Shown here: positions 1 to 64,000 of the stretch, one piece after another
Position numbering within the stretch: the first letter of the stretch is position 1
How the letters are laid out: every line of letters begins with the position of its first letter
Source of the DNA: Alkalibacillus aidingensis
GTDB taxonomy: Bacteria > Bacillota > Bacilli > Bacillales > Alkalibacillaceae
Direction of reading: 5' to 3'
NCBI RefSeq assembly: GCF_014595945.1
Contig: NZ_JABXWU010000005.1
Coordinates: forward strand, 62,001 to 126,000
Length of the DNA stretch: 64,000 nt
Position numbers and translations under genes: made by a program
Notes under the pieces: generated by a model
Told to the model about the DNA's origin: nothing
What the model saw: the letters and a program-made list of their open reading frames with translations, nothing else
Database searches by the model: none

Positions 1-2
1 TA

Positions 3-86
3 TTAAATGATCAGACTTCAATCGAACCAATATTAGAACGAATCAGCCAGTTCATTCAAACGTCAAGGCAGTACATCAAATCATAA
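3..86 (+). CDS. 3' end of an unidentified gene cut by the window edge
   Basis: An open frame runs in from the left edge and ends at TAA (84-86). It gives 27 residues, ending IQTSRQYIKS. It stops just before a strong hairpin at 91-127 and converges with the bactofilin gene. Too little is present to name a family. Confidence 0.45.
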   Translation, partial: LNDQTSIEPILERISQFIQTSRQYIKS

Positions 87-90
87 AAAA

Positions 91-127
91 CAACCGTCTA
101 AACCCCTTAAATGGAGTTAGACGGTTT
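91..127. terminator. Bidirectional terminator between convergent genes
   Basis: The 10-bp inverted repeat AACCGTCTAA / TTAGACGGTT closes a 15-nt loop. It has an A-rich tract on the left and T-rich sequence on the right, so it can end transcription from both sides. Confidence 0.7.
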
Positions 128-131
128 CATT

Positions 132-533
132 TTAAGATGCAGGCTTCTCGCTTTGTTCTTGAACCTTGCCTTTACTCTTCTTTTGCTCATCTGTAATCAT
201 TTGACTATTACCTGTAAAAGTCCCACCTTCATCAATGACGAAGATCCTCATACTGATATCGCCATTAATAACTCCAGTTGATTCAATCTTTAACGAACCT
301 GAGGCATGCACATCCCCGTTGATGGTACCAGCAACTGTTAAATCTCGGCCATGCACTTCGGCTTCAATTTTCCCATCAGAGCCAACCACAACATCACCCT
401 TACAAGTGACACTTCCTGTTACTACACCATCAATACGTACACTAGCATCTGAATTTAAATTACCTTCAAATGTTGTTGCTCCACCAATAACCGTATCTAC
501 ATTACTAATTTGTTTCTCTTGCTTCGAAAACAT
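132..533 (-). CDS. Bactofilin (polymer-forming cytoskeletal protein)
   Basis: A 133-residue protein of the bactofilin family (DUF583). After a short N-terminal tail it consists of short repeating beta strands rich in G, V and I (for example DGVVTGSVTCKGDVVVG and ASGSLKIESTGVINGD), the signature of a right-handed beta-helix. It ends in a charged Lys/Glu/Gln-rich tail. Bactofilins polymerise without nucleotide and scaffold cell-wall enzymes at the membrane. The start ATG follows AAAGGGTGG. It lies 14 bp downstream of a membrane-anchored M23 peptidase; bactofilin next to M23 peptidase is a recurrent pair in bacteria, so a shared role in local wall remodelling is a reasonable inference. Confidence 0.88.
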   Translation of the reverse strand: MFSKQEKQISNVDTVIGGATTFEGNLNSDASVRIDGVVTGSVTCKGDVVVGSDGKIEAEVHGRDLTVAGTINGDVHASGSLKIESTGVINGDISMRIFVIDEGGTFTGNSQMITDEQKKSKGKVQEQSEKPAS

Positions 534-547
534 TTAATAACCACCCT

Positions 548-1498
548 TTATTCATTTAAAACTCGCTGTAAAAATGTCATATATGGATATGGATCGACTT
601 CTTGATCTTCATGAAAAATTTCATAATGTAAATGCACACCTGTACTTCTACCAGTTGAACCCATCAGTCCAATCACATCACCCTGTTTAACTATATCGCC
701 TTCTTCTACCATTAATTGACCTAAGTGTGCAAAGCGAGTCTCATAAGCATTAGGATGATTAATGATCACAGAAAGGCCATAACCCCCATCACGATCTGCA
801 AACGTAACTACACCATCACCTGTAGCGTAAATATCTGTTCCCCATTCTGAGGCTAAATCAATCCCATTATGGTAAGCAGTTTGATTCGTAAAAGGATCAG
901 TCCTTATGCCAAATTCAGAGGTAACTCGTTCTGTATCAGCAGGCCAATAGACCGGAACTGTCTCTAAATCACGTTTTACGTCTTCTAGCTCGTCTAGAAC
1001 GAACTTATAACGATTAATTAAGTCCGGCACTTCTTCTTTTAGATTGGATAAGTCAATACTTACCTCTTCTTCAAGGTTGTCCAACTCTTTTGGATGCTTA
1101 CTTGACTCATGATAAATTTCAATCCCACCTTGAGGGCCATCATCACTAACTGTACCAATCTCTTTAGGTTCTAAAGCGGAAACCATTTCAATTAACTGTT
1201 CTTCTAATGTCTTTAGTTCATTTAAATGATTCTCCACTTCTATTCGATCCTGTTCATATGTAGCTATTTGATTTTCTTGTTCTTCAAGTGACTGGTTGGC
1301 TTCTACTAATGAGGTTTCGAGTTCAGCTTGCTCTTGCGTCAAATCTTTAGTAATCGTAATAAATAAGACTAAACTGATAGACATAATCAAAAAGATAATC
1401 ACTGAACAATATAGGAGGAACTTTGGTAAGGTAATTTGCTTAACTTGTTGGTTAGCATCTGACATGACAAGGACTTGCCACTTACTAAATAATTTCAT
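548..1498 (-). CDS. Membrane-anchored M23 (LytM-type) peptidase with coiled coil
   Basis: About 316 residues from the ATG at 1498. A TTG start at 1558 would add 20 residues but has no visible ribosome site. A single transmembrane segment near the N-terminus (FLLYCSVIIFLIMSISLVLF) is followed by a roughly 60-residue coiled coil rich in E/Q/L, then a C-terminal LytM domain. The metal-binding motifs HNGIDLASEWG and HLHYEIF are both present, so the peptidase is probably active on peptidoglycan cross-bridges outside the membrane. Topology is cytoplasmic N-terminus and external catalytic domain. It sits just upstream of the bactofilin gene, probably as an operon. Confidence 0.88.
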   Translation of the reverse strand: MKLFSKWQVLVMSDANQQVKQITLPKFLLYCSVIIFLIMSISLVLFITITKDLTQEQAELETSLVEANQSLEEQENQIATYEQDRIEVENHLNELKTLEEQLIEMVSALEPKEIGTVSDDGPQGGIEIYHESSKHPKELDNLEEEVSIDLSNLKEEVPDLINRYKFVLDELEDVKRDLETVPVYWPADTERVTSEFGIRTDPFTNQTAYHNGIDLASEWGTDIYATGDGVVTFADRDGGYGLSVIINHPNAYETRFAHLGQLMVEEGDIVKQGDVIGLMGSTGRSTGVHLHYEIFHEDQEVDPYPYMTFLQRVLNE

Positions 1499-1566
1499 TA
1501 CAGGACCCAACCCTTTGACATGAAATTTATTTTTCCAATTTTTGAATTTTCTATACAAATTGATAT

Positions 1567-1593
1567 AAAAAAAAGGCTACAAAGGATGTAACC
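1567..1593 (-). terminator. Terminator downstream of tRNA-Ser
   Basis: On the minus strand GGTTACA and TGTAGCC pair around a 5-nt loop (1575-1593) and are followed by eight Ts. It ends the tRNA-Ser transcript before the M23 gene. Confidence 0.65.
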
Positions 1594-1620
1594 GTCATTT
1601 TAATTTTACAAATATAATTA

Positions 1621-1713
1621 TGGCGGAGGAGGAGGGATTCGAACCCCCGCGGGCCGTGAAGCCCCTGGCGGTTTTCAAGACCGCTCCCTTCAGCCGGACT
1701 TGGGTACTCCTCC
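1621..1713 (-). tRNA. tRNA-Ser (anticodon UGA)
   Basis: A 93-nt class II tRNA with a long variable arm. The acceptor stem GGAGGAG/CTCCTCC, a T-loop TTCGAAT, anticodon TGA in CTTGAAA, and an encoded CCA are all visible on the minus strand. It lies next to serS, as in B. subtilis. Confidence 0.97.
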
Positions 1714-1916
1714 GTAAGCTGACGAAATTAAATATATCACATGTTTCGACATGATGCAATATTTAATTTTAAATTTTAATCTTTTTCTTCTAACAGGCGC
1801 TAAATAGTTCTACATCAATCGACCAACGCTAGCTAGTATAACACACCTTTAAATATTTTATAAAGGGGTTTTTAACATTTTTTCTTGATAATAATTAAAA
1901 CAAATGAGCGTCCTTT

Positions 1917-1962
1917 TTTTTAGGTCGAGGTGGCTCAAGTCGTGCCTCCAACAAGAGAGCTT
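1917..1962. repeat. Decayed copy of the dispersed palindromic element
   Basis: The stretch AGGTCGAGGTGGCTCAAG followed by TCGTGCCTCCA resembles the right half of the element at 14933-15037 (AGGTCGAGGAGGCTTCAG, then CCGTGTCCACGG). The left half is missing. The rest of the 1714-2035 spacer is AT-rich with nothing else recognised. Confidence 0.5.
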
Positions 1963-2035
1963 TAAGTCAATCGCTATATTTTTTAGATGAAGAAAAAATC
2001 AAACCTAAGTTGTTACTCAACAAATATTTAGAACC

Positions 2036-2081
2036 TAAAAAAACCTGTATCTGTGACGGCGTAGTCAACTCTGATACAGGC
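2036..2081 (-). terminator. serS terminator
   Basis: On the minus strand CCTGTATC and GATACAGG pair and are followed by seven Ts, about 35 bp after the serS stop codon. Confidence 0.75.
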
Positions 2082-2115
2082 TTTCGTTCGGCTCAGTGAG
2101 ATTAAATGCTAGGAA

Positions 2116-3393
2116 TTAGCGTGAAATCTTTTCAACATTCCCCATATATGGTCGTAATACTTCAGGAATTATGATTGAGCCATCTTCTTGTTGGTAATTT
2201 TCCAAAATAGCTGCCACTGTACGTCCTACTGCTAACCCTGAACCATTTAAAGTATGAACATATTCCGGTTTGGCATTTGTCTCAGGACGATAACGTAATC
2301 CAGCACGTCTCGCTTGAAAATCTTCGAAGTTTGAACATGAAGAGATCTCACGGTAATCATCATAGCTCGGGATCCATACTTCGATGTCATACTTCTTAGC
2401 AGCTGTAAAACCAAGGTCAGCTGTACACATATTCATTACTCGATAAGGTAGTTTTAATAATTGAAGTACTTTTTCTGCATGTCCAGTTAACTGTTCCAAT
2501 GTTTCATAAGAATCTTCAGGTTTTACAAGTTGGACCAGTTCTACTTTATTAAATTGATGCTGTCTAATTAATCCACGTGTGTCACGACCCGCAGAGCCCG
2601 CTTCACTACGGAAGTTCGTGCTGAATGCTGCGTATTTCTTTGGTAGATCTTCAGCCGTTAAAATTTCATCACGGTGATAGTTTGTTACAGGAACCTCGGC
2701 AGTTGGAATTAAGAAATAATCCCAATCCTCTAGTTTGAAGACGTCTTCTTCAAATTTAGGTAACTGACCAGTTCCTGTTAAGCTATCACGATTAACGATT
2801 TGAGGTGGTAACATCTCTTCATAACCGTGCCCATCAGCATGTAAGTCCATCATGAAGTTGATTAAGGCACGTTCTAAACGAGCTCCTAAGCCTTTATAAA
2901 AAGTAAAACGGCTACCTGTTACTTTTGATGCACGCTCAAAATCTAATAAATCTAATTCTGTAGCGAGATCCCAATGCGCTTTGGTATCAAAATTAAAAGA
3001 AGGTACCTCCCCCCACTGACGAACCTCCTCGTTGTCATCTTCTGTTTCACCAATAGGGACAGAGTCATGAGGAATATTAGGAATAGAAAGTAATAAATCA
3101 TTGAGTTTTTCTTCTACTTCTTTTAAATTCTCATCGATTTCTTTGACACGATCACCTACTTCACGCATTTCTTTAATTAGATGATCCGCATCTTTCTTTT
3201 CCTTTTTTAGGACAGAAATTTCTTTAGAGACTTCATTACGACGAGCCTTTAGCTCTTCTGATTCTTGAATATACTCTCTTCTTTTTTCATCCCATTCAAC
3301 AAAGCGATCAAGTTCTCTTAGATCTTCACCACGACTTTGCATTTTTTCTTTAACTTCAGTAAAGTTTTGACGTAAGTACTTCAAGTCAAGCAT
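2116..3393 (-). CDS. serS: Seryl-tRNA synthetase
   Basis: SerS charges tRNA-Ser with serine using ATP in the cytoplasm. The product is 425 residues, the same length as the B. subtilis enzyme. The start [11 protein letters not shown] (ATG at 3393) is preceded by AGGAGG; an upstream in-frame start at 3411 overlaps that ribosome site and is less likely. The N-terminal third is the tRNA-binding antiparallel coiled coil (E/K-rich, residues about 25-105). Class II motifs follow, including [21 protein letters not shown] (motif 2) and the C-terminal [19 protein letters not shown] (motif 3). A T-box leader lies upstream, so expression should rise when tRNA-Ser is uncharged. Confidence 0.98.
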
Positions 3394-3462
3394 GTTCATT
3401 CCTCCTATCATTACTATAGAGTAGACACTGTTCAGTTCAATGAGATTAAACAGGTCTATAAT

Positions 3463-3690
3463 AAAAAAATCCCGTCCCTTACTTCATAAGGGACGAGATG
3501 ATTCTCCCGCGTTACCACCCTTGTTGAAGAGAATATTCTAAATCCCCTTCCAACTCGGCAAGCTGTAACGGCGCTTCATCCGGATTAACTTACTCGTGTT
3601 TCGGTTAACCTGCTCCAGGATGGATTCACAGATTGTTTTTACTGGTTCGCAGCTACCACCAGCTCTCTGGAAAAAACAACAACTGTTACT
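3463..3690 (-). promoter_or_regulatory. T-box riboswitch leader of serS
   Basis: Read on the minus strand the leader has AGAGAGC at its 5' part (3661-3667) and the T-box core GGGTGGTAACGCGGGAG (about 3504-3520). It ends in a terminator stem, GTCCCTTA/TAAGGGAC plus T-run (3463-3500). The T-box bulge pairs with the NCCA end of uncharged tRNA to favour antitermination. A serine specifier codon is expected near 3625-3635 but I could not settle which triplet it is. Confidence 0.93.
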
Positions 3691-3753
3691 AATTCCCTTC
3701 TACGCATTTACTTAATAACATCATGTCATAATTATATTAATAATATACCTGTT

Positions 3754-4356
3754 TTATTTAGCAGAAGCAAGTCTCTGACTCTTTGATTCATCCACCATCT
3801 TAACAAAGTAATCAACTAAACGATGGTCATCTGTTAATTCCGGATGAAAGGCTGTCGCTAAATAATGTTCTTGTCTAGCAGCGACAATTTTACCTTGATA
3901 AGTTGCTAGTACTTCTGTGTCCTCTTTAACTTCTAAAATATATGGGGCACGAATAAAAACAGCGTCAAAGTCATTCGCAACCTCTTTAATTTCAATAGTC
4001 GCTTCAAAACTCTCTTTCTGTCTACCAAAAGCGTTTCTTGCAACTACCATATCCATCAGTTTTAGGTGTGCATCGTTCTGACCTTCGATTTCCTTAGCTA
4101 ATAAGATTAAACCAGCACATGTGCCGAAAATAGGCTTACCTGATTGTCCAAATGAAATGAGGGCATCAAGGAAATCGTAGCGATCAATTAACCGACGCAT
4201 CGTTGTACTTTCGCCACCTGGTAAAATAAGTCCATCAACTTCTTCAAGTTGTTCTTTCTTCTTAACCACTATAGCCTGTTTGCCACAAGCTTCAATCGAT
4301 TTAACATGTTCTCTAATAGCACCTTGTAAACCTAAAACACCTATTGTCGTCGTCAT
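3754..4356 (-). CDS. pdxT: Glutaminase subunit of PLP synthase
   Basis: PdxT hydrolyses glutamine and passes ammonia to PdxS for pyridoxal 5'-phosphate synthesis. The 200-residue product has the class I amidotransferase triad: Cys80 in [13 protein letters not shown] and His171/Glu173 in AFHPEL. It also has the [10 protein letters not shown] motif near residue 47. It starts 12 bp after pdxS on the same strand, with AAAGGAG upstream, so the two subunits are made from one operon. Length is normal for the family. Confidence 0.97.
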
Positions 4357-4368
4357 GATGACACTCCT

Positions 4369-5253
4369 TTACTCACTACGGTCTTGCATGCGATCATGAT
4401 CTTCTAAAGTAGACATTTCAATTCCGGTCATAGCTGTACCTAGGTCTTTAGAAAGCTTAGCAATTAACTCGTAGTCTTGGTAATGTGTCGTCGCTTCCAC
4501 AATGGAACGAGCGAACTTCTCAGGATTATCTGATTTAAAGATTCCAGATCCAACAAATACACCATCTGCACCTAATTCCATCATTAATGCAGCATCAGAT
4601 GGAGTGGCAATACCACCTGCAGCAAAATTAACTACTGGAAGACGTCCTTCTTCTTGTACTTGTAACAACAGTTCATAAGGTGAGCCGGTTTCTTTCGCAT
4701 ACACCATTAACTCATCTTTAGCCATATTTTGAATTTGGCGAATTTGACTTTGAACTTCACGCATATGACGAACTGCCTCAACGATATTCCCTGTTCCTGG
4801 TTCACCTTTTGTACGTAGCATAGATGCACCTTCACCAATACGACGTAATGCTTCACCTAAGTTACGGCAGCCACAAACAAAAGGAACCGTAAAGTCATTT
4901 TTATCGATATGATAAAGATCATCTGCTGGTGTTAATACTTCACTCTCATCAATATAGTCAGCGCCCATTGCTTCAAGTACGCGCGCTTCTACAATATGAC
5001 CAATTCTAGCCTTAGCCATAACTGGAATACTTACTGCGTTTAAAACTTCCTCTGTAATCGTTGGATCGGCCATTCTAGCTACACCACCTGCTGCACGAAT
5101 ATCAGATGGTACACGTTCTAAAGCCATAACAGCTACTGCTCCGGCAGCTTCAGCTATTTTTGCTTGTTCTGCATTAACGACATCCATAATAACGCCGCCT
5201 TTTTGCATTTCTGCCATTCCACGCTTCACTCGATTTGTACCGACATTTGTCAT
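4369..5253 (-). CDS. pdxS: PLP synthase subunit PdxS
   Basis: PdxS joins ribose 5-phosphate, glyceraldehyde 3-phosphate and ammonia into pyridoxal 5'-phosphate. The 294-residue (beta/alpha)8 barrel carries Asp24 (VIMDVV) and the substrate-binding Lys81 (MAKARIGH), followed by the conserved [12 protein letters not shown] and [12 protein letters not shown] loops. The gene is immediately upstream of pdxT and downstream of dacA, the same order as B. subtilis dacA-yaaD-yaaE. It forms a dodecamer with PdxT in other species. Confidence 0.98.
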
Positions 5254-5296
5254 AATAAACTCCCCCTCAATTGCTCGTTATAAAATAAAACGTAAA

Positions 5297-6622
5297 CTAT
5301 GAAAATATACCTTTAATACTACTAAATAGGCCAACAAAAAAGTCGCCAATAGCCTGAAGGATTAACATAAACCAGTTTGATTTTTCGACTTCATCAGTTG
5401 TATAAACAGGAACTGTAATCGTCTCTTGATTTTCAGTAATATTACCGTAATCAATCTCTCCATCATATGTTAACACTAATTGACCAACTTCTAAACCTTC
5501 TTCTACGGGTGCCTCTAATGCACCATCTTCATTAAGTAAGGATTCATCTATGTCATAATGAACAGAGTACAGATCCTCCTCACCCTGTCTGATCACTTTT
5601 TCAATAGCTGATCCTGAAGCTATTTCTACTTCACTTTCTTTACCTTTTGCAACAGGTAAAGTGGATTCACCTTCAATTTGAAAGCCTTCCTCAAATAACA
5701 CCTGACTAGTGAAATTTTCAAAACCATAGTCCAATAATTTCTCAGTTTCTTCAAAACGGGTTTCACGACTATCTGTTCTCATCACCACAGAGATTAAACG
5801 AGTATCATTTCTTTCAGCCGTACCAGTAAATGTATAACCAGCTAACTCAGTGTAACCTGTCTTTAAGCCATCCAATCCTTCATATGCATAATCTTCAATA
5901 TGTCCTGGCATACCTGGAAGCATCCAGTTAAAGTTTAACATCTCATGTCCTTCAAATTCTTTGGTTGGCGTACCCGATACTTCTAGTGCATCAGGGAAAT
6001 CATTAACTAAATGATAAGCTAAAATGGCCATCGATCTAGCTGAGAGTAAGTTATCAGCATCTGGGTCCGTTCCTTCAGGGTAGTTATCGCCTAAATGCGA
6101 ATTTGATAACCCTGTTGAATTAACAAATTGAGCTTCAGGGAGCTCCATTTCTTCGGCTTTCTCGTTCATCATTTGAACAAATTCACCTTCACTGCCAGCA
6201 ACTAATTCAGCTAAAGCAATCGATGTTGCATTATCTGAATAAATAGCCATAGCATCATATAATTCCTTAACTGTATATTCATTATCTAATCGTAGACCAA
6301 CACCTGAAAAGTTTGGATCTGCTGAAATTGAATAAGCATACTCACTTATTTCAGTCTTTGTATCCCAACTAATCTCACCTTGTTCAATTGCTTCTAATAC
6401 GAGATACTCTGTCATCACCTTTGTCATACTAGCTGGTGGTAAAGCAATATCTGCTTCTCTTGAATACAAGATATCCCCTGTATCAGCATTTATTAAAATG
6501 GCTGACTCTGCCTCTACATCTATTTCTGCTTGGATCGTTGTTGGGCCGACTAATAAAGACGCCAACAAGAAAAATGCAATTGTCGTTATCATCATGATGT
6601 TTTTAATTCTTGTTCGTTTCAT
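5297..6622 (-). CDS. dacA: D-alanyl-D-alanine carboxypeptidase (PBP5-type)
   Basis: It trims the terminal D-Ala from peptidoglycan pentapeptides at the outer face of the membrane. The 441-residue product has a signal peptide (about residues 1-32) and three active-site motifs: S65-MTK68 (SxxK), S129-D-N131 (SxN) and K254-T-G256 (KTG). A beta-rich domain and a C-terminal amphipathic tail (about 420-441) suit peripheral membrane anchoring. The start ATG follows GGGGGAAAAGAG. It is the main vegetative PBP5 homologue by position and length. Confidence 0.96.
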   Translation of the reverse strand: MKRTRIKNIMMITTIAFFLLASLLVGPTTIQAEIDVEAESAILINADTGDILYSREADIALPPASMTKVMTEYLVLEAIEQGEISWDTKTEISEYAYSISADPNFSGVGLRLDNEYTVKELYDAMAIYSDNATSIALAELVAGSEGEFVQMMNEKAEEMELPEAQFVNSTGLSNSHLGDNYPEGTDPDADNLLSARSMAILAYHLVNDFPDALEVSGTPTKEFEGHEMLNFNWMLPGMPGHIEDYAYEGLDGLKTGYTELAGYTFTGTAERNDTRLISVVMRTDSRETRFEETEKLLDYGFENFTSQVLFEEGFQIEGESTLPVAKGKESEVEIASGSAIEKVIRQGEEDLYSVHYDIDESLLNEDGALEAPVEEGLEVGQLVLTYDGEIDYGNITENQETITVPVYTTDEVEKSNWFMLILQAIGDFFVGLFSSIKGIFS

Positions 6623-6859
6623 CTCTTTTCCCCCATTTATTATTTTAAATCTATTGAATTAATAGTCTTCTATATGTGAAATAATTTGCCTTCTATATTA
6701 TACAACATTTTAAATGGCTCAACATCGGAAATTTTTTAAAAAATAAAAATGTGAAAATAGGCTTATCCAGGTAATTGATTCAATATAGCTGGTGAGTTAA
6801 GTAATCAAAGGCTAAAAGGCTTTAGAAGTTATATTTTTATTGCCATTGAAAAGAAGTTG

Positions 6860-7112
6860 ATTCCATAATAAAATGAACCATTCAACAATTAATGTTGGCG
6901 ATTCATCTATAATTGCACATATTCAGTAATTAATAATTTGTATTCATCAATTATGAAAGGTGATTCATGAATAAAATTACGTATTCATGAATAAATCAAG
7001 CTATTCTCCAATAAAAACCCACATTCAATAATAAAAGAGCCGATTCATCAATCATCACGCCACGGCACTACTAACAAAACAAAAGGTTATTTTCTGCACA
7101 TTCATCAATCAT
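6860..7112. repeat. Array of ATTCATNAAT cores every 20-21 bp (copy 1)
   Basis: Ten units begin with ATTC at 6860, 6880, 6901, 6921, 6942, 6963, 6983, 7003, 7023 and 7043, so the spacing is 20 or 21 bp throughout. An eleventh core is at 7100. The best cores (ATTCATGAAT) are perfect palindromes. The units match one by one those of a second array at 14610-14763. The rest of the dacA-HD spacer (6623-6859) is AT-rich with no gene seen. Confidence 0.85.
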
Positions 7113-7118
7113 ATGAAA

Positions 7119-7153
7119 TTAAGAGCAACACTTTATAAAAGTGTTGCTCTTAA
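7119..7153 (-). terminator. Terminator of the HD-GYP-like gene
   Basis: A perfect 15-bp inverted repeat, TAAGAGCAACACTTT / AAAGTGTTGCTCTTA, with a 3-nt loop. It abuts the stop codon of the gene at 7154 and is followed by AT-rich sequence on the minus strand. Confidence 0.75.
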
Positions 7154-8218
7154 TTATAAGACCTCTTCTATATACAAATCTGGATGATCATTAAGATTAA
7201 TAATATCTTTACTCTGATCCAAGCGAATAAAAGGTCTAGTTGGATATTTTTCATCGGTAAAAACAATGGTGCCAATTTCATTATTCGTCAACCTAACATG
7301 GTTACCATTACCAAAGTTAACAATTGCTTTGACTAGTTCATCAACAACCTTCATATCTAACTTTCCGATTTGTCCCTTTGTCATTTCTTCGATCACTTTA
7401 TAAGGAGATTCCTTACGCCGATAAATTCGTTCTGAGGTCATTGCATGAAATATATCACTAACAGCGATGATCCTGGCATACTGGTGAATCTTTCCTCGTT
7501 TAACACCGAGTGGATAGCCAGACCCATCTAAACGTTCATGATGTTGTAAAACGGCTAGTTTAACATCCTTACTTACAGCTAAATCATCAATCATACGGTA
7601 GGATTGAACAGGGTGTTTTTGGACGGTTTCATACTCTTCCTTTGTTAGCACCCCATCTTTCAAGTAAATATCATCTTTTTCTTTTAACATACCAATATCA
7701 CTTAAATAAGCAGCAAGAGCTACTTTAAAGCGTTGTTCTTCGGAATAACCCAACTTTTTCGCAAGATAGGCTGATATAACAGAATTTGAAACCATGTGAT
7801 GATAAAAGTATTGATGTTTATCATTATAATGGTATAGCTTGAGTAATAAGTCCCTTTTATTCTCACCTTGTTCTATTAAAGGGGCGATAGTGTTACGAAC
7901 TTTTTGAAGGTCAATAACGGAATGCTTAGTCCAATTATTAAACATCGCCTTTGTCTGCTTAACAGCATCGACATATATTTCATAAAAAGATTTTTTGGAT
8001 TCAGCATCTCCCGTACCCTCCGACTCATCTGCTTCAAATTGTTCTCCGCTTACTAGTTTATTGGCAACTATAACTTCCTTGACTTGAAACTTCTTAAGCA
8101 CTTGGAGGTGTATTGGCTCAACTACCGTATTTTTTGGGATGATTGGTAATTCAGTTTGTCCCATTACATCTTTGATAATTAAACAACCCGGCACGATTTG
8201 ATTAGGATGTACTTTCAT
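7154..8218 (-). CDS. HD-GYP-like protein with a substituted HD dyad
   Basis: A 354-residue cytoplasmic protein. Residues about 140-300 match the HD-GYP fold: HHMVSNSV, LSDIGM, KHPVQSYRM, HHERLDGSGYP (GYP at 234-236), ARIIAVSDIFHAMTSERIYRR. HD-GYP enzymes hydrolyse cyclic di-GMP. The usual HD dyad in LLHDIGK is replaced here by S173-D174 (LSDIGM), and the following Lys by Met, so one metal-binding His is missing and activity is uncertain. The other metal-site His residues are kept. It lies 28 bp downstream of gyrA, probably co-transcribed. Confidence 0.85.
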   Translation of the reverse strand: MKVHPNQIVPGCLIIKDVMGQTELPIIPKNTVVEPIHLQVLKKFQVKEVIVANKLVSGEQFEADESEGTGDAESKKSFYEIYVDAVKQTKAMFNNWTKHSVIDLQKVRNTIAPLIEQGENKRDLLLKLYHYNDKHQYFYHHMVSNSVISAYLAKKLGYSEEQRFKVALAAYLSDIGMLKEKDDIYLKDGVLTKEEYETVQKHPVQSYRMIDDLAVSKDVKLAVLQHHERLDGSGYPLGVKRGKIHQYARIIAVSDIFHAMTSERIYRRKESPYKVIEEMTKGQIGKLDMKVVDELVKAIVNFGNGNHVRLTNNEIGTIVFTDEKYPTRPFIRLDQSKDIINLNDHPDLYIEEVL

Positions 8219-8246
8219 AACCGATACACCTCTTTATAGTGATTAA

Positions 8247-10757
8247 TTATTCCTCTTCATTAGCTTCTGTTTCTTCATGATTTTCACCATTACTTAATTC
8301 TTCATTAGTGAAATCATCATCTTCAACTTCCTCTTTTTCAACAGGGGCAACGGTTGCTACTGCCTCTTCATCATCTAAACGGATTAAACGAACTCCTTGT
8401 GTATTACGTCCAGTAATTGAAATGGATTCTGATGGCATACGGATTAACACACCATCTACCGTTATGATCATTAAATCCTCTTCTCCAGTGACAGGCTTCA
8501 CAGCTACTACATGTCCATTCCGTGGATTTAACTTACAAGTCAAAATACCCTTACCTCCACGGTTTTGCATACGATATTCATCCTCAGGCGTTCGTTTTCC
8601 ATATCCTTTAGAGGTAACGGTTAACACATCTACCCCTTCATTAAGAATTTCCATAGATACGACTTCATCCTGTTCATGAAGCGAAATACCTTTAACACCT
8701 GTTGCGGTTCGTCCCATAACACGAACATCACTTTCATTAAAACGGATCAATGAACCTTGTTTTGTACCAATCATAATATGCTTATCACCATCTGTTAACC
8801 TAACGGAAATCAGCTCGTCATCTTCTCGTAGATTAATGGCTTTTAAACCACCTCTACGAATATTAGCAAACTGTTCTAACGTTGTTCGTTTAGCAAGTCC
8901 ATTTCTGGTTGTAAAGAATAAATACCAGTCGTCAACAAACTCATTAACAGTAATAACAGCATTGACCCACTCATCATTTTCGATTTCAATTACATTTATT
9001 AACGGGATTCCTTTTGCTGTCCGACTAAACTCTGGAATCTCGTAACCTTTTGCTCTAAACACTTTTCCTTTATTAGTAAAGAACAACAAAGTATCATGGG
9101 TTGAGGTTGAAAGTAAGTGTTCAACAAAGTCTTCATCGTGAGTATTCATACCTTGAATTCCACGACCTCCACGATTTTGAGATCGATAAGTAGTAGCAGG
9201 TAAACGTTTGATATAACCTCGGTGCGTTAATGTGACGATAACTGTTTCTTCAGGAATCAAATCCTCATCCTCAATCATATCCACTCCACCGACAACGATT
9301 TCAGTTCGGCGCTCATCATTGAAACGTTCTTTTAATTCTAATAGTTCTTCACGAATAATCTCTAATACTTTTTCTTCATCGGCAAGAATAGCTTTCAACT
9401 CACCAATTAAGTCAGTTACTTCTTTATATTCATTTTCTATCTTTTCACGCTCTAAACCAGTTAGGCGTTGCAAGCGCATATCTAGGATCGCTTGAGCTTG
9501 TTTTTCTGATAAACCGAAGCGATTCATTAACCCATCTCGAGCTGAGTCCGTTGTTTGTGATTTTCTGATTAACTCAATCACTTCGTCAAGGTGATCTAAA
9601 GCAATGCGTAAACCTGCTAAAATATGAGCTCTTGCTTCAGCTTTATCTAAGTCATATTGTGTTCGTCTGACAATAACTTCTTTTTGGTGTTCTAAATAGT
9701 ATTCTAGAGTCTGTTTCAGATTTAATACTTTCGGTTGACCATCAACTAAAGATAGCATGTTGATTCCAAACGAAGTCTGTAATGCTGTTTGTTTATATAA
9801 ATTATTCAGAACCACATTAGGGTTCGCATCGCGACGAATTTCGATGACAACTCGTAATCCTTCTCGGTCTGATTCATCACGTAAATCGGTAATCCCATCA
9901 ATCTTCTTATCACGGACAAGTTCAGCAATTTTTTCAATTAGTCTAGCTTTATTCACCTGGAAAGGAAGTTCAGACACAATAATTCGTGACTTTCCATTAG
10001 CTTCCTCTTCAATATCAGCTTTAGAGCGTATGGTAATAGAGCCTTTTCCTGTTTCATACGCCTGACGAATGCCACTTTTTCCTAAGATTTGACCACCTGT
10101 AGGGAAATCTGGACCATGTACATAATCTTCCATTAACTCTGAAATTGTGATATCTGGATTTTTACTAATAGCTAATACGGCATCAATGACTTCACCTAAT
10201 TGGTGGGGAGGAATATTAGTAGCCATACCAACGGCAATTCCCGAAGCTCCGTTTACTAACAGATTTGGGAATTTCGCTGGTAGGACAACAGGTTCCTTCT
10301 CTGCCCCATCATAGTTTTCCTCATAATCAATCGTGTTTTTATTAATATCACGCAGGATTTCCATGGAAATCTTGGACATTCTTGCTTCTGTATAACGCAT
10401 AGCAGCAGCGGCATCTCCGTCAACAGAACCAAAGTTACCATGGCCGTCAACTAGCATATAGCGGAAGTTAAAGTCCTGTGCCATTCTTACCATCGCATCA
10501 TATACAGCTGAATCACCATGGGGGTGATATTTACCGATGACTTCACCAACGATACGAGCTGATTTTTTATAAGCTTTATCTGCATGCATCCCCAAATCGT
10601 GCATCGCATAAAGAATACGTCGGTGTACAGGCTTTAGTCCATCACGTACATCTGGAAGTGCACGTGAGACAATAACACTCATTGCGTAATCTAGAAATGA
10701 TGTACGCATTTCTTGGCTAATATTTATTTCTTGAACTTTTGGACGTTGTTGATCCAA
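8247..10757 (-). CDS. gyrA: DNA gyrase subunit A
   Basis: GyrA cuts and rejoins DNA in the A2B2 gyrase complex that introduces negative supercoils. The 836-residue protein has the catalytic Tyr122 in [12 protein letters not shown] and a quinolone-determining segment with Ser83 and Asp87. The C-terminal six-bladed beta-pinwheel starts near residue 500 with the GyrA box NRGGRG, and there is an acidic tail. The tail (about 40 Asp/Glu-rich residues) is typical. It follows gyrB with a 74-bp gap containing a hairpin. Confidence 0.99.
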
Positions 10758-10789
10758 CAGTAATTACCTCCCTATTAGAAGAAACATAA

Positions 10790-10819
10790 GCGCCAAGTGT
10801 ATGTGTTTAATTTGGCGCT
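10790..10819 (-). terminator. Hairpin between gyrB and gyrA
   Basis: AGCGCCAA and TTGGCGCT form a perfect 8-bp inverted repeat around a loop of about 14 nt. No long T-run follows, so it may attenuate or process rather than stop transcription. Confidence 0.4.
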
Positions 10820-10831
10820 GTAACTGACTAT

Positions 10832-12784
<1,953 letters not shown>

Positions 12785-12799
12785 TTATCTTTACTAGAT

Positions 12800-13093
12800 T
12801 TAATCATCTGTTGAATGCGTAATCTCATCAATTTCATCTATTTTATCTAACATATGTGATAATTGGGCACGTTTATTTAATGTGGATACAGATAATGAAC
12901 TGAAATAGATATGGTCGACAGTTATTACAATCGCTTTAGGATCTTCATAATATGCTTCAGTTACATTACCATTTTTACGTTGATTAAAAATCATCTCTTC
13001 TACAATTGAAGAAGAACTAAGTAAATTATAATCGATAATAGATACAACTTCCTCTGACCGAATTACATGCTCGTCACCAATATGTATAAACAA
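12800..13093 (-). CDS. remB: Extracellular matrix regulator RemB
   Basis: A 97-residue DUF370/RemB (YaaB) protein with the characteristic start MFIHIGDEHVIRSEEVVSIID. It begins with TTG at 13093, with GGTGAGG 7 bp upstream. In B. subtilis RemB helps activate biofilm matrix genes. The position between recF and gyrB is conserved in Bacillaceae and supports the call more than the short sequence alone. Confidence 0.92.
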   Translation of the reverse strand: MFIHIGDEHVIRSEEVVSIIDYNLLSSSSIVEEMIFNQRKNGNVTEAYYEDPKAIVITVDHIYFSSLSVSTLNKRAQLSHMLDKIDEIDEITHSTDD

Positions 13094-13102
13094 CAGCTAA
13101 CC

Positions 13103-14221
13103 TCACCTTTCTATTAATATTGTCCCGTTATAAATTTTAAACATCTCTGCTTGTTTGAGTGTTTCATGGTCAATACCATCAACATTTGTAGTCGTAACAA
13201 ATGTTTGAACTTTACCTTGAATCGTATTTAAAAGATGTGATTGTCTATGATGATCTAATTCGCTTAGGACATCATCTAATAAAAGAATTGGATACTCTCC
13301 TACTTCTTGATATATTAACTCAATTTCAGCTAACTTTAAGGATAAAGCTGTCGTTCTTTGTTGTCCTTGTGACCCAAAGGTTTGGACATTACGGTCGTTG
13401 ACAAAAAACATTAAGTCATCACGATGTGGCCCAGCTAAAGTTGTTCCCCGGTCTATTTCACGGTCTTCAATCTGCTTAAAGTGTTCAATATATCTATCTT
13501 TTATTTTCTCCAATTCTAAGCCTTCTGATACGTTGACAGACGTATCATAGCTGATTGTTAGTTCTTCTAATCCACGACTAATGCCTTCATGGATCGGAAC
13601 AGCCCAATCCCTAAGCTTAGCTAAAAATTGATAACGCCTCTCAACTACGATACTTGCATGATCAATTAATTGATCAGTTAACACGTTAAGCATCGTTTTA
13701 TCTTTTTGAGGGTAACGTTGCAACTCTTTTAGTAAAGCATTTCTTTGTTTTAAAATTTTTTGGTAGTGACCTAAATGATAAATATAGATTGGTTGAATCT
13801 GGCCAATCTCCATATCAATAAATTTTCGTCTCTCTTGTGGACTACCTTTAACTAAGTTTAGATCTTCTGGGGCAAACATCACAACATTTAAAGACCCAAT
13901 GTAATCACTTAAACGTTTTTGTTCAATATGATTGAACTTAGCTTTTTTACCCTTATTCGAAAAAATGACTTCAAGTGGAAACGTTCGATTACGTTTAAAT
14001 ACACTACCTTTAATTTTACCATACTCTGAGTCCCATTTAATTAATTCTTTGTCTTTTGATGTCCGATGCGATTTGGTAAAAGCTAAAACGTAGATAGCCT
14101 CCATCAAATTAGTCTTTCCCTGTGCATTTTCTCCAATAATGACGTTGATTTGGTTATTAAACGACAAAGACAGTTCTTCATAGTTACGGTAATTTGTTAA
14201 TGTTATTTCCTCGATATGCAT
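13103..14221 (-). CDS. recF: DNA repair and replication protein RecF
   Basis: RecF is an SMC-like ATPase that helps load RecA at single-stranded gaps with RecO and RecR. The sequence shows the N-terminal [12 protein letters not shown], Walker [20 protein letters not shown], signature [17 protein letters not shown], and Walker [14 protein letters not shown] chose MHIEEITL (14221). An ATG two codons earlier (14227) is closer to the AAAGGAG site and is a fair alternative, giving 372 or 374 residues. It lies 29 bp after yaaA. Confidence 0.97.
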
Positions 14222-14250
14222 AAGCATGGGACTCCTTTGAAGCAATTTAC

Positions 14251-14472
14251 CTAATCTTCTTTTGTAATTTCAAAAGTTCCAATATCTTCAATTTCTATTG
14301 TATCATTTATTTTTAACTTTCGTCCTCTTCTTTGATCCTGTTCTCCATTAATATATATAGCGTAATCTTGTAAAAACAGTTTAACCATACCCCCTGATTC
14401 CACAATGTTAGCTAATTTTAAAAATTGTCCTAATGTTATGTGTTCAGTTTTAATCCCAATTTGTTCTGCCAT
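14251..14472 (-). CDS. yaaA: S4-domain RNA-binding protein YaaA
   Basis: A 73-residue protein made of one S4 domain: [20 protein letters not shown], then the [20 protein letters not shown] beta hairpin. S4 domains bind structured RNA. In B. subtilis YaaA (RlbA) is linked to ribosome assembly. Position between dnaN and recF is conserved. The ATG follows AAGGTGA. Confidence 0.94.
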
Positions 14473-14551
14473 AATTTCACCTTCTTAAAAGTAGTTACCC
14501 GTAGTTTTCTCCTAAATATATATTTTACTAAACATTTACTCATAAGAAAAG

Positions 14552-14594
14552 AAACTGAATAAACAAGGTATTTTATCGCTTGTTTATTCAGCTT
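14552..14594 (-). terminator. Terminator between dnaN and yaaA
   Basis: A 17-bp inverted repeat with one mismatch: GAAACTGAATAAACAAG against CTTGTTTATTCAGCTTC, with an 11-nt loop. On the minus strand it is followed by TTTCTTTTCTT. It would end part of the dnaA-dnaN transcript before yaaA-recF. Confidence 0.65.
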
Positions 14595-14609
14595 CTTGAT
14601 TAATCTTAT

Positions 14610-14763
14610 AAGATGGTTGGTGAATTGTGGATTTACTAACGAATACGACTTTTTATTTATGAATTATCTTTCATAGTTGATGAATACGCATCATTAACTA
14701 CTGAATAGGAGCAATTATAGCTGAATCGTCAACATTAATTGCTGAATGATCCATTTATCGAAT
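14610..14763. repeat. Array of ATTCATNAAT cores every 19-21 bp (copy 2)
   Basis: Read on the minus strand, units begin ATTC at 14747, 14726, 14706, 14685, 14664, 14644 and 14625. Their order and internal letters match copy 1 at 6860-7112: ATTCAGCAATTAATGTTGAC here against ATTCAACAATTAATGTTGGC there, followed by ATTCAGCTATAATTGC against ATTCATCTATAATTGC. The orientation is inverted relative to copy 1. No gene is present. Confidence 0.85.
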
Positions 14764-14932
14764 TCTATCCACCATTAATCTTTACACTTGGAGGATGATG
14801 TTCATTATCACGTTATTTGATCTTATGGATTACTATGATATCGCTGGAAATACACTACGCTAGTAAAGTGGTTAATCATTCTTACATATATTTCATTAAT
14901 TGGATCATCACCATTAGCGTAGGCAGAATACG

Positions 14933-15037
14933 TAGACTCCTGTGGAAACAACACGAGCCTGAAGACCCCACAGACCGAACGTTTTTTGTGAGGTCGAGGA
15001 GGCTTCAGCCGTGTCCACGGAAAGCGGAGTATTCTGC
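14933..15037. repeat. Dispersed imperfect palindrome
   Basis: A relatively GC-rich element of about 105 bp closed by the perfect 9-bp pair GCAGAATAC / GTATTCTGC. Further pairs inside it are CCTGTGGA with TCCACGG and GCCTGAAG with CTTCAGCC, giving a cruciform or long RNA hairpin. Similar sequences (AGAATACGTAGACTCCTG...) are, to my knowledge, scattered through Bacillaceae intergenic regions. A decayed right half is at 1917-1962. The open frame crossing it is not a gene. Confidence 0.7.
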
Positions 15038-15122
15038 TGGAGCGGGGTTATTGCACTCAAAAATAACATAAGAGTTTTTACTGAACATCATACTCACTAT
15101 CTTAGACATTAATAAAAAACGA

Positions 15123-16268
15123 TTAATAAGTTCTAACTGGCGTGATCAGCTGTAAAATTTGTTCTTGTTCATCAATGGGTTCAATAATAAACGGCCTCAT
15201 CGCACCGGTGAATTGAATCTTGATTTCTTCAGCATCAATCGCTCTCAATGCATCAATCATATATTTAGCGTTAAAGGAAATTTTAAGGTCTTCTCCTTCA
15301 ATTGTATTGGTATTTAAAACTTCTTCAGCTGTACCAATTTCAGGAGAATTACTCGTAATTTCAATAGCTTGGTCCCCTTTAGTAACCAGTTTAACAATAT
15401 TATTACGGTTGTCTTTAGCTAATAGACTGGCACGATCAATTGTTTGAATTAATTCTTTAGCACCAACTTGAATCTCTGTTTTACTCTGGTTAGGAATTAG
15501 TCTAGATGTTTCAGGATAATTTCCATCCAGTAAACGAGAAAGGAAAAAGAGATTATTTGTTCTAAACAGAATTTGGTTCTCAGCAACACTAATCTGAATT
15601 GAGTCTTGAGTGTCATCTAATATTTTGTTTAATTCTCCTAGGCTTTTACCAGGGATAACAATATTATTAAAGGATAAAGCTCCAGTCTCTTCATTCATTT
15701 TAACTCGTCTTGACGCCAATCGGTGACTATCCGTTGCAACTAATTCTAGTTGTTCATCTTCTAATTTGAAATGTACCCCAGTTAAGATGGGACGAGTTTC
15801 TGATGTTGATACTGCAAAGTTAGTTTGACGAATTAATGTTTTCAATAAATCCGTAGGCATCTCGAAACTATTGTCTGTTTGTAAAACTGGTAATTGTGGA
15901 TATTCATCAGGGTCTTGTCCATTCAACTTAAACTCTGCATTTCCTGAACGGATCATAATATTTAAGTCTCCGTCAGCTTCTATCTCTACTTGATCTTCTG
16001 GTAACTTACGAATAATATCAGGTAAAAACTTAGCTTGAACGACGACCTTACCTGGTGTTATTTCATGAATGTTAATAACTCCGTCTTCTTCTCTAGGAAT
16101 AATAGATTCAATTGTAATATCTGAATCACTACCAGTCAGCTTTAATCCTTGTTCATTGGCTTCTAATTTCATTCCTGAAAGAATCGGTATAGTTGTTTTA
16201 GGTGAAATAGCTCTCATGACATTTTGTATACTTTGCATCAATTGATCACGTTCAATGATTATTTTCAT
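15123..16268 (-). CDS. dnaN: DNA polymerase III beta sliding clamp
   Basis: DnaN forms the ring-shaped dimer that holds DNA polymerase III on DNA. The 381-residue product has three similar domains, starting MKIIIERDQLMQSIQNVMRA and ending QILQLITPVRTY, the family C-terminus. The ATG follows GGGAGG. It lies downstream of dnaA, and the 181-bp gap holds the origin unwinding region. Confidence 0.98.
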   Translation of the reverse strand: MKIIIERDQLMQSIQNVMRAISPKTTIPILSGMKLEANEQGLKLTGSDSDITIESIIPREEDGVINIHEITPGKVVVQAKFLPDIIRKLPEDQVEIEADGDLNIMIRSGNAEFKLNGQDPDEYPQLPVLQTDNSFEMPTDLLKTLIRQTNFAVSTSETRPILTGVHFKLEDEQLELVATDSHRLASRRVKMNEETGALSFNNIVIPGKSLGELNKILDDTQDSIQISVAENQILFRTNNLFFLSRLLDGNYPETSRLIPNQSKTEIQVGAKELIQTIDRASLLAKDNRNNIVKLVTKGDQAIEITSNSPEIGTAEEVLNTNTIEGEDLKISFNAKYMIDALRAIDAEEIKIQFTGAMRPFIIEPIDEQEQILQLITPVRTY

Positions 16269-16449
16269 AAGATCCTCCCGTATGTTTCTATATATTTATT
16301 TATTTTATATAAAAAAATAGTAATCATAGTAATAGAGCCTGTGAATTTGTGGATAACTAAGTTGAAGCTTTATTCTGTAAGTTGTCCACATGTTTATAAC
16401 TTGTTTGCAACCTTGCAACACTTATTCACAATGTTAACAAGCTGATTGG
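16269..16449. other. oriC unwinding region (dnaA-dnaN spacer)
   Basis: Read on the minus strand, DnaA boxes TTATTCACA (16422-16430), TTGTCCACA (16382-16390) and TTATCCACA (16348-16356) come first. A second adjoining box (AAATTCACA) follows, then a short GC-containing step. Next come TATTACTATGATTACTATT (DnaA-trio-like triplets, about 16317-16337) and an AT-only stretch (16284-16316). This order matches the B. subtilis incC unwinding site, where DnaA spreads from boxes onto trios to open the duplex. Confidence 0.88.
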
Positions 16450-17796
16450 TTAGTTAGATTTGATCTGTTCAGTAATTTCATCGATTTCACGTTGGAGTTG
16501 AATATCTTCTGCTAGCATTTTGGATATTTTTTCGTGGGCGTGAATGACTGTTGTATGATCACGGCCTCCAAATTCATCGCCAATTCTAGGTAAAGAGAAA
16601 TCCGTTAATTCACGAGCTAAATACATGGCGATTTGTCTAGGAAAGGCAATAGACTTTGTTCGTTTTTTTGCAGCAAAATCTTCTATTTGAATGTTAAATC
16701 GATGGGCAATAACTTCTTGGATCCCTTTGATGGTAATTTCTTTAGGTTTTGAATTTGGCACAATATCCTTTAATGCATCGGCTGCTAATGAAGCGTCAAT
16801 ATCTTGATTAACTAAGGAAGAATAAGCGACAACACGAATTAATGCTCCTTCTAATTCACGAATATTAGTATCGATCTGATTAGCAATATAAAGCATCACT
16901 TCATTAGGAATATCCAGTCCATCTGCTTTCGCTTTCTTACGTAAGATAGCAATTCTTGTTTCTAAGTCAGGTGGAGTAATATCGGTAATTAATCCCCATT
17001 CAAAGCGTGATCTAAGTCGGTCTTCTAAGGTTGGAATCTCCTTTGGTGGTCGGTCACTTGAGATCACAATTTGTTTATTATCCTCGTGCAGGGAGTTAAA
17101 TGTATGGAAAAATTCTTCCTGAGTTTGTTCTTTTCCCGCTAAAAATTGAATATCATCAATTAATAAAACGTCGACATTTCGATATTTATTACGAAAATCA
17201 ATGGTTTTATTATCACGAATTGAATTAATAAACTCATTGGTAAATTTCTCTGAAGATAAGTAAACGACTTTTGCATCAGGATTATGTTCAATTACATAAT
17301 GGCCAATTGCATGCATTAAGTGAGTTTTCCCTAAACCTACGCCCCCGTAGATAAACAAAGGGTTATAGGCTTTGGCTGGTGCTTCTGCTACAGCTAGGGA
17401 AGCAGCATGGGCAAAACGGTTCCCTGATCCAATGACAAATGTTTCGAAAGTATATTTAGAGTTAAGCATCGTTTTAGAATTCCCGTCTTGGTTTTTTGGT
17501 TGATTAAACTTTTTGATTGGTTGATTCATTGGTTCATCAACATTTTCACTTTCGGGAATAATAAATTTAGGAGTTAATTTGGACCCGGTTAAGTTGAATA
17601 AAGTTTCAGTAATTAATCCAGCATAGCTATTTTCCAACCAATCTCTTGCAAATTCATTGGGGGCAATAATATAGATTTGGTGTTCATCTATGGATTTTGC
17701 TTCTGTAGATTTAAGCCAAGTATCAAAACTGGGTTTGCTTATCTTTGTTTCTAATTCTGCCAAGGTTTGTTGCCAGATCTCGGATATATTTTCCAA
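16450..17796 (-). CDS. dnaA: Chromosomal replication initiator DnaA
   Basis: DnaA binds TTATCCACA boxes and melts oriC. I start at TTG 17796 ([16 protein letters not shown]), because the upstream ATG at 17808 overlaps its own ribosome site (AGAAAGGA) and the TTG start matches the B. subtilis N-terminus. This gives 448 residues against 446. The domain I helicase-loading region is followed by a low-complexity linker (about 85-110). AAA+ motifs are [15 protein letters not shown] and [20 protein letters not shown], and the domain IV helix-turn-helix is [15 protein letters not shown]. DnaA boxes upstream suggest autoregulation. Confidence 0.98.
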
Positions 17797-18250
17797 ACAC
17801 TTACACATCCTTTCTAGTGTTTTTTCTGGTTGATCTAATAGTTAACTTGTGGACAAGACAAACGGGTTATATAAACGTTATAATACATTTATCGACAATT
17901 TCCACAATCATGTTAATAAGTTTAAAAACAAGCTGTTGATGGTTATTCACATTGTATCCACATATTGTGGAAAAGTTTCGAGCGTTAATTTATTTATCCA
18001 CGGTAAAACAACATAATCATACCAAAATAAACCTTTGATTTCAATGGAATTCGTGACTTATCCACACAAAAAACATATATGTATATAATTTTTGTCCACA
18101 ACCGTTAGTTTTGTGGTTAAATGTCGAAAAAGTGTGTGGATAATAAAAAGTGAAATTTATTTGTTAACTGTTCGTGTGGATAAGTGGATTTTATGCTTCG
18201 AAGGTTTAGAATGTCTATGATTGGTAAATGATTGTGGATAACCATGAGTT
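17797..18250. other. oriC DnaA-box cluster upstream of dnaA
   Basis: Boxes on the plus strand include TTATTCACA (17943), TTATCCACG (17994), TTATCCACA (18058) and TTGTCCACA (18092). On the minus strand TTATCCACA appears as TGTGGATAA at 18135, 18175 and 18233. A weaker box is at 17954 (GTATCCACA). This corresponds to incA/incB of B. subtilis, the second half of a bipartite origin. The rest up to 18374 is AT-rich with no gene. Confidence 0.93.
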
Positions 18251-18374
18251 TATGATGAGAGATGAGATGTTATTTATTGTAATGATCGTTTCTTATTTTT
18301 GGAGATCAATTTAGAAGACTTTTCCTTGTTGTGTTATTAGGCGATTTATATTATAATGTAAAGCAGTTTGTCTG

Positions 18375-18404
18375 TTGACATTCAATGCGAATTTTTAATA
18401 TACT
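18375..18404 (+). promoter_or_regulatory. Promoter of rpmH
   Basis: TTGACA (18375-18380) and TATACT (18399-18404) separated by 18 bp, about 50 bp before the rpmH ribosome site. Confidence 0.75.
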
Positions 18405-18459
18405 AACTTGGACTGCTTAGAAGTACGAGTGAGTTTGTTGATTTCAGGAGGTGTATAGT

Positions 18460-18594
18460 ATGAAACGCACATATCAACCAAATAAAAGAAAACGTAGTAA
18501 AGTACACGGTTTCCGTTCACGTATGAAAACTAAAAACGGTAGAAAAGTGTTAGCGCGTCGTCGTCGTAAAGGAAGAAAAGTACTTTCTGCCTAG
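18460..18594 (+). CDS. rpmH: 50S ribosomal protein L34
   Basis: A 44-residue, highly basic protein: [18 protein letters not shown] at the start and [11 protein letters not shown] at the end, the standard L34 sequence and length. The ATG follows AGGAGG. It is the first rightward gene from oriC, as in B. subtilis, and is followed by a terminator before rnpA. Confidence 0.98.
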
Positions 18595-18626
18595 ACCACT
18601 GAAAGTTAATCAGTGGTCTTTTTTCT
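18594..18626 (+). terminator. Terminator after rpmH
   Basis: GACCACTGA and TCAGTGGTC pair around a short loop and are followed by six Ts. It probably reduces read-through into rnpA. Confidence 0.75.
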
Positions 18627-18670
18627 AGTAATCAAAATATTTTAATAAAGTTTGGATTGGAAGATCTTTA

Positions 18671-19018
18671 TTGAAAAAAGACTATCGAGTGAAGAAAAAT
18701 GAAGAATTCCAACATATTTTTAAGAAAGGGCATTCATTTGCCAATCGTCAGCTCGTGATCTATTCATTAAAAAAAGATGGACAAGATCATTTTCGAGTGG
18801 GCCTTTCAGTAGGTAAGAAAATTGGCAATGCAGTGACCCGAAACCGAATTAAACGCTATTTGCGACAAGCGTTTATAGAGTTAGAACCATATATTAAAAA
18901 TGATTATGATTATGTGATTATTGCACGTAATCAAACGAAGAATATGAGTTTTAGCGAAATTAAAAGTAGCTTGACGCATTTATTGAAGAAAACGAATCAA
19001 TTTGATCATAAATCCTGA
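18671..19018 (+). CDS. rnpA: Ribonuclease P protein component
   Basis: RnpA assists the RNase P RNA in maturing tRNA 5' ends. The 115-residue product shows the RNR motif region [17 protein letters not shown], a basic helix, and the N-terminal [19 protein letters not shown]. The start is TTG at 18671. Length and place between rpmH and yidC are typical. Confidence 0.97.
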
Positions 19019-19101
19019 TATACTAGTGGTAAAAGTTCTATATTTAGTGCTAAAATACTTGGTATAAATCGATTGTTCTAGTTAGATAGGAGGAACAGGA
19101 A

Positions 19102-19875
19102 GTGCGCAAAAAGCTGTTATTGGTTGTTTTATTAATTGGCTTAGCGACTCTATTAACTGGGTGCTTTGAAGTTAATGAACCAATCGATGCCGAAAGTGAA
19201 GGTATTTGGAATAGTTTCTTTGTCTATCCGTTATCTTTTTTAATCACATATATAGCTGAGGATATCTTTAATCATGGATTTGGTTTAGCTATTGTCATCG
19301 TTACGGTATTATTACGTACACTAGTTTTACCTTTAAATATTAAGCAACTAAAATCATCCCAAGCCATGCAATTAATTCAACCTGAGTTAAAAGAAATCCG
19401 TGAAAAGTATTCATCAAAAGATGCGCAAACGCAGCAAAAGTTACAACAAGAAACGATGGCATTATTCCAACGTCATGGTGTCAACCCATTAGCAGGATGT
19501 TTGCCGATTGTTGCCCAGATGCCAATTTTGATTGCATTTTATCATGCGATTGTTCGTACTGAGGAAATCAGTAGATACGATTTCTTATGGTTTGAATTAG
19601 GTAATCCAGATATAATTCTTGCGATTATTACCTTCGCAACAACATTTATTCAGCAGAAGATTATGATGGCAGGAACACCAGCTTCAGATAACCCACAGAT
19701 GAAAATTATGTTATACTTGTTACCAGTAATGATCGGTGTATTTGCATTATTCTTCCCAGCAGCGTTAGCGCTATATTGGGTAGTTGGTAACTTCTTTATG
19801 ATTGCTCAAACACTATTAATTCGTCGTCCAATGATGAGAGAATTCGAAAAAAATAATGGAGGCACGAAAAAGTGA
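19102..19875 (+). CDS. yidC: Membrane protein insertase YidC1 (SpoIIIJ type)
   Basis: YidC inserts membrane proteins; the SpoIIIJ paralogue is also needed for sigma-G activity in sporulation. The 257-residue product begins with a lipoprotein signal peptide (lipobox LLTG-C21) and has about five membrane segments. The conserved Arg of the hydrophilic groove lies in VTVLLRTLVLPL. The start is GTG after TAGGAGGAAC. It overlaps jag by 4 bp. Which paralogue it is rests on position. Confidence 0.95.
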   Translation: MRKKLLLVVLLIGLATLLTGCFEVNEPIDAESEGIWNSFFVYPLSFLITYIAEDIFNHGFGLAIVIVTVLLRTLVLPLNIKQLKSSQAMQLIQPELKEIREKYSSKDAQTQQKLQQETMALFQRHGVNPLAGCLPIVAQMPILIAFYHAIVRTEEISRYDFLWFELGNPDIILAIITFATTFIQQKIMMAGTPASDNPQMKIMLYLLPVMIGVFALFFPAALALYWVVGNFFMIAQTLLIRRPMMREFEKNNGGTKK

Positions 19876-20495
19876 GAGAAATAACGGCTAGTGGTCAAAC
19901 AGTTGAAGAAGCAAAAATTAATGCCCTTCGTCAATTAGATTTAACAGAAGACCAAGTAAAAGTTGAAGTGATTGATGAGGGTAAAAAAGGAATACTAGGT
20001 GTTTTTGGATCTAAGCGAGCTTATGTTAAAGTGCAAGAGAAAAAAGACATCGTCAAAGAAGGTATGTTTTATCTTAAACAACTTGCTGAGCAAATCGGTG
20101 CTGGAGATATTGATGTCCAAGTAACGCAAAATGATCAAGAAATAGTCTATGACTTAATAGGTGAGAAAATCGGACTGTTAATTGGTAAACGTGGACAAAC
20201 TATTAATGCCCTTCAATATTTAACAAACCTAGTTGTTAATAAGGATACGGATTCTTATTATAGTGTAATTGTGGATGCTGAGGGTTATCGTGAACGACGT
20301 CAAGAAACTTTAGTTAACCTTGCTAATAACTTAGCCAAAAAAGCAATTCGTTTAAATGAGGAAGTTCATATAGAGCCTATGCCTTCTTTTGAAAGAAAGA
20401 TTATTCACACTGCTCTTCATGACCACAATGACGTATCAACGTATTCGGATGGGAAAGATCCTAATCGAAGAGTTGTTATTAAGCCGGAAAAATAG
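19872..20495 (+). CDS. jag: RNA-binding protein Jag (KhpB)
   Basis: The 207-residue product has a Jag N-terminal domain (about 1-50, EITASGQTVEEAKINAL), a KH domain with GLLIGKRGQTINALQYL, and a C-terminal R3H domain. It binds RNA and is linked to cell elongation control in Firmicutes. GTG start overlaps the yidC stop by 4 bp, so translation is probably coupled. Confidence 0.95.
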   Translation: MREITASGQTVEEAKINALRQLDLTEDQVKVEVIDEGKKGILGVFGSKRAYVKVQEKKDIVKEGMFYLKQLAEQIGAGDIDVQVTQNDQEIVYDLIGEKIGLLIGKRGQTINALQYLTNLVVNKDTDSYYSVIVDAEGYRERRQETLVNLANNLAKKAIRLNEEVHIEPMPSFERKIIHTALHDHNDVSTYSDGKDPNRRVVIKPEK

Positions 20496-20513
20496 GTTAT
20501 AATAAATAGAAAG

Positions 20514-20547
20514 AATAGCTAATCCTAGTAGGTTAGCTATTTTTTTA
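20514..20547 (+). terminator. Terminator after jag
   Basis: AATAGCTAA and TTAGCTATT form a 9-bp stem followed by seven Ts. Confidence 0.75.
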
Positions 20548-20653
20548 TGTTAATTAGAGCATTTTAATTAGAGCATTCTTTATTTCTTTTCTTTCTTGGT
20601 TAATTATGATATTGTTTTTAGTTAGGAAATTAAGTGTGAAAGGGGTGAAGGGT

Positions 20654-22027
20654 ATGGAACAAGATACAATTACAGCTATTTCTACACCAATTGGAGAAGG
20701 TGCGATAGCAATTGTTAGACTAAGTGGGGATGAGGCAATTCCAATAACGAATCGAATTTTTACAAAAGATTTAGAGCAAGTAGAATCACATACCATTCAC
20801 TATGGAAATATCATTGATCCAAAATCAGACGAGAAAGTCGAAGAGGTTATGATTTCGGTGATGAGGGCTCCTAAAACCTTCACCCGTGAAAATGTCATAG
20901 AGATTAATTGTCATGGAGGTATGGTCTCAGTTAATCGGGTTTTACAGTTAGTCTTGCGTGAAGGGGCTCGTTTAGCCGAACCGGGTGAGTTTACCAAACG
21001 TGCCTTTATTAATGGAAGAATTGACCTTTCGCAAGCAGAAGCTGTAATGGATCTAATTCGTTCAAAAACCGATCGTGCCATGTCTGTTGCTCTAAAACAG
21101 ATGGATGGTCGATTGTCCCAACTTATTCGTGATCTACGTCAACAATTAATAGAAACCGTAGCTCATGTAGAAGTTAATATCGATTATCCGGAATACGACG
21201 ATGTAGAAGAAATGACACATGAATTATTAACGGAACGAGCCCATTATGTAAAGGGTGAAATTGCTAAGCTCTTGCAAACAGCTAAACAAGGCAAGATACT
21301 GAGAGAAGGCATTGCCACAGCTATTATCGGTAAACCGAATGTAGGTAAATCCTCTTTAATGAATATTTTAGCTCATGAAAATAAAGCTATAGTAACAGAT
21401 ATACCTGGTACGACTCGAGATGTGATTGAAGAGTATGTCAATGTAAGAGGTGTTCCTTTAAGGTTAATCGATACGGCAGGGATTCGAGAGACAGAGGATA
21501 TTGTTGAAAAAATCGGTGTCGAACGATCACGTCAAGCACTTACTGAGGCAGATCTAATTTTACTCGTCTTGAATGGTAATGAGCCGTTCTCTAAAGAAGA
21601 TGAAGCTTTATTTGAAGCAGCTAGTGATCTTGATGTTATTGTGATTGTTAACAAAACTGACCTTGAACAGAAGATTGATATGAATCAGGTTACTAAAAAG
21701 GCAAGTGGTGCCCCTATTATTACAACATCACTCATTGAAGAACAAGGAATAGATGAATTAGAACAAGCAATTGCTGACACATTTTTTGACGGAGAATTAG
21801 ATAGTGGTGATTTAACTTATGTTTCTAACGTCCGTCACATTCAACTGTTAGAGCAAGCAGAACAATCATTAGCTGATGCATTAAATTCAATTGAAATGGG
21901 AATGCCATTAGATTTGGTTCAGATTGATATTACAAGAACTTGGGAGTTATTAGGCGAAATAATCGGTGAGGATGTCCATGAGTCACTAATTGATCAGTTA
22001 TTCTCGCAATTTTGCCTTGGTAAATAG
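20654..22027 (+). CDS. mnmE: tRNA modification GTPase MnmE
   Basis: With MnmG it makes the carboxymethylaminomethyl group on wobble uridine 34 of some tRNAs. I start at ATG 20654 ([17 protein letters not shown]), after GGGGTGAAGG, giving 457 residues. The N-terminal tetrahydrofolate-binding domain is followed by helical segments and an inserted G domain with [30 protein letters not shown] and NKTD. It ends in the catalytic CLGK. An in-frame upstream start at 20606 lacks support. Confidence 0.98.
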
Positions 22028-22060
22028 ATAAAATTTTTTAATTAGAAGGAGGCCATCATC

Positions 22061-23947
22061 ATGTATGATGCGGGACGTTATGATGTCATTGTCATTGGTG
22101 CAGGTCATGCAGGGGTAGAAGCAGGCTTAGCTTCAGCAAAGCGTGGAGCCAAAACGCTAATGTTGACACTTAACCTTGATCTAATCGCTTTTATGCCTTG
22201 TAACCCGTCAGTTGGTGGACCAGCTAAAGGTGTGGTCGTACGGGAGATCGACGCACTTGGTGGTCAAATGGGGAAAACTATTGATAAAACCCATATTCAA
22301 ATGCGTTTGTTAAATACAAGTAAAGGACCTGCAGTAAGAGCTTTACGCGCCCAAGCGGATAAAGTGTTATATCAGCAAGAAATGAAAAGGGTCATAGAAA
22401 ATCAGGAAAACTTAACTCTTCGTCAAGGAATGGTAGAAGAATTAATCATCGAGGACGGCGTTTGTAAAGGTGTAGTTACCGAAACTAAAGCACGTTATGA
22501 AGCAGATCAGGTTGTTGTCACAACAGGTACTTTTATGCGTGGTAAAGTTTTAATTGGCGATATTGAATACGAAAGTGGTCCTAACAATCAACGTCCAACT
22601 ATTGCCTTATCAAAGCAACTAGAAGATTTAGGAATGGAACTAGTTCGTTTTAAAACGGGTACGCCAATGCGTGTCAATTCACACACGATTGATTATTCTA
22701 AAACGGAAATTCAACCAGGAGATGAAGAACCACGTGCTTTCTCTTATGAAACAACAGAATTTATTACCGATCAAATTCCTTGCTGGTTAACTTATACGGG
22801 AGAAGTAACACATAAAATTATTGATGATAACTTATCTAAATCTGCAATGTATTCAGGAGCAGAGCGAGGAACGGGCCCTAGATATTGTCCTTCAATTGAA
22901 GATAAAATTGTACGTTTCAATGATAAACCACGTCATCAAGTATTCTTAGAGCCTGAGGGTAGAAATACTGATGAAGTGTATGTGCAAGGACTTTCAACAT
23001 CATTACCAGAGTATGTTCAAAAACAACTCCTAGAAACTGTTCCAGGATTAGAAAAGGCTGAAATCATGCGTGCCGGCTATGCCATAGAATACGATGCAGT
23101 TGTCCCAACACAATTATGGCCAACTCTAGAGACTAAACAAATTGAAGGTCTATTCACTGCCGGACAATTAAATGGAACATCCGGTTATGAAGAAGCAGCC
23201 GCTCAAGGCATTATGGCAGGTATCAATGCAGCAGCAAAGGCACTTGATAAAGAACCATTAATTCTAGATCGTTCTCAGGCTTATATTGGTGTATTAATCG
23301 ATGATCTAGTAACTAAAGGTACCGATGAACCTTATCGCTTACTAACATCTAGAGCAGAGTACCGTTTATTACTACGTCATGACAACGCTGATTTAAGATT
23401 AACTGACATTGGTTACAAGATGGAAATGATTTCAGAAGAGCGCTATGCTAACTTTAATCGAAAAAAACAACAAATCCATGACGAGATTAAACGACTTGAA
23501 GACACGATCATTAAACCAACAGATGAAGTTCAGGAAATGATCCAAGAACTTGGTGGATCGCCACTAAAAGACGGTATTCGTGCTGCTGATTTACTACGTC
23601 GACCAGAAGTGAAGTATCATCACATCAAACAAATTGTTCCACCTGAAGCAGTGTTACCAGATGAAGTTGAGGAACAAGTTGAAATTCATATAAAATATGA
23701 AGGCTATATTAAAAAGTCAAATCAGCAAGTAGAAAAGATGAGAAAGATGGAAAATAAAAAGATTCCTGAGCATATTGATTATGATGATATTCAAGGGCTT
23801 GCTACAGAGGCAAGGGAACGATTAAAAGAAGTCCAACCACTTTCAGTGGGGCAAGCATCGCGTGTCTCGGGAGTCAACCCAGCTGATATTTCAATTTTAT
23901 TAGTTTACCTAGAACAAGGTGTAAAGAGTAAAGCTGTTAACGAATAG
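22061..23947 (+). CDS. mnmG: tRNA uridine 5-carboxymethylaminomethyl modification enzyme MnmG
   Basis: The FAD- and NADH-using partner of MnmE. The 628-residue product has the Rossmann FAD motif [12 protein letters not shown] near residue 11, the family motifs [11 protein letters not shown] and [14 protein letters not shown], and a C-terminal helical MnmE-binding part. The ATG follows AGAAGGAGG. It is 33 bp after mnmE and 9 bp before rsmG, in an operon. Confidence 0.98.
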
Positions 23948-23956
23948 AGGGTATTT

Positions 23957-24673
23957 ATGAAAGAAGATGTATTTTACCATTCATTAAAAGAATACGGTAT
24001 AGAACTAACAGATGAACAAGTGAACCAATTCAATGTTTATTACGAAACCTTAGTAGAATGGAATCAAAAAATGAATCTAACCGCCATTACTGATCGTGAA
24101 GAAGTTTATTTAAAGCATTTTTTTGATTCCATTACTGCAGCTTTTTATTACGATTTCACAAAACCCCTGTCGATTTGTGATGTTGGAGCTGGAGCAGGAT
24201 TTCCATCCATCCCACTTAAGATCGTTTTTCCACATTTAAAGGTTACTATTGTTGATTCTTTAAAAAAAAGGATGACCTTTTTGAATCATTTAGCAGACCA
24301 ACTTGGGTTAAGCGATGTTGCCTTTTACCACGATCGAGCGGAAACATTTGCCCAAAATAAAAAATTTCGAGAATCTTTTGATTTAGTAACAGCACGTGCA
24401 GTCGCGAGAACGTCCGTATTAAGTGAACTATGCCTACCGTTAGTTAAGGTGGGTGGCTCCTTTGTTATGATGAAAGGAGCGAATTTTAGTGAAGAAATGG
24501 AAAAAGGGAACTTATCTATTAAAACAATGGGGGGAGAATGGGACAAAGTCCACCAGCTCTTTTTACCAGTAGAAAATAGTGAAAGAAATATTGCGATTGT
24601 ACAAAAAAAGAGGAAATCTCCAAAGAAATATCCTAGAAAACCGGGTACACCAAATAAAGAACCAATTGAGTGA
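23957..24673 (+). CDS. rsmG: 16S rRNA (guanine-N7) methyltransferase RsmG
   Basis: RsmG methylates G527 of 16S rRNA with S-adenosylmethionine. The 238-residue product has the class I methyltransferase motif [15 protein letters not shown] and the motif TARAVA. A Lys-rich tail ([18 protein letters not shown]) is typical. It closes the mnmE-mnmG-rsmG operon. Confidence 0.97.
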
Positions 24674-24752
24674 AAAATGACGTTATTTGTCGGAGTGAGT
24701 TACTACACAGAAATGACAGGATGTTCAGTAACTTTTGGTTGGTCAGTGCTTT

Positions 24753-25013
24753 TCTTAATTGACGTTCTAAGCTTCTCTAGTAGGCTTATCGTTAATTAGA
24801 CCTCTTCTAATTGACGGTAATAGCTTCACGAGGCGGGTTAACGTTAATTAGATTGCTTCTCTCGGACATTCTGGGCTTCAAATGGGGCTAAAACGCTCAT
24901 GAGACCACGTCTCACGGATATTTCGCGCTTCAAACGAAGTCAAAACGGTCTAGAGATTGCTTCTCTCGAACATTTCAAGCCAACTGATTGCCCATAAGTC
25001 TTGTGCCCGATCA
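24753..25013. repeat. 52-bp hairpin-unit array (copy 1)
   Basis: The rsmG-noc spacer holds five units starting at 24753, 24806, 24858, 24910 and 24962 (steps 53, 52, 52, 52). Units 1-2 have ends like TCTAATTGACG ... CGTTAATTAGA, which pair. Units 3-4 end TCTC ... GAGA, which also pair. All full units have GCTTC at the same internal place. The last unit is degenerate and runs into GATTGCCCATAAGTC, matched at the end of the second array at 33332-33905. No gene is visible in 24674-25162. Confidence 0.85.
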
Positions 25014-25162
25014 CAATTCAGGTAATGGACACTCTCCATCTAATACGAAGCTTTAAGATCAAATGATAAAGTTTCTCTTTATATTCAACTACTGTTTATG
25101 GTAATATAAAAATAGAGAAGAGTGACGTAAAGAGATTATACCCTTGCGTAATATAAATGAAA

Positions 25163-25178
25163 TGTTTCACGTGAAACA
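25163..25178. promoter_or_regulatory. parS: parS site 1
   Basis: TGTTTCACGTGAAACA, a perfect 16-bp palindrome identical to the B. subtilis parS consensus, lies 51 bp before noc. Spo0J (ParB) loads here and spreads for chromosome segregation. Confidence 0.97.
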
Positions 25179-25229
25179 TTTCATTTTTTACATAGATTAA
25201 GAGAGTTGAAGAAGGTGGGTGCCAACTGA

Positions 25230-26087
25230 ATGAGTTCGCTTAGTAGATTGTTTGGCAAGAGTGAGTCTAAACTAGAGGAGAATTCAAACATTCAGGAGAA
25301 TGAAGTCGTTGAAATAGAGGTTAGTAGGATTCAACGAAATCAGTATCAGCCAAGAACTATTTTTGATGAGGAAAAAATTACGGAACTAGCCCAAACCATT
25401 CACACACATGGCATGATTCAACCTATCGTTGTTCGTAAGCTTGAAGAGGAAGACAAGTTTGAATTAATTGCCGGTGAAAGAAGATGGCGTGCTGTTCAAT
25501 CATTAGAGTGGGAAACAATTCCTGCTATTATCAAAAATATGACAGATACTGAAACAGCATCTGTTGCATTAATTGAAAACTTACAGCGTGAGGAACTAAC
25601 GGTTGTAGAAGAAGCTATTGCTTATGATCAACTGCTTCATACGCACGGTTTAACGCAAGAAGCATTAGCTCAAAGACTAGGTAAAAGTCAATCTACCATT
25701 GCTAATAAATTAAGACTATTAAAGTTGCCTAGTGTTGTTCAGCAGGCACTTTTAAACAAACAGATTACTGAAAGACATGCGAGGGCACTAATTTCGTTAA
25801 AAGATGAACAAACTCAGGAACAATTACTATCAAGTATTATTGAAGAACATTTAAATGTTAAACAGACTGAGGAACGGATCCAAGATATACTTCATCCATC
25901 AGAAGAACAAGATGAAAAGAAAAAACCAAAACCAAAGGTCCAGGGTGTTAACAAAGATGTAAGAATCGCTTTGAATACCATTAGGCAATCTTTAAACATG
26001 GTCCAAGATACAGGTATGGATGTTGAGTCAGAAGAAGAAGATACGGATGATTTTTATCAGATAACGATCAAGATTCCTAAAAAATAA
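25230..26087 (+). CDS. noc: Nucleoid occlusion protein Noc
   Basis: Noc is a ParB-family DNA-binding protein that stops division over the nucleoid. The 285-residue product has a ParB N-terminal CTPase-type domain ([35 protein letters not shown]) and a helix-turn-helix ([27 protein letters not shown]). It is distinguished from Spo0J by position upstream of soj and the short acidic tail. The N-terminal segment [14 protein letters not shown] fits the amphipathic membrane-targeting helix of Noc. Confidence 0.94.
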
Positions 26088-26102
26088 TGTTTGATTGGAG
26101 TG

Positions 26103-26139
26103 GTCCCCATCTTTGTCTTGAAAAGATGGGACTTTTTTT
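26103..26139 (+). terminator. Terminator after noc
   Basis: GTCCCCATCTT and AAGATGGGAC pair around a 9-nt loop, followed by seven Ts. Confidence 0.8.
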
Positions 26140-26218
26140 CTACCAGTTAACATATAACAATTTATTATTTCGTGATAGAATTATAATAGTTAGATAATAG
26201 AGTAGGGCAGGTGACATT

Positions 26219-26992
26219 ATGGGGAAAGTCATTGCCATCGCTAACCAAAAAGGTGGCGTAGGTAAAACAACAACAGCAGTCAATTTGAGTGCTTGTCTAG
26301 CAAAATTAGATCATAAAGTCCTTTTAATAGATATAGACCCTCAAGGGAACGCGACTAGTGGGGTAGGCATCAATAAGGGAGATATGAATGCCTGCATTTA
26401 TGACATTTTAATTGAAGAGGAAGATGCGAGTTCAGTTTGTGTACCTACCAAGGTGCCTAATCTGGATGCTATACCGGCAACTATTCAACTTGCTGGATCT
26501 GAAATCGAATTGGTACCTACGATTTCAAGAGAACTTAGGTTGAGAAAAGCATTAGAAAACGTAAGAAATGAGTATGATTACATTATTATTGATTGCCCGC
26601 CTTCTTTAGGGTTATTAACCCTTAATGCATTAACAGCAGCTGATAGTGTGATTATCCCAGTACAGTGTGAGTACTACGCTCTAGAAGGGTTAAGTCAGTT
26701 ATTAAATTCTGTCAGATTAGTTCAAAGAAGGTTAAATCAAAGCTTGCAAATAGAAGGTGTACTACTTACGATGCTTGATGCAAGGACAAATTTAGGTTTG
26801 CAAGTGATTGAAGAAGTGAAGAAGTACTTTCAAGATAAAGTCTTTCATTCTGTCATCCCAAGGAATATTCGGTTAGGTGAGGCACCAAGTTATGGGGAGC
26901 CTATTATTCAATACGATTCTAAATCCAAAGGAGCAGAGGTTTATAGTGAATTAGCGAAGGAAGTGGTAGCGAATGGCCAAAGGGTTGGGTAA
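26219..26992 (+). CDS. soj: Chromosome-partition ATPase Soj (ParA)
   Basis: Soj is the ParA-type ATPase that works with Spo0J and modulates DnaA. The 257-residue product starts MGKVIAIANQKGGVGKTTTA, with the deviant Walker A KGGVGKTT and signature Lys. It then has DIDPQGNATSG and IIDCPPSLGLLTLNAL. It overlaps spo0J by 20 bp, so the two are translationally linked. Confidence 0.97.
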   Translation: MGKVIAIANQKGGVGKTTTAVNLSACLAKLDHKVLLIDIDPQGNATSGVGINKGDMNACIYDILIEEEDASSVCVPTKVPNLDAIPATIQLAGSEIELVPTISRELRLRKALENVRNEYDYIIIDCPPSLGLLTLNALTAADSVIIPVQCEYYALEGLSQLLNSVRLVQRRLNQSLQIEGVLLTMLDARTNLGLQVIEEVKKYFQDKVFHSVIPRNIRLGEAPSYGEPIIQYDSKSKGAEVYSELAKEVVANGQRVG

Positions 26993-27815
26993 AGGATTGA
27001 ATTCAATTTTTCAAGATGTTGATTTTCATGAAGAGACAGTCCAAGAAATTGAGTTAAAAGATTGTCGTCCGAATCCATATCAGCCAAGGAAAGTATTTGA
27101 AGCTGATGCAATTGAAGAGTTGAAGGATTCAATTTTACAATATGGTGTTCTTCAACCGATTATCGTTCGTCGGGGAATAAAAGGATATGAAATTGTTGTC
27201 GGCGAAAGACGTTTTCGAGCGTCTAAGGAAGCAGGGTTAAGCACCATTCCAGCTGTGATTCGTGAGCTATCTGATGAACAAATGATGGAGTTAGCGCTGT
27301 TAGAGAATCTACAACGTGAAGATTTAACTCCGATTGAAGAAGCAGAGGCTTATGATCGTCTAATTAATGAATTGAATATCAAACAAGATGAATTAGCCAA
27401 GAGGTTGGGTAAAAGTCGCCCCCACATTACCAATATGATCAGGTTATTGTCGCTTCCAGAGAAGGTGCGTGCTATGGTAAATAGTAAAGAACTCACAATG
27501 GGGCATGCGCGTGCACTCCTTTCGATCAAAGACGAAGAACAATTATTACTTGTCGTTGAAAAGATTAAAAAGGAACATTTGAACGTTCGCCAAGTTGAAC
27601 AGCTAATCACTAAGCTAAATGATAAAACTAATAAAAAGAAGAAATCGCAAACGAAGAAGGATGTATTTATAGCATCAAAAGAATCGGAACTCCAAGAGCG
27701 TTTAGGAACAGGTGTTAATATTCAGCAAGGGAAACGAAAAGGGAAGATTGAAATTGAATACTTTGACCGAGATGATCTTGATCGAATTATCGATTTATTA
27801 GTTAAAGCTGAATAA
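26973..27815 (+). CDS. spo0J: Chromosome-partition protein Spo0J (ParB)
   Basis: The ParB CTPase clamp that loads at parS and recruits SMC. The 280-residue product starts MAKGLGKGLNSIF (the Soj-stimulating N-terminus), then has QPRKVF, GERRFRASKEAG, ENLQREDLTPIEEAEAY, a helix-turn-helix (KQDELAKRLGKSRPHITNMIRLLSLP), and a C-terminal dimer domain. Three parS sites lie within this window. Confidence 0.97.
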   Translation: MAKGLGKGLNSIFQDVDFHEETVQEIELKDCRPNPYQPRKVFEADAIEELKDSILQYGVLQPIIVRRGIKGYEIVVGERRFRASKEAGLSTIPAVIRELSDEQMMELALLENLQREDLTPIEEAEAYDRLINELNIKQDELAKRLGKSRPHITNMIRLLSLPEKVRAMVNSKELTMGHARALLSIKDEEQLLLVVEKIKKEHLNVRQVEQLITKLNDKTNKKKKSQTKKDVFIASKESELQERLGTGVNIQQGKRKGKIEIEYFDRDDLDRIIDLLVKAE

Positions 27816-27821
27816 CTAAAA

Positions 27822-27857
27822 GAGTCTATTCTTTAATAAGAATAGACTCCTTTTTTA
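27822..27857 (+). terminator. Terminator after spo0J
   Basis: GAGTCTATT and AATAGACTC form a 9-bp stem, followed by a T-run. Confidence 0.8.
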
Positions 27858-27873
27858 TAATAATTTAAAGTAG

Positions 27874-27889
27874 GGTTTCACGTGAAACA
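27874..27889. promoter_or_regulatory. parS: parS site 2
   Basis: GGTTTCACGTGAAACA, one base from the 16-bp consensus (G for T at position 1), just downstream of the spo0J terminator. Confidence 0.9.
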
Positions 27890-27932
27890 TTAATATTACA
27901 TACATCAATTGATGCAGATTGGGTGATCTTAG

Positions 27933-28649
27933 ATGGAGCTATTAGGACCTATAGTAAATGGTGTTGGAATTATCGTTGGTACATTAATTGGATTGTTTTT
28001 CACAAAAATACCGGAGAGATTTAAAGAAACAATCATGAGTGGTATTGGATTGACTGTTATCATTATTGGTTTATCAATGGGGTTTGCCTCGGACCGAATT
28101 GTCGTGATTTTGCTAAGCTTATTGACCGGAGCTATTTTGGGTGAAGGTATTGATTTGGACGAAAAATTGAATCGATTAGGTTCATTTATTGAATTAAAAT
28201 TTAAAAAAGAGGGTAGCGAATCCAGGATTGCAGAAGGCTTTGTTACCGCTTCATTGATATTCGTGATCGGAGCATTAGCAGTTGTTGGTGCGTTAGATAG
28301 TGGCCTTCGAGGAGATCATGAAATCTTATTCACAAAAGCTCTTATTGATGGGTTTGTAGCATTAGTTTTAACGACTACACTTGGTATTGGAGTTGTATTT
28401 TCAGCACTTCCCGTTGTTCTTTATGAAGGTGGGATCGCCTTGTTTGCTACCCAAATTGATCAGTGGATCCCGGAAGATTTATTGGAATTGTTTATAGAAG
28501 ACATGACAGCAACAGGTGGCTTACTAATAGTGGCAATTGGGCTAAATCTATTAAAAATCACTCATATTCGAGTAGCCAATCTATTACCTAGCTTATTGAC
28601 TGTTGGAATTGTGTTGTACGCTTATATTCAAATCGGGAGCTTGTTTTAG
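27933..28649 (+). CDS. DUF554 integral membrane protein
   Basis: A 238-residue hydrophobic protein with about seven membrane segments, starting MELLGPIVNGVGIIVGTLIG. The glycine-rich segments GVGIIVGTLIGLFF and LLTGAILGEGIDLDEKL are typical of the DUF554 (YdfK/YqgA-like) family. Function is not established. It starts after a GGTGATC ribosome site and follows the spo0J terminator, so it is probably transcribed separately. Confidence 0.85.
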   Translation: MELLGPIVNGVGIIVGTLIGLFFTKIPERFKETIMSGIGLTVIIIGLSMGFASDRIVVILLSLLTGAILGEGIDLDEKLNRLGSFIELKFKKEGSESRIAEGFVTASLIFVIGALAVVGALDSGLRGDHEILFTKALIDGFVALVLTTTLGIGVVFSALPVVLYEGGIALFATQIDQWIPEDLLELFIEDMTATGGLLIVAIGLNLLKITHIRVANLLPSLLTVGIVLYAYIQIGSLF

Positions 28650-28698
28650 ATAGAAGTTGGGCCTATAGCTTTCTAGTTATGGCCCAACTTCTATTTTT
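28650..28698. terminator. Bidirectional terminator between DUF554 gene and yyaC
   Basis: A perfect 14-bp inverted repeat ATAGAAGTTGGGCC / GGCCCAACTTCTAT with T-runs available on both strands between convergent genes. Confidence 0.85.
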
Positions 28699-29272
28699 AT
28701 GCATTAATGATTGTCTTTTTAGCCAAACGAAAATCAACGACCCATAGAGATTTAGCAACACCTTCTGCCATATCCATGACCGTTTTCAGCCTTGTTGACT
28801 GTAGCACATTAAAATTCAAGTAGCCACCAGTATTGACATAGCCTTTAATAAAGTAATCGCCTACAGGCTCTGTTTTTCGCTCAAGGGCTGTTCCTGGTTT
28901 TAATGGTCCATTACCGATTTCGATTTGCTTGACTCTTTTTAGTGAACCTAATGCAGCATCAACGGCTATTATAAATGGGTTTTGGTATTGGCTATTTATA
29001 TAATCAATTTGTTCGTTAAGGTTTTTGGCATGGACTGGGTGGTCTAGAGTTCCATATACAGAAACTCGCCTTAGGTGACGCTTGTTTAACAATGTACCTG
29101 TTAAGGGACCGAGACTATCTCCTGTAGATCGGTCTGATCCGATGCAGAGAATAACAACTTCAGCATTTGAAGGAATGGCCACAGTAATATGATTAGCTAA
29201 CTTCCAACTCATTAATGGTTCATCACTATTAACTAAGTGGTTTATAGAAGAATCAGCAAAGTTATTAGACAT
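28697..29272 (-). CDS. yyaC: Sporulation protein YyaC (GPR-related)
   Basis: A 191-residue DUF1256 protein related to the germination protease GPR, with LCIGSDRSTGDSLGPLTGTLL near residue 42 and AVDAALGSLKRVKQIEIGNGPLKPG. Family members occur in endospore formers. In B. subtilis the gene lies near spo0J and is sporulation-expressed. The ATG follows AAGGGG. It is the only leftward gene between oriC and the island on this arm. Confidence 0.93.
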   Translation of the reverse strand: MSNNFADSSINHLVNSDEPLMSWKLANHITVAIPSNAEVVILCIGSDRSTGDSLGPLTGTLLNKRHLRRVSVYGTLDHPVHAKNLNEQIDYINSQYQNPFIIAVDAALGSLKRVKQIEIGNGPLKPGTALERKTEPVGDYFIKGYVNTGGYLNFNVLQSTRLKTVMDMAEGVAKSLWVVDFRLAKKTIINA

Positions 29273-29354
29273 AGATTTAACCCCTTGTACATACTTTTTA
29301 ATAGTATATGAAAATTTGAAACGATTTATACTTATGTAGCAATGGAGGAAATCT

Positions 29355-30377
29355 ATGATACGAGGATTTCGATGGGTTGGATTAATTATTGCAACGATGG
29401 TTGGGGCAGGTTATGCATCAGGTCGGGAAATATGGGAGTTCTTTGGACATGAAAGTGGACTAGCAATTGTTTTGTTTGCAATATTATTTATAGTTAGCTG
29501 TCATGTTACATTGACATTGAGTTATGAATTAAAATCTAAACATTATATTCCAGTGTTAAAAGTTTTATTAGGGGAAAAAGTAACTAGATTATATGATGGA
29601 TGTATTTTGTTGTATTTGTTTACAACTATTTTTGTGATGATCTCCGGAAGTGGAGCAGCCGTATCTATGTTTGAACTTCCTTTTATCTCCGGGGTTATAC
29701 TGATGATCTTTGGTTTGTTAATTATTATACCTCGAGGAATGGATGGAGTTTTATCCATTAATAGATTTTTATTACCGATGATGATTGTTACCTTACTAAC
29801 AACATTAATTTTGTTCATTATAAAAGAACATGTGCCTGTTGTTTATCATTTAACAGAACAGTCAAATTGGGCATCCTCAATTCCTTTTACATCATTGAAT
29901 GTTTTGCCTTTAATTGCAGTATTAGGAGCAATAGGGAAAGAGATTAAAAGTAAAAAAGAAGTTTATGTTGCTAGTATAGGAAGTGGTGTCGTATTGGGGG
30001 TTGTTTCATATTTATATAACGTGAGCTTAACTCATGTGGCCGATCAGCTCTATTTTTATGAAATACCACTATTTGCGATCCTTTACGATTATCCTGTGCA
30101 AATATTTCTTATGATGGCTGGCTTATTAATTTTTGCTATTTATACGACGGCATTAACCAGTTTATTTGGATTAATTTCGAGGTTAGAAGCGGTTATTCCA
30201 TTAAGTAAAGGTAAACTAGGTGTCGTGATTATCGGAGTGGCATTGCCGTTTGCGTTTGTTGGCTTTAGTACACTGGTTAGTTTCCTTTACCCTTTATATG
30301 GAGTCATTAACTTATATGTATTAGCTACCATATTATTGTATCCAATAGTTAAACGAGCAGAACAGTTTAAAATTTGA
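29355..30377 (+). CDS. YkvI-family membrane protein
   Basis: A 340-residue protein with about ten membrane segments, beginning MIRGFRWVGLIIATMVGAGYASGREIWEFFG; the GAGYASGRE motif marks the YkvI family, distantly related to APC-type transporters. Substrate is unknown. It is divergent from yyaC, with an 82-bp spacer. The ATG follows ATGGAGG. Confidence 0.85.
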   Translation: MIRGFRWVGLIIATMVGAGYASGREIWEFFGHESGLAIVLFAILFIVSCHVTLTLSYELKSKHYIPVLKVLLGEKVTRLYDGCILLYLFTTIFVMISGSGAAVSMFELPFISGVILMIFGLLIIIPRGMDGVLSINRFLLPMMIVTLLTTLILFIIKEHVPVVYHLTEQSNWASSIPFTSLNVLPLIAVLGAIGKEIKSKKEVYVASIGSGVVLGVVSYLYNVSLTHVADQLYFYEIPLFAILYDYPVQIFLMMAGLLIFAIYTTALTSLFGLISRLEAVIPLSKGKLGVVIIGVALPFAFVGFSTLVSFLYPLYGVINLYVLATILLYPIVKRAEQFKI

Positions 30378-30445
30378 TAAAATAATAGTAGAAAAGAATC
30401 CTAAACTATAATTATTAGTTACATTACAAAAAGGGGTTGAGCTGG

Positions 30446-30628
30446 ATGAGTAAGAGAGATTATGAACTAAACGATCTTGTTGAGATGAAAAAACCACACC
30501 CTTGTGGCTCTAACCAGTGGAAAATAATTAGGTTAGGTATGGATATTCGTATTAAATGTCAAGGATGTCAACATAGTGTGTTGTTACCAAGGAAGAAATT
30601 TGAAAAGGGTCTAAAAAATATACTTTAA
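30446..30628 (+). CDS. yyzM: DUF951 protein YyzM
   Basis: A 60-residue protein, MSKRDYELNDLVEMKKPHPC, with two cysteine-containing stretches (KPHPCGS and IKCQGCQHSV), the DUF951 pattern and a possible metal site. The ATG at 30446 follows AAAGGGG. The gene is conserved upstream of ychF in Firmicutes. Function unknown. Confidence 0.9.
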   Translation: MSKRDYELNDLVEMKKPHPCGSNQWKIIRLGMDIRIKCQGCQHSVLLPRKKFEKGLKNIL

Positions 30629-30643
30629 TTTAAGAAAAAATGA

Positions 30644-30659
30644 TGTTTCACGTGAAACA
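30644..30659. promoter_or_regulatory. parS: parS site 3
   Basis: TGTTTCACGTGAAACA, a perfect consensus palindrome between yyzM and ychF, the third site within 5.5 kb. Confidence 0.97.
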
Positions 30660-30708
30660 TTTTTTATTAAAAAAAGGTTTAATGTAATTAATTATATAAT
30701 TTTGAATA

Positions 30709-30738
30709 ACAAAGGTGAAAATGCCTTTGTTTTTTTGT
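30709..30738 (+). terminator. Terminator before ychF
   Basis: ACAAAGG and CCTTTGT pair around an 8-nt loop, followed by seven Ts. Confidence 0.7.
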
Positions 30739-30838
30739 TTTTGCTACAGCTTGTTTTTTTGCTTATGAATCACTATAATTGGTATGACTAATCTTGATTT
30801 AGATGATTGGGAACGGAATTGAAGGAGTGGAGTGTTAC

Positions 30839-31939
30839 ATGTCATTAACAGCAGGGATCGTTGGTTTGCCGAACGTAGGGAAATCAACCTTATTTAATGC
30901 GATTACTCAAGCGGGGGCATTATCAGCAAATTACCCATTTGCGACGATTGACCCTAACGTAGGTATTGTAGAGGTACCGGATCAACGCTTGCATAAACTG
31001 ACGGAATTAGTGAAACCACAAAAAACTATACCAACATCATTTGAATTTACTGATATCGCTGGTATTGTAGAGGGTGCAAGTAAGGGAGAAGGTCTGGGAA
31101 ATCAATTTTTATCACATATTAGACAAGTTGATGCTATTTGTCATGTTGTGCGTTGTTTCTCAGATGAAAATATTACACATGTATCAGGGACAGTGGATCC
31201 AATTAGTGATATAGAAACAATTAATCTTGAATTAATTCTTGCAGACCTAGAGACCATCATGAAGCGTTACCCTAAAGTAGAGAAATTAGCAAAACAGAAA
31301 GATAAAGAAGCGAGTTACGAGTTCGAAGTATTAGAGAAATTAAAAAATGCATTTGAAAACGAACAGCCTGCAAGAGCTATTGACTTTACAAAGGAACAGA
31401 TGAAGTATGTTAAGCAATTACACTTATTAACGATTAAACCAATATTATATGTAGCCAATGTTGGTGAAGATGAGCTTTTAGATATTGAAGGTAATGAAAA
31501 CGTACAAAAGGTTAAGGAATATGCCGCAAATGAAGACGCTGGTGTGATTGTCGTCTGCGCTAAGGTAGAATCTGAAATTGCTGAATTAGAGGGAGAAGAA
31601 AAAGAAGAGTTCCTAGAAGAATTGGGCATTGAGGAATCTGGATTAGATCAATTGATTAGGGCGTCATATGATATGTTAGGTTTAGCCACTTATTTTACTG
31701 CAGGTGAAAAAGAAGTACGTGCTTGGACATTCAAAAAAGGTATGACTGCTCCACAAGCAGCTGGAATTATTCATACAGACTTTGAACGTGGTTTCATCCG
31801 TGCTGAGACAGTTTCTTATGACGATCTGGTGAATGCTGGATCTATGGCTACGGCAAGGGATCAGGGGAAAGTGCGACTAGAAGGTAAGGAGTATCTTGTC
31901 CAAGACGGAGATGTCATTCATTTTAGATTTAACGTGTAG
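30839..31939 (+). CDS. ychF: Ribosome-associated GTPase/ATPase YchF
   Basis: YchF is an Obg-family P-loop ATPase that binds ribosomes. From ATG 30839 (MSLTAGIVGLPNVGKSTLFN) it has 366 residues. Motifs are GLPNVGKST (G1), DIAGIVEGASKGEGLGN (G3), a coiled-coil insert, and a C-terminal TGS domain (WTFKKGMTAPQAAGIIH). An in-frame start at 30803 has no matching homology. Confidence 0.97.
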   Translation: MSLTAGIVGLPNVGKSTLFNAITQAGALSANYPFATIDPNVGIVEVPDQRLHKLTELVKPQKTIPTSFEFTDIAGIVEGASKGEGLGNQFLSHIRQVDAICHVVRCFSDENITHVSGTVDPISDIETINLELILADLETIMKRYPKVEKLAKQKDKEASYEFEVLEKLKNAFENEQPARAIDFTKEQMKYVKQLHLLTIKPILYVANVGEDELLDIEGNENVQKVKEYAANEDAGVIVVCAKVESEIAELEGEEKEEFLEELGIEESGLDQLIRASYDMLGLATYFTAGEKEVRAWTFKKGMTAPQAAGIIHTDFERGFIRAETVSYDDLVNAGSMATARDQGKVRLEGKEYLVQDGDVIHFRFNV

Positions 31940-31998
31940 TTCTTTTAGATTTTTAAACTAAAAGAATTGATAATAATTTAAAATGGATCTATTTTTTG

Positions 31999-32027
31999 TT
32001 GTAAGTTTAGCTACGGTTTGATATAAT
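31999..32027 (+). promoter_or_regulatory. Promoter of the rpsF operon
   Basis: TTGTAA (31999-32004), a 17-bp spacer, and a perfect TATAAT (32022-32027), about 84 bp before rpsF. Confidence 0.7.
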
Positions 32028-32033
32028 CTTATG

Positions 32034-32110
32034 TTGTGAGTAATGAAAAGAAATTACTCCTTGCTCCATTAATAGGTGGAGCCGCTAAGTCCAAGAGGAG
32101 GTGAAGACGG
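32034..32110 (+). promoter_or_regulatory. Putative S6:S18 autoregulatory leader
   Basis: The rpsF leader can form two hairpins, GAGTAAT/ATTACTC and GCTCCA/TGGAGC, then CCGCTAAGTCCAAGAGGAGG ends in the ribosome site. This fits the Bacilli leader bound by the S6-S18 complex, which represses the operon. The assignment rests on position and the CCGC motif after the second stem. Confidence 0.6.
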
Positions 32111-32401
32111 ATGAATAAATACGAAATCATGTACATCATCCGCCCAGATGTTGAGGAGGAAGCTCGTAAAGATGTAGTTGAGCGCTTCAACAAAGTCTTA
32201 ACTGACAATGGTGCGGAAGTTGAAAACGTAGACGAAATGGGTTCGCGTCGTTTAGCTTATGAAATCAATGATTACCGTGATGGTTATTACGTAGTTGTTA
32301 ATTTCTCAGGCGATGCTAACGCAGTTGAAGAATTTAATCGTCAAGCGAAGTTCACTGACGATATTATTCGTCACATGGCTATTCGCGAAGACGATCAATA
32401 A
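32111..32401 (+). CDS. rpsF: 30S ribosomal protein S6
   Basis: A 96-residue S6 protein ([39 protein letters not shown]). First gene of rpsF-ssb-rpsR. The ATG follows AGGAGGTGAAGACGG. Length is standard. Confidence 0.98.
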
Positions 32402-32413
32402 GGAGTGTTTGAT

Positions 32414-32908
32414 GTGTTGAATCGTGTTGTATTAGTTGGAAGATTAACCAAAGACCCTGAATTGCGTTATACGCCAAACGGAGTGGCTGTTGCAAACTTT
32501 ACTGTAGCTGTAAATAGACCATTCTCAAATCAACAAGGAAATCGAGAAGCAGATTTCATTAATTGTGTGATCTGGAGACGCCCAGCAGAAAACCTAGCTA
32601 ATTATATGAGAAAGGGTAGTATGGTAGGCGTTGATGGTCGGATTCAAACACGCAGTTTTGAAGGCCAAGATGGCAAACGAGTTTTTATGACAGAAGTTGT
32701 AGCAGATAGCGTGCAATTCCTTGAATCAAAAGGTTCAAGTCAGGGTGGACAAGGTTCTCAAGCTGGACACACATCAAACCCAAACCAAAACCAAGCACAA
32801 CCATCAAATCCAAGTGGATTCCAACAACAGAACGCAAAAGAAAGTGAGAATCCATTCGAAGATAATGGTGAACCAGTCGACTTATCGGATGACGATTTAC
32901 CATTTTAA
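32414..32908 (+). CDS. ssb: Single-stranded DNA-binding protein
   Basis: SSB coats single-stranded DNA at forks. I start at GTG 32414 ([20 protein letters not shown]) with AAGGAG 8 bp upstream; a GTG at 32405 overlaps that site. The 164-residue product has an OB fold (residues 1-105), a Gln/Asn/Ser-rich linker, and the acidic partner-binding tip DDDLPF. Confidence 0.98.
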
Positions 32909-32932
32909 AAAAGTTTAAAAGGAGGGTTTCTA

Positions 32933-33157
32933 ATGGCACGTCGTGGACGCAAGCGTCGTAAGGTTTGTTATTTCAAAACGAATAACATTACACACATCGA
33001 CTATAAAGATGTTGATCTTTTAAAGCGTTTCATTTCTGAGCGTGGTAAAATTTTACCTCGTCGTGTAACTGGAACTTCTGCAAAATATCAACGTAAATTA
33101 ACAAGAGCTATTAAACGCGCAAGACAAATGGCATTATTGCCGTATGTCTCTGAGTAA
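32933..33157 (+). CDS. rpsR: 30S ribosomal protein S18
   Basis: A 74-residue basic protein with [17 protein letters not shown] and [20 protein letters not shown], the standard S18. It follows ssb by 24 bp, with AGGAGG upstream. Confidence 0.98.
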
Positions 33158-33163
33158 GTATAC

Positions 33164-33198
33164 TAAAAAAGACATCCATTTATTGTGGATGTCTTTTT
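33164..33198 (+). terminator. Terminator of rpsF-ssb-rpsR
   Basis: A perfect 14-bp inverted repeat AAAAAAGACATCCA / TGGATGTCTTTTTT ending in six Ts, 6 bp after rpsR. Confidence 0.85.
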
Positions 33199-33331
33199 TA
33201 ATGGAAATAGTCCGAGTTACTCTGATGATTGATTGGATATGAATTACAATATTTTGGTTTTAAACTAATGCTATTCATTACACAAAAAGAATAGGATATG
33301 GTGTTCATTAATTTATGTATGGTCAGTAGTT

Positions 33332-33905
33332 TTTAATTGACGGAAAAGGCTTCGTGAAGTGGTGGAGCGTTAAATAGACTGCTTCTAATTGACGGAAAAA
33401 GTTTCGTGAGGTGGTGGAGCGTTAAATAGACTGCTTCTAATTGACGGAAAAAGTTTCGTGAGGTGGTGGAGCGTTAAATAGACTGCTTCTAATTGACGGA
33501 AAAGGCTTCGTGAGGTGGCGAAGTGTTAATTAGATCGTTTCTAATTGACGGAAAAAGCTTCGTGAGGTGGTGGAGCGTTAATTAGATCGTTTCTAATTGA
33601 CGGAAAAGGCTTCGTGAAGTGATGGAACGTTAAATAGACTGCTTCTAATTGACAGTAATATCTTCACCTGATGGTAAAACGTCATTGAGAGCACGCCTCT
33701 CGGACATTTTGCGCTTCATATGGGTTCAAAACGTCATTGAGAGCACGCCTCTCGGACATTTTGCGCTTCATATGGGTTCAAAACGTCATTGAAAGCACGC
33801 CTCTCGGACATTTTGCGCTTCATATGGGTTCAAAACGTCATTGAGAGCACGTCTCTCGGACATTTTACGCCACCTAATTGCTCATAATGTCCTTGAGCCT
33901 GATCA
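33332..33905. repeat. 52-bp hairpin-unit array (copy 2)
   Basis: Unit starts are 33332, 33384, 33436, 33488, 33540, 33592, 33644, 33696, 33748, 33800 and 33852, exactly 52 bp apart. The first six are type A (TCTAATTGACG ... CGTTAATTAGA). The three from 33696 to 33800 are type B (CTCTCGGAC ... GTCATTGAGAG). The unit at 33644 is a hybrid, type A on the left and type B on the right. The last unit is truncated and ends like copy 1 (24753-25013). No gene is seen in 33199-34116. Confidence 0.92.
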
Positions 33906-34116
33906 TAAAGCTGAGTAATTGAACATTACCCATCCAAAAGCAATCATTTTTAAAAGAACTATCAGTTATAAGTTTGAATCAATACCTGTTCAATTACTTA
34001 TATATGATGTATGATAAATGCAACTATATAATAGGGTTTGTTTTTACACAAATGATCTAGTATTGATAAAATGTTATTATGGTTGGAATTCAATTTTAAG
34101 AGGTGCACAGGAAACG

Positions 34117-35058
34117 ATGAATGAATCAAAGAAGCTTACGGAAGGTGCCATATTAAGTGCTATATTCATTGTCTTATTAATTGCCACTTTCTATATACCC
34201 TTTTTAAGTATTATTTCCGTGTTTGTATTACCGGTGCCGTTTGTCATCTATACAGCAAAATATGGAATCAAACCAGCATTAGTTATGTTTGCAGTTGCTA
34301 TTTTGCTTAGTATGATGTTAATGACGATCTTCTCTCTACCGATTGTATTATTGGTTGGATTAGGAGGTATGGCGATTGGAATGGCTATTGATGCCAAAAA
34401 AGAACCATACGAAACTTGGGCACAAGGTACCGTAGGATTTTCACTAAGTTTAGCCATCATCTATGTAGTTACTCAATTTATTTTTGAGTTAAACTGGGTT
34501 GATGAATTCGTCTTACTTATGGAAGACTCATTACAGACAACGGTCTCAATGTTTGATCAATTTGGAGCTGGAATTAGCCAGGAAGAAGTTGAAGCTATAG
34601 AGGCGATGATGCGCGAATTAATTTATTTAATACCAACGGGAATTGTTTTAATTGGAATAATCCTAGCTTTCCTTTCTCAGTGGATTAGTTATCAAGTAAT
34701 TAATCGCTTAGAGGGCACAAACTATTCATTCCCAGCTTTTCGTCAATTCAGATTGCCATCATCAGTGATTTGGATTTTCTTATTAGGTATTATATTGACT
34801 TGGATCTATACCGACCCAGCTGATACGATGTATTTAGCTGCTGTAAATTTATATACACTACCAGGATTATTAATCGTTTTACAAGGACTGTCATTTATAT
34901 TTTTCTTTACGTACTATAAAAATTGGTCAAAGGCAATACCAATCATAACTGTCATCTTTTTCATATTGTTCCCGTTCTTACTTCTTTATCCACTTAGAAT
35001 TTTAGGTATAATTGACTTAGGGTTTCAGTTACGGGATCGATTAACTGATAAGGGTTAA
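34117..35058 (+). CDS. yybS: DUF2232 membrane protein YybS
   Basis: A 313-residue integral membrane protein (MNESKKLTEGAILSAIFIVL) with about eight membrane segments. It is placed directly before gdpP, as in B. subtilis. The start at ATG 34117 follows AAGAGGTG; a longer frame from 34018 has an N-terminal extension without homology. Function is unknown. Confidence 0.87.
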   Translation: MNESKKLTEGAILSAIFIVLLIATFYIPFLSIISVFVLPVPFVIYTAKYGIKPALVMFAVAILLSMMLMTIFSLPIVLLVGLGGMAIGMAIDAKKEPYETWAQGTVGFSLSLAIIYVVTQFIFELNWVDEFVLLMEDSLQTTVSMFDQFGAGISQEEVEAIEAMMRELIYLIPTGIVLIGIILAFLSQWISYQVINRLEGTNYSFPAFRQFRLPSSVIWIFLLGIILTWIYTDPADTMYLAAVNLYTLPGLLIVLQGLSFIFFFTYYKNWSKAIPIITVIFFILFPFLLLYPLRILGIIDLGFQLRDRLTDKG

Positions 35059-35101
35059 TGGTCGGTTTAAATTTGTCTACCTGTTGGGAGATGACGTTGA
35101 A

Positions 35102-37075
35102 ATGAACGATGTGAAGAACCTGATCGTAAATAAAAATGTTTGGTTATTATACGGATTAGCGGGCATTTTAACGGGAATTGTAATCTATTATCAGTGGATA
35201 ATCGGGATTATATTAACGATAGTGTTAGCATTAATTATCTTTCTTTCTTTTAGAACGGAAGAGCGGTTAAAAAAGAAGACAGAGCAATATATCTCCACGT
35301 TATCTTATCGCGTTAAAAAAGTAGGAGAAGAAGCTCTGTTAGAAATGCCGTTTGGAATTATTCTTTTTAATGATGAGTACCAAATAGAATGGGCTAATCC
35401 TTATATGAATGATTTTGTCGGCAGTGATGAGACGCTTATTGGCGAGACGTTAACCGTACTTTCAGAGGATTTAATTTCTGCTGTTAAGGATGACTCCGAG
35501 GAGTTTTGGTTCCAAATTGATGGACGGCAGTATCAATCTATTATTAAAAGAGAAGAACGTTTAATTTATTTATTTGACCGAACAGAGCAAATGGAGCTAG
35601 AAAACCGTTATCAAAATGAGGAGACGGTTCTAGCTGTTATATTTCTTGATAACTACGAAGAATTAACTCAGGCAATGGATGACACACTGAAAAGTCAGAT
35701 GAATTCAAAAGTAACCTCGTTATTAAATGAATGGTCTAATGATTATGGGTTTTACCTTAAACGTACGTCCCAAGAAAGATTTCTAGCTGTTATGAATAAG
35801 GAAATATTAGATCAGTTAGAAAGTACTAAATTTGAAATCCTAGATGAGGTTAGAGAATTAATTTCAGATCAGAATGTCCCACTTACGTTAAGTATTGGTA
35901 TTGGAAAGGGAGCATCAGATTTACCTGAATTAGGTGAATTGGCCCAATCAAGCCTGGACTTAGCTTTAGGCCGGGGTGGTGACCAAGTTGCAATTAAAAA
36001 TGAACACGGGAAGGTCAAATTCTATGGTGGTAAAACCAATCCGATGGAGAAGCGAACTCGTGTCCGTGCGCGCGTGATCTCACACGCTTTAAGAGAGCTA
36101 GTCAATGCGAGTGAAAAAGTGATTATTATGGGACATCAATCTCCAGATATGGATTCTATTGGTGCATCTGTAGGTGTATTAAAAATGGCCCAACAAAATG
36201 AGAAGGATGGTTTTGTTGTGTTTGACCCGGATGGAGTTAATACTGGGGTGCAGAAGTTAATGGATGAGATTGAGGATGATGAATCATTATCAAACTGGTT
36301 CATTACACCAGATCAAGCCATGGATATTGTGACGAAGAATACGTTAGTCGTTGTCGTGGATACCCACAAACCATCCATGGTTATGGAAGAAAGGTTACTA
36401 ACAAAAACAGAGCATGTCGTCGTGATCGATCATCACAGACGTGCTGAGGAGTTCGTTGAGGATCCAACACTTGTCTATATGGAGCCATATGCATCTTCTA
36501 CAGCTGAGTTAGTTACTGAGCTTCTCCAGTACCAAGACGGGCGTGTGAAACTAAGTACGTTAGAGTCGTCAGCATTATTAGCAGGGATCATTGTGGATAC
36601 CAAGTCCTTTACCTTACGAACAGGATCAAGAACTTTTGATGCAGCTTCCTACCTACGTTCAAAGGGAGCAGATACAGTCTTTGTCCAGAAAATGCTGAAA
36701 GAGGATTTGGACCTTTATGTAAAAAGAAGTGAACTAATTAAAAGTGCAACACTTTACGAAGAGGGTGTCGCGATAGCAAAAGGTAAAGAAGGCGATACCT
36801 ATGGAGCTATTGTCCTTGCGCAAGCTGCAGACACATTGCTGACGATGGACGGTGTAAAGGCATCCTTCGTGATTTCTGAACGTACTGATGGAAGAATTGG
36901 AATCAGTGCTAGATCATTAGGTGAGGTAAATGTTCAAGTGATCATGGAGAAAATGAATGGTGGAGGCCATTTAACTAATGCTGCTACACAATTAGAAGAT
37001 ACAACAATTGATCAAGTTGAAGAACAATTACGCGAAATTATAGATGAATATTTGCAAGGGGGAGATTCTTCATGA
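35102..37075 (+). CDS. gdpP: Cyclic-di-AMP phosphodiesterase GdpP
   Basis: GdpP hydrolyses c-di-AMP to pApA at the membrane. From ATG 35102 ([17 protein letters not shown]) it has 657 residues. Two membrane segments lead into a PAS domain (residues about 80-150), a degenerate GGDEF domain (no GGDEF motif), and the DHH-DHHA1 catalytic module. The catalytic motifs are [32 protein letters not shown] and the C-terminal [12 protein letters not shown]. It overlaps rplI by 4 bp. Confidence 0.97.
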
Positions 37076-37518
37076 AAGTAATTTTTACAAAGGATGTTAA
37101 AGGTAAAGGTAAAAAGGGAGAAGTTAAAAATGTATCGGAAGGTTATGCAAGAAACTATTTGTTTAAGCATAACTTAGCCGTCGAAGCATCAAAAGGAAAC
37201 CTAAAACAGCTAGAAGGTCAAAAGAAAAAGCAAGAAGAACAAGAACAACAAGAATTAGATGAGGCAAAGAAATTAAAAGAAACAATCGAGAACCTGACTG
37301 TTGAATTAACTGCAAAATCAGGTGAATCGGGTCGATTATTTGGTTCTGTAACTAGTAAACAAATCGGTGAAGAACTGAAGAAGACTCACAACATAAAAGT
37401 AGATAAGCGTAAAATAGAGCTCGACGATCCAATTCGCAATTTAGGCTACACAAATGTACCAGTGAAATTACACCCTGATGTAACAGCAACCCTAAGAGTC
37501 CATGTAAAAGAACAATAA
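37072..37518 (+). CDS. rplI: 50S ribosomal protein L9
   Basis: A 148-residue L9 with the signature [22 protein letters not shown], a long connecting helix, and a C-terminal RNA-binding lobe. The ATG overlaps the gdpP stop (ATGA), so translation is coupled. Confidence 0.98.
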
Positions 37519-37554
37519 TGATTTGATCGTTCCGAATTTGAAGGAGGAACCGAT

Positions 37555-38919
37555 GTGTCAGAACAATTAACACAAGACCGTACACCCCCTCATAATATTG
37601 AGGCAGAGCAAGCTGTATTGGGTGCTGTCTTTTTAGAACCGGACGCAATTGTAACGGCTTCGGAAATATTAGTCCCAGAGGATTTTTATCGTGTTAGTCA
37701 TAAACGAATCTTTGAAGTGATGATGCGTTTAAATGATAAAGGGGAACCTATTGATCTTGTAACGGTGACTACAGCTTTAACCGATCAAGAAATGTTAAAC
37801 GATATTGGTGGTGTCTCTTATTTAACCGATATCGCAAACTCAGTTCCTACGGCCGCTAATATAGAGTACTACGCTAGAATTGTAGAGGAGAAATCAACTT
37901 TAAGACAAGTGATCTCAGCTGCAACTAGTATTGTCACAAAGACTTATGAAGAAGGCGATGAAGTAACTGATTTATTAGACCATGCTGAAAGGTCGATTCT
38001 AGATATTTCTCAAGATAAGTCATCTGGAAAGTTTCGTAATATTAGAGATGTCTTGATTAATGTCTATGATAATATCGAACAACTCCATCACCACGATGAA
38101 GAGGTTACGGGAGTTCCAACAGGATTTAAAGATTTAGATCATATTACTTCAGGCTTTCAAAAAAATGATTTGATTATAATAGCTGCACGTCCATCTGTTG
38201 GTAAGACAGCTTTTGCCTTAAATATCGCACAAAATGTTGCTATTAATTCAACAGAAAATGTCGCTTTATTTAGTTTAGAGATGGGAGCCGAACAGCTAGT
38301 TAGCCGTATGCTTTGTGCAGAAGGTAACATTGATGCACAGAGATTACGTACAGGTAATTTAGAAGAAGAAGACTGGGGTAAGTTAACCATGGCCATGGGA
38401 AGCTTATCTAATGCAGGTATTTTTATAGATGATACGCCAGGTGTAAAAGTTAATGAAATTCGCTCTAAATGTCGTCGACTCAAACAAGAACAAGGTTTAG
38501 GCATGATCATGATTGACTATTTACAGCTAATTCAAGGTTCAGGAAGCAGCAAGGAGAATAGACAACAAGAGGTATCAGAAATTTCTCGTTCCTTAAAAGC
38601 CTTAGCTCGTGAACTAGAGGTCCCTGTAATTGCCCTATCACAGCTATCACGTGGAGTTGAGCAACGACAAGATAAACGTCCGATGATGTCTGACTTACGT
38701 GAATCAGGAAGTATTGAGCAGGACGCTGATATTGTCGGCTTCTTATACCGTGATGACTATTATGAAGAAGATAGTGAAAAAGAAAATATTATCGAAATTA
38801 TTATTGCTAAGCAGCGTAACGGTCCAGTTGGAACAGTCGAGCTAGCATTTGTAAAAGAGTATAATAAATTTGTAGACTTAGACAGGCGCTATGATGACGC
38901 CGATATTCCACCTGCCTAA
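37555..38919 (+). CDS. dnaB: Replicative DNA helicase (DnaB family; DnaC in B. subtilis)
   Basis: Hexameric helicase of the replication fork. The 454-residue product has an N-terminal dimer domain (PPHNIEAEQAVLGAVF) and a RecA-like domain with ARPSVGKTAFALN, MIMIDYLQLIQG and SDLRESGSIEQDAD. The start is GTG 37555 after GAAGGAGG. It closes the yybS-gdpP-rplI block. Note the naming conflict: B. subtilis calls this DnaC. Confidence 0.97.
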   Translation: MSEQLTQDRTPPHNIEAEQAVLGAVFLEPDAIVTASEILVPEDFYRVSHKRIFEVMMRLNDKGEPIDLVTVTTALTDQEMLNDIGGVSYLTDIANSVPTAANIEYYARIVEEKSTLRQVISAATSIVTKTYEEGDEVTDLLDHAERSILDISQDKSSGKFRNIRDVLINVYDNIEQLHHHDEEVTGVPTGFKDLDHITSGFQKNDLIIIAARPSVGKTAFALNIAQNVAINSTENVALFSLEMGAEQLVSRMLCAEGNIDAQRLRTGNLEEEDWGKLTMAMGSLSNAGIFIDDTPGVKVNEIRSKCRRLKQEQGLGMIMIDYLQLIQGSGSSKENRQQEVSEISRSLKALARELEVPVIALSQLSRGVEQRQDKRPMMSDLRESGSIEQDADIVGFLYRDDYYEEDSEKENIIEIIIAKQRNGPVGTVELAFVKEYNKFVDLDRRYDDADIPPA

Positions 38920-38978
38920 AAAATTACGCTCGGTTAACGTCCGTCACCAACACTTAACTTTAACCGATCTGAAAATTT

Positions 38979-39024
38979 AAGCTGTCCTAATAGTTAGTTG
39001 CACTGACTATTAGGACAGCTTTTT
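38979..39024 (+). terminator. Terminator after dnaB
   Basis: A perfect 16-bp inverted repeat AAGCTGTCCTAATAGT / ACTATTAGGACAGCTT ending in Ts. The remainder of the 305-bp spacer before purA is AT-rich; no convincing PurR box was seen. Confidence 0.85.
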
Positions 39025-39224
39025 CATGTATTAATAGAAATTAAAAGCTAAGACTAAGAAAATAATGAAGCTCTGTTTCTAGTATTATAATTTCTTGGAC
39101 TAAACACGTACATTAAACCCTTTATCCTCTATATAAATTCGTGTTTTGGATTGAACTATTTGAGTATTATTGATATTATTGTTTTTGGTTAAGTTAATTA
39201 TGAATGTTTAGGAGGACCTCTTAA

Positions 39225-40511
39225 ATGACAACAGCAATCGTCGTGGGTACACAATGGGGAGACGAAGGAAAAGGTAAGATTACCGACTTCTTAGCGCAAC
39301 AAGCAGATATCGTTGCTCGTTATCAAGGTGGTGATAACGCGGGACACACCATAAAATTCAATGGTGATACATATCATTTGCATTTAATTCCATCAGGTGT
39401 GTTCTATCCAAATAAGCTATGTGTTTTAGGAAATGGAATGGTGATTAATCCAGAATCACTATTAAAAGAAATGGATTATGTCAGTCAATTCGGTGTTTCG
39501 TTAGATCATTTGAAAGTAAGTGATCGTGCACATGTAATTATGCCTTATCACCTAAAACTTGATGAACTACAAGAGCAGAATAAGGGTAAGGACAAACAAA
39601 TTGGCACCACTAAAAAAGGGATTGGCCCTGCATATAGCGATAAAGTGAACCGGACTGGGATTAGAATGGCAGATTTAATTGACCCTGAACGTCTATATGA
39701 AAAAGTAATTGAACAAGTACATGAAAAAAATATTATATTAGAGAAGATATATGGTGCAGACAAGCTTGATGCTGAGAAGATCTATGAAGAATATAAGAGT
39801 TATGGCGAGAAAATAGCTCCATTTGTTACCGATACATCACTTGTGTTAGATGAATCCACTTCTGAAGGCCAACACGTCCTTTTTGAAGGAGCACAAGGCG
39901 TGATGTTAGATGTTGACCATGGCACATACCCATATGTCACTTCATCAAGTACTTCAGCTGCAGGTGTGGCAACCGGAAGTGGTATAGGTCCAAATAAAAT
40001 TAATCGTATTATTGGTGTTTCAAAGGCATATACGACACGAGTGGGAGATGGTCCATTTCCTACTGAGCTTTCTAACGAAGTGGGCAAAAGAATCCGTGAT
40101 ATAGGTAAGGAGTATGGAACGACTACAGGAAGACCGAGACGAGTTGGTTGGTTTGATGCCGTAGTTGTCAACCATGCAAGACGAACTAGTGGCATTACTG
40201 ATCTATCTCTTAACTCACTTGATGTACTAACGGGACTTGATACCGTTAAGATTTGTGTAGGTTACCGTTTGAGTGATGAAGTCATAAAAGGTTATCCGGC
40301 TAATCTAAAGAAGTTGGAAAAGTGTGAACCTGTTTATGAAGAAATGCCAGGCTGGAGTGAGGATTTAACAGAGGTTAAGGCTTTTGATGACCTACCTAAG
40401 GAAGCTCAACATTATATTCAACGAATAGAGTCCTTAACTGGAGTAGATGTTGCGATATTCTCCGTAGGACCCGATCGAGAGCAAACGATTGTTCGAAAAG
40501 AGATATACTAA
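39225..40511 (+). CDS. purA: Adenylosuccinate synthetase
   Basis: It joins IMP and aspartate with GTP in AMP synthesis. The 428-residue product starts [18 protein letters not shown] with the P-loop-like GDEGKGK. It also has [22 protein letters not shown], and [13 protein letters not shown]. The ATG follows AGGAGG. Length is standard. Confidence 0.98.
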
Positions 40512-40517
40512 TCATGA

Positions 40518-40559
40518 AGCCCAGTCATGGCTTTTTGCCAGACTGGGTAGATTTTTTAA
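40518..40559 (+). terminator. Terminator after purA
   Basis: CCCAGTC and GACTGGG pair, with an inner TGGC/GCCA pair, followed by an AT- and T-rich run. Confidence 0.75.
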
Positions 40560-40622
40560 TACTATATTTTGTTGGTTATACGACCTAAGGAAATATTTTA
40601 TAAGAAAAAATTTAAAAATAAC

Positions 40623-40652
40623 TTGTCAAAGCTTTTCATCATGTGGTAATAT
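40623..40652 (+). promoter_or_regulatory. Promoter of tRNA-Asp
   Basis: TTGTCA (40623-40628) and TAATAT (40647-40652) with an 18-bp spacer, about 21 bp before the tRNA 5' end. Confidence 0.55.
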
Positions 40653-40673
40653 TAACGCTGTCGACAAAATAGT

Positions 40674-40750
40674 GGTCCGGTAGTTCAGTTGGTTAGAATG
40701 CCTGCCTGTCACGCAGGAGGTCGCGGGTTCGAGTCCCGTCCGGACCGCCA
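40674..40750 (+). tRNA. tRNA-Asp (anticodon GUC)
   Basis: A 77-nt tRNA with acceptor stem GGTCCGG/CCGGACC, anticodon loop CTGTCAC, T-loop TTCGAGT, and encoded CCA. It lies downstream of purA, as in B. subtilis. Confidence 0.97.
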
Positions 40751-40790
40751 TTATTCATAAGATAGCCTAAATTGAATAAACTAATTATGA

Positions 40791-41013
40791 GAATGACCCA
40801 AATCTGTGAGCACAAATCACAACATAAAATAAGCGTGCGACTTAACAATAATTCAATAAGACATATGGCTCGGTAGCTAAGCGTAAACATCGGAGAATAA
40901 ACATCAAAGTAGCTTTGCGAGCAAGCAATCATCAGCGAATAACCCAAATCTGTGAGCACAAATCACAGACATAAAATAAGCGTGCGACTTAACAATAATT
41001 CAATAAGACATAT

Positions 41014-41025
<12 letters not shown>
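40791..41025. repeat. Direct duplication carrying a tRNA-Phe 5' fragment
   Basis: A segment of about 88 bp at 40791-40878 is repeated at 40937-41025, offset 146-147 bp and nearly identical. Each copy ends in GGCTCGGTAGCT, the first 12 nt of tRNA-Phe. In the first copy it then diverges (AAGCGTAAAC), so that tRNA start is a dead fragment at 40867-40878. The copies contain CTGTGAGCACAAATCACA, itself a small inverted repeat. Confidence 0.9.
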
Positions 41026-41089
<64 letters not shown>

Positions 41090-41097
41090 TTATTAAT

Positions 41098-41128
41098 CAC
41101 ACAGTTAAATAAAGCTGTGTATTTTTTA
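41098..41128 (+). terminator. Terminator after tRNA-Phe
   Basis: ACACAG and CTGTGT pair around a 10-nt AT loop and are followed by ATTTTTT. Confidence 0.65.
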
Positions 41129-41193
41129 TGAGAAAAATGTCGTATGTCTAATATAACAATTTTATTACATAGTTTTGAAAATTCTGAAATAAA

Positions 41194-41237
41194 GAGATAC
41201 AAAGAGTGAAAAAATACACTTTTTGTATCTTTTTACT
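41194..41237 (+). terminator. Second terminator-like hairpin
   Basis: AGATACAAAGAGTG and CACTTTTTGTATCT pair with one mismatch, followed by TTTTTAC. It lies between the tRNAs and the M23 gene. The rest of the 41238-41434 stretch is AT-rich. Confidence 0.55.
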
Positions 41238-41434
41238 TAGGACAATTACAATAAATTACTAATTATTATACAAATAGATTACAATATTGAAAACTAGGTT
41301 TATTTTGTGACTAAAGTTATGGTAGATTAATAACGTACAAGCGCAAAAAAAGCAGATTCATATAATAATATAGATTACTCATTTATTTAAAAGAGAAAAT
41401 GTGTAGAAACAAAGGCAAATTGGGGGAGGAAACC

Positions 41435-42985
41435 TTGGTTAACTTGTCTAAGTTATTTGAAAATATTAGAGATAGATTAACAATTAGTAAGAAAGTCTTG
41501 ATACCAACCATTATAGGTACTGGCTTGGTTATAGGCACAGTTTATGCTGATACAATGGATGAAAACTTATCGAATGTTTACCACGTATACGTTGATGGTA
41601 AACATGTTGGAACGGTAAAGGATCAAGAGGAAGTTGAGAACTTCATTGATCAAAAAGCCAACGATGCTCAGAGTAACTATCAAGATGTTGATTTAGTCCC
41701 GTCAGAAGAAATTGATTTTGTTGAAGAATTTGTTTTTTCACCTGATTATGACACCGAAAAAGTAAAAGATACTTTAGAGAATACATTAACTTACGAAGCA
41801 TCAGCTGTTGAGATTAAGGTGAATGATGAATTAATTGGTTATGTTAATGATCTTGATGTAGCGAATCAAGCAGTCAATCAGGTTGTTCAAAAATACTTAC
41901 CAGATAGTGTTGATCAGGAGATGAACTTGTTATCAGAAGAACCGATTTTAGAAGATGGTTCTACTCAAGAAATCGGACTATTACCGATGAGTATTTATGA
42001 TCGTGAAATGTTCCAATCAGAAAAAAGTGACCAAAATGAAATACAACAACAAACCATCGAGTTAAATGACGGTTCATTAGTATTAGACGTTGGGTTCACT
42101 GAAAACGTTACAGTTGAAAAAACATCTGTTGATCCATCACAACTTTTAGATGTTGACCAACTTGTCAAATTATTTGAACGAGGGACCTTAACAGATCGAA
42201 TGCATACAATAGGTGAAAACGAGGTCTTAGGCCAAGTCGCTTCTCAGTATGATTTAAGTATGGATGAACTGCTTGACTTAAATCCTGAGTTAGAAGAGGA
42301 TAGCGTTATTCAAGTTGGTCAAGAGGTAAATGTAACAGCTCTTACATCTTATGTAGATGTAACCTATACAGAAGAAATTACTGAAGAAGAATCCATTAGT
42401 TATGATACTGTAACAGAACAAACTGATGATTTATACAAAGGTGAATCTAGAGTTAAGCAACAAGGATCTGACGGTAAAAAACGGGTCACTTACGAAGTAA
42501 CTACTAAGAATGATGAAGTAGTAGAAGAGAAGGTTATAGAGGAAGAAGTACTTGAAGAACCAAAAGACCACATTATAGAGGAAGGTACAAAAGTTATTTC
42601 TTCCCGTGGAACAGGTGACTTCGCTTGGCCAGCAGTTGGTGGTCGCATCTCAAGTCATATGGGACCAAGATGGGGTTCCTACCATAGAGGAATTGATATT
42701 GCAGGTGTAAGCGACCGTTCCATCTTAGCTGCCGATAATGGTGTTGTCGTGTCAGCTGGTTGGGGAAATAATAGCTACGGTAATAGAGTCGTTATTGATC
42801 ACAACAACGGCTACGAAACTCTCTATGCTCATTTATCCTCTATTGATGTAAGTGTTGGTCAAACCGTTCGAAAAGGACAAAAGATAGGGGTTATGGGATC
42901 CACCGGTAACTCTACAGGCACACACTTACATTTTGAAATAACCAAAAATGGATCGCTAGTTAATCCAGTTGATTATTTAAGATAA
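41435..42985 (+). CDS. M23 peptidase with LysM and G5 domains
   Basis: A 516-residue secreted or membrane-anchored peptidoglycan hydrolase. Start is TTG 41435 after GGGGGAGG; an ATG at 41399 would include that site. A membrane or signal segment (VLIPTIIGTGLVIGTVYA) is followed by an acidic region. A LysM domain (LGQVASQYDLSMDELLDLNP) and a G5 domain (about 310-385) precede the C-terminal M23 domain with HRGIDIAG and HLHFEI. It sits directly upstream of walRK, whose regulon includes wall hydrolases, but co-regulation is inferred. Confidence 0.92.
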   Translation: MVNLSKLFENIRDRLTISKKVLIPTIIGTGLVIGTVYADTMDENLSNVYHVYVDGKHVGTVKDQEEVENFIDQKANDAQSNYQDVDLVPSEEIDFVEEFVFSPDYDTEKVKDTLENTLTYEASAVEIKVNDELIGYVNDLDVANQAVNQVVQKYLPDSVDQEMNLLSEEPILEDGSTQEIGLLPMSIYDREMFQSEKSDQNEIQQQTIELNDGSLVLDVGFTENVTVEKTSVDPSQLLDVDQLVKLFERGTLTDRMHTIGENEVLGQVASQYDLSMDELLDLNPELEEDSVIQVGQEVNVTALTSYVDVTYTEEITEEESISYDTVTEQTDDLYKGESRVKQQGSDGKKRVTYEVTTKNDEVVEEKVIEEEVLEEPKDHIIEEGTKVISSRGTGDFAWPAVGGRISSHMGPRWGSYHRGIDIAGVSDRSILAADNGVVVSAGWGNNSYGNRVVIDHNNGYETLYAHLSSIDVSVGQTVRKGQKIGVMGSTGNSTGTHLHFEITKNGSLVNPVDYLR

Positions 42986-42990
42986 AAGTT

Positions 42991-43022
42991 AAAACCTCTA
43001 GCCAAGTAGCTAGAGGTTTTCT
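42991..43022 (+). terminator. Terminator after the M23 gene
   Basis: A perfect 12-bp inverted repeat AAAACCTCTAGC / GCTAGAGGTTTT with a 6-nt loop. Confidence 0.85.
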
Positions 43023-43157
43023 TATATTAATTTGATCTATTGACTTTAGCGAATCGTCAAAACAATACAATTTATGCTATGTCTTATAATAAGACTTTTT
43101 ACGAAAGTTACGATAAAATGAGTTCATAGACCATCAAATGAAGGAAGGTGTCCCTAG

Positions 43158-43865
43158 ATGAGACATACCGTTCTAGTTGTCGATGATGAAAAACCAATTG
43201 CAGATATTCTACAGTTTAACTTGGAGAAAGAGGGTTACCATGTTGTTTGTGCTTATGACGGAGAAGAAGCGATTAAGTTGACCAAACAACATGAGCCTGA
43301 CTTGATTTTGCTAGATATTATGTTACCAGAAAAAGACGGCATGGAAGTATGCCGGGAGATTCGAAAAGATTTTCAAATGCCAATAATTATGCTAACCGCA
43401 AAAGACTCAGAAATTGATAAAGTATTAGGGCTTGAACTTGGGGCAGATGACTATGTGACAAAACCATTTAGTAACAGGGAATTGGTAGCACGTGTAAAGG
43501 CTAATTTAAGGCGCACAGAAGCGGAGGAGTTAAATGCTAAAGCAAGTACCATTCCAAATATTCGGGTTGGAGCGTTAGAAATTAATCGCGAAAATTACTC
43601 GGTTACTCGTGATGGTGAACCAATCGATTTAACTCACCGTGAGTTTGAACTTTTATTATACTTAGCGAGACATATTGGACAAGTAATGACACGTGAGCAT
43701 TTATTAGAAACTGTGTGGGGCTATGATTATTACGGAGATGTGCGTACGGTAGATGTTACGGTAAGAAGATTACGTGAGAAAATCGAAGAAAATCCGAGTA
43801 ACCCAGCCTGGATAGTCACAAGGAGAGGGGTCGGTTATTACCTCAGAAACCCTGAGCAGGAGTAG
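43158..43865 (+). CDS. walR: Response regulator WalR
   Basis: The essential OmpR-family regulator of cell-wall metabolism. The 235-residue product has a receiver domain with Asp53 as phosphoacceptor (LILLDIMLP) and a winged-helix output domain ([51 protein letters not shown] region). The ATG follows GAAGGAAGGTG. First gene of the wal operon. Confidence 0.98.
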
Positions 43866-43870
43866 ATTGA

Positions 43871-45706
43871 ATGAATAAATTGTTAGGATTCTTTAAATCG
43901 ATCCAGCTTAAGTTCATCATTATTTATATTTTACTATTATTAATTGCCATTCAAGTCATTGGGGCATATTTTGCACGCCAATTAGAAACGCAATTACTTG
44001 AAAATTTCACTGAATCGATTAATGACCGTGTTCAGTTACTAAACTATAACTTAGAGCAATCTTTGTCAGCAGAAAGAGATGAGGACGATCCAGATCTAGA
44101 ACAAGACGTCCGTTCGATTATTTATGATTTTGATTCAGATGATATTACAGAGATTCAAGTGATTGATAGTAACAGTCGTGTACTTGGAACGACGAGTCAG
44201 TTTGATCAAGATAATATCGGTAATCGAACAACAGAATTAAGGATTCAACGGGCTTTATCTGCTGGTAATCGAGAGGAAAATGTGGTTTATAATCCTCAAA
44301 ATGGGCATCGAACCTTAGTGATCTCTACCCCCGTATATCATATTGAAACAGACGATATTATGGGGGCTTTGTATTTAGAAGCTTCTATGGAAGGAGTATA
44401 CAGTCAACTTCAAGACATTAACCGTATTTTCGCAAATGGAACAGCTTTAGCCATTACAGTGTCGGCATTGCTAGGCATATTAGTAGCTAGAACCATAACT
44501 AAACCTATTACGGAAATGCGCAAGCAAGCGAAGTATATGGCTACTGGCGATTTTTCTAAGAAGGTTAATATATATGGAGAAGATGAGATTGGACAGCTCG
44601 CTGTTAGCTTTAATGAGTTAAATGATCAATTACAGTTAGCCCAGGCCACAACAGAAGGTGAACGGCGTAAATTAAGCTCTGTTTTATCTAATATGAATGA
44701 TGGTGTAATTGCGACTGATGAATATGGTGACATCATTCTTATGAATGAGCCAGCGTCCAAATTAATCGGAAAACATTATATTGAAGTTCAAGGACAACCA
44801 TTATTAGACGTGTTAGGTTTGCATTCACACGTGAATAGTTTAGAGGAAATTAACGAGATTGACAGAATAATTATTGATTTTTCCGAGGGAGATGAGCAAT
44901 TACTATTAAAAGCTAATTTTTCAGTTATCCAAGATGATAATGATGAAATGAATGGCTTCTTGACGGTACTTAGTGATGTGACTGAGGAAGAAAAGATTGA
45001 GCGAGAACGTCGTGAGTTTGTTGCTAACGTTTCCCATGAATTAAGAACGCCATTAACTACTATGCGTAGTTATTTAGAAGCTTTAACCGATGGGAATACG
45101 TGGCAGGACGAAACGATTGCTCCCAAGTTTTTAAATGTTGTACAAAATGAATCCGAACGAATGATTCGATTAGTTAATGATTTGTTGCAACTATCTAAGA
45201 TGGATAACAAAGATTATCGTTTGGAAAAAAGTCGGGTTGAGTATATCGATTATATTGACCAGGTTATCGATCGTTTCTCATTGAACCTTAAAGATGAACT
45301 TATGCTAACCCGTAGTCTCCCCCAAGATGTTTGTTACGTTTGGATGGACCAAGATAAATTAACTCAAGTTTTAGACAATATTATATCTAATGCGATTAAG
45401 TATTCACCTGAAGGCGGCGAGATTAATGTCACGGTCGTAAAGAATCGCCACCAAATATTAACCAAAGTTTCGGATGAGGGTGTAGGTATACCTGAAGAAA
45501 ACTTGGAGAAGATTTTTGAACGGTTTTACCGTGTAGATAAGGCAAGAACTCGTCAGTTAGGTGGAACAGGTCTTGGGTTGGCCATTGCTAAAGAATTGAT
45601 TGAAGCTCACGATGGGAAAATTTGGGCAGAAAGTCGTGAAGGTAAAGGGACGACTATTTCCTTTAGCTTGCCATTGATGCGAAAGAAACGGGGGCATCAA
45701 TCATGA
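43871..45706 (+). CDS. walK: Sensor histidine kinase WalK
   Basis: Partner of WalR. The 611-residue product has two membrane segments (about 13-33 and 190-207) flanking an extracellular PDC/Cache-like domain, a HAMP domain, a PAS domain (about 262-370), and the kinase core. The phosphorylated His389 is in FVANVSHELRTPL. The ATPase motifs are DNIISNAIKYSPEGG, DEGVGIP and GGTGLGLAIAKELI. It overlaps walH by 4 bp. Confidence 0.98.
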   Translation: MNKLLGFFKSIQLKFIIIYILLLLIAIQVIGAYFARQLETQLLENFTESINDRVQLLNYNLEQSLSAERDEDDPDLEQDVRSIIYDFDSDDITEIQVIDSNSRVLGTTSQFDQDNIGNRTTELRIQRALSAGNREENVVYNPQNGHRTLVISTPVYHIETDDIMGALYLEASMEGVYSQLQDINRIFANGTALAITVSALLGILVARTITKPITEMRKQAKYMATGDFSKKVNIYGEDEIGQLAVSFNELNDQLQLAQATTEGERRKLSSVLSNMNDGVIATDEYGDIILMNEPASKLIGKHYIEVQGQPLLDVLGLHSHVNSLEEINEIDRIIIDFSEGDEQLLLKANFSVIQDDNDEMNGFLTVLSDVTEEEKIERERREFVANVSHELRTPLTTMRSYLEALTDGNTWQDETIAPKFLNVVQNESERMIRLVNDLLQLSKMDNKDYRLEKSRVEYIDYIDQVIDRFSLNLKDELMLTRSLPQDVCYVWMDQDKLTQVLDNIISNAIKYSPEGGEINVTVVKNRHQILTKVSDEGVGIPEENLEKIFERFYRVDKARTRQLGGTGLGLAIAKELIEAHDGKIWAESREGKGTTISFSLPLMRKKRGHQS

Positions 45707-47037
45707 AGTTAGAGAAACTTAAGTCAATATTATTATTTATATTGGTCAGTACAAGCCTGTTATTAACACTTGCTATTTGGACATATCAACCGGAATATGA
45801 AGAATTAGATCCACCGACTTATTTAGAAGAAAATGAGTTAGAAGGTGAAAAGCATGAGATTCACTCCATTTTAAGGCCAAAGCAAATTATATTTAATAAT
45901 TTTAGAACCTACTCCATGTTACCTGATAAGCAATTAGAAATGGATTTCTATGAAGAGTTAACAGAGTGGAGCTTTTCACATATTGAACCGTATCCTACTA
46001 GTGATCTAACAAGTATTTGGTCTCGTAATATGGAAGTTATCTTCCCTGTTGAAATACCTATGAAGATGATTGACCGAATTTTTAATGTTGATGAATTTGA
46101 TTATAGCTGGAACCATACGTTTGATCGGGTATATTTCCAACTAGCTCAAGGGTCAGAGGAACACGTGAGAGCAACTTTTGCATCAAAAAATAGTGATCAA
46201 GTGTTACATGGTGAATTGATTTCAAGTGAGGCCTACTCGGCTATTCACGATTATATTTATAGTCCAGAAACCATTTCTGCCGAGCGATTAGAGCTAGATG
46301 AAGAGGATTATATCTATCTCCCAGCTGAGGAGATTGAGGTGCCGGAGCATACGATTTTGACTGATCATATTGATCAACAACCCCTTATTAACGTTTTGTT
46401 TAGTAATCCTTCACTGGTGAGACAACAAAATGCTTCTAGTGGACTAAACAGGGATCGATACTATACCGATGGAACACGTGCTTTAAGAACATTAGACATC
46501 TTTCATGATAATCATTATTTAATGTTTGTTAATCCATTGTCTGTGGACTCAACCGAAATGGAAATTGAAGATTTAATTAGAAGAAGTGTTGAATTTACTA
46601 ATGATCACAGTGGATGGACAGATGATTTTCAATTAGATCACATTGAACAAGAAACAAATACCTTAAGCTACCGAATGCATTATGAAGGGTTACCTATTTT
46701 TGATGCAAATGGTCATTGGGTGATGGAGCAAACATGGTATGAAAATGATTTACAAGCCTTTAGTCGACCTTTATTTAAAGTGAGTACACCCTTTCAAAGT
46801 GAGGGAGAGACAAAACGATTATCATCAGGTTTGTCTATCTATCATTATTTCCAAAATAGTCAACAAGAGCTTTCACTCTCACTAGTTGAGGATGTTAAAA
46901 TAGGTTATGAAGTTAGAACTGGTAATGATGTATCTAACGTCGTATTCTTAGAACCAACCTGGTACGTCAAGTATGCAGGGACATGGCGCCCACTAAGCTA
47001 TTTTGAGGATCGCTTGACTATACAGGAGGATGGATAG
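45703..47037 (+). CDS. walH: WalK regulator WalH (YycH)
   Basis: A membrane-anchored extracytoplasmic protein that restrains WalK in B. subtilis. The 444-residue product has one N-terminal membrane segment (SILLFILVSTSLLLTLAIWTYQ, about residues 8-29) followed by a large, acidic external domain. The start ATG overlaps the walK stop. Sequence is divergent across species, so position carries much of the call. Confidence 0.94.
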   Translation: MKLEKLKSILLFILVSTSLLLTLAIWTYQPEYEELDPPTYLEENELEGEKHEIHSILRPKQIIFNNFRTYSMLPDKQLEMDFYEELTEWSFSHIEPYPTSDLTSIWSRNMEVIFPVEIPMKMIDRIFNVDEFDYSWNHTFDRVYFQLAQGSEEHVRATFASKNSDQVLHGELISSEAYSAIHDYIYSPETISAERLELDEEDYIYLPAEEIEVPEHTILTDHIDQQPLINVLFSNPSLVRQQNASSGLNRDRYYTDGTRALRTLDIFHDNHYLMFVNPLSVDSTEMEIEDLIRRSVEFTNDHSGWTDDFQLDHIEQETNTLSYRMHYEGLPIFDANGHWVMEQTWYENDLQAFSRPLFKVSTPFQSEGETKRLSSGLSIYHYFQNSQQELSLSLVEDVKIGYEVRTGNDVSNVVFLEPTWYVKYAGTWRPLSYFEDRLTIQEDG

Positions 47038-47038
47038 T

Positions 47039-47851
47039 ATGCAGTGGGGACAAATCAAAACCTTATTTATTGTTAGCTTTTTAATTCTTAATCTATTTCT
47101 AGTTCAACAATTCCTTGAGAAAATTGGAGAGACCAATTTAGAAACATTAGCTCAGGCTAGTTTTGAGGACAAGTTGGCAGCAGAAGAAATCAAGATTGGC
47201 GAATTGCCTGAACGAGGAATTAAAGAAACTTATATATCGGCTCAAAGGTATGAATTAAATGAAGAGGATCTTGATTTCTTAGAAGGGGCTTTAGATAATC
47301 AGCGCATAGCAGTTATAAATGGCGTCATGGTTGTCAGTGAGTTTATAGAGCCAGTCAATATTGAGGAAGATTTAGATTCTCTTAAAGAAGAAGTCTTGCA
47401 TGGAGACAAATACGAATATTGGGATACTCATGAGGATATGATGTTATTTTTCCAAGTGGAAAATGAGCGTCCGATATTCTATAACTTCGCAGGAGTATTA
47501 GCTGTGGAATTGAATGAAGAAGGTGAAGCGATCAATTATATTCAAAGTATTTTGGATGAGCCGGTCGTTCAGAGTGAAGAACAAACTGTTTTAGATCCTA
47601 TTGATGCGGTAGATGTTTTATATTCCAATAATGTATTTGAACCGCAAGATGAGCTAACCGATATGAGCTTAGGCTATCACACATTGGTTCCACTAGAGGA
47701 AGGTGTGCAAATTTTTACGCCTACATGGAGACTAACGATTAATGATGAACGTACTTATTTTGTTAATGCCATGGAGGGTCAGATGATTCCAAATGACGAA
47801 ATAGATTTTGTTGAATCGATTAAAGAATATCAACACAGTCAAATTGAGTAA
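47039..47851 (+). CDS. walI: WalK regulator WalI (YycI)
   Basis: Partner of WalH in holding WalK. From ATG 47039 (MQWGQIKTLFIVSFLILNLFL) it has 270 residues with one N-terminal membrane segment and an external domain ending in an acidic region. AGGAGG is 9 bp upstream; an ATG at 47030 is too close to that site. It follows walH by one base. Confidence 0.94.
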   Translation: MQWGQIKTLFIVSFLILNLFLVQQFLEKIGETNLETLAQASFEDKLAAEEIKIGELPERGIKETYISAQRYELNEEDLDFLEGALDNQRIAVINGVMVVSEFIEPVNIEEDLDSLKEEVLHGDKYEYWDTHEDMMLFFQVENERPIFYNFAGVLAVELNEEGEAINYIQSILDEPVVQSEEQTVLDPIDAVDVLYSNNVFEPQDELTDMSLGYHTLVPLEEGVQIFTPTWRLTINDERTYFVNAMEGQMIPNDEIDFVESIKEYQHSQIE

Positions 47852-47871
47852 TTAATTCGGAGTGAAGCAGA

Positions 47872-48666
47872 ATGACATTACATTTTAGTGTGCTAGCATC
47901 AGGAAGCTCTGGTAATGCTTTTTATATAGGTACAGACCAAGTGAAGTTGTTAGTGGATGCTGGTTTAAGTGGAAAAAAGTTAAATGAATTATTGAATGAA
48001 GTTGATGTTGACCTAGGTGATATTGACGGAATTTTAGTGACACATGAACATAGTGATCATATCAAAGGTTTAGGAATTGTTGCTAGAAGGTATGGATTAC
48101 CGATTTATGCTAACCCTAAAACGTGGAAGGCGATGGAAAATTCAATTGGTAAAGTGTCATTAGACCAACAATTCGAATTTCCTATGGAGTCCATTAGAAC
48201 TTTTAAGGATTTAGATGTTGAAAGCTTTGGTGTCTCCCATGATGCTGCTGATCCGATGTTTTATGTTTTTCATTATGAGGGTAAAAAAGTAGCCATGCTT
48301 ACGGATACTGGTTATGTGTCTGAACGAATGAAAAAGACGATTGAGAATGCGGACGCCTTATTGTTTGAAACGAATCATGATGTGGGTATGTTACAAATGG
48401 GAAAGTATCCATGGAATATAAAACGCCGTATCCTAAGTGATTTGGGCCACGTTTCCAATGATGATGCCGCCATTGCGATGATGGATATTATTGGAGATCA
48501 GACTAAGAAGGTATTCCTTGGTCACTTAAGTCAAGACAACAATATGGTAGACCTTGCTAGAATGAGTGTTGAACAGAAGCTGAAGCAGCATGGATTTCCA
48601 GTAGGAGAGGCCTTACAACTCGAAGATACGAGTCCTGTAAAGCCGACACCTATTTTTCATCTTTAA
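47872..48666 (+). CDS. walJ: Metallo-beta-lactamase-fold exonuclease WalJ (YycJ)
   Basis: A 264-residue cytoplasmic MBL-fold protein with the metal motif [10 protein letters not shown], plus [12 protein letters not shown] at the N-terminus and [10 protein letters not shown]. The family (YycJ) has been described as a 5'-exonuclease acting in mismatch repair and is conserved in the wal operon. Confidence 0.95.
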
Positions 48667-48693
48667 ATAAAAACAAAATGTGAGGTGTTAAAA

Positions 48694-49941
48694 ATGGGTT
48701 ATTACGATGATCATATCCATAATAAAAAGGAACAAAATAAAGGTCGTAGTTGGCTTTTACCGGCAATTTTAGGATCTATTATTGGATCAATTATCATCTT
48801 GATGGCATTACCAGTTTTATCACAGACAAACATATTACCTTATGATTTGGGCTCACAAAATGAGAATAGTGGCAGTCCCAATGAAGATGTGGAAATTCAA
48901 CAAGATTTAGATGGTGATGGAACATTTGAACAAAATTTACAAGTAGATGTACAATCGCGAACGACTGAAATTGTCGAAGAAGTTTCAGACTCAGTGGTGG
49001 GAGTTGTAAATATTCAAAACCAAAGTATTTTCGGTGGTCCGACTAATCAAAATTCTGAGGATGCGCCTACAGGGTCTGGAGTTGTTTATAAGATCACAGA
49101 CGATAATGCTTATATTGTAACTAACCACCACGTCATTGAAGGAGCTGATTCGGTAGAAATTGTCTTTGCCGATGATACTCAAGTAGAAGCGGATATAGTT
49201 GGTAGTGATGTCTATTCTGACTTAGCTGTCCTACGAGTTGATGATGAATATGCCGATCAAGTGATTCCATTAGGTCAATCAGAGACGATTAATGTAGGTG
49301 AACCTGTGCTTGCAATTGGTAATCCATTAGGCTTACAGTTTGCAGGATCAGTTACACAAGGTATTATAAGTGGTAAAGATCGCCTCATTCCAATTGATCT
49401 CACTAATAATGGTGTTGTTGACTGGCAGGCTGAAGTCATCCAGACTGATGCGGCCATCAACCCTGGTAACTCAGGTGGAGCCTTAGTTAACATGCAAGGT
49501 GAATTGATTGGTATTAACTCAATGAAAATTGCATCACATCAATTGGAAGGTTTAGGTTTTTCTATCCCAATTGATATGGCCCGTCCAATTATGGAGGAGT
49601 TAGAACAACATGGAGTGGTCACGCGGTCTTACTTAGGTATCTCCCCTTATTCACTTGGAGATGTCGCTCAATTCCATTGGGACAATACACTAAACTTGCC
49701 AGAAGAGGTTGAGGGTGGAGTATTAGTCTCATCAGTCGAATCTACATCACCGGCTGGTCAAGCTGGATTAGAGCAGTATGATGTGATTGTTGAGCTAGAT
49801 GGAGAACCGGTCATGAATGTACTTGAACTCCGTCAGTACCTCTACACGGATACAAGTCCAGGTGATGAGCTAACGATTACATTCTACCGAAATGGAGAAT
49901 TACAAGAAGTCACTACAACATTAACTTCACAGGATTTTTAA
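48694..49941 (+). CDS. htrC: HtrA-type membrane serine protease (HtrC/YycK)
   Basis: A 415-residue DegP-like protease. A cytoplasmic N-terminus and one membrane segment (LLPAILGSIIGSIIILMALPVL) are followed by a trypsin-like domain with His in TNHHVIEGADSV, Asp in YSDLAVLRV, and Ser in NPGNSGGALV. One PDZ domain is C-terminal (GGVLVSSVESTSPAGQAGL). The ATG at 48694 is chosen over the GTG three codons earlier. Last gene of the wal operon. Confidence 0.96.
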   Translation: MGYYDDHIHNKKEQNKGRSWLLPAILGSIIGSIIILMALPVLSQTNILPYDLGSQNENSGSPNEDVEIQQDLDGDGTFEQNLQVDVQSRTTEIVEEVSDSVVGVVNIQNQSIFGGPTNQNSEDAPTGSGVVYKITDDNAYIVTNHHVIEGADSVEIVFADDTQVEADIVGSDVYSDLAVLRVDDEYADQVIPLGQSETINVGEPVLAIGNPLGLQFAGSVTQGIISGKDRLIPIDLTNNGVVDWQAEVIQTDAAINPGNSGGALVNMQGELIGINSMKIASHQLEGLGFSIPIDMARPIMEELEQHGVVTRSYLGISPYSLGDVAQFHWDNTLNLPEEVEGGVLVSSVESTSPAGQAGLEQYDVIVELDGEPVMNVLELRQYLYTDTSPGDELTITFYRNGELQEVTTTLTSQDF

Positions 49942-49953
49942 TCAAAAGATAAC

Positions 49954-49990
49954 AACGACTTGCTCATACATGTGAGCAAGTCGTTTTTTT
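49954..49990 (+). terminator. Terminator of the wal operon
   Basis: A perfect 13-bp stem AACGACTTGCTCA / TGAGCAAGTCGTT followed by Ts. Confidence 0.88.
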
Positions 49991-50293
49991 ATACACACAG
50001 GAATGTTCGTAAATAAGGGTTATACACAAAATTGGTCAACTTATTAACATTATGTGTATAGTTAAACGTCGACTTATATATCTAGTAGTAATACTTTGGT
50101 TTTTAACTAAATATAGCACGAACATATGTTGATATGTTGATAAATCTGTGGATAAAAGGCCATTTGTGAATAAACACTGTTGAAAACCTGTTGATTATTC
50201 ACTTATGCACAATGATTGTAAACAAATTGTTGATAACTGTAGTAAAACCCATGAGATCAAGATCTACTTTCATCAAGGGGCACATGTGAATAA
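49989..50293. promoter_or_regulatory. Cluster of DnaA-box-like sequences
   Basis: In about 300 bp there are TTATACACA (49989, 50020), TTATCCACA on the minus strand (TGTGGATAA, 50147), and TTATTCACA on the minus strand (TGTGAATAA at 50165 and 50285). There are also TTATTCACT (50195) and TTATGCACA (50203). One is a perfect box and the others differ by one or two bases. No open reading frame is present in 49990-50493. Confidence 0.6.
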
Positions 50294-50502
50294 TTGACTG
50301 AGGAAAATTAATGTTCGTATTAAAAACGTGGAATGGTGAGAAATGGCAGGTAAATTTTCAAAAATGGCTCGTAAACAAAGTAGAATAGCTAGGACTACGT
50401 CATAGCTAGTTATATCCAAGTAGGGTCAACTTGTCATAAGAAGACGGTTTGGTAAAATGATATACAATTGTGAATGGATACTAAAATTATGAGGTGATAT
50501 TT

Positions 50503-52011
50503 ATTTGTGGAATCTTTGCACGAACTGGACATTTAATGGATGATGAGATGGACCGTATATTACATAGTATGGAACATAGAGGGCCTGATGAAGGGAAAAC
50601 GGTTCAGTTAGATCAATTCCATTTAGGCCATCAACGACTATCAATTATCGGATTAGACGATGGAATTCAGCCAATCGGCAATGAAGATCAACATAAATGG
50701 GTCGTCGTAAACGGAGAAATCTATAATTATCCACAGCTTAAACCACAATATGAGGATAAACATACGTTCTTAACAGAGTCAGATAGTGAAATTGTGTTAA
50801 AAGTTCTTGAAGAAGATGGGGTAGACGGAATCAAAAAGCTTGATGGCATGTTTGCTTTTTTCTTTGCTGATGAAGATAACCATTCATTTGTTGCAGCGAG
50901 AGATACGTTAGGAATTAAACCATTGTATTATGGAAAAGATCAACATGGCAAATACATGTTTGCTTCAGAGATGAAAACACTTTATCTGATTACAGAAGAA
51001 GTAAATGAATTTCCTGCAGGACATTATTACACACCAGAAACCGGTTTTGTTTGCTACCGTCAAATAGAGCGACCCCATCAAGAGGAAATAGGTCAAACTG
51101 ATGTTGATCAGTGTTGCTCAGCGATTAATCAATACTTAGAAAATGCTGTGAAAAAACGGTTACTATCTGATGTTGAAGTTGGCGTTTTATTGAGTGGTGG
51201 TTTAGATAGTAGCTTAATTGCTGCAATTGCTAAAAAGCATCATGAAGGAGATCCACCACTTAAATCATTTTGTGTCGGTTCAGAAGGTAGTGAAGATATC
51301 CTTCGAGCAAGAGAAGTTGCTGAAGCGATCGGAACGGACCATTATGAATATATTTATACGAAAGAAGAGTTAGTTGAAGTCATTCGTACGGTGATTTATC
51401 ATCTAGAATCATATGAACCGTCATTAGTTAGAAGCGCCTTGCCGAACTATTTTGTATCTAAATTAGCATCAAAACATGTGAAAGTGATTCTCTCAGGTGA
51501 AGGTGCAGATGAATTATTTGCAGGGTATGATTACTTGACAGACTTTCATTCAACAGACATGCTCAATGACGAAATTATTCGGATCATTAACTCACTTCAC
51601 AATATTAACTTACAGCGTGCTGACCGAATGAGTATGGCGCATTCGCTAGAGTTACGAGTACCATTTTTGGATTTGGAATTAATTGATGAGGCTTTAAAAA
51701 TCCCCGTTGATCTGAAGCTACATAAAGATGGGCAAATGGAGAAATGGATTTTAAGGAAGTCATTTGATGGAGTAATCCCAGAAAGTGTATTGTGGCGAAA
51801 GAAAGAAGAGTTTTCTGCTGGTAGTGGAGCTCTTGATATCTTAGAGCAGTATGCGAATGAAACGATATCGGACCATGAACTTTTAACCTATCAACAAGAA
51901 GCGGAAATTGAACTAAGAACTAAACAAGAGTGCTTATATTATAAGATTTTTAAAGAACTATTTCCAAGTAAATCGGCACTTGAAACAGTTGGTAAATGGG
52001 CAACCGCATAA
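50503..52011 (+). CDS. Asparagine synthetase (glutamine-hydrolysing)
   Basis: It makes asparagine from aspartate, ATP and glutamine. The class II amidotransferase nucleophile must be the N-terminal Cys after Met removal. CGIFARTGHL is encoded from TGT 50506, so initiation should be at the preceding ATT (50503), with GAGGTGAT upstream. The other choice is a GTG at 50494 with a 4-residue propeptide. Glutaminase motifs (HRGPDEG, NGEIYNY) precede the synthetase PP-loop LLSGGLDSS. About 502 residues, shorter than B. subtilis AsnB, nearer the E. coli form. It lies between htrC and rlmH, an insertion relative to B. subtilis. Confidence 0.92.
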   Translation: MCGIFARTGHLMDDEMDRILHSMEHRGPDEGKTVQLDQFHLGHQRLSIIGLDDGIQPIGNEDQHKWVVVNGEIYNYPQLKPQYEDKHTFLTESDSEIVLKVLEEDGVDGIKKLDGMFAFFFADEDNHSFVAARDTLGIKPLYYGKDQHGKYMFASEMKTLYLITEEVNEFPAGHYYTPETGFVCYRQIERPHQEEIGQTDVDQCCSAINQYLENAVKKRLLSDVEVGVLLSGGLDSSLIAAIAKKHHEGDPPLKSFCVGSEGSEDILRAREVAEAIGTDHYEYIYTKEELVEVIRTVIYHLESYEPSLVRSALPNYFVSKLASKHVKVILSGEGADELFAGYDYLTDFHSTDMLNDEIIRIINSLHNINLQRADRMSMAHSLELRVPFLDLELIDEALKIPVDLKLHKDGQMEKWILRKSFDGVIPESVLWRKKEEFSAGSGALDILEQYANETISDHELLTYQQEAEIELRTKQECLYYKIFKELFPSKSALETVGKWATA

Positions 52012-52017
52012 TTAATT

Positions 52018-52050
52018 TTAAAACCTCGACTAAAACAAGTCGGGGTTTTA
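52018..52050 (+). terminator. Terminator after the asparagine synthetase
   Basis: TTAAAACCTCGACT and AGTCGGGGTTTTA pair with one mismatch, then end in T/A-rich sequence. Confidence 0.7.
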
Positions 52051-52098
52051 TAGTTTAGTGAAATTATTATATACTACAGGTAATGGAGGTGTAACGCC

Positions 52099-52578
52099 AT
52101 GAACATAACCATTGTTGCCGTTGGTAAACTCAAAGAAAAATATTTAAAACAAGGAATAGATGAATACTTAAAACGCTTAAGTAAGTATGCCAAAGTCAAA
52201 ATTGAAGAGATCCCAGATGAGCAAGCTCCAGATAACCTAAGCAAAGCAGATGAAGAAGCGGTGAAACAAAAAGAAGGAGATAAAATCCTAACCAAGTTAT
52301 CCACAGACACCTATGTAATTACGTTGGAGATTGAAGGGAAGCCATTAACATCAGAAGCTTTCGCTAAAAAGATGGACGAGTTAGCTACATACGGCAAGAG
52401 TAAAGTCGCATTCGTGATTGGAGGATCGCTAGGTTTAAGCGATGAGGTGAAGCAAAGAAGTGACTTTGCCATTTCGTTTAGTCATATGACTTATCCACAC
52501 CAGTTAATGAGATTAGTGTTGTTGGAGCAAGTTTATCGTGGGTTTAGGATTAATAGGGGTGAACCGTACCATAAATAG
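52099..52578 (+). CDS. rlmH: 23S rRNA (pseudouridine1915-N3) methyltransferase RlmH
   Basis: A SPOUT-class methyltransferase acting on 70S ribosomes. The 159-residue product has [12 protein letters not shown] and the conserved end [11 protein letters not shown]. The gene is complete. Its 3' end is the attachment site of staphylococcal cassette elements, and here a serine recombinase gene overlaps its last 66 bp on the opposite strand. Confidence 0.97.
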
Positions 52579-54234
52579 AGGCAAAAATTGTTCAAGATAA
52601 GGTGGTAATTTATCGTTAGAAACTGTTGTTTGAGGCAGGATTACTCCCTCTTCATCAGTTTCTAAATATAATAAGTGGATTAAGGCAAAAGTTTTTGAGA
52701 TATTAACTTCAGTGAAATCAAAATCGAGTTCTATTGTATCCACAACACGTGTTTTATCTTTAGGTTGAAAAATGCTAATACTTTCTATCAATAATTGTAG
52801 TAATTGTTTTTGTTTATTTCTAGATGATCGTTCATAAGTTTCAGTAAACTTTCTTAAAAGGACATGAAGAAGATCTGGCTGTATAACCTTAGTATCGATT
52901 GAGCTGAGTTTAGTACTTAGTTCATTTTTTCTTTGTTCTAATGTTGATTTTTCCTCGGATACATCCTTTAGTCGCTCTTGTAAAATATCCACAGGAAATA
53001 GATTTTGTTCATATGCCTCGAAATATTTATCTTGAAGTTCTTTCAATTCGATAATTCTAATATCAACATTTTTTAATTCTGATTGGATTTCTTTAGTAGA
53101 ATTAACGGAGTCTTTATTAAGTGAATTAATCTTTAACGCGAATTCCTCTTTGTTATTAATTAATTCCTGAATTTTTTCTATAGTTGTACTTTCCGCATTA
53201 TAAGCTTTAATTGAATTAGCTCTACAAGCGGAAGACCCCTTGTTGTGAAAATCGCTGCATACATAATATCGATGCTTTCTTTTTGTGCCGTCTTTACGTG
53301 TATAGGTGGTAATTGATGGAACCATACCTTGTCCGCAATCAGGACATCGTAATATGCTGCTTAACAAAAATGGTTCATTTGATTGTCTCTGTTTAAAAGA
53401 TTTACTTTTTCTTCGAGTTTGTACTATATTCCATAACTCGTCACTGATTATCGCTTCGTGTTTACCTTCTACCAGTATAGGATTTGGATTTTTTCCTTTT
53501 CTGCGTTTAGTATCCCAATTTTCTACTTTAAGCCAACTAATCTTTCCATTATATATGGGATTGTCTAAGATAGTTGCGATGCCGTTAATTGAAAAATAAC
53601 GATCTTTTTTTGTACGGTATCCTTGTTTGTTTACATAGTTTGCAATGGCCTTTAATCCTTTTCCTTTTGCATATTGATCAAAGATAAGTTGAATAACATT
53701 TGATTCCTTTTGATTGATAATAAGTTCCTTTTCAATTGAATCGTAACCAAACACAATTCCACCATTCCATTCACCTTGGAGAGCGCGTTGTTTCATGCCA
53801 AGTTTTACGTTTTCAGATAGTGTATTCCTTTCCATTTCGGCAATGGAAGCCATAAGCTGCAGAACAAGTCTTCCGATGGGACTACCAGTATCAAAGTTTT
53901 CCGAGTAAGAAATGAATTTCACATTATATTCTTCAAATTTATCCAAAAGAACCAACGTGTCCAACATGTTACGTGAAAGACGAGAGATCTTCCAGACTAA
54001 AACAGCTTGGAATTTATTCTTCTCTATATCTGACACAAGTCGTTGCATGGCGGGTCGTCCTTTAATCGATTTTCCACTTATCCCTTCATCAATATATTCG
54101 TCACTTACATCCCAACCATATAACTTTGCGTATTGACGTAGGGTATCCAGTTGAGCGTCAATACTGTATCCCTCACTTGCTTGCTCTTCTGTGCTGACGC
54201 GGCAATAGATAGCGACTTTTTTTATTTCATTCAT
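52513..54234 (-). CDS. Large serine recombinase reading into rlmH
   Basis: A 573-residue site-specific recombinase. The catalytic Ser14 is in YCRVSTEEQ; the resolvase domain (1-150) includes [14 protein letters not shown], followed by a recombinase domain, a zinc ribbon (RCPDCGQGM, later C[13 protein letters not shown]), and a coiled coil (about 370-450). These are the features of phage/ICE integrases and of Ccr enzymes. Its stop codon (52513-52515) is inside rlmH, so its last 21 residues are antisense rlmH. That places the attachment core within the coding sequence; excision would change the C-terminus. It likely catalyses integration of the island to its right. Confidence 0.93.
52560..52578. 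other. Predicted attachment site at the rlmH 3' end
   Basis: GTGAACCGTACCATAAATAG covers the RlmH C-terminus (GEPYHK, stop) and corresponds to the place and spelling of SCC attB in staphylococci (TATCATAA). The matching right copy was not found in the window, so the boundary is inferred from the recombinase position. Confidence 0.5.
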
Positions 54235-54579
54235 TTATATCCTCCCTTCATCTTAAATAATACTATGAATTTAAGTAAGGGGAAAACGAGTTTTATATGT
54301 CACAGTCAGAACACAAAGAGCAATGAATAGATTGACTAAGGGATTATCAAATTAGTTGCTAAGACTTTGGATTGTATGGCTCATTTATTCTAAGAAGATT
54401 ACCGCACAATTCATTTCAACTTCAATAGAACAACTCCCCCCGCCTTTCATTTGAATTTTTGGCAACGTTCAAATCCTTTTACAAATCATCTATCCCTTTC
54501 TTTATATCAAATAATCCATTAAACTAAACGGTGGTATAATATGTAAATTTCGCAAGTGAATAAAAATTAAAAGTAGGAT
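54235..54579. other. AT-rich spacer between divergent genes
   Basis: About 345 bp with no supported reading frame. It probably holds divergent promoters for the recombinase and the nuclease gene. No clear -35/-10 pair could be fixed. Confidence 0.5.
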
Positions 54580-55269
54580 GTGAACAAGATTAATAAGAAA
54601 GATAGAAAACTATTGGCTAACGTTACTTCAGGACTCTTTTTAATAATAAGTTTATATTTATATTGGATTGTTTTTCACAGTACTAATATTTATATACTTT
54701 TCGGAATTATTCTCACTACTGCTATAATTGATGGTATAACTTATAACGCGCTATCAAAAAAAGGAAAGACTAAAAAACGGGCAAATTCTTCACGTAATAA
54801 TTCAAGAAAATATAAAAACACGGAAGACTTTAATCGATTAAGAAGCGATGAAAATATAATAGAATCTACATTGGAAGAACTTTCATGGCGAGAATTTGAA
54901 AGAATTTGTTATCTATATTTTAAGGCAAGGGGTTATAAACCAAGGGAAACATCCAACGGTGCAGATGGAGGGGTTGATTTGATAATTTTTAACCGATACC
55001 ATCAAACGAATGAAGCGGTTCAAATTAAACATTACCTATCATCTAAAAACCAAATTACTGTAAGAGAAATTAGAGAACTTAACTCAGCAAAGAGAAATCA
55101 TGACTGTGTATTGGGAAGGTTTATAACCAGCTCTGGCTACACTCGGGAGGCATTAATTGAAGCGGATAAATATAAAATTCAGTGCCATAGTATTGAGTGG
55201 GTAAAAAGTCGAATAGAAAAATGGAGGAAATCAGAGCTAGCAAAGATAAGTGATAAAAAGGCGAAATAG
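54580..55269 (+). CDS. Membrane-anchored Mrr-type restriction endonuclease
   Basis: A 229-residue protein with two N-terminal membrane segments (about 12-50), a basic linker, then an Mrr-cat nuclease domain. The catalytic features are WREFERICYLYFKARGYKPR, GADGGVDLIIF and AVQIKHY, giving the D...QxK form of the PD-(D/E)xK site. Mrr-like enzymes cut modified or foreign DNA. Start is GTG 54580 after TAGGAT. It is followed closely by the zinc-ribbon-like gene. Confidence 0.82.
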   Translation: MNKINKKDRKLLANVTSGLFLIISLYLYWIVFHSTNIYILFGIILTTAIIDGITYNALSKKGKTKKRANSSRNNSRKYKNTEDFNRLRSDENIIESTLEELSWREFERICYLYFKARGYKPRETSNGADGGVDLIIFNRYHQTNEAVQIKHYLSSKNQITVREIRELNSAKRNHDCVLGRFITSSGYTREALIEADKYKIQCHSIEWVKSRIEKWRKSELAKISDKKAK

Positions 55270-55317
55270 ATTTTGGTTTATTATGTAACTAAAATATTCA
55301 CAAAAGTGAGTGATACG

Positions 55318-55584
55318 ATGAAGTTATTATTATGTAGCGAATGCTATGATGTTTTTAGTCTTGATTTTCATCTTAAAAGTTGTACGTGTGGACAAACAGA
55401 AGGAAAGTATATCGACGACATAAACGCAATCTACGCGGGACGAAGTGCAATTCCATTAGGTTTTAATAATTTAACCGTTGTTGAAGCAATTAAGAAACAA
55501 CCCGAAAAAGGATGGGGAGAAGAGTTTAAGGCATTTGTCATACCTAAAGATTGTCCAACATTTAAAAGAAAGAACTGCGATTAA
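55318..55584 (+). CDS. Small protein with zinc-ribbon-like cysteines
   Basis: From ATG 55318 an 88-residue protein MKLLLCSECYDVFSLDFH with cysteine pairs CSEC and CTCG about 15 residues apart, suited to a metal site. No named family recognised. It follows the Mrr-type gene by about 50 bp on the same strand, so co-transcription is likely. A longer frame from 55273 is possible but has no supporting ribosome site. Confidence 0.6.
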   Translation: MKLLLCSECYDVFSLDFHLKSCTCGQTEGKYIDDINAIYAGRSAIPLGFNNLTVVEAIKKQPEKGWGEEFKAFVIPKDCPTFKRKNCD

Positions 55585-55600
55585 ATAAACAAGTTATAGC

Positions 55601-55630
55601 AAAAAAGGAGAAGGGAAATTGCCCCTCTCC
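55601..55630 (-). terminator. Terminator of the second recombinase
   Basis: On the minus strand GGAGAGGGG and CCCTTCTCC pair and are followed by TTTTTT, immediately after the restored stop codon at 55632. Confidence 0.75.
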
Positions 55631-55631
55631 G

Positions 55632-57141
55632 TTACTCACTTACTAGTTTATTAAGATCATTTAAGTCAAAATTATATATAATACTTTTGATTTTCCGATC
55701 CTGAGTTTTGTTGCCTTTAGTAACATGGACTTCCTTAATTATACTGTGAACAAGCTTTTTCTTTTCAGTGTCTGAAAGTGCAAGATAAAAGTCTTTAAAA
55801 TTACTAACCGAAAAATTAATAATATATTAATATGCTCACTTTGTTTTAACTCTAATTGTTTTGAAATGCTTTCTAGTTTAGATTTCTCCCTATTTATATC
55901 CTCTTGATGAGTTACTATTTTTTCCTTCAATAAATCACCACCCAGATTTAGGGTAGTATCACTCATTAAATCTATAGTAGTTAACAATTTTTCCTCATGT
56001 TTTTGAATCTTCCCCTTAATATTGTTGGCTTCTTTCTCCAAAGGTTCAAGTTCATAAGATAAATTAGATTTAGTAACATCATAAATGATCGGAGAAAGAT
56101 TCTTTTCATTTAAAAAAGTAATTAATTTATCCTGAACAAATTCCTCTGCATACTCCTTTTTTATTAAATTAGAAGAACATGCTTTCTTACCACTATTCTT
56201 GTTTTTACTGCATTGATAATATTTATATTTTTGACTACTGTTCCCTTGAACCATAGATGAACCACATTGAGGACACTTTAGTAAACCCGAAAGAGGATAT
56301 GAACCGGGGTGAACCTTTTTGGGTGTATAAGTTCTAGATTGCATTACTTCTTTAACTTTATTCCATAATGACATTTCAATTATTGGACTGTGTTGTCCTT
56401 TTTTATATTCTTCTCTCCATTTCGTGTTACCAATATAAATTTGATTTTGTAATATGGTTTTCACGGAGTTAATAGTCCACTCATTGTTATACTTGGTTTG
56501 AACCCCTTGGATGTTAAGTTTTGAAGCAATTTTTTTATATCCCCACTTATTAAAAGCATATTTTTCAAAAATATATTTTACTATTTTAGCCTCGTCGGGG
56601 TCTATTATCAATTCTTTATCTTTAGTTTTATAACCAAATACTTTTCCCCCTAAAAAGTAACCATCTTCAGCTTTTTTCTCCATACCTGAGTTAGTTCTAA
56701 ACGCTATGAATTCACGCTCCAATTGAGCTACTAATGACATTATATGAACAAGTATTTCTGCTTTAGGGTCTTCCGTATTTATATTGTCTGCTATTGAAAT
56801 AAGATGCTTATCTAGTGAATTTAGTCGCTTCATTATATATAAAGTATCTAAAGTATCACGCGAAATGCGGTCCTGTTTAAGAACAATTATATAGTCTATA
56901 TTTTCCTTTTTGCTTATTGTTCTGTTATACATTTCTTTAAAGGCATCTCTTCCATCAAAACTTTTAGCTGATTTAAGATCATCTGTATAAATTTCTACCA
57001 GTTCAATACCATTTCTTTCACAGTACTTTATTATTTCTTCAGTTTGTTTTTCAATTGAAGTATCCTCCAATTGCTTTCTCGGACTTCTTCTTGTATATCC
57101 GACCGCTCTTTTTAATCGATGTTTAGGCTTCTTTGAATAAA
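55632..57141 (-). pseudogene. Second serine recombinase, frameshifted and IS-split
   Basis: A serine recombinase related to the first: GYTRRSPRK with catalytic Ser, resolvase domain, LKQDRISRDTLDTL, recombinase domain, zinc ribbon (LKCPQCGSSM), and coiled coil. Two lesions are visible. Near 55815-55835 an AT-rich indel shifts the frame; after it another frame continues NFSVSNFKDFYLALSDTEKK to a stop at 55632. At the 5' end an IS21-type insertion removed the start; the start is at 59712. The frame running into the IS from 57190 is an IS-derived extension. Confidence 0.85.
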
Positions 57142-57283
57142 GACATGGGATAGACCCACTGTTGACATCTTTTTGATCCACTAATGACATGTTTTTGCCC
57201 CATCAATGACTTACATTGATCCAACCTCTTATATAATAGACTTGCACCATCAGGTGCAAATCTACTATATTGGAGGTTTTTTC

Positions 57284-58831
57284 ATGGTAAAGTATCGTGA
57301 CATATTAAGACTCCATGCTCAAGGAGTCACACAAAGGGGGATAGCATCTAGTTGTGGTCATTCTAGAAATACCATTCGGAATGTAGTCAATAGAGCCAAG
57401 GAAAAGGGATTCTCTTGGCCGTTTGAAAACAATCTTACAGATGCAGATATTCAAAGTATCTTATTTCCAGAAAAGCATCAGTCTTTAGACTTCAGAAGAA
57501 AACCCGACTGCGAATACATTCATAAGGAATTAGCTAAGTCTGGTGTCACTCTATCGCTATTATGGGATGAGTATTCATTAAACTGTAGGGAGAACAATGA
57601 AATCCCATATGGTTATCGACAGTTTTGTCGCTTTTATCATAATTATGCGATTAAAACCAAAGCCACCATGCGTATTAAACGAAAGCCAGGTGAAATTCTT
57701 GAAGTGGACTGGGCTGGACAAACTATGAATCTAACAGACAATCTTACGGGTGAAGCAATACCTGTCTATATATTCGTAGCTACCTTACCTTGTAGTCAGT
57801 ATTCATATGTAGAGGGATTTCTTTCAATGAATACGGAGAATTGGCTTACAGCCCATATTAATACTTTTAAATTTTATGGTGGTGTTCCACGTATTATTGT
57901 GCCTGATAACTTAAAAACAGGTGTGATTAAAGCTTCAAGGTCTGAACCAATTATTAATAGGAGCTATCAAGAAATGGCGGAATATTACCAATCTACAATC
58001 ATTCCCGCACGTGTGCGCCATCCGAAAGATAAACCAAGCGCAGAGGGGACTGTAGGACATATATCAACATGGATTATTGCCTCGCTTCGTCATGAGAAAT
58101 TCTTTTCTTTAATTGAACTGAACAAAGCAATTCATGAGAAATTAAAAGATTTTAATTTAAGGTCTTTCCAGAAAAAAGATGGAAACAGACAGACGGCCTA
58201 CTTTGAAGAGGAGAAATTTGCGATGGGACCTCTGCCTGCTTCACCGTACGAAATCGCCACTTGGCAAAAGGCAACCGTACAATATGATTATCACATAAAT
58301 ATGAATAAAATGTATTATTCCGTTCCCTATGATTATATCAAGCATCAAGTAGATGTGAGAGTGGCTCGGAACACCATTGAAGTATTTTACAAAAGCCTTC
58401 GGATTGCTTCTCATAAAAAAATGACAGGAAAAAAGGGACAATCCTCCACTCTTCCTGATCACATGCCGAGGGAGCATCAACAATATATTGACTTTAACCA
58501 AGAGTATGTTTTGAAGTGGGCGCGATCAGTTGGTAATCATGCTCTTAAAACAGTTGAGAGCATACTAGCTTCTTATCAGTCAGAAAAGCAAGGATTGAAA
58601 TCATGCCTGGGTTTAATAAAGTTAGCGGATAAGCATTCCATAGAGCGGCTCGAATTGGCATGTGAAAAAGCTTTATCTTATACTCCTCGCCCAACACTAA
58701 AAAGTATCCAAACCATTTTAAAAACTGGACAAGAGAAAGTTATGAATGAAAATGACAGAAGTTCACTAAATCAAACGAATAAAAGCTCTTACGGATTCAC
58801 CCGTGGAGCTGACTACTATGGAGGTAATTAG
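57284..58831 (+). CDS. istA: IS21-family transposase IstA
   Basis: A 515-residue transposase. An N-terminal helix-turn-helix (MVKYRDILRLHAQGVTQRG; GHSRNTIRNVV) is followed by the DDE catalytic domain: Asp in ILEVDWAGQTM, Asp in VPDNLKTG, Glu in DKPSAEGTVG. The ATG follows TGGAGG. Just upstream TTGCACC and GGTGCAA form a perfect hairpin (57242-57259). It stops one base before istB. Confidence 0.95.
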   Translation: MVKYRDILRLHAQGVTQRGIASSCGHSRNTIRNVVNRAKEKGFSWPFENNLTDADIQSILFPEKHQSLDFRRKPDCEYIHKELAKSGVTLSLLWDEYSLNCRENNEIPYGYRQFCRFYHNYAIKTKATMRIKRKPGEILEVDWAGQTMNLTDNLTGEAIPVYIFVATLPCSQYSYVEGFLSMNTENWLTAHINTFKFYGGVPRIIVPDNLKTGVIKASRSEPIINRSYQEMAEYYQSTIIPARVRHPKDKPSAEGTVGHISTWIIASLRHEKFFSLIELNKAIHEKLKDFNLRSFQKKDGNRQTAYFEEEKFAMGPLPASPYEIATWQKATVQYDYHINMNKMYYSVPYDYIKHQVDVRVARNTIEVFYKSLRIASHKKMTGKKGQSSTLPDHMPREHQQYIDFNQEYVLKWARSVGNHALKTVESILASYQSEKQGLKSCLGLIKLADKHSIERLELACEKALSYTPRPTLKSIQTILKTGQEKVMNENDRSSLNQTNKSSYGFTRGADYYGGN

Positions 58832-58832
58832 A

Positions 58833-59576
58833 ATGACAACTGAAAACACATTATCCAAATTGAATGACATGAGATTAACTGCCATGGCAGAGACATTTAG
58901 AGATCAGTTACGTAATCCAGAATATCAGGAACTTTCATTTGAAGAACGTTTTGGCTTACTAGTTGATATAGAATGGTCGCGTAAACAAAATAATAAATTA
59001 GACCGAATCATTAAAGCAGCAGAATTAAGAGACAATCAAGCCTCTGTTGAAGATATTGAATATCATCCCGATAGAAAGCTTGATAAAGCTCAGGTCCTTC
59101 GGCTCGCTACTGGGCAATACATCCAAGATCGACACAACATCATTGTGAAAGGTGCTTCAGGAAATGGCAAAACATACTTAGCATGTGCATTTGGCCTTGC
59201 GGCTTGTCGACAGTTCTACAAAGTCAAATATACGAGGTTGCCAGACTTATTAGATGAACTCGCAATCGCAAGAGGAGAAGGCACTTACCGCAAGGTAATG
59301 AAAAAGTATAAAAAAGTGAATCTTTTAATACTAGATGAATGGTTATTAACCCCTTTAAGAGAAAATGAGGCAAGAGACCTTTTAGAAATTGTAGAATCCA
59401 GACATCATGAGGCCTCCACTATTTTCTGTTCTCAATTTGATCCGAAAGGATGGCATGAGAAAATTGGAGAGGGAACATTAGCAGACGCTATTTTAGATCG
59501 CATTGTCCATGATTCCTACAATATTTTAATAGATGGTAAGGTTTCAATGAGGGAACGACACGGTTTAAATCAATAG
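58833..59576 (+). CDS. istB: IS21-family helper ATPase IstB
   Basis: A 247-residue AAA+ protein related to DnaC-type loaders, which helps IstA select target DNA. Walker A is GASGNGKTYLACAFG and Walker B is LLILDEWLL. The ATG at 58833 follows GGAGG located in the istA end, so translation is coupled. Confidence 0.95.
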   Translation: MTTENTLSKLNDMRLTAMAETFRDQLRNPEYQELSFEERFGLLVDIEWSRKQNNKLDRIIKAAELRDNQASVEDIEYHPDRKLDKAQVLRLATGQYIQDRHNIIVKGASGNGKTYLACAFGLAACRQFYKVKYTRLPDLLDELAIARGEGTYRKVMKKYKKVNLLILDEWLLTPLRENEARDLLEIVESRHHEASTIFCSQFDPKGWHEKIGEGTLADAILDRIVHDSYNILIDGKVSMRERHGLNQ

Positions 59577-59684
59577 TAACTCTAGGGCCACTATCATATT
59601 GGTAGTGGCTCACTTCATGTCATCAAAGGGGCAAAAACATGTCACGCATGGGTCAAAAAGATGACAAACGTGGATCACTTAAAG

Positions 59685-59712
59685 GACAATATTCATTCTT
59701 ATCATTTTTCAT
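59685..59712 (-). pseudogene. Detached 5' end of the second recombinase
   Basis: The start ATG at 59712, preceded by AGAGGG and overlapping the stop of the small gene (11 bp), encodes MKNDKNEYC and part of the next codon up to the IS. Joined across the IS to 57141 it continues LYSKKPKHRLKRAVGYTRRS in frame. Confidence 0.8.
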
Positions 59713-59887
59713 TTGATGTACCCTCTTTCCCTTGTAATAATTTCATCTCAAGGTCATTGGAGTATTTAATAATGAGGTCAGACAAGAATTCTAAAAAATC
59801 GGAGGCTTTGATTTTACCTGAGTCTTCTTCGATTGCTAATATAGATTCATAGTGAGCATTATAGTCAAATTTGTTTTCTTTCTTCAT
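59702..59887 (-). CDS. Small acidic protein upstream of the split recombinase
   Basis: A 61-residue protein (MKKENKFDYNAHYESILA) with helical, charged sequence. The ATG at 59887 follows GAGGTG. Its last 11 bp overlap the recombinase start, so it was probably the first gene of a two-gene unit. No family recognised; a recombination directionality or accessory role is possible but only from context. Confidence 0.6.
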   Translation of the reverse strand: MKKENKFDYNAHYESILAIEEDSGKIKASDFLEFLSDLIIKYSNDLEMKLLQGKEGTSNEK

Positions 59888-60148
59888 TTTTTTCACCTCT
59901 ATTGAAATTAATATAAAGTAGATAAATGCTAGCTTTTTATCTAATGAAAATAAAATTTTGGGTTGGCCAATCACCTAAATTTGAAATAGTTTACTTTGAA
60001 AATTTTAATATTTTAAGAGGGAAAATGAAATTTAATATTCAGATAACTTATACCTTAATGTTCAAATTTCTTTTCGTTCTATAAACTGTTAAAATATAGA
60101 TAATTAATATACTTTGAAGTTTTCGCCTTAGTTAAGGGGGAGTTAAGA
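59888..60148. other. AT-rich spacer
   Basis: About 260 bp of strongly AT-rich sequence between divergent genes, likely promoters on both strands. No gene supported. Confidence 0.4.
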
Positions 60149-60373
60149 GTGGCATATCAATCAGAGGCACAACTGGAAAAAAATATGATTGAACAGCTTG
60201 TTCGACAACAATATGAAAAAGTAACTGTAAACAATGAAAGTGAACTTATACATAACTTTAGGGAACAATTGAATAAATTTAATAAAAAGAAGTTAAAAGA
60301 AGATCCATTGATAGACGAAGAGTTTAGTCGTTTCTTAACTCAAATTATGGTGATGTTAAGAGAGGAAATGTGA
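60149..60373 (+). pseudogene. Remnant of a type I restriction subunit HsdR
   Basis: 74 codons, MAYQSEAQLEKNMIEQLVRQ at the start, which matches the usual N-terminus of HsdR; a full subunit is about 1000 residues. It ends at TGA 60371-60373, and nothing after it resembles HsdR. Start GTG 60149 follows GGGGGAG. It is best read as the 5' scar of a lost type I system. Confidence 0.65.
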
Positions 60374-60378
60374 ATAAA

Positions 60379-60486
60379 GTGATTATTAAAGATCCAACTC
60401 GTATCAGCAGGGATAATACAAATATCACAAAGATAGTTAATTTTATAAAAAACAACGGAACTAAATTGGAAATGGCTACGAAGTAA
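60379..60486 (+). CDS. Short open frame, possibly a gene scar
   Basis: A 35-residue frame starting GTG 60379: MIIKDPTRISRDNTNITK. It follows the HsdR remnant by five bases and may be translated from AGAGG upstream, or may be part of a deleted gene. No family recognised. Confidence 0.25.
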   Translation: MIIKDPTRISRDNTNITKIVNFIKNNGTKLEMATK

Positions 60487-60537
60487 GGTGTCTTTGGCAC
60501 TTCATTTATGTATGAAATGGCAGTATATTTTCTGTAT

Positions 60538-60598
60538 ATCAAAAGACCTTCAACAACCTACCAATGTATAAAATGGTGTATATTGAAGGTCTTTTGAT
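60538..60598. terminator. Long inverted repeat, terminator-like
   Basis: A perfect 16-bp inverted repeat ATCAAAAGACCTTCAA / TTGAAGGTCTTTTGAT with a 29-nt arm loop that contains a smaller ACCA/TGGT hairpin. It could end transcription from the left (CTTTTGAT) and from the right. Confidence 0.55.
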
Positions 60599-60740
60599 TA
60601 TGGAGATTATTGAAGTAAAGCCACCCCTAAGTGAAATAAGGATGAGACTCTATTAGCTGATTGTGTTTGACACATTATACACGTACTTACATTAGAAGCC
60701 CTTGGTAGTTCTAAAGCAACTGGGTTCTACTAATACTTTT

Positions 60741-61298
60741 TTATACAACTGGCACCCAATATTCAGACCAGTAATTTTTTCTTAAATATTCGTTTCCGTT
60801 TGACTTGTCCATAGTCTCGATTAATTCTCTCAAAATAAGAAACTGAGCTGCAACAGAGTTCACTGCGTTTAATAAGTTTCCTTTTGTGACATTTTTAATC
60901 CTATCGTGTTTAATCGATTGGTAATCTCTCCACCACATTAAATTAGCATAAGACTTTGTTGCATCGGTATTTTCAAAAGGGAAAATTATTATGCTATCAT
61001 CGTTTATAGTATTTATACCAGTAGCAAGACCATTATCATTTTCGAAATACTTTCCAATTACTCGGGCATAATCTTTCATTTTAAAATATTTACCTTCACT
61101 TTGAATACCATAATTATCGCAAAGCCGCTTAAATAATGAATCTAGTTCTGAACAAGATAGCAATATAATAGATGCAAACTCATCAGAATAAGCATCTTTA
61201 TTTTTATTAGAATGTGTTACATACTGATTAGTTTTTACTAACATTTTTTCAATGGAAAGATAATATTGCCAATGCATTTCAAATACAGATCTATTCAA
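60741..61298 (-). CDS. HEPN-like protein (unnamed family)
   Basis: A 185-residue all-alpha protein, start TTG 61298 after AAAGG. Near the C-terminus WWRDYQSIKHDRIKNVTKG contains R-x6-H, the HEPN RNase motif, followed by a helix (NAVNSVAAQFLILREL). Upstream is a helix with SCSELDSLFKRL. HEPN proteins are common RNases in toxin and defence systems, so a defence role is inferred from motif and setting only. Confidence 0.5.
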   Translation of the reverse strand: MNRSVFEMHWQYYLSIEKMLVKTNQYVTHSNKNKDAYSDEFASIILLSCSELDSLFKRLCDNYGIQSEGKYFKMKDYARVIGKYFENDNGLATGINTINDDSIIIFPFENTDATKSYANLMWWRDYQSIKHDRIKNVTKGNLLNAVNSVAAQFLILRELIETMDKSNGNEYLRKNYWSEYWVPVV

Positions 61299-61508
61299 AG
61301 ATATTATCCTTTCTACACTTAGTGGTAATTCTACTATTAATTAAAGATAACAGTTTTGTGTCCGCTTGAGATAATAATCTTCAAGCTCCTAGACTTCGCT
61401 GCCCTAAATAATTTTAGGATATAATATTTTCCACCTACAAAATTAATGCAGCCTTTAGTAGTTAATATATAACAATTTTTCATTTTTCATTGCTAGAATT
61501 TACTTTTT
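61299..61508. other. Spacer between the two HEPN-like genes
   Basis: About 210 bp, AT-rich, with no gene. Both flanking genes are on the minus strand, so it may hold the promoter of the 60741 gene. Confidence 0.4.
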
Positions 61509-62819
61509 CTATGAGAAAAGATTTTTATATTCTTCTTCCACCTCATCCCCTAACAATTCTTTAGCAGTTTCTAGTAAAACCTTATTTTTGCCACCGTACC
61601 TTCCATCATAGCATTGTGGATTATCATTAACTTCGCTTAGCAAGCGTTTCATTTGTTTTTTATTAAAGCCAGTAAAGAATGGTCTAATACAGTGTTCAAA
61701 CGTTATGTCCGCAGCATCATAAGAACCACTGTGATAGTAATGACTAATCATCAAATCATAAAAATCCTCAATGTTTTTATCTCCAGCTTTAGATAATAAA
61801 AAAGTGATCTCGCCGTTTTTTAACAGATACGTTTGAATATAAGGTTGATTAATATAAGTTCCATAGCTATGTAACTTGGAGTCGAGATGGTTCAAGTGTT
61901 CTTCTAGAGTATCAAACAAGAAGGTTCCTTTAACTGTCAATTTTTTTGAATCCTTTATCCGAATTTTTAATATCTCCTGTGCATGTTCATGTAATTCATT
62001 GTATATATTTGGAAATTCTGCTAAGAAATCAACTAACTTGGTCAGTATTTTAGCATCTCCATCTAAGAAATCACTAAAATAGGTGGATTCTTTTTTTATA
62101 TTTTCAAAGAGGTTTTGTTCATACTTCTTATAAATGACTAAAAGAACACGAAAATTAATATCCCTATTGTCACTCTCTCTTTTACTATTTTTCTTAAATA
62201 CTAGTTTCCATAAGTGTTTAAATATGTATTCAACAAGCTCTCTGTTAGAATAAACTAAAAACTTTGATTCTAAGTACTTCGTTAGTCGTTCTTCTGTAGG
62301 AAAATCATTTTTAATTCTCTCTATTTCTAGAACAAAAGGAAGGAAAACATTTTTAGTGAGTAATGGGTGTTTATTTAGTAAACCCTCTAGCATATTAATT
62401 ATAAGGGATTTTGTCAATTCCTCATTAGGTGTGTATAAAATCTCTAATGAATTTAATACCGGATGCCCGGATAGATTACGATATTTTTTTAAAGTTGTAA
62501 TATGCGTATACACATCATTTTCTAGTAACTTAGCTTCTTTAAAGGATTTTTCAATAAGTTTATTTTCCCAATCCGGTGAAACAGGATCTTCTTCTTTTTG
62601 TACTTCCAATTCTTGTAAAATTTTTTTAGCTTTTTCATCATTATGGATATCCTTTAAGTCATTTAATTTAAACACTAGATCACAAATTACTACGGTATAT
62701 AACATTACAACTGCTGATCTATAATTTCCGTTCTTGTAGGAGCTGAGAACTTCTCTAAAGTATTCTTTTGTTTTTTGATGATAGATGCTCTCGGTAAGTG
62801 TATCCAGTTTTTGTTCCAT
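61509..62819 (-). CDS. HEPN-domain protein with long C-terminal region
   Basis: A 436-residue protein from ATG 62819 (AGAGGGA upstream). The first 160 residues look like a HEPN helical bundle: NGNYRSAVVMLYTVVICDLVF, then LKKYRNLSGHPVLN with R-x4-H. The remainder (about 275 residues) is alpha-helical and charged, with no recognised domain. Full-length, no membrane segments. Similar HEPN-plus-unknown proteins are frequent in defence islands; the function here is unproven. Confidence 0.55.
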   Translation of the reverse strand: MEQKLDTLTESIYHQKTKEYFREVLSSYKNGNYRSAVVMLYTVVICDLVFKLNDLKDIHNDEKAKKILQELEVQKEEDPVSPDWENKLIEKSFKEAKLLENDVYTHITTLKKYRNLSGHPVLNSLEILYTPNEELTKSLIINMLEGLLNKHPLLTKNVFLPFVLEIERIKNDFPTEERLTKYLESKFLVYSNRELVEYIFKHLWKLVFKKNSKRESDNRDINFRVLLVIYKKYEQNLFENIKKESTYFSDFLDGDAKILTKLVDFLAEFPNIYNELHEHAQEILKIRIKDSKKLTVKGTFLFDTLEEHLNHLDSKLHSYGTYINQPYIQTYLLKNGEITFLLSKAGDKNIEDFYDLMISHYYHSGSYDAADITFEHCIRPFFTGFNKKQMKRLLSEVNDNPQCYDGRYGGKNKVLLETAKELLGDEVEEEYKNLFS

Positions 62820-63481
62820 TCCCTCTACCCTTCCTGATGTTTTCATATTTTATTAAAGAGTTTAACATAAGATTTCGCAAATCCTCTAAACAAGCTTGTT
62901 TTGGCTTCTTCAACTAAACTGCCTCCGTTAGATTAAGATCACTATTCACAAACTATATTTTTGTTATAACTAAATTTTAACATAAATACCCATTAGTTAT
63001 GGAAGCTCTTCCCTCCAAAATTTGGCCCTTATCTGAAGATTTCAATACAAGATAAACGTATAAATATCACAAATCATACATTTGAAAGCTGGTTTATTTA
63101 TACCACTTTGCTAATAAAAATACTGGCAACAACGTACATAGAATAAATGCCAAATTCCAAAATAAGGGAACCTTTTTAAATACCTAGCATATTTACAACA
63201 TGGACTATAATAATATTGTTCCTAGCCGGGAAAAATGCTATAAGGGTAATAACTTACCATCTAAGTTTTTCGCGTATTTTACAGTCCCAAAATGCTTAAA
63301 AGATGATTTTTTTCAAAAGTTTACTTTAATATACAAAAATTATATACTGTAATTGTATGTCTGACATACGGCAAGGCCACCGGTGACACACAGGGATCAT
63401 CGGTGGCTCTTTTATTATTTATGATTGAATTATTAGTGATGTAGAATAACAAGTCGTTACAAAGTTAGAGGTGTGTACCAG
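62820..63481. other. AT-rich spacer with an orphan terminator
   Basis: About 660 bp without a supported gene. A possible -10 (TATACT, near 63342) lies shortly before the hairpin at 63375-63412. The left part holds nothing recognised. Confidence 0.4.
63375..63418 (+). terminator. Strong terminator without an upstream gene
   Basis: GCCACCGGTGA and TCATCGGTGGC pair (one G-T) and are followed by TCTTTTATT. No open reading frame precedes it. Confidence 0.75.
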
Positions 63482-64000
63482 ATGTCGTATATCAGAAAGA
63501 CTTGGAGAGAATATATTTATGAGGAAATACAAGAAGATAGAGAGACTTATTATGTAGAATATCATCCTATCAACCTCAAAAGTTATTATTTTGCTCATTT
63601 GAATTTGGTGTTTATTAACATTCCTAAAACTACAGAGGAAATTATTGATATTAAGGAAAAAGAATTAACTGAGTGGCTAAAAAGATTTCCATTACCAATT
63701 ATGGTCACGTCCTTTGATCGAAAAGGTGATAAAATCTCTATAAATGATAATAAAGTGTTTATGGGTTATATAAACAATGAGAAAGGAACTATTGTAAAGA
63801 AGTGGGGAAGTATTTCTGTTGAGGAAATTCCCGAAGAGCAGCTAAGTGATCAATTTATAAAAAAAGTATATGGTGATTTGCCATTTATACATAGAAAAGA
63901 AAAAGATCAAAGTTCCAAAATGAAAGCAAGTGAGATGAAAAAAATAAAAAATCTAGTAGATTTCACTTTTTATACATGGTTATTTTTATCTATAATAATT
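63482..64000 (+). CDS. Unidentified protein cut by the right edge
   Basis: 173 codons are open to the edge from ATG 63482, with AGAGGTG upstream. The sequence begins MSYIRKTWREYIYEEIQE, is rich in charged residues and Tyr/Ile, and near residue 158 turns hydrophobic (FTFYTWLFLSIII), suggesting a membrane anchor after a cytoplasmic N-terminal part. No family recognised. Confidence 0.6.
   Translation, partial: MSYIRKTWREYIYEEIQEDRETYYVEYHPINLKSYYFAHLNLVFINIPKTTEEIIDIKEKELTEWLKRFPLPIMVTSFDRKGDKISINDNKVFMGYINNEKGTIVKKWGSISVEEIPEEQLSDQFIKKVYGDLPFIHRKEKDQSSKMKASEMKKIKNLVDFTFYTWLFLSIII

What the first reader, a model, noticed from the sequence alone, without database searches (positions are those of the whole stretch)
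49989..50293. DnaA-box-rich spacer outside oriC
Seven DnaA-box-like 9-mers lie within 300 bp, one perfect (TTATCCACA), about 32 kb from oriC and just after the wal operon. B. subtilis has DnaA-box clusters outside oriC that tune initiation by titrating DnaA. This could be such a cluster, or a control element for the asparagine synthetase gene.
Basis: partly seen in the sequence, partly recalled or inferred. Interest (0 to 1): 0.5.

Follow-up and report, generated by a model that had tools for sequence, protein, structure and literature searches.

The report
Conserved DnaA-box cluster near oriC
The spacer is a dense array of predicted binding sites for the replication initiator DnaA that Bacillus-type bacteria have kept in the same region and with the same internal spacing even where neighbouring genes were lost or replaced, which suggests that the DNA itself helps control when the chromosome is copied.

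Summary
The htrA-asnB spacer has 8 DnaA boxes within one mismatch of TTATCCACA (6 fit TTATNCACA); 0.29 were expected and 0 of 3000 shuffles matched. Only oriC and one other place in this genome also hold four or more TTATNCACA in 305 bp. By synteny it is the counterpart of a known B. subtilis DnaA-binding region, yyzF-yydA (seven sites, Kd 0.16 uM; PMC4447404). New here: (1) at least 3 boxes in 350 bp beside htrA or rlmH in 60 of 60 genomes of 39 families, against 0 of 5078 background windows; (2) 28-58 kb from dnaA in the 52 genomes measured; (3) fixed geometry: a forward box 91-97 bp before a reverse tandem pair; (4) persistence without yyzF or an adjacent rlmH, with changing downstream genes; (5) an SOS-box-like palindrome beside the reverse array in 68 of 95 loci. 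asnB control is not supported. Best reading: a gene-independent DnaA-binding element that restrains initiation. No binding was measured here.

The parts
49942..50493 (.). htrA-asnB spacer that holds the element
   Evidence: ORFs; sequence
49954..49985 (+). intrinsic terminator of the wal-htrA genes
   Evidence: 14-bp stem followed by T run
49989..49997 (+). DnaA box TTATACACA
50020..50028 (+). DnaA box TTATACACA (outer forward box, 21 bp before the next; the class '>>21' occurs in 11 of 20 own-family loci)
50041..50049 (+). DnaA-box-like TTATTAACA (2 mismatches), forward box of the '> 91-97 <' geometry
   Evidence: lines up with the LST codons of yyzF in relatives
50119..50132 (.). SOS-box-like palindrome CGAACATATGTTGA; its first 12 bases are identical in the 10 genomes aligned, all of them without yyzF
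50127..50135 (-). degenerate reverse box ATATCAACA (2 mismatches), 8 bp before the next
50135..50143 (-). DnaA box TTATCAACA (first of the tandem reverse pair)
50147..50155 (-). perfect DnaA box TTATCCACA (second of the tandem reverse pair, 12 bp on)
50165..50173 (-). DnaA box TTATTCACA
50203..50211 (+). DnaA box TTATGCACA
50228..50236 (-). DnaA box TTATCAACA
50285..50293 (-). DnaA box TTATTCACA
50431..50458 (+). promoter-like sequence before asnB (TTGTCA-16-TAAAAT, TG before the second hexamer), outside the cluster
   Evidence: consensus match only
48685..49941 (+). htrA-like protease gene behind the wal genes; left neighbour of the cluster in most loci
   Evidence: Trypsin_2 and PDZ
50494..52011 (+). 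asnB (GATase_7 + Asn_synthase), between the cluster and rlmH in part of the genus
52099..52578 (+). rlmH (SPOUT methyltransferase), next gene after the cluster in most of the relatives

Best explanation
This is the counterpart, in an Alkalibacillus-like bacterium, of the B. subtilis yyzF-yydA DnaA-binding region. DnaA molecules fill two facing sets of boxes (forward boxes on the left, a tandem reverse array on the right) held 91-97 bp apart, about 32 kb from oriC, and so form a compact complex that is copied soon after each initiation. The complex takes up DnaA and thereby holds back re-initiation. Shown here: the boxes, the geometry, their conservation, and their survival without yyzF or an adjacent rlmH. 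Shown by others in B. subtilis: DnaA binding at the corresponding region, and early initiation when six clusters outside oriC are deleted. Inferred: that DnaA binds this copy, that its main conserved role is initiation control rather than control of a neighbouring gene, and that the palindrome binds a second protein that shapes or gates the complex.
For: Density far above chance. At least 3 boxes in 350 bp in 60 of 60 genomes, at least 4 in 57 of 60, against 0 of 5078 background windows of the same loci. Distance from dnaA 28.4-57.6 kb in 52 of 52 measured; 8 of the 60 genomes were not measured. Spacing: '<<13' in 30 of 37 loci (random maximum 9 in 500 trials); own family '<<12' 17 of 20 and '><107' 15 of 20 (random maximum 8). 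Base-level selection inside yyzF: where the protein reads Leu-Ser-Thr the codons are within one mismatch of TTATCCACA in 41 of 44 loci, against 12.8% expected from codon use (the loci include near relatives, so the tail probability printed there is not to be taken literally). yyzF (TIGR04129) is absent genome-wide in 6 of 6 genomes of the genus and 17 of 22 of the family, yet the boxes remain. Of 39 loci in which rlmH does not start within 400 bp of the array, 36 keep a forward box (up to 2 mismatches) 91-97 bp upstream; the first ORF of 130 aa or more beyond it belongs to 24 sequence families and is on the other strand in 12 of 39. In G033 rlmH lies about 160 kb away with no box in the 4 kb read around it, and the cluster stays with htrA. 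B. subtilis: Kd 0.16 uM, 7 sites; six-cluster deletion initiates early.
Against: No DnaA binding or replication data for this organism. In B. subtilis DnaA is also reported to regulate the yyzF-yydABCD genes, so the ancestral role may be transcriptional. One review says that the B. [quoted passage not shown] The cluster stays between htrA and rlmH in most genomes, so part of the constant distance to oriC is ordinary synteny. Where rlmH is adjacent and yyzF present only 25 of 40 loci have the forward box at 91-97 bp. The geometry was found and counted on the same loci, the pair search favours pairs that have the forward box, and no chance level was computed in that call. Outside the order 25 of 35 rlmH loci have fewer than 4 boxes in 350 bp.
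Confidence: 0.62

Rival explanations
1. The cluster is mainly a DnaA-controlled promoter region: DnaA (with a LexA-like repressor at the palindrome) represses transcription of whatever operon lies downstream, ancestrally yyzF-rlmH.
For: DnaA appears to repress yyzF-yydD in B. subtilis. In the 40 loci with yyzF and adjacent rlmH the reverse pair begins 44-353 bp before rlmH, and the aligned consensus has a promoter-like TTGTgG...TACaAt around the palindrome (my reading by eye). In the window a 9-of-12 promoter-like match (50033-50062) lies inside the cluster, though such matches are no commoner than in shuffles (13 found, mean 9.6).
Against: The element is kept where rlmH is not adjacent and yyzF is lost (20 of 22 such loci keep the forward box); the next gene is not constant and is on the other strand in 12 of 39. 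In the window a terminator-like repeat stands between asnB and rlmH (seen by eye; the scan did not list it).
Confidence: 0.22
2. Control element for asnB.
For: asnB is the next gene in the window, G001, G002 and, broken, G003.
Against: Present in 60 of 60 genomes, the great majority without asnB there; the best promoter-like match between boxes and asnB lies beyond the cluster.
Confidence: 0.04
3. A datA- or DARS-like switch: a fixed DnaA complex with a second protein that changes the nucleotide bound to DnaA rather than merely storing DnaA.
For: Regular geometry and a conserved non-DnaA palindrome beside the arrays. The B. subtilis region was one of two with a slight preference for ADP-DnaA, at one concentration only.
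Against: The overall affinities in that paper favour ATP-DnaA at this region (Kd 0.16 against 0.33 uM). B. subtilis is reported to lack IHF and no such switch is known there. Nothing biochemical tested.
Confidence: 0.08
4. Chance AT-rich clustering or relict boxes of a mobile or plasmid origin.
For: AT-rich (68%) spacer; a serine recombinase gene lies 2.2 kb downstream.
Against: 0 of 3000 shuffles; present in all 60 genomes at one locus.
Confidence: 0.01

Closest known systems
B. subtilis yyzF-yydA DnaA-binding region (region 8 in Table 1 of PMC4447404, passages seen; that it is one of the six clusters deleted by Okumura et al. 2012 is recalled)
   Same: Synteny: upstream of rlmH (yydA = rlmH is recalled; consistent with a TIGR04129 gene at the cluster in most relatives and with B. 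subtilis being the one of 14 control genomes that has TIGR04129). Similar number of boxes (8 here; 7 there).
   Different: Here yyzF is lost, asnB stands between cluster and rlmH, and the cluster lies directly behind htrA, about 32 kb from oriC; the B. subtilis peak is 78 kb from the trmE peak by the coordinates in Table 1.
E. coli datA
   Same: Non-coding DnaA-box cluster outside oriC that includes a site for another protein (IHF); negative effect on initiation is the expected one.
   Different: No IHF site looked for, no sequence relation shown; ATP hydrolysis untested.
Bacillus LexA (SOS) box
   Same: 7 of 8 core positions of GAACNNNNGTTC in the window; this genome's lexA has CGAACGAATGTTTG in front.
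   Different: The two bases after GTT are GA (AA in some relatives), where the sites before lexA, a yolD gene and a metallophosphoesterase gene have TG, CT and, on an ATT half, CG. LexA binding untested. A CGAACATATGTTCT site lies before an aconitase gene, so a match need not mean an SOS gene.
E. coli uvrB promoter region under DnaA and LexA (PMC6015884; start of the abstract seen)
   Same: DnaA boxes and LexA sites in one regulatory region.
   Different: A promoter of a repair gene; here no repair gene is the next gene.

Membership tests
B. subtilis-type DnaA-box cluster outside oriC | Several DnaA boxes, far denser than chance, away from oriC | tested here: met
   8 boxes vs 0.29 expected, 0 of 3000 shuffles; one of three such places in the genome
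B. subtilis-type DnaA-box cluster outside oriC | Same locus as a measured B. subtilis cluster (yyzF-yydA) | tested here: met
   htrA - cluster - asnB - rlmH here; htrA - yyzF/cluster - rlmH with matching spacing in relatives. Rests on yydA = rlmH, which is recalled; the B. subtilis sequence itself was not read
B. subtilis-type DnaA-box cluster outside oriC | yyzF present at the cluster | tested here: not met
   TIGR04129 absent from G000 and from all 6 genus genomes; an accompanying gene rather than a requirement for DnaA binding
B. subtilis-type DnaA-box cluster outside oriC | DnaA binds it in vitro or in vivo | not testable with these tools
   known only for B. subtilis
B. subtilis-type DnaA-box cluster outside oriC | Loss, with the other clusters, advances initiation | not testable with these tools
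   reported for B. subtilis; passages of reviews seen
LexA (SOS) operator | GAACNNNNGTTC core (recalled) | tested here: inconclusive
   7 of 8 in the window; at most one mismatch in 28 of 38 yyzF- loci and 40 of 57 yyzF+ loci vs 0.57 and 0.85 in shuffles; 27 of 95 have none
LexA (SOS) operator | LexA binding / damage induction | not testable with these tools
   no assay data
datA / DARS | Changes the nucleotide state of DnaA, with IHF (and Fis) | not testable with these tools
   B. subtilis is reported to lack IHF and these loci
asnB operator | Occurs with asnB | tested here: not met
   present in genomes without asnB there

The most novel reading that the evidence does not exclude
Bacilli have an ancient, oriC-proximal counterpart of datA/DARS: a fixed-geometry DnaA complex at htrA-yyzF-rlmH whose palindrome binds a LexA-type repressor, so that DNA damage alters DnaA availability and initiation. 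The small gene yyzF overlaps this DNA element, its Leu-Ser-Thr codons being a DnaA box, and could be lost without loss of the element.
Probability: 0.1. Interest if true: 0.85.

Novelty: new variant of a known kind. Interest (0 to 1): 0.58.

Why it matters
How Gram-positive bacteria limit DnaA outside oriC is open: a 2026 review states that it is unknown whether B. subtilis has regulators that balance the ATP and ADP forms of DnaA (PMC13220808, passage). A cluster that keeps its region, its spacing and a second motif across families, and outlives the genes next to it, says that the DNA element is the selected unit. It gives natural versions without yyzF and without adjacent rlmH (such as this window) in which initiation control can be tested apart from transcription of those genes, and it names a specific second site to test for a partner protein.

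Tried and rejected
asnB regulation: rejected (see rivals). Plain AT-richness: rejected. A second replication origin: not pursued. Rok as reader of the palindrome: considered, because I recall AACTA as its preferred sequence (a Rok paper with 22 uses of AACTA came up, listing only). The window's palindrome has no AACTA, but one lies at 50105-50109, just upstream, in a stretch (ACTAAATA) shared by 9 of the 10 genomes, so Rok or a like protein is not excluded; not tested. RefZ sites: considered (passages of PMC6657595); no site sequence was given there to compare. Other B. subtilis clusters: the jag-mnmE spacer of the window has no box and one lies inside jag (20401), so that cluster seems absent here; the others were only judged by the genome-wide TTATNCACA list. 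Okumura 2012 and Ishikawa 2007 could not be read (not held); what I say of Okumura comes from passages of reviews. Whether the conservation or the palindrome is in print: looked for; nothing seen in those listings, but most listed papers were not opened and the two key papers are not held, so it may be known. A search for SOS-like sites in the own genome gave 35 places within one mismatch of CGAACNNNNGTTCG against 80 for the control pattern, so the pattern alone proves nothing. A first regular expression for Leu-Ser-Thr returned 0 by error and was mended.

Rows dropped before counts: one search left out 5 of the 41 loci L139-L179 with fewer than 4 boxes (L144, L151, L153, L161, L177), kept one genus-mate (L179) and added the window. 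(79 of 101) includes duplicate loci of the same genomes. One search aligned 10 genomes, all without yyzF. One search left out 7 duplicate or cluster-free loci and all with fewer than 4 boxes, leaving 98, of which 96 had the tandem pair (L119 and L179 did not); its 'not adjacent' class means rlmH start over 400 bp away or unknown and includes L045, L052 and L063 (471-703 bp), in two of which (L045, L052) the next ORF is rlmH itself. In one search, 12 of 36 family-level loci and 1 of 18 own-family loci have no palindrome within one mismatch. The 80 loci are the best RlmH matches, not an even sample; those without htrA within 10 kb mostly show no cluster near rlmH, as expected if it stayed with htrA, but that was not checked. 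The middle's output was cut from view; later calls used its saved table. In one search the genomes G000, G003, G004, G014, G017, G021, G027 and G041 were not measured.

Full report
OBSERVATION. The spacer between htrA (48685-49941) and asnB (50494-52011) contains eight 9-mers within one mismatch of TTATCCACA, six of them TTATNCACA. Dinucleotide shuffles of the spacer give 0.29 and 0.08 on average, and none of 3000 reaches the observed numbers. Of the 29 other spacers listed there, the two at oriC hold 3 and 12 boxes and the other 27 hold 0 or 1. The genome has 148 TTATNCACA in all (43, 51 and 54) against 150 for the reversed control patterns, and only three places hold four or more within 305 bp: this spacer, oriC, and C24:10773-10840.

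NEIGHBOURHOOD. The closest named match is Alkalibacillus haloalkaliphilus (RlmH 90% identical). A terminator-like stem (49954-49985) lies just before the first box. rlmH follows asnB.

CONSERVATION. I read the stretch around htrA and rlmH in named loci (L001-L080) and in 59 unnamed relatives which, with the window's own genome, cover 39 families of the order. All 60 genomes have at least three boxes in 350 bp beside htrA or rlmH, 57 at least four and 47 at least five; of 5078 other 350-bp windows in the same loci none has three. In 52 genomes where dnaA and cluster were placed on one contig the distance is 28.4-57.6 kb, median 35.9 kb; the other 8 were not measured. Five further loci of the order have 4 to 8 boxes in 350 bp (5 of 5). 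Outside the order 10 of 35 rlmH loci have four or more, some with the same spacing (L183, L189, L203), and 25 of 35 do not; only the stretch up to about 4.5 kb before rlmH was read there, and only with the TTATCCACA consensus.

GEOMETRY. Box spacing is regular. Among 36 loci of other families (one a genus-mate) plus the window, a reverse pair 13 bp apart occurs in 30 of 37, whereas random placement of the same boxes never put more than 9 loci in any one class in 500 trials; in the own family the classes '<<12' (17 of 20), '><107' (15 of 20), '><95' (12 of 20) and '>>21' (11 of 20) stand out against a random maximum of 8. The common core is a forward box 91-97 bp before a reverse tandem pair (79 of 101 loci, duplicates included, up to 2 mismatches per box). 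In the window the forward box of the core is the two-mismatch TTATTAACA at 50041, preceded 21 bp earlier by TTATACACA, and the pair is 50135 and 50147.

A GENE INSIDE THE ELEMENT. In most families the left part of the element is the end of a small gene of family TIGR04129 (CxxH/CxxC protein), which I take to be yyzF of B. subtilis (name; the link rests on its place before rlmH and on B. subtilis being the one of 14 control genomes with the family). The forward box is its Leu-Ser-Thr codons: in 44 loci with LST the codons are within one mismatch of TTATCCACA in 41, against 12.8% expected from codon use in walJ and htrA of the same loci. The loci include near relatives, but the bases, not only the amino acids, appear selected. 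The window's genus lacks the gene genome-wide (0 of 6), as do 17 of 22 genomes of its family. In several of those the codons that line up with LSTxC run directly into a stop (read by eye), which suggests loss rather than original absence; the boxes and the 94-96 bp spacing remain.

INDEPENDENCE FROM NEIGHBOURS. In 39 loci rlmH does not start within 400 bp of the array. The forward box at 91-97 bp is kept in 36 of these 39; in the 22 of them that also lack yyzF it is kept in 20. The first ORF of at least 130 aa beyond the array in those 39 loci falls into 24 sequence families and is on the other strand in 12; in two it is rlmH itself after a long spacer. In G033 rlmH is about 160 kb away without any box in the 4 kb read (L151) while the cluster stays behind htrA (L150). 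In other genomes (L162, L166, L175, L178, L181) the cluster instead lies with rlmH, away from htrA. This speaks for a DNA element with its own function, and against asnB control.

A SECOND MOTIF. In ten genomes of the family that lack yyzF the most invariant stretch is not a DnaA box: CGAACATATGTT (50119-50130) is identical in 10 of 10. It fits GAACNNNNGTTC, the Bacillus SOS box as I recall it (a C. difficile LexA paper with this string came up, listing only), with one core mismatch. Family members that have yyzF carry a similar site 45 bp before the reverse pair instead: of 18 own-family loci 11 have it at -15, 6 at -45 and 1 has none. Over all loci a site with at most one mismatch lies beside the reverse array in 28 of 38 without yyzF and 40 of 57 with it, against 0.57 and 0.85 in shuffles, mostly at -42 to -45 or at -15; 27 of 95 have none. 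In yyzF+ loci the codon before the final Asn ends in G in 42 of 45, against 17% background, and in at least 8 loci the right half lies beyond the stop codon, so this too appears selected as DNA. In L143 the order of the two halves is inverted. The genome's lexA carries CGAACGAATGTTTG in front, so the motif is in the range of LexA sites; against this, the bases after GTT differ from the likely SOS sites I looked at, a very similar site lies before an aconitase gene, and the SOS pattern is not in excess in the genome (35 places against 80 for the control). I leave the reader protein open.

HOW IT WORKS. In B. subtilis the corresponding region binds DnaA with Kd 0.16 uM (ATP form; 0.33 for ADP) at seven sites (PMC4447404, passages), and a strain without six clusters outside oriC initiates early, partly cured by one cluster put back (PMC5295017, passages; PMC13220808, passages). 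With the conservation above I take the window's element to be a DnaA-binding complex, copied soon after initiation, that lowers free DnaA. Transcriptional control is the main rival, since DnaA is reported to regulate yyzF-yydABCD (PMC8203912, passages), and both may be true in genomes that kept those genes. A nucleotide-switch role like datA or DARS is possible but untested.

NOVELTY. The kind is known (B. subtilis clusters). New, as far as the searches named under Tried and rejected show, are the order-wide geometry, the overlap with the Leu-Ser-Thr codons of yyzF, the survival without yyzF and adjacent rlmH, and the SOS-box-like palindrome. The two central B. subtilis papers were not readable here, so some of this may already be noted.

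Noticed in passing
window 52513-54234 (-), at the 3' end of rlmH: A large serine recombinase gene (Resolvase, Recombinase, Zn_ribbon_recom) overlaps the end of rlmH; a related recombinase begins at the same distance in other loci (for example L004, L011, L013, L014, L018, L024). The rlmH 3' end looks like a common integration site, as orfX is for SCC elements (recalled).
   Followed up: partly
G000:C24:10773-10840 and on to about 80 bp before the gene at L180:2519: A second dense DnaA-box cluster upstream of a MerR/TipAS regulator gene. Seven boxes each also stand before the gene's relative in the 3 genus loci found (L244, L245, L246), but 0 or 1 in the 5 loci of other genera (L247-L251).
   Followed up: partly
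window 50491-50508: asnB probably starts at a rare ATT codon (50503) directly before the Cys codon that such enzymes need (recalled), 6 bases after GAGGTG; G001-G003 show ATC or ATT at the same place (alignment, by eye).
   Followed up: no
window 50727, 52297 and 52491: Perfect TTATCCACA inside asnB (one) and rlmH (two); whether they belong to the DnaA complex was not tested.
   Followed up: no
L060, L063 and L129 (G012); also G003: A second, diverged rlmH copy a few kb downstream of the first with a recombinase match between them; G003 has a second, 55% identical copy on another contig. As if brought in by an integrated element.
   Followed up: no
window 3486-3711 (-): T-box leader (Rfam RF00230, 139 bits) before the ORF at 2116-3411.
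   Followed up: no
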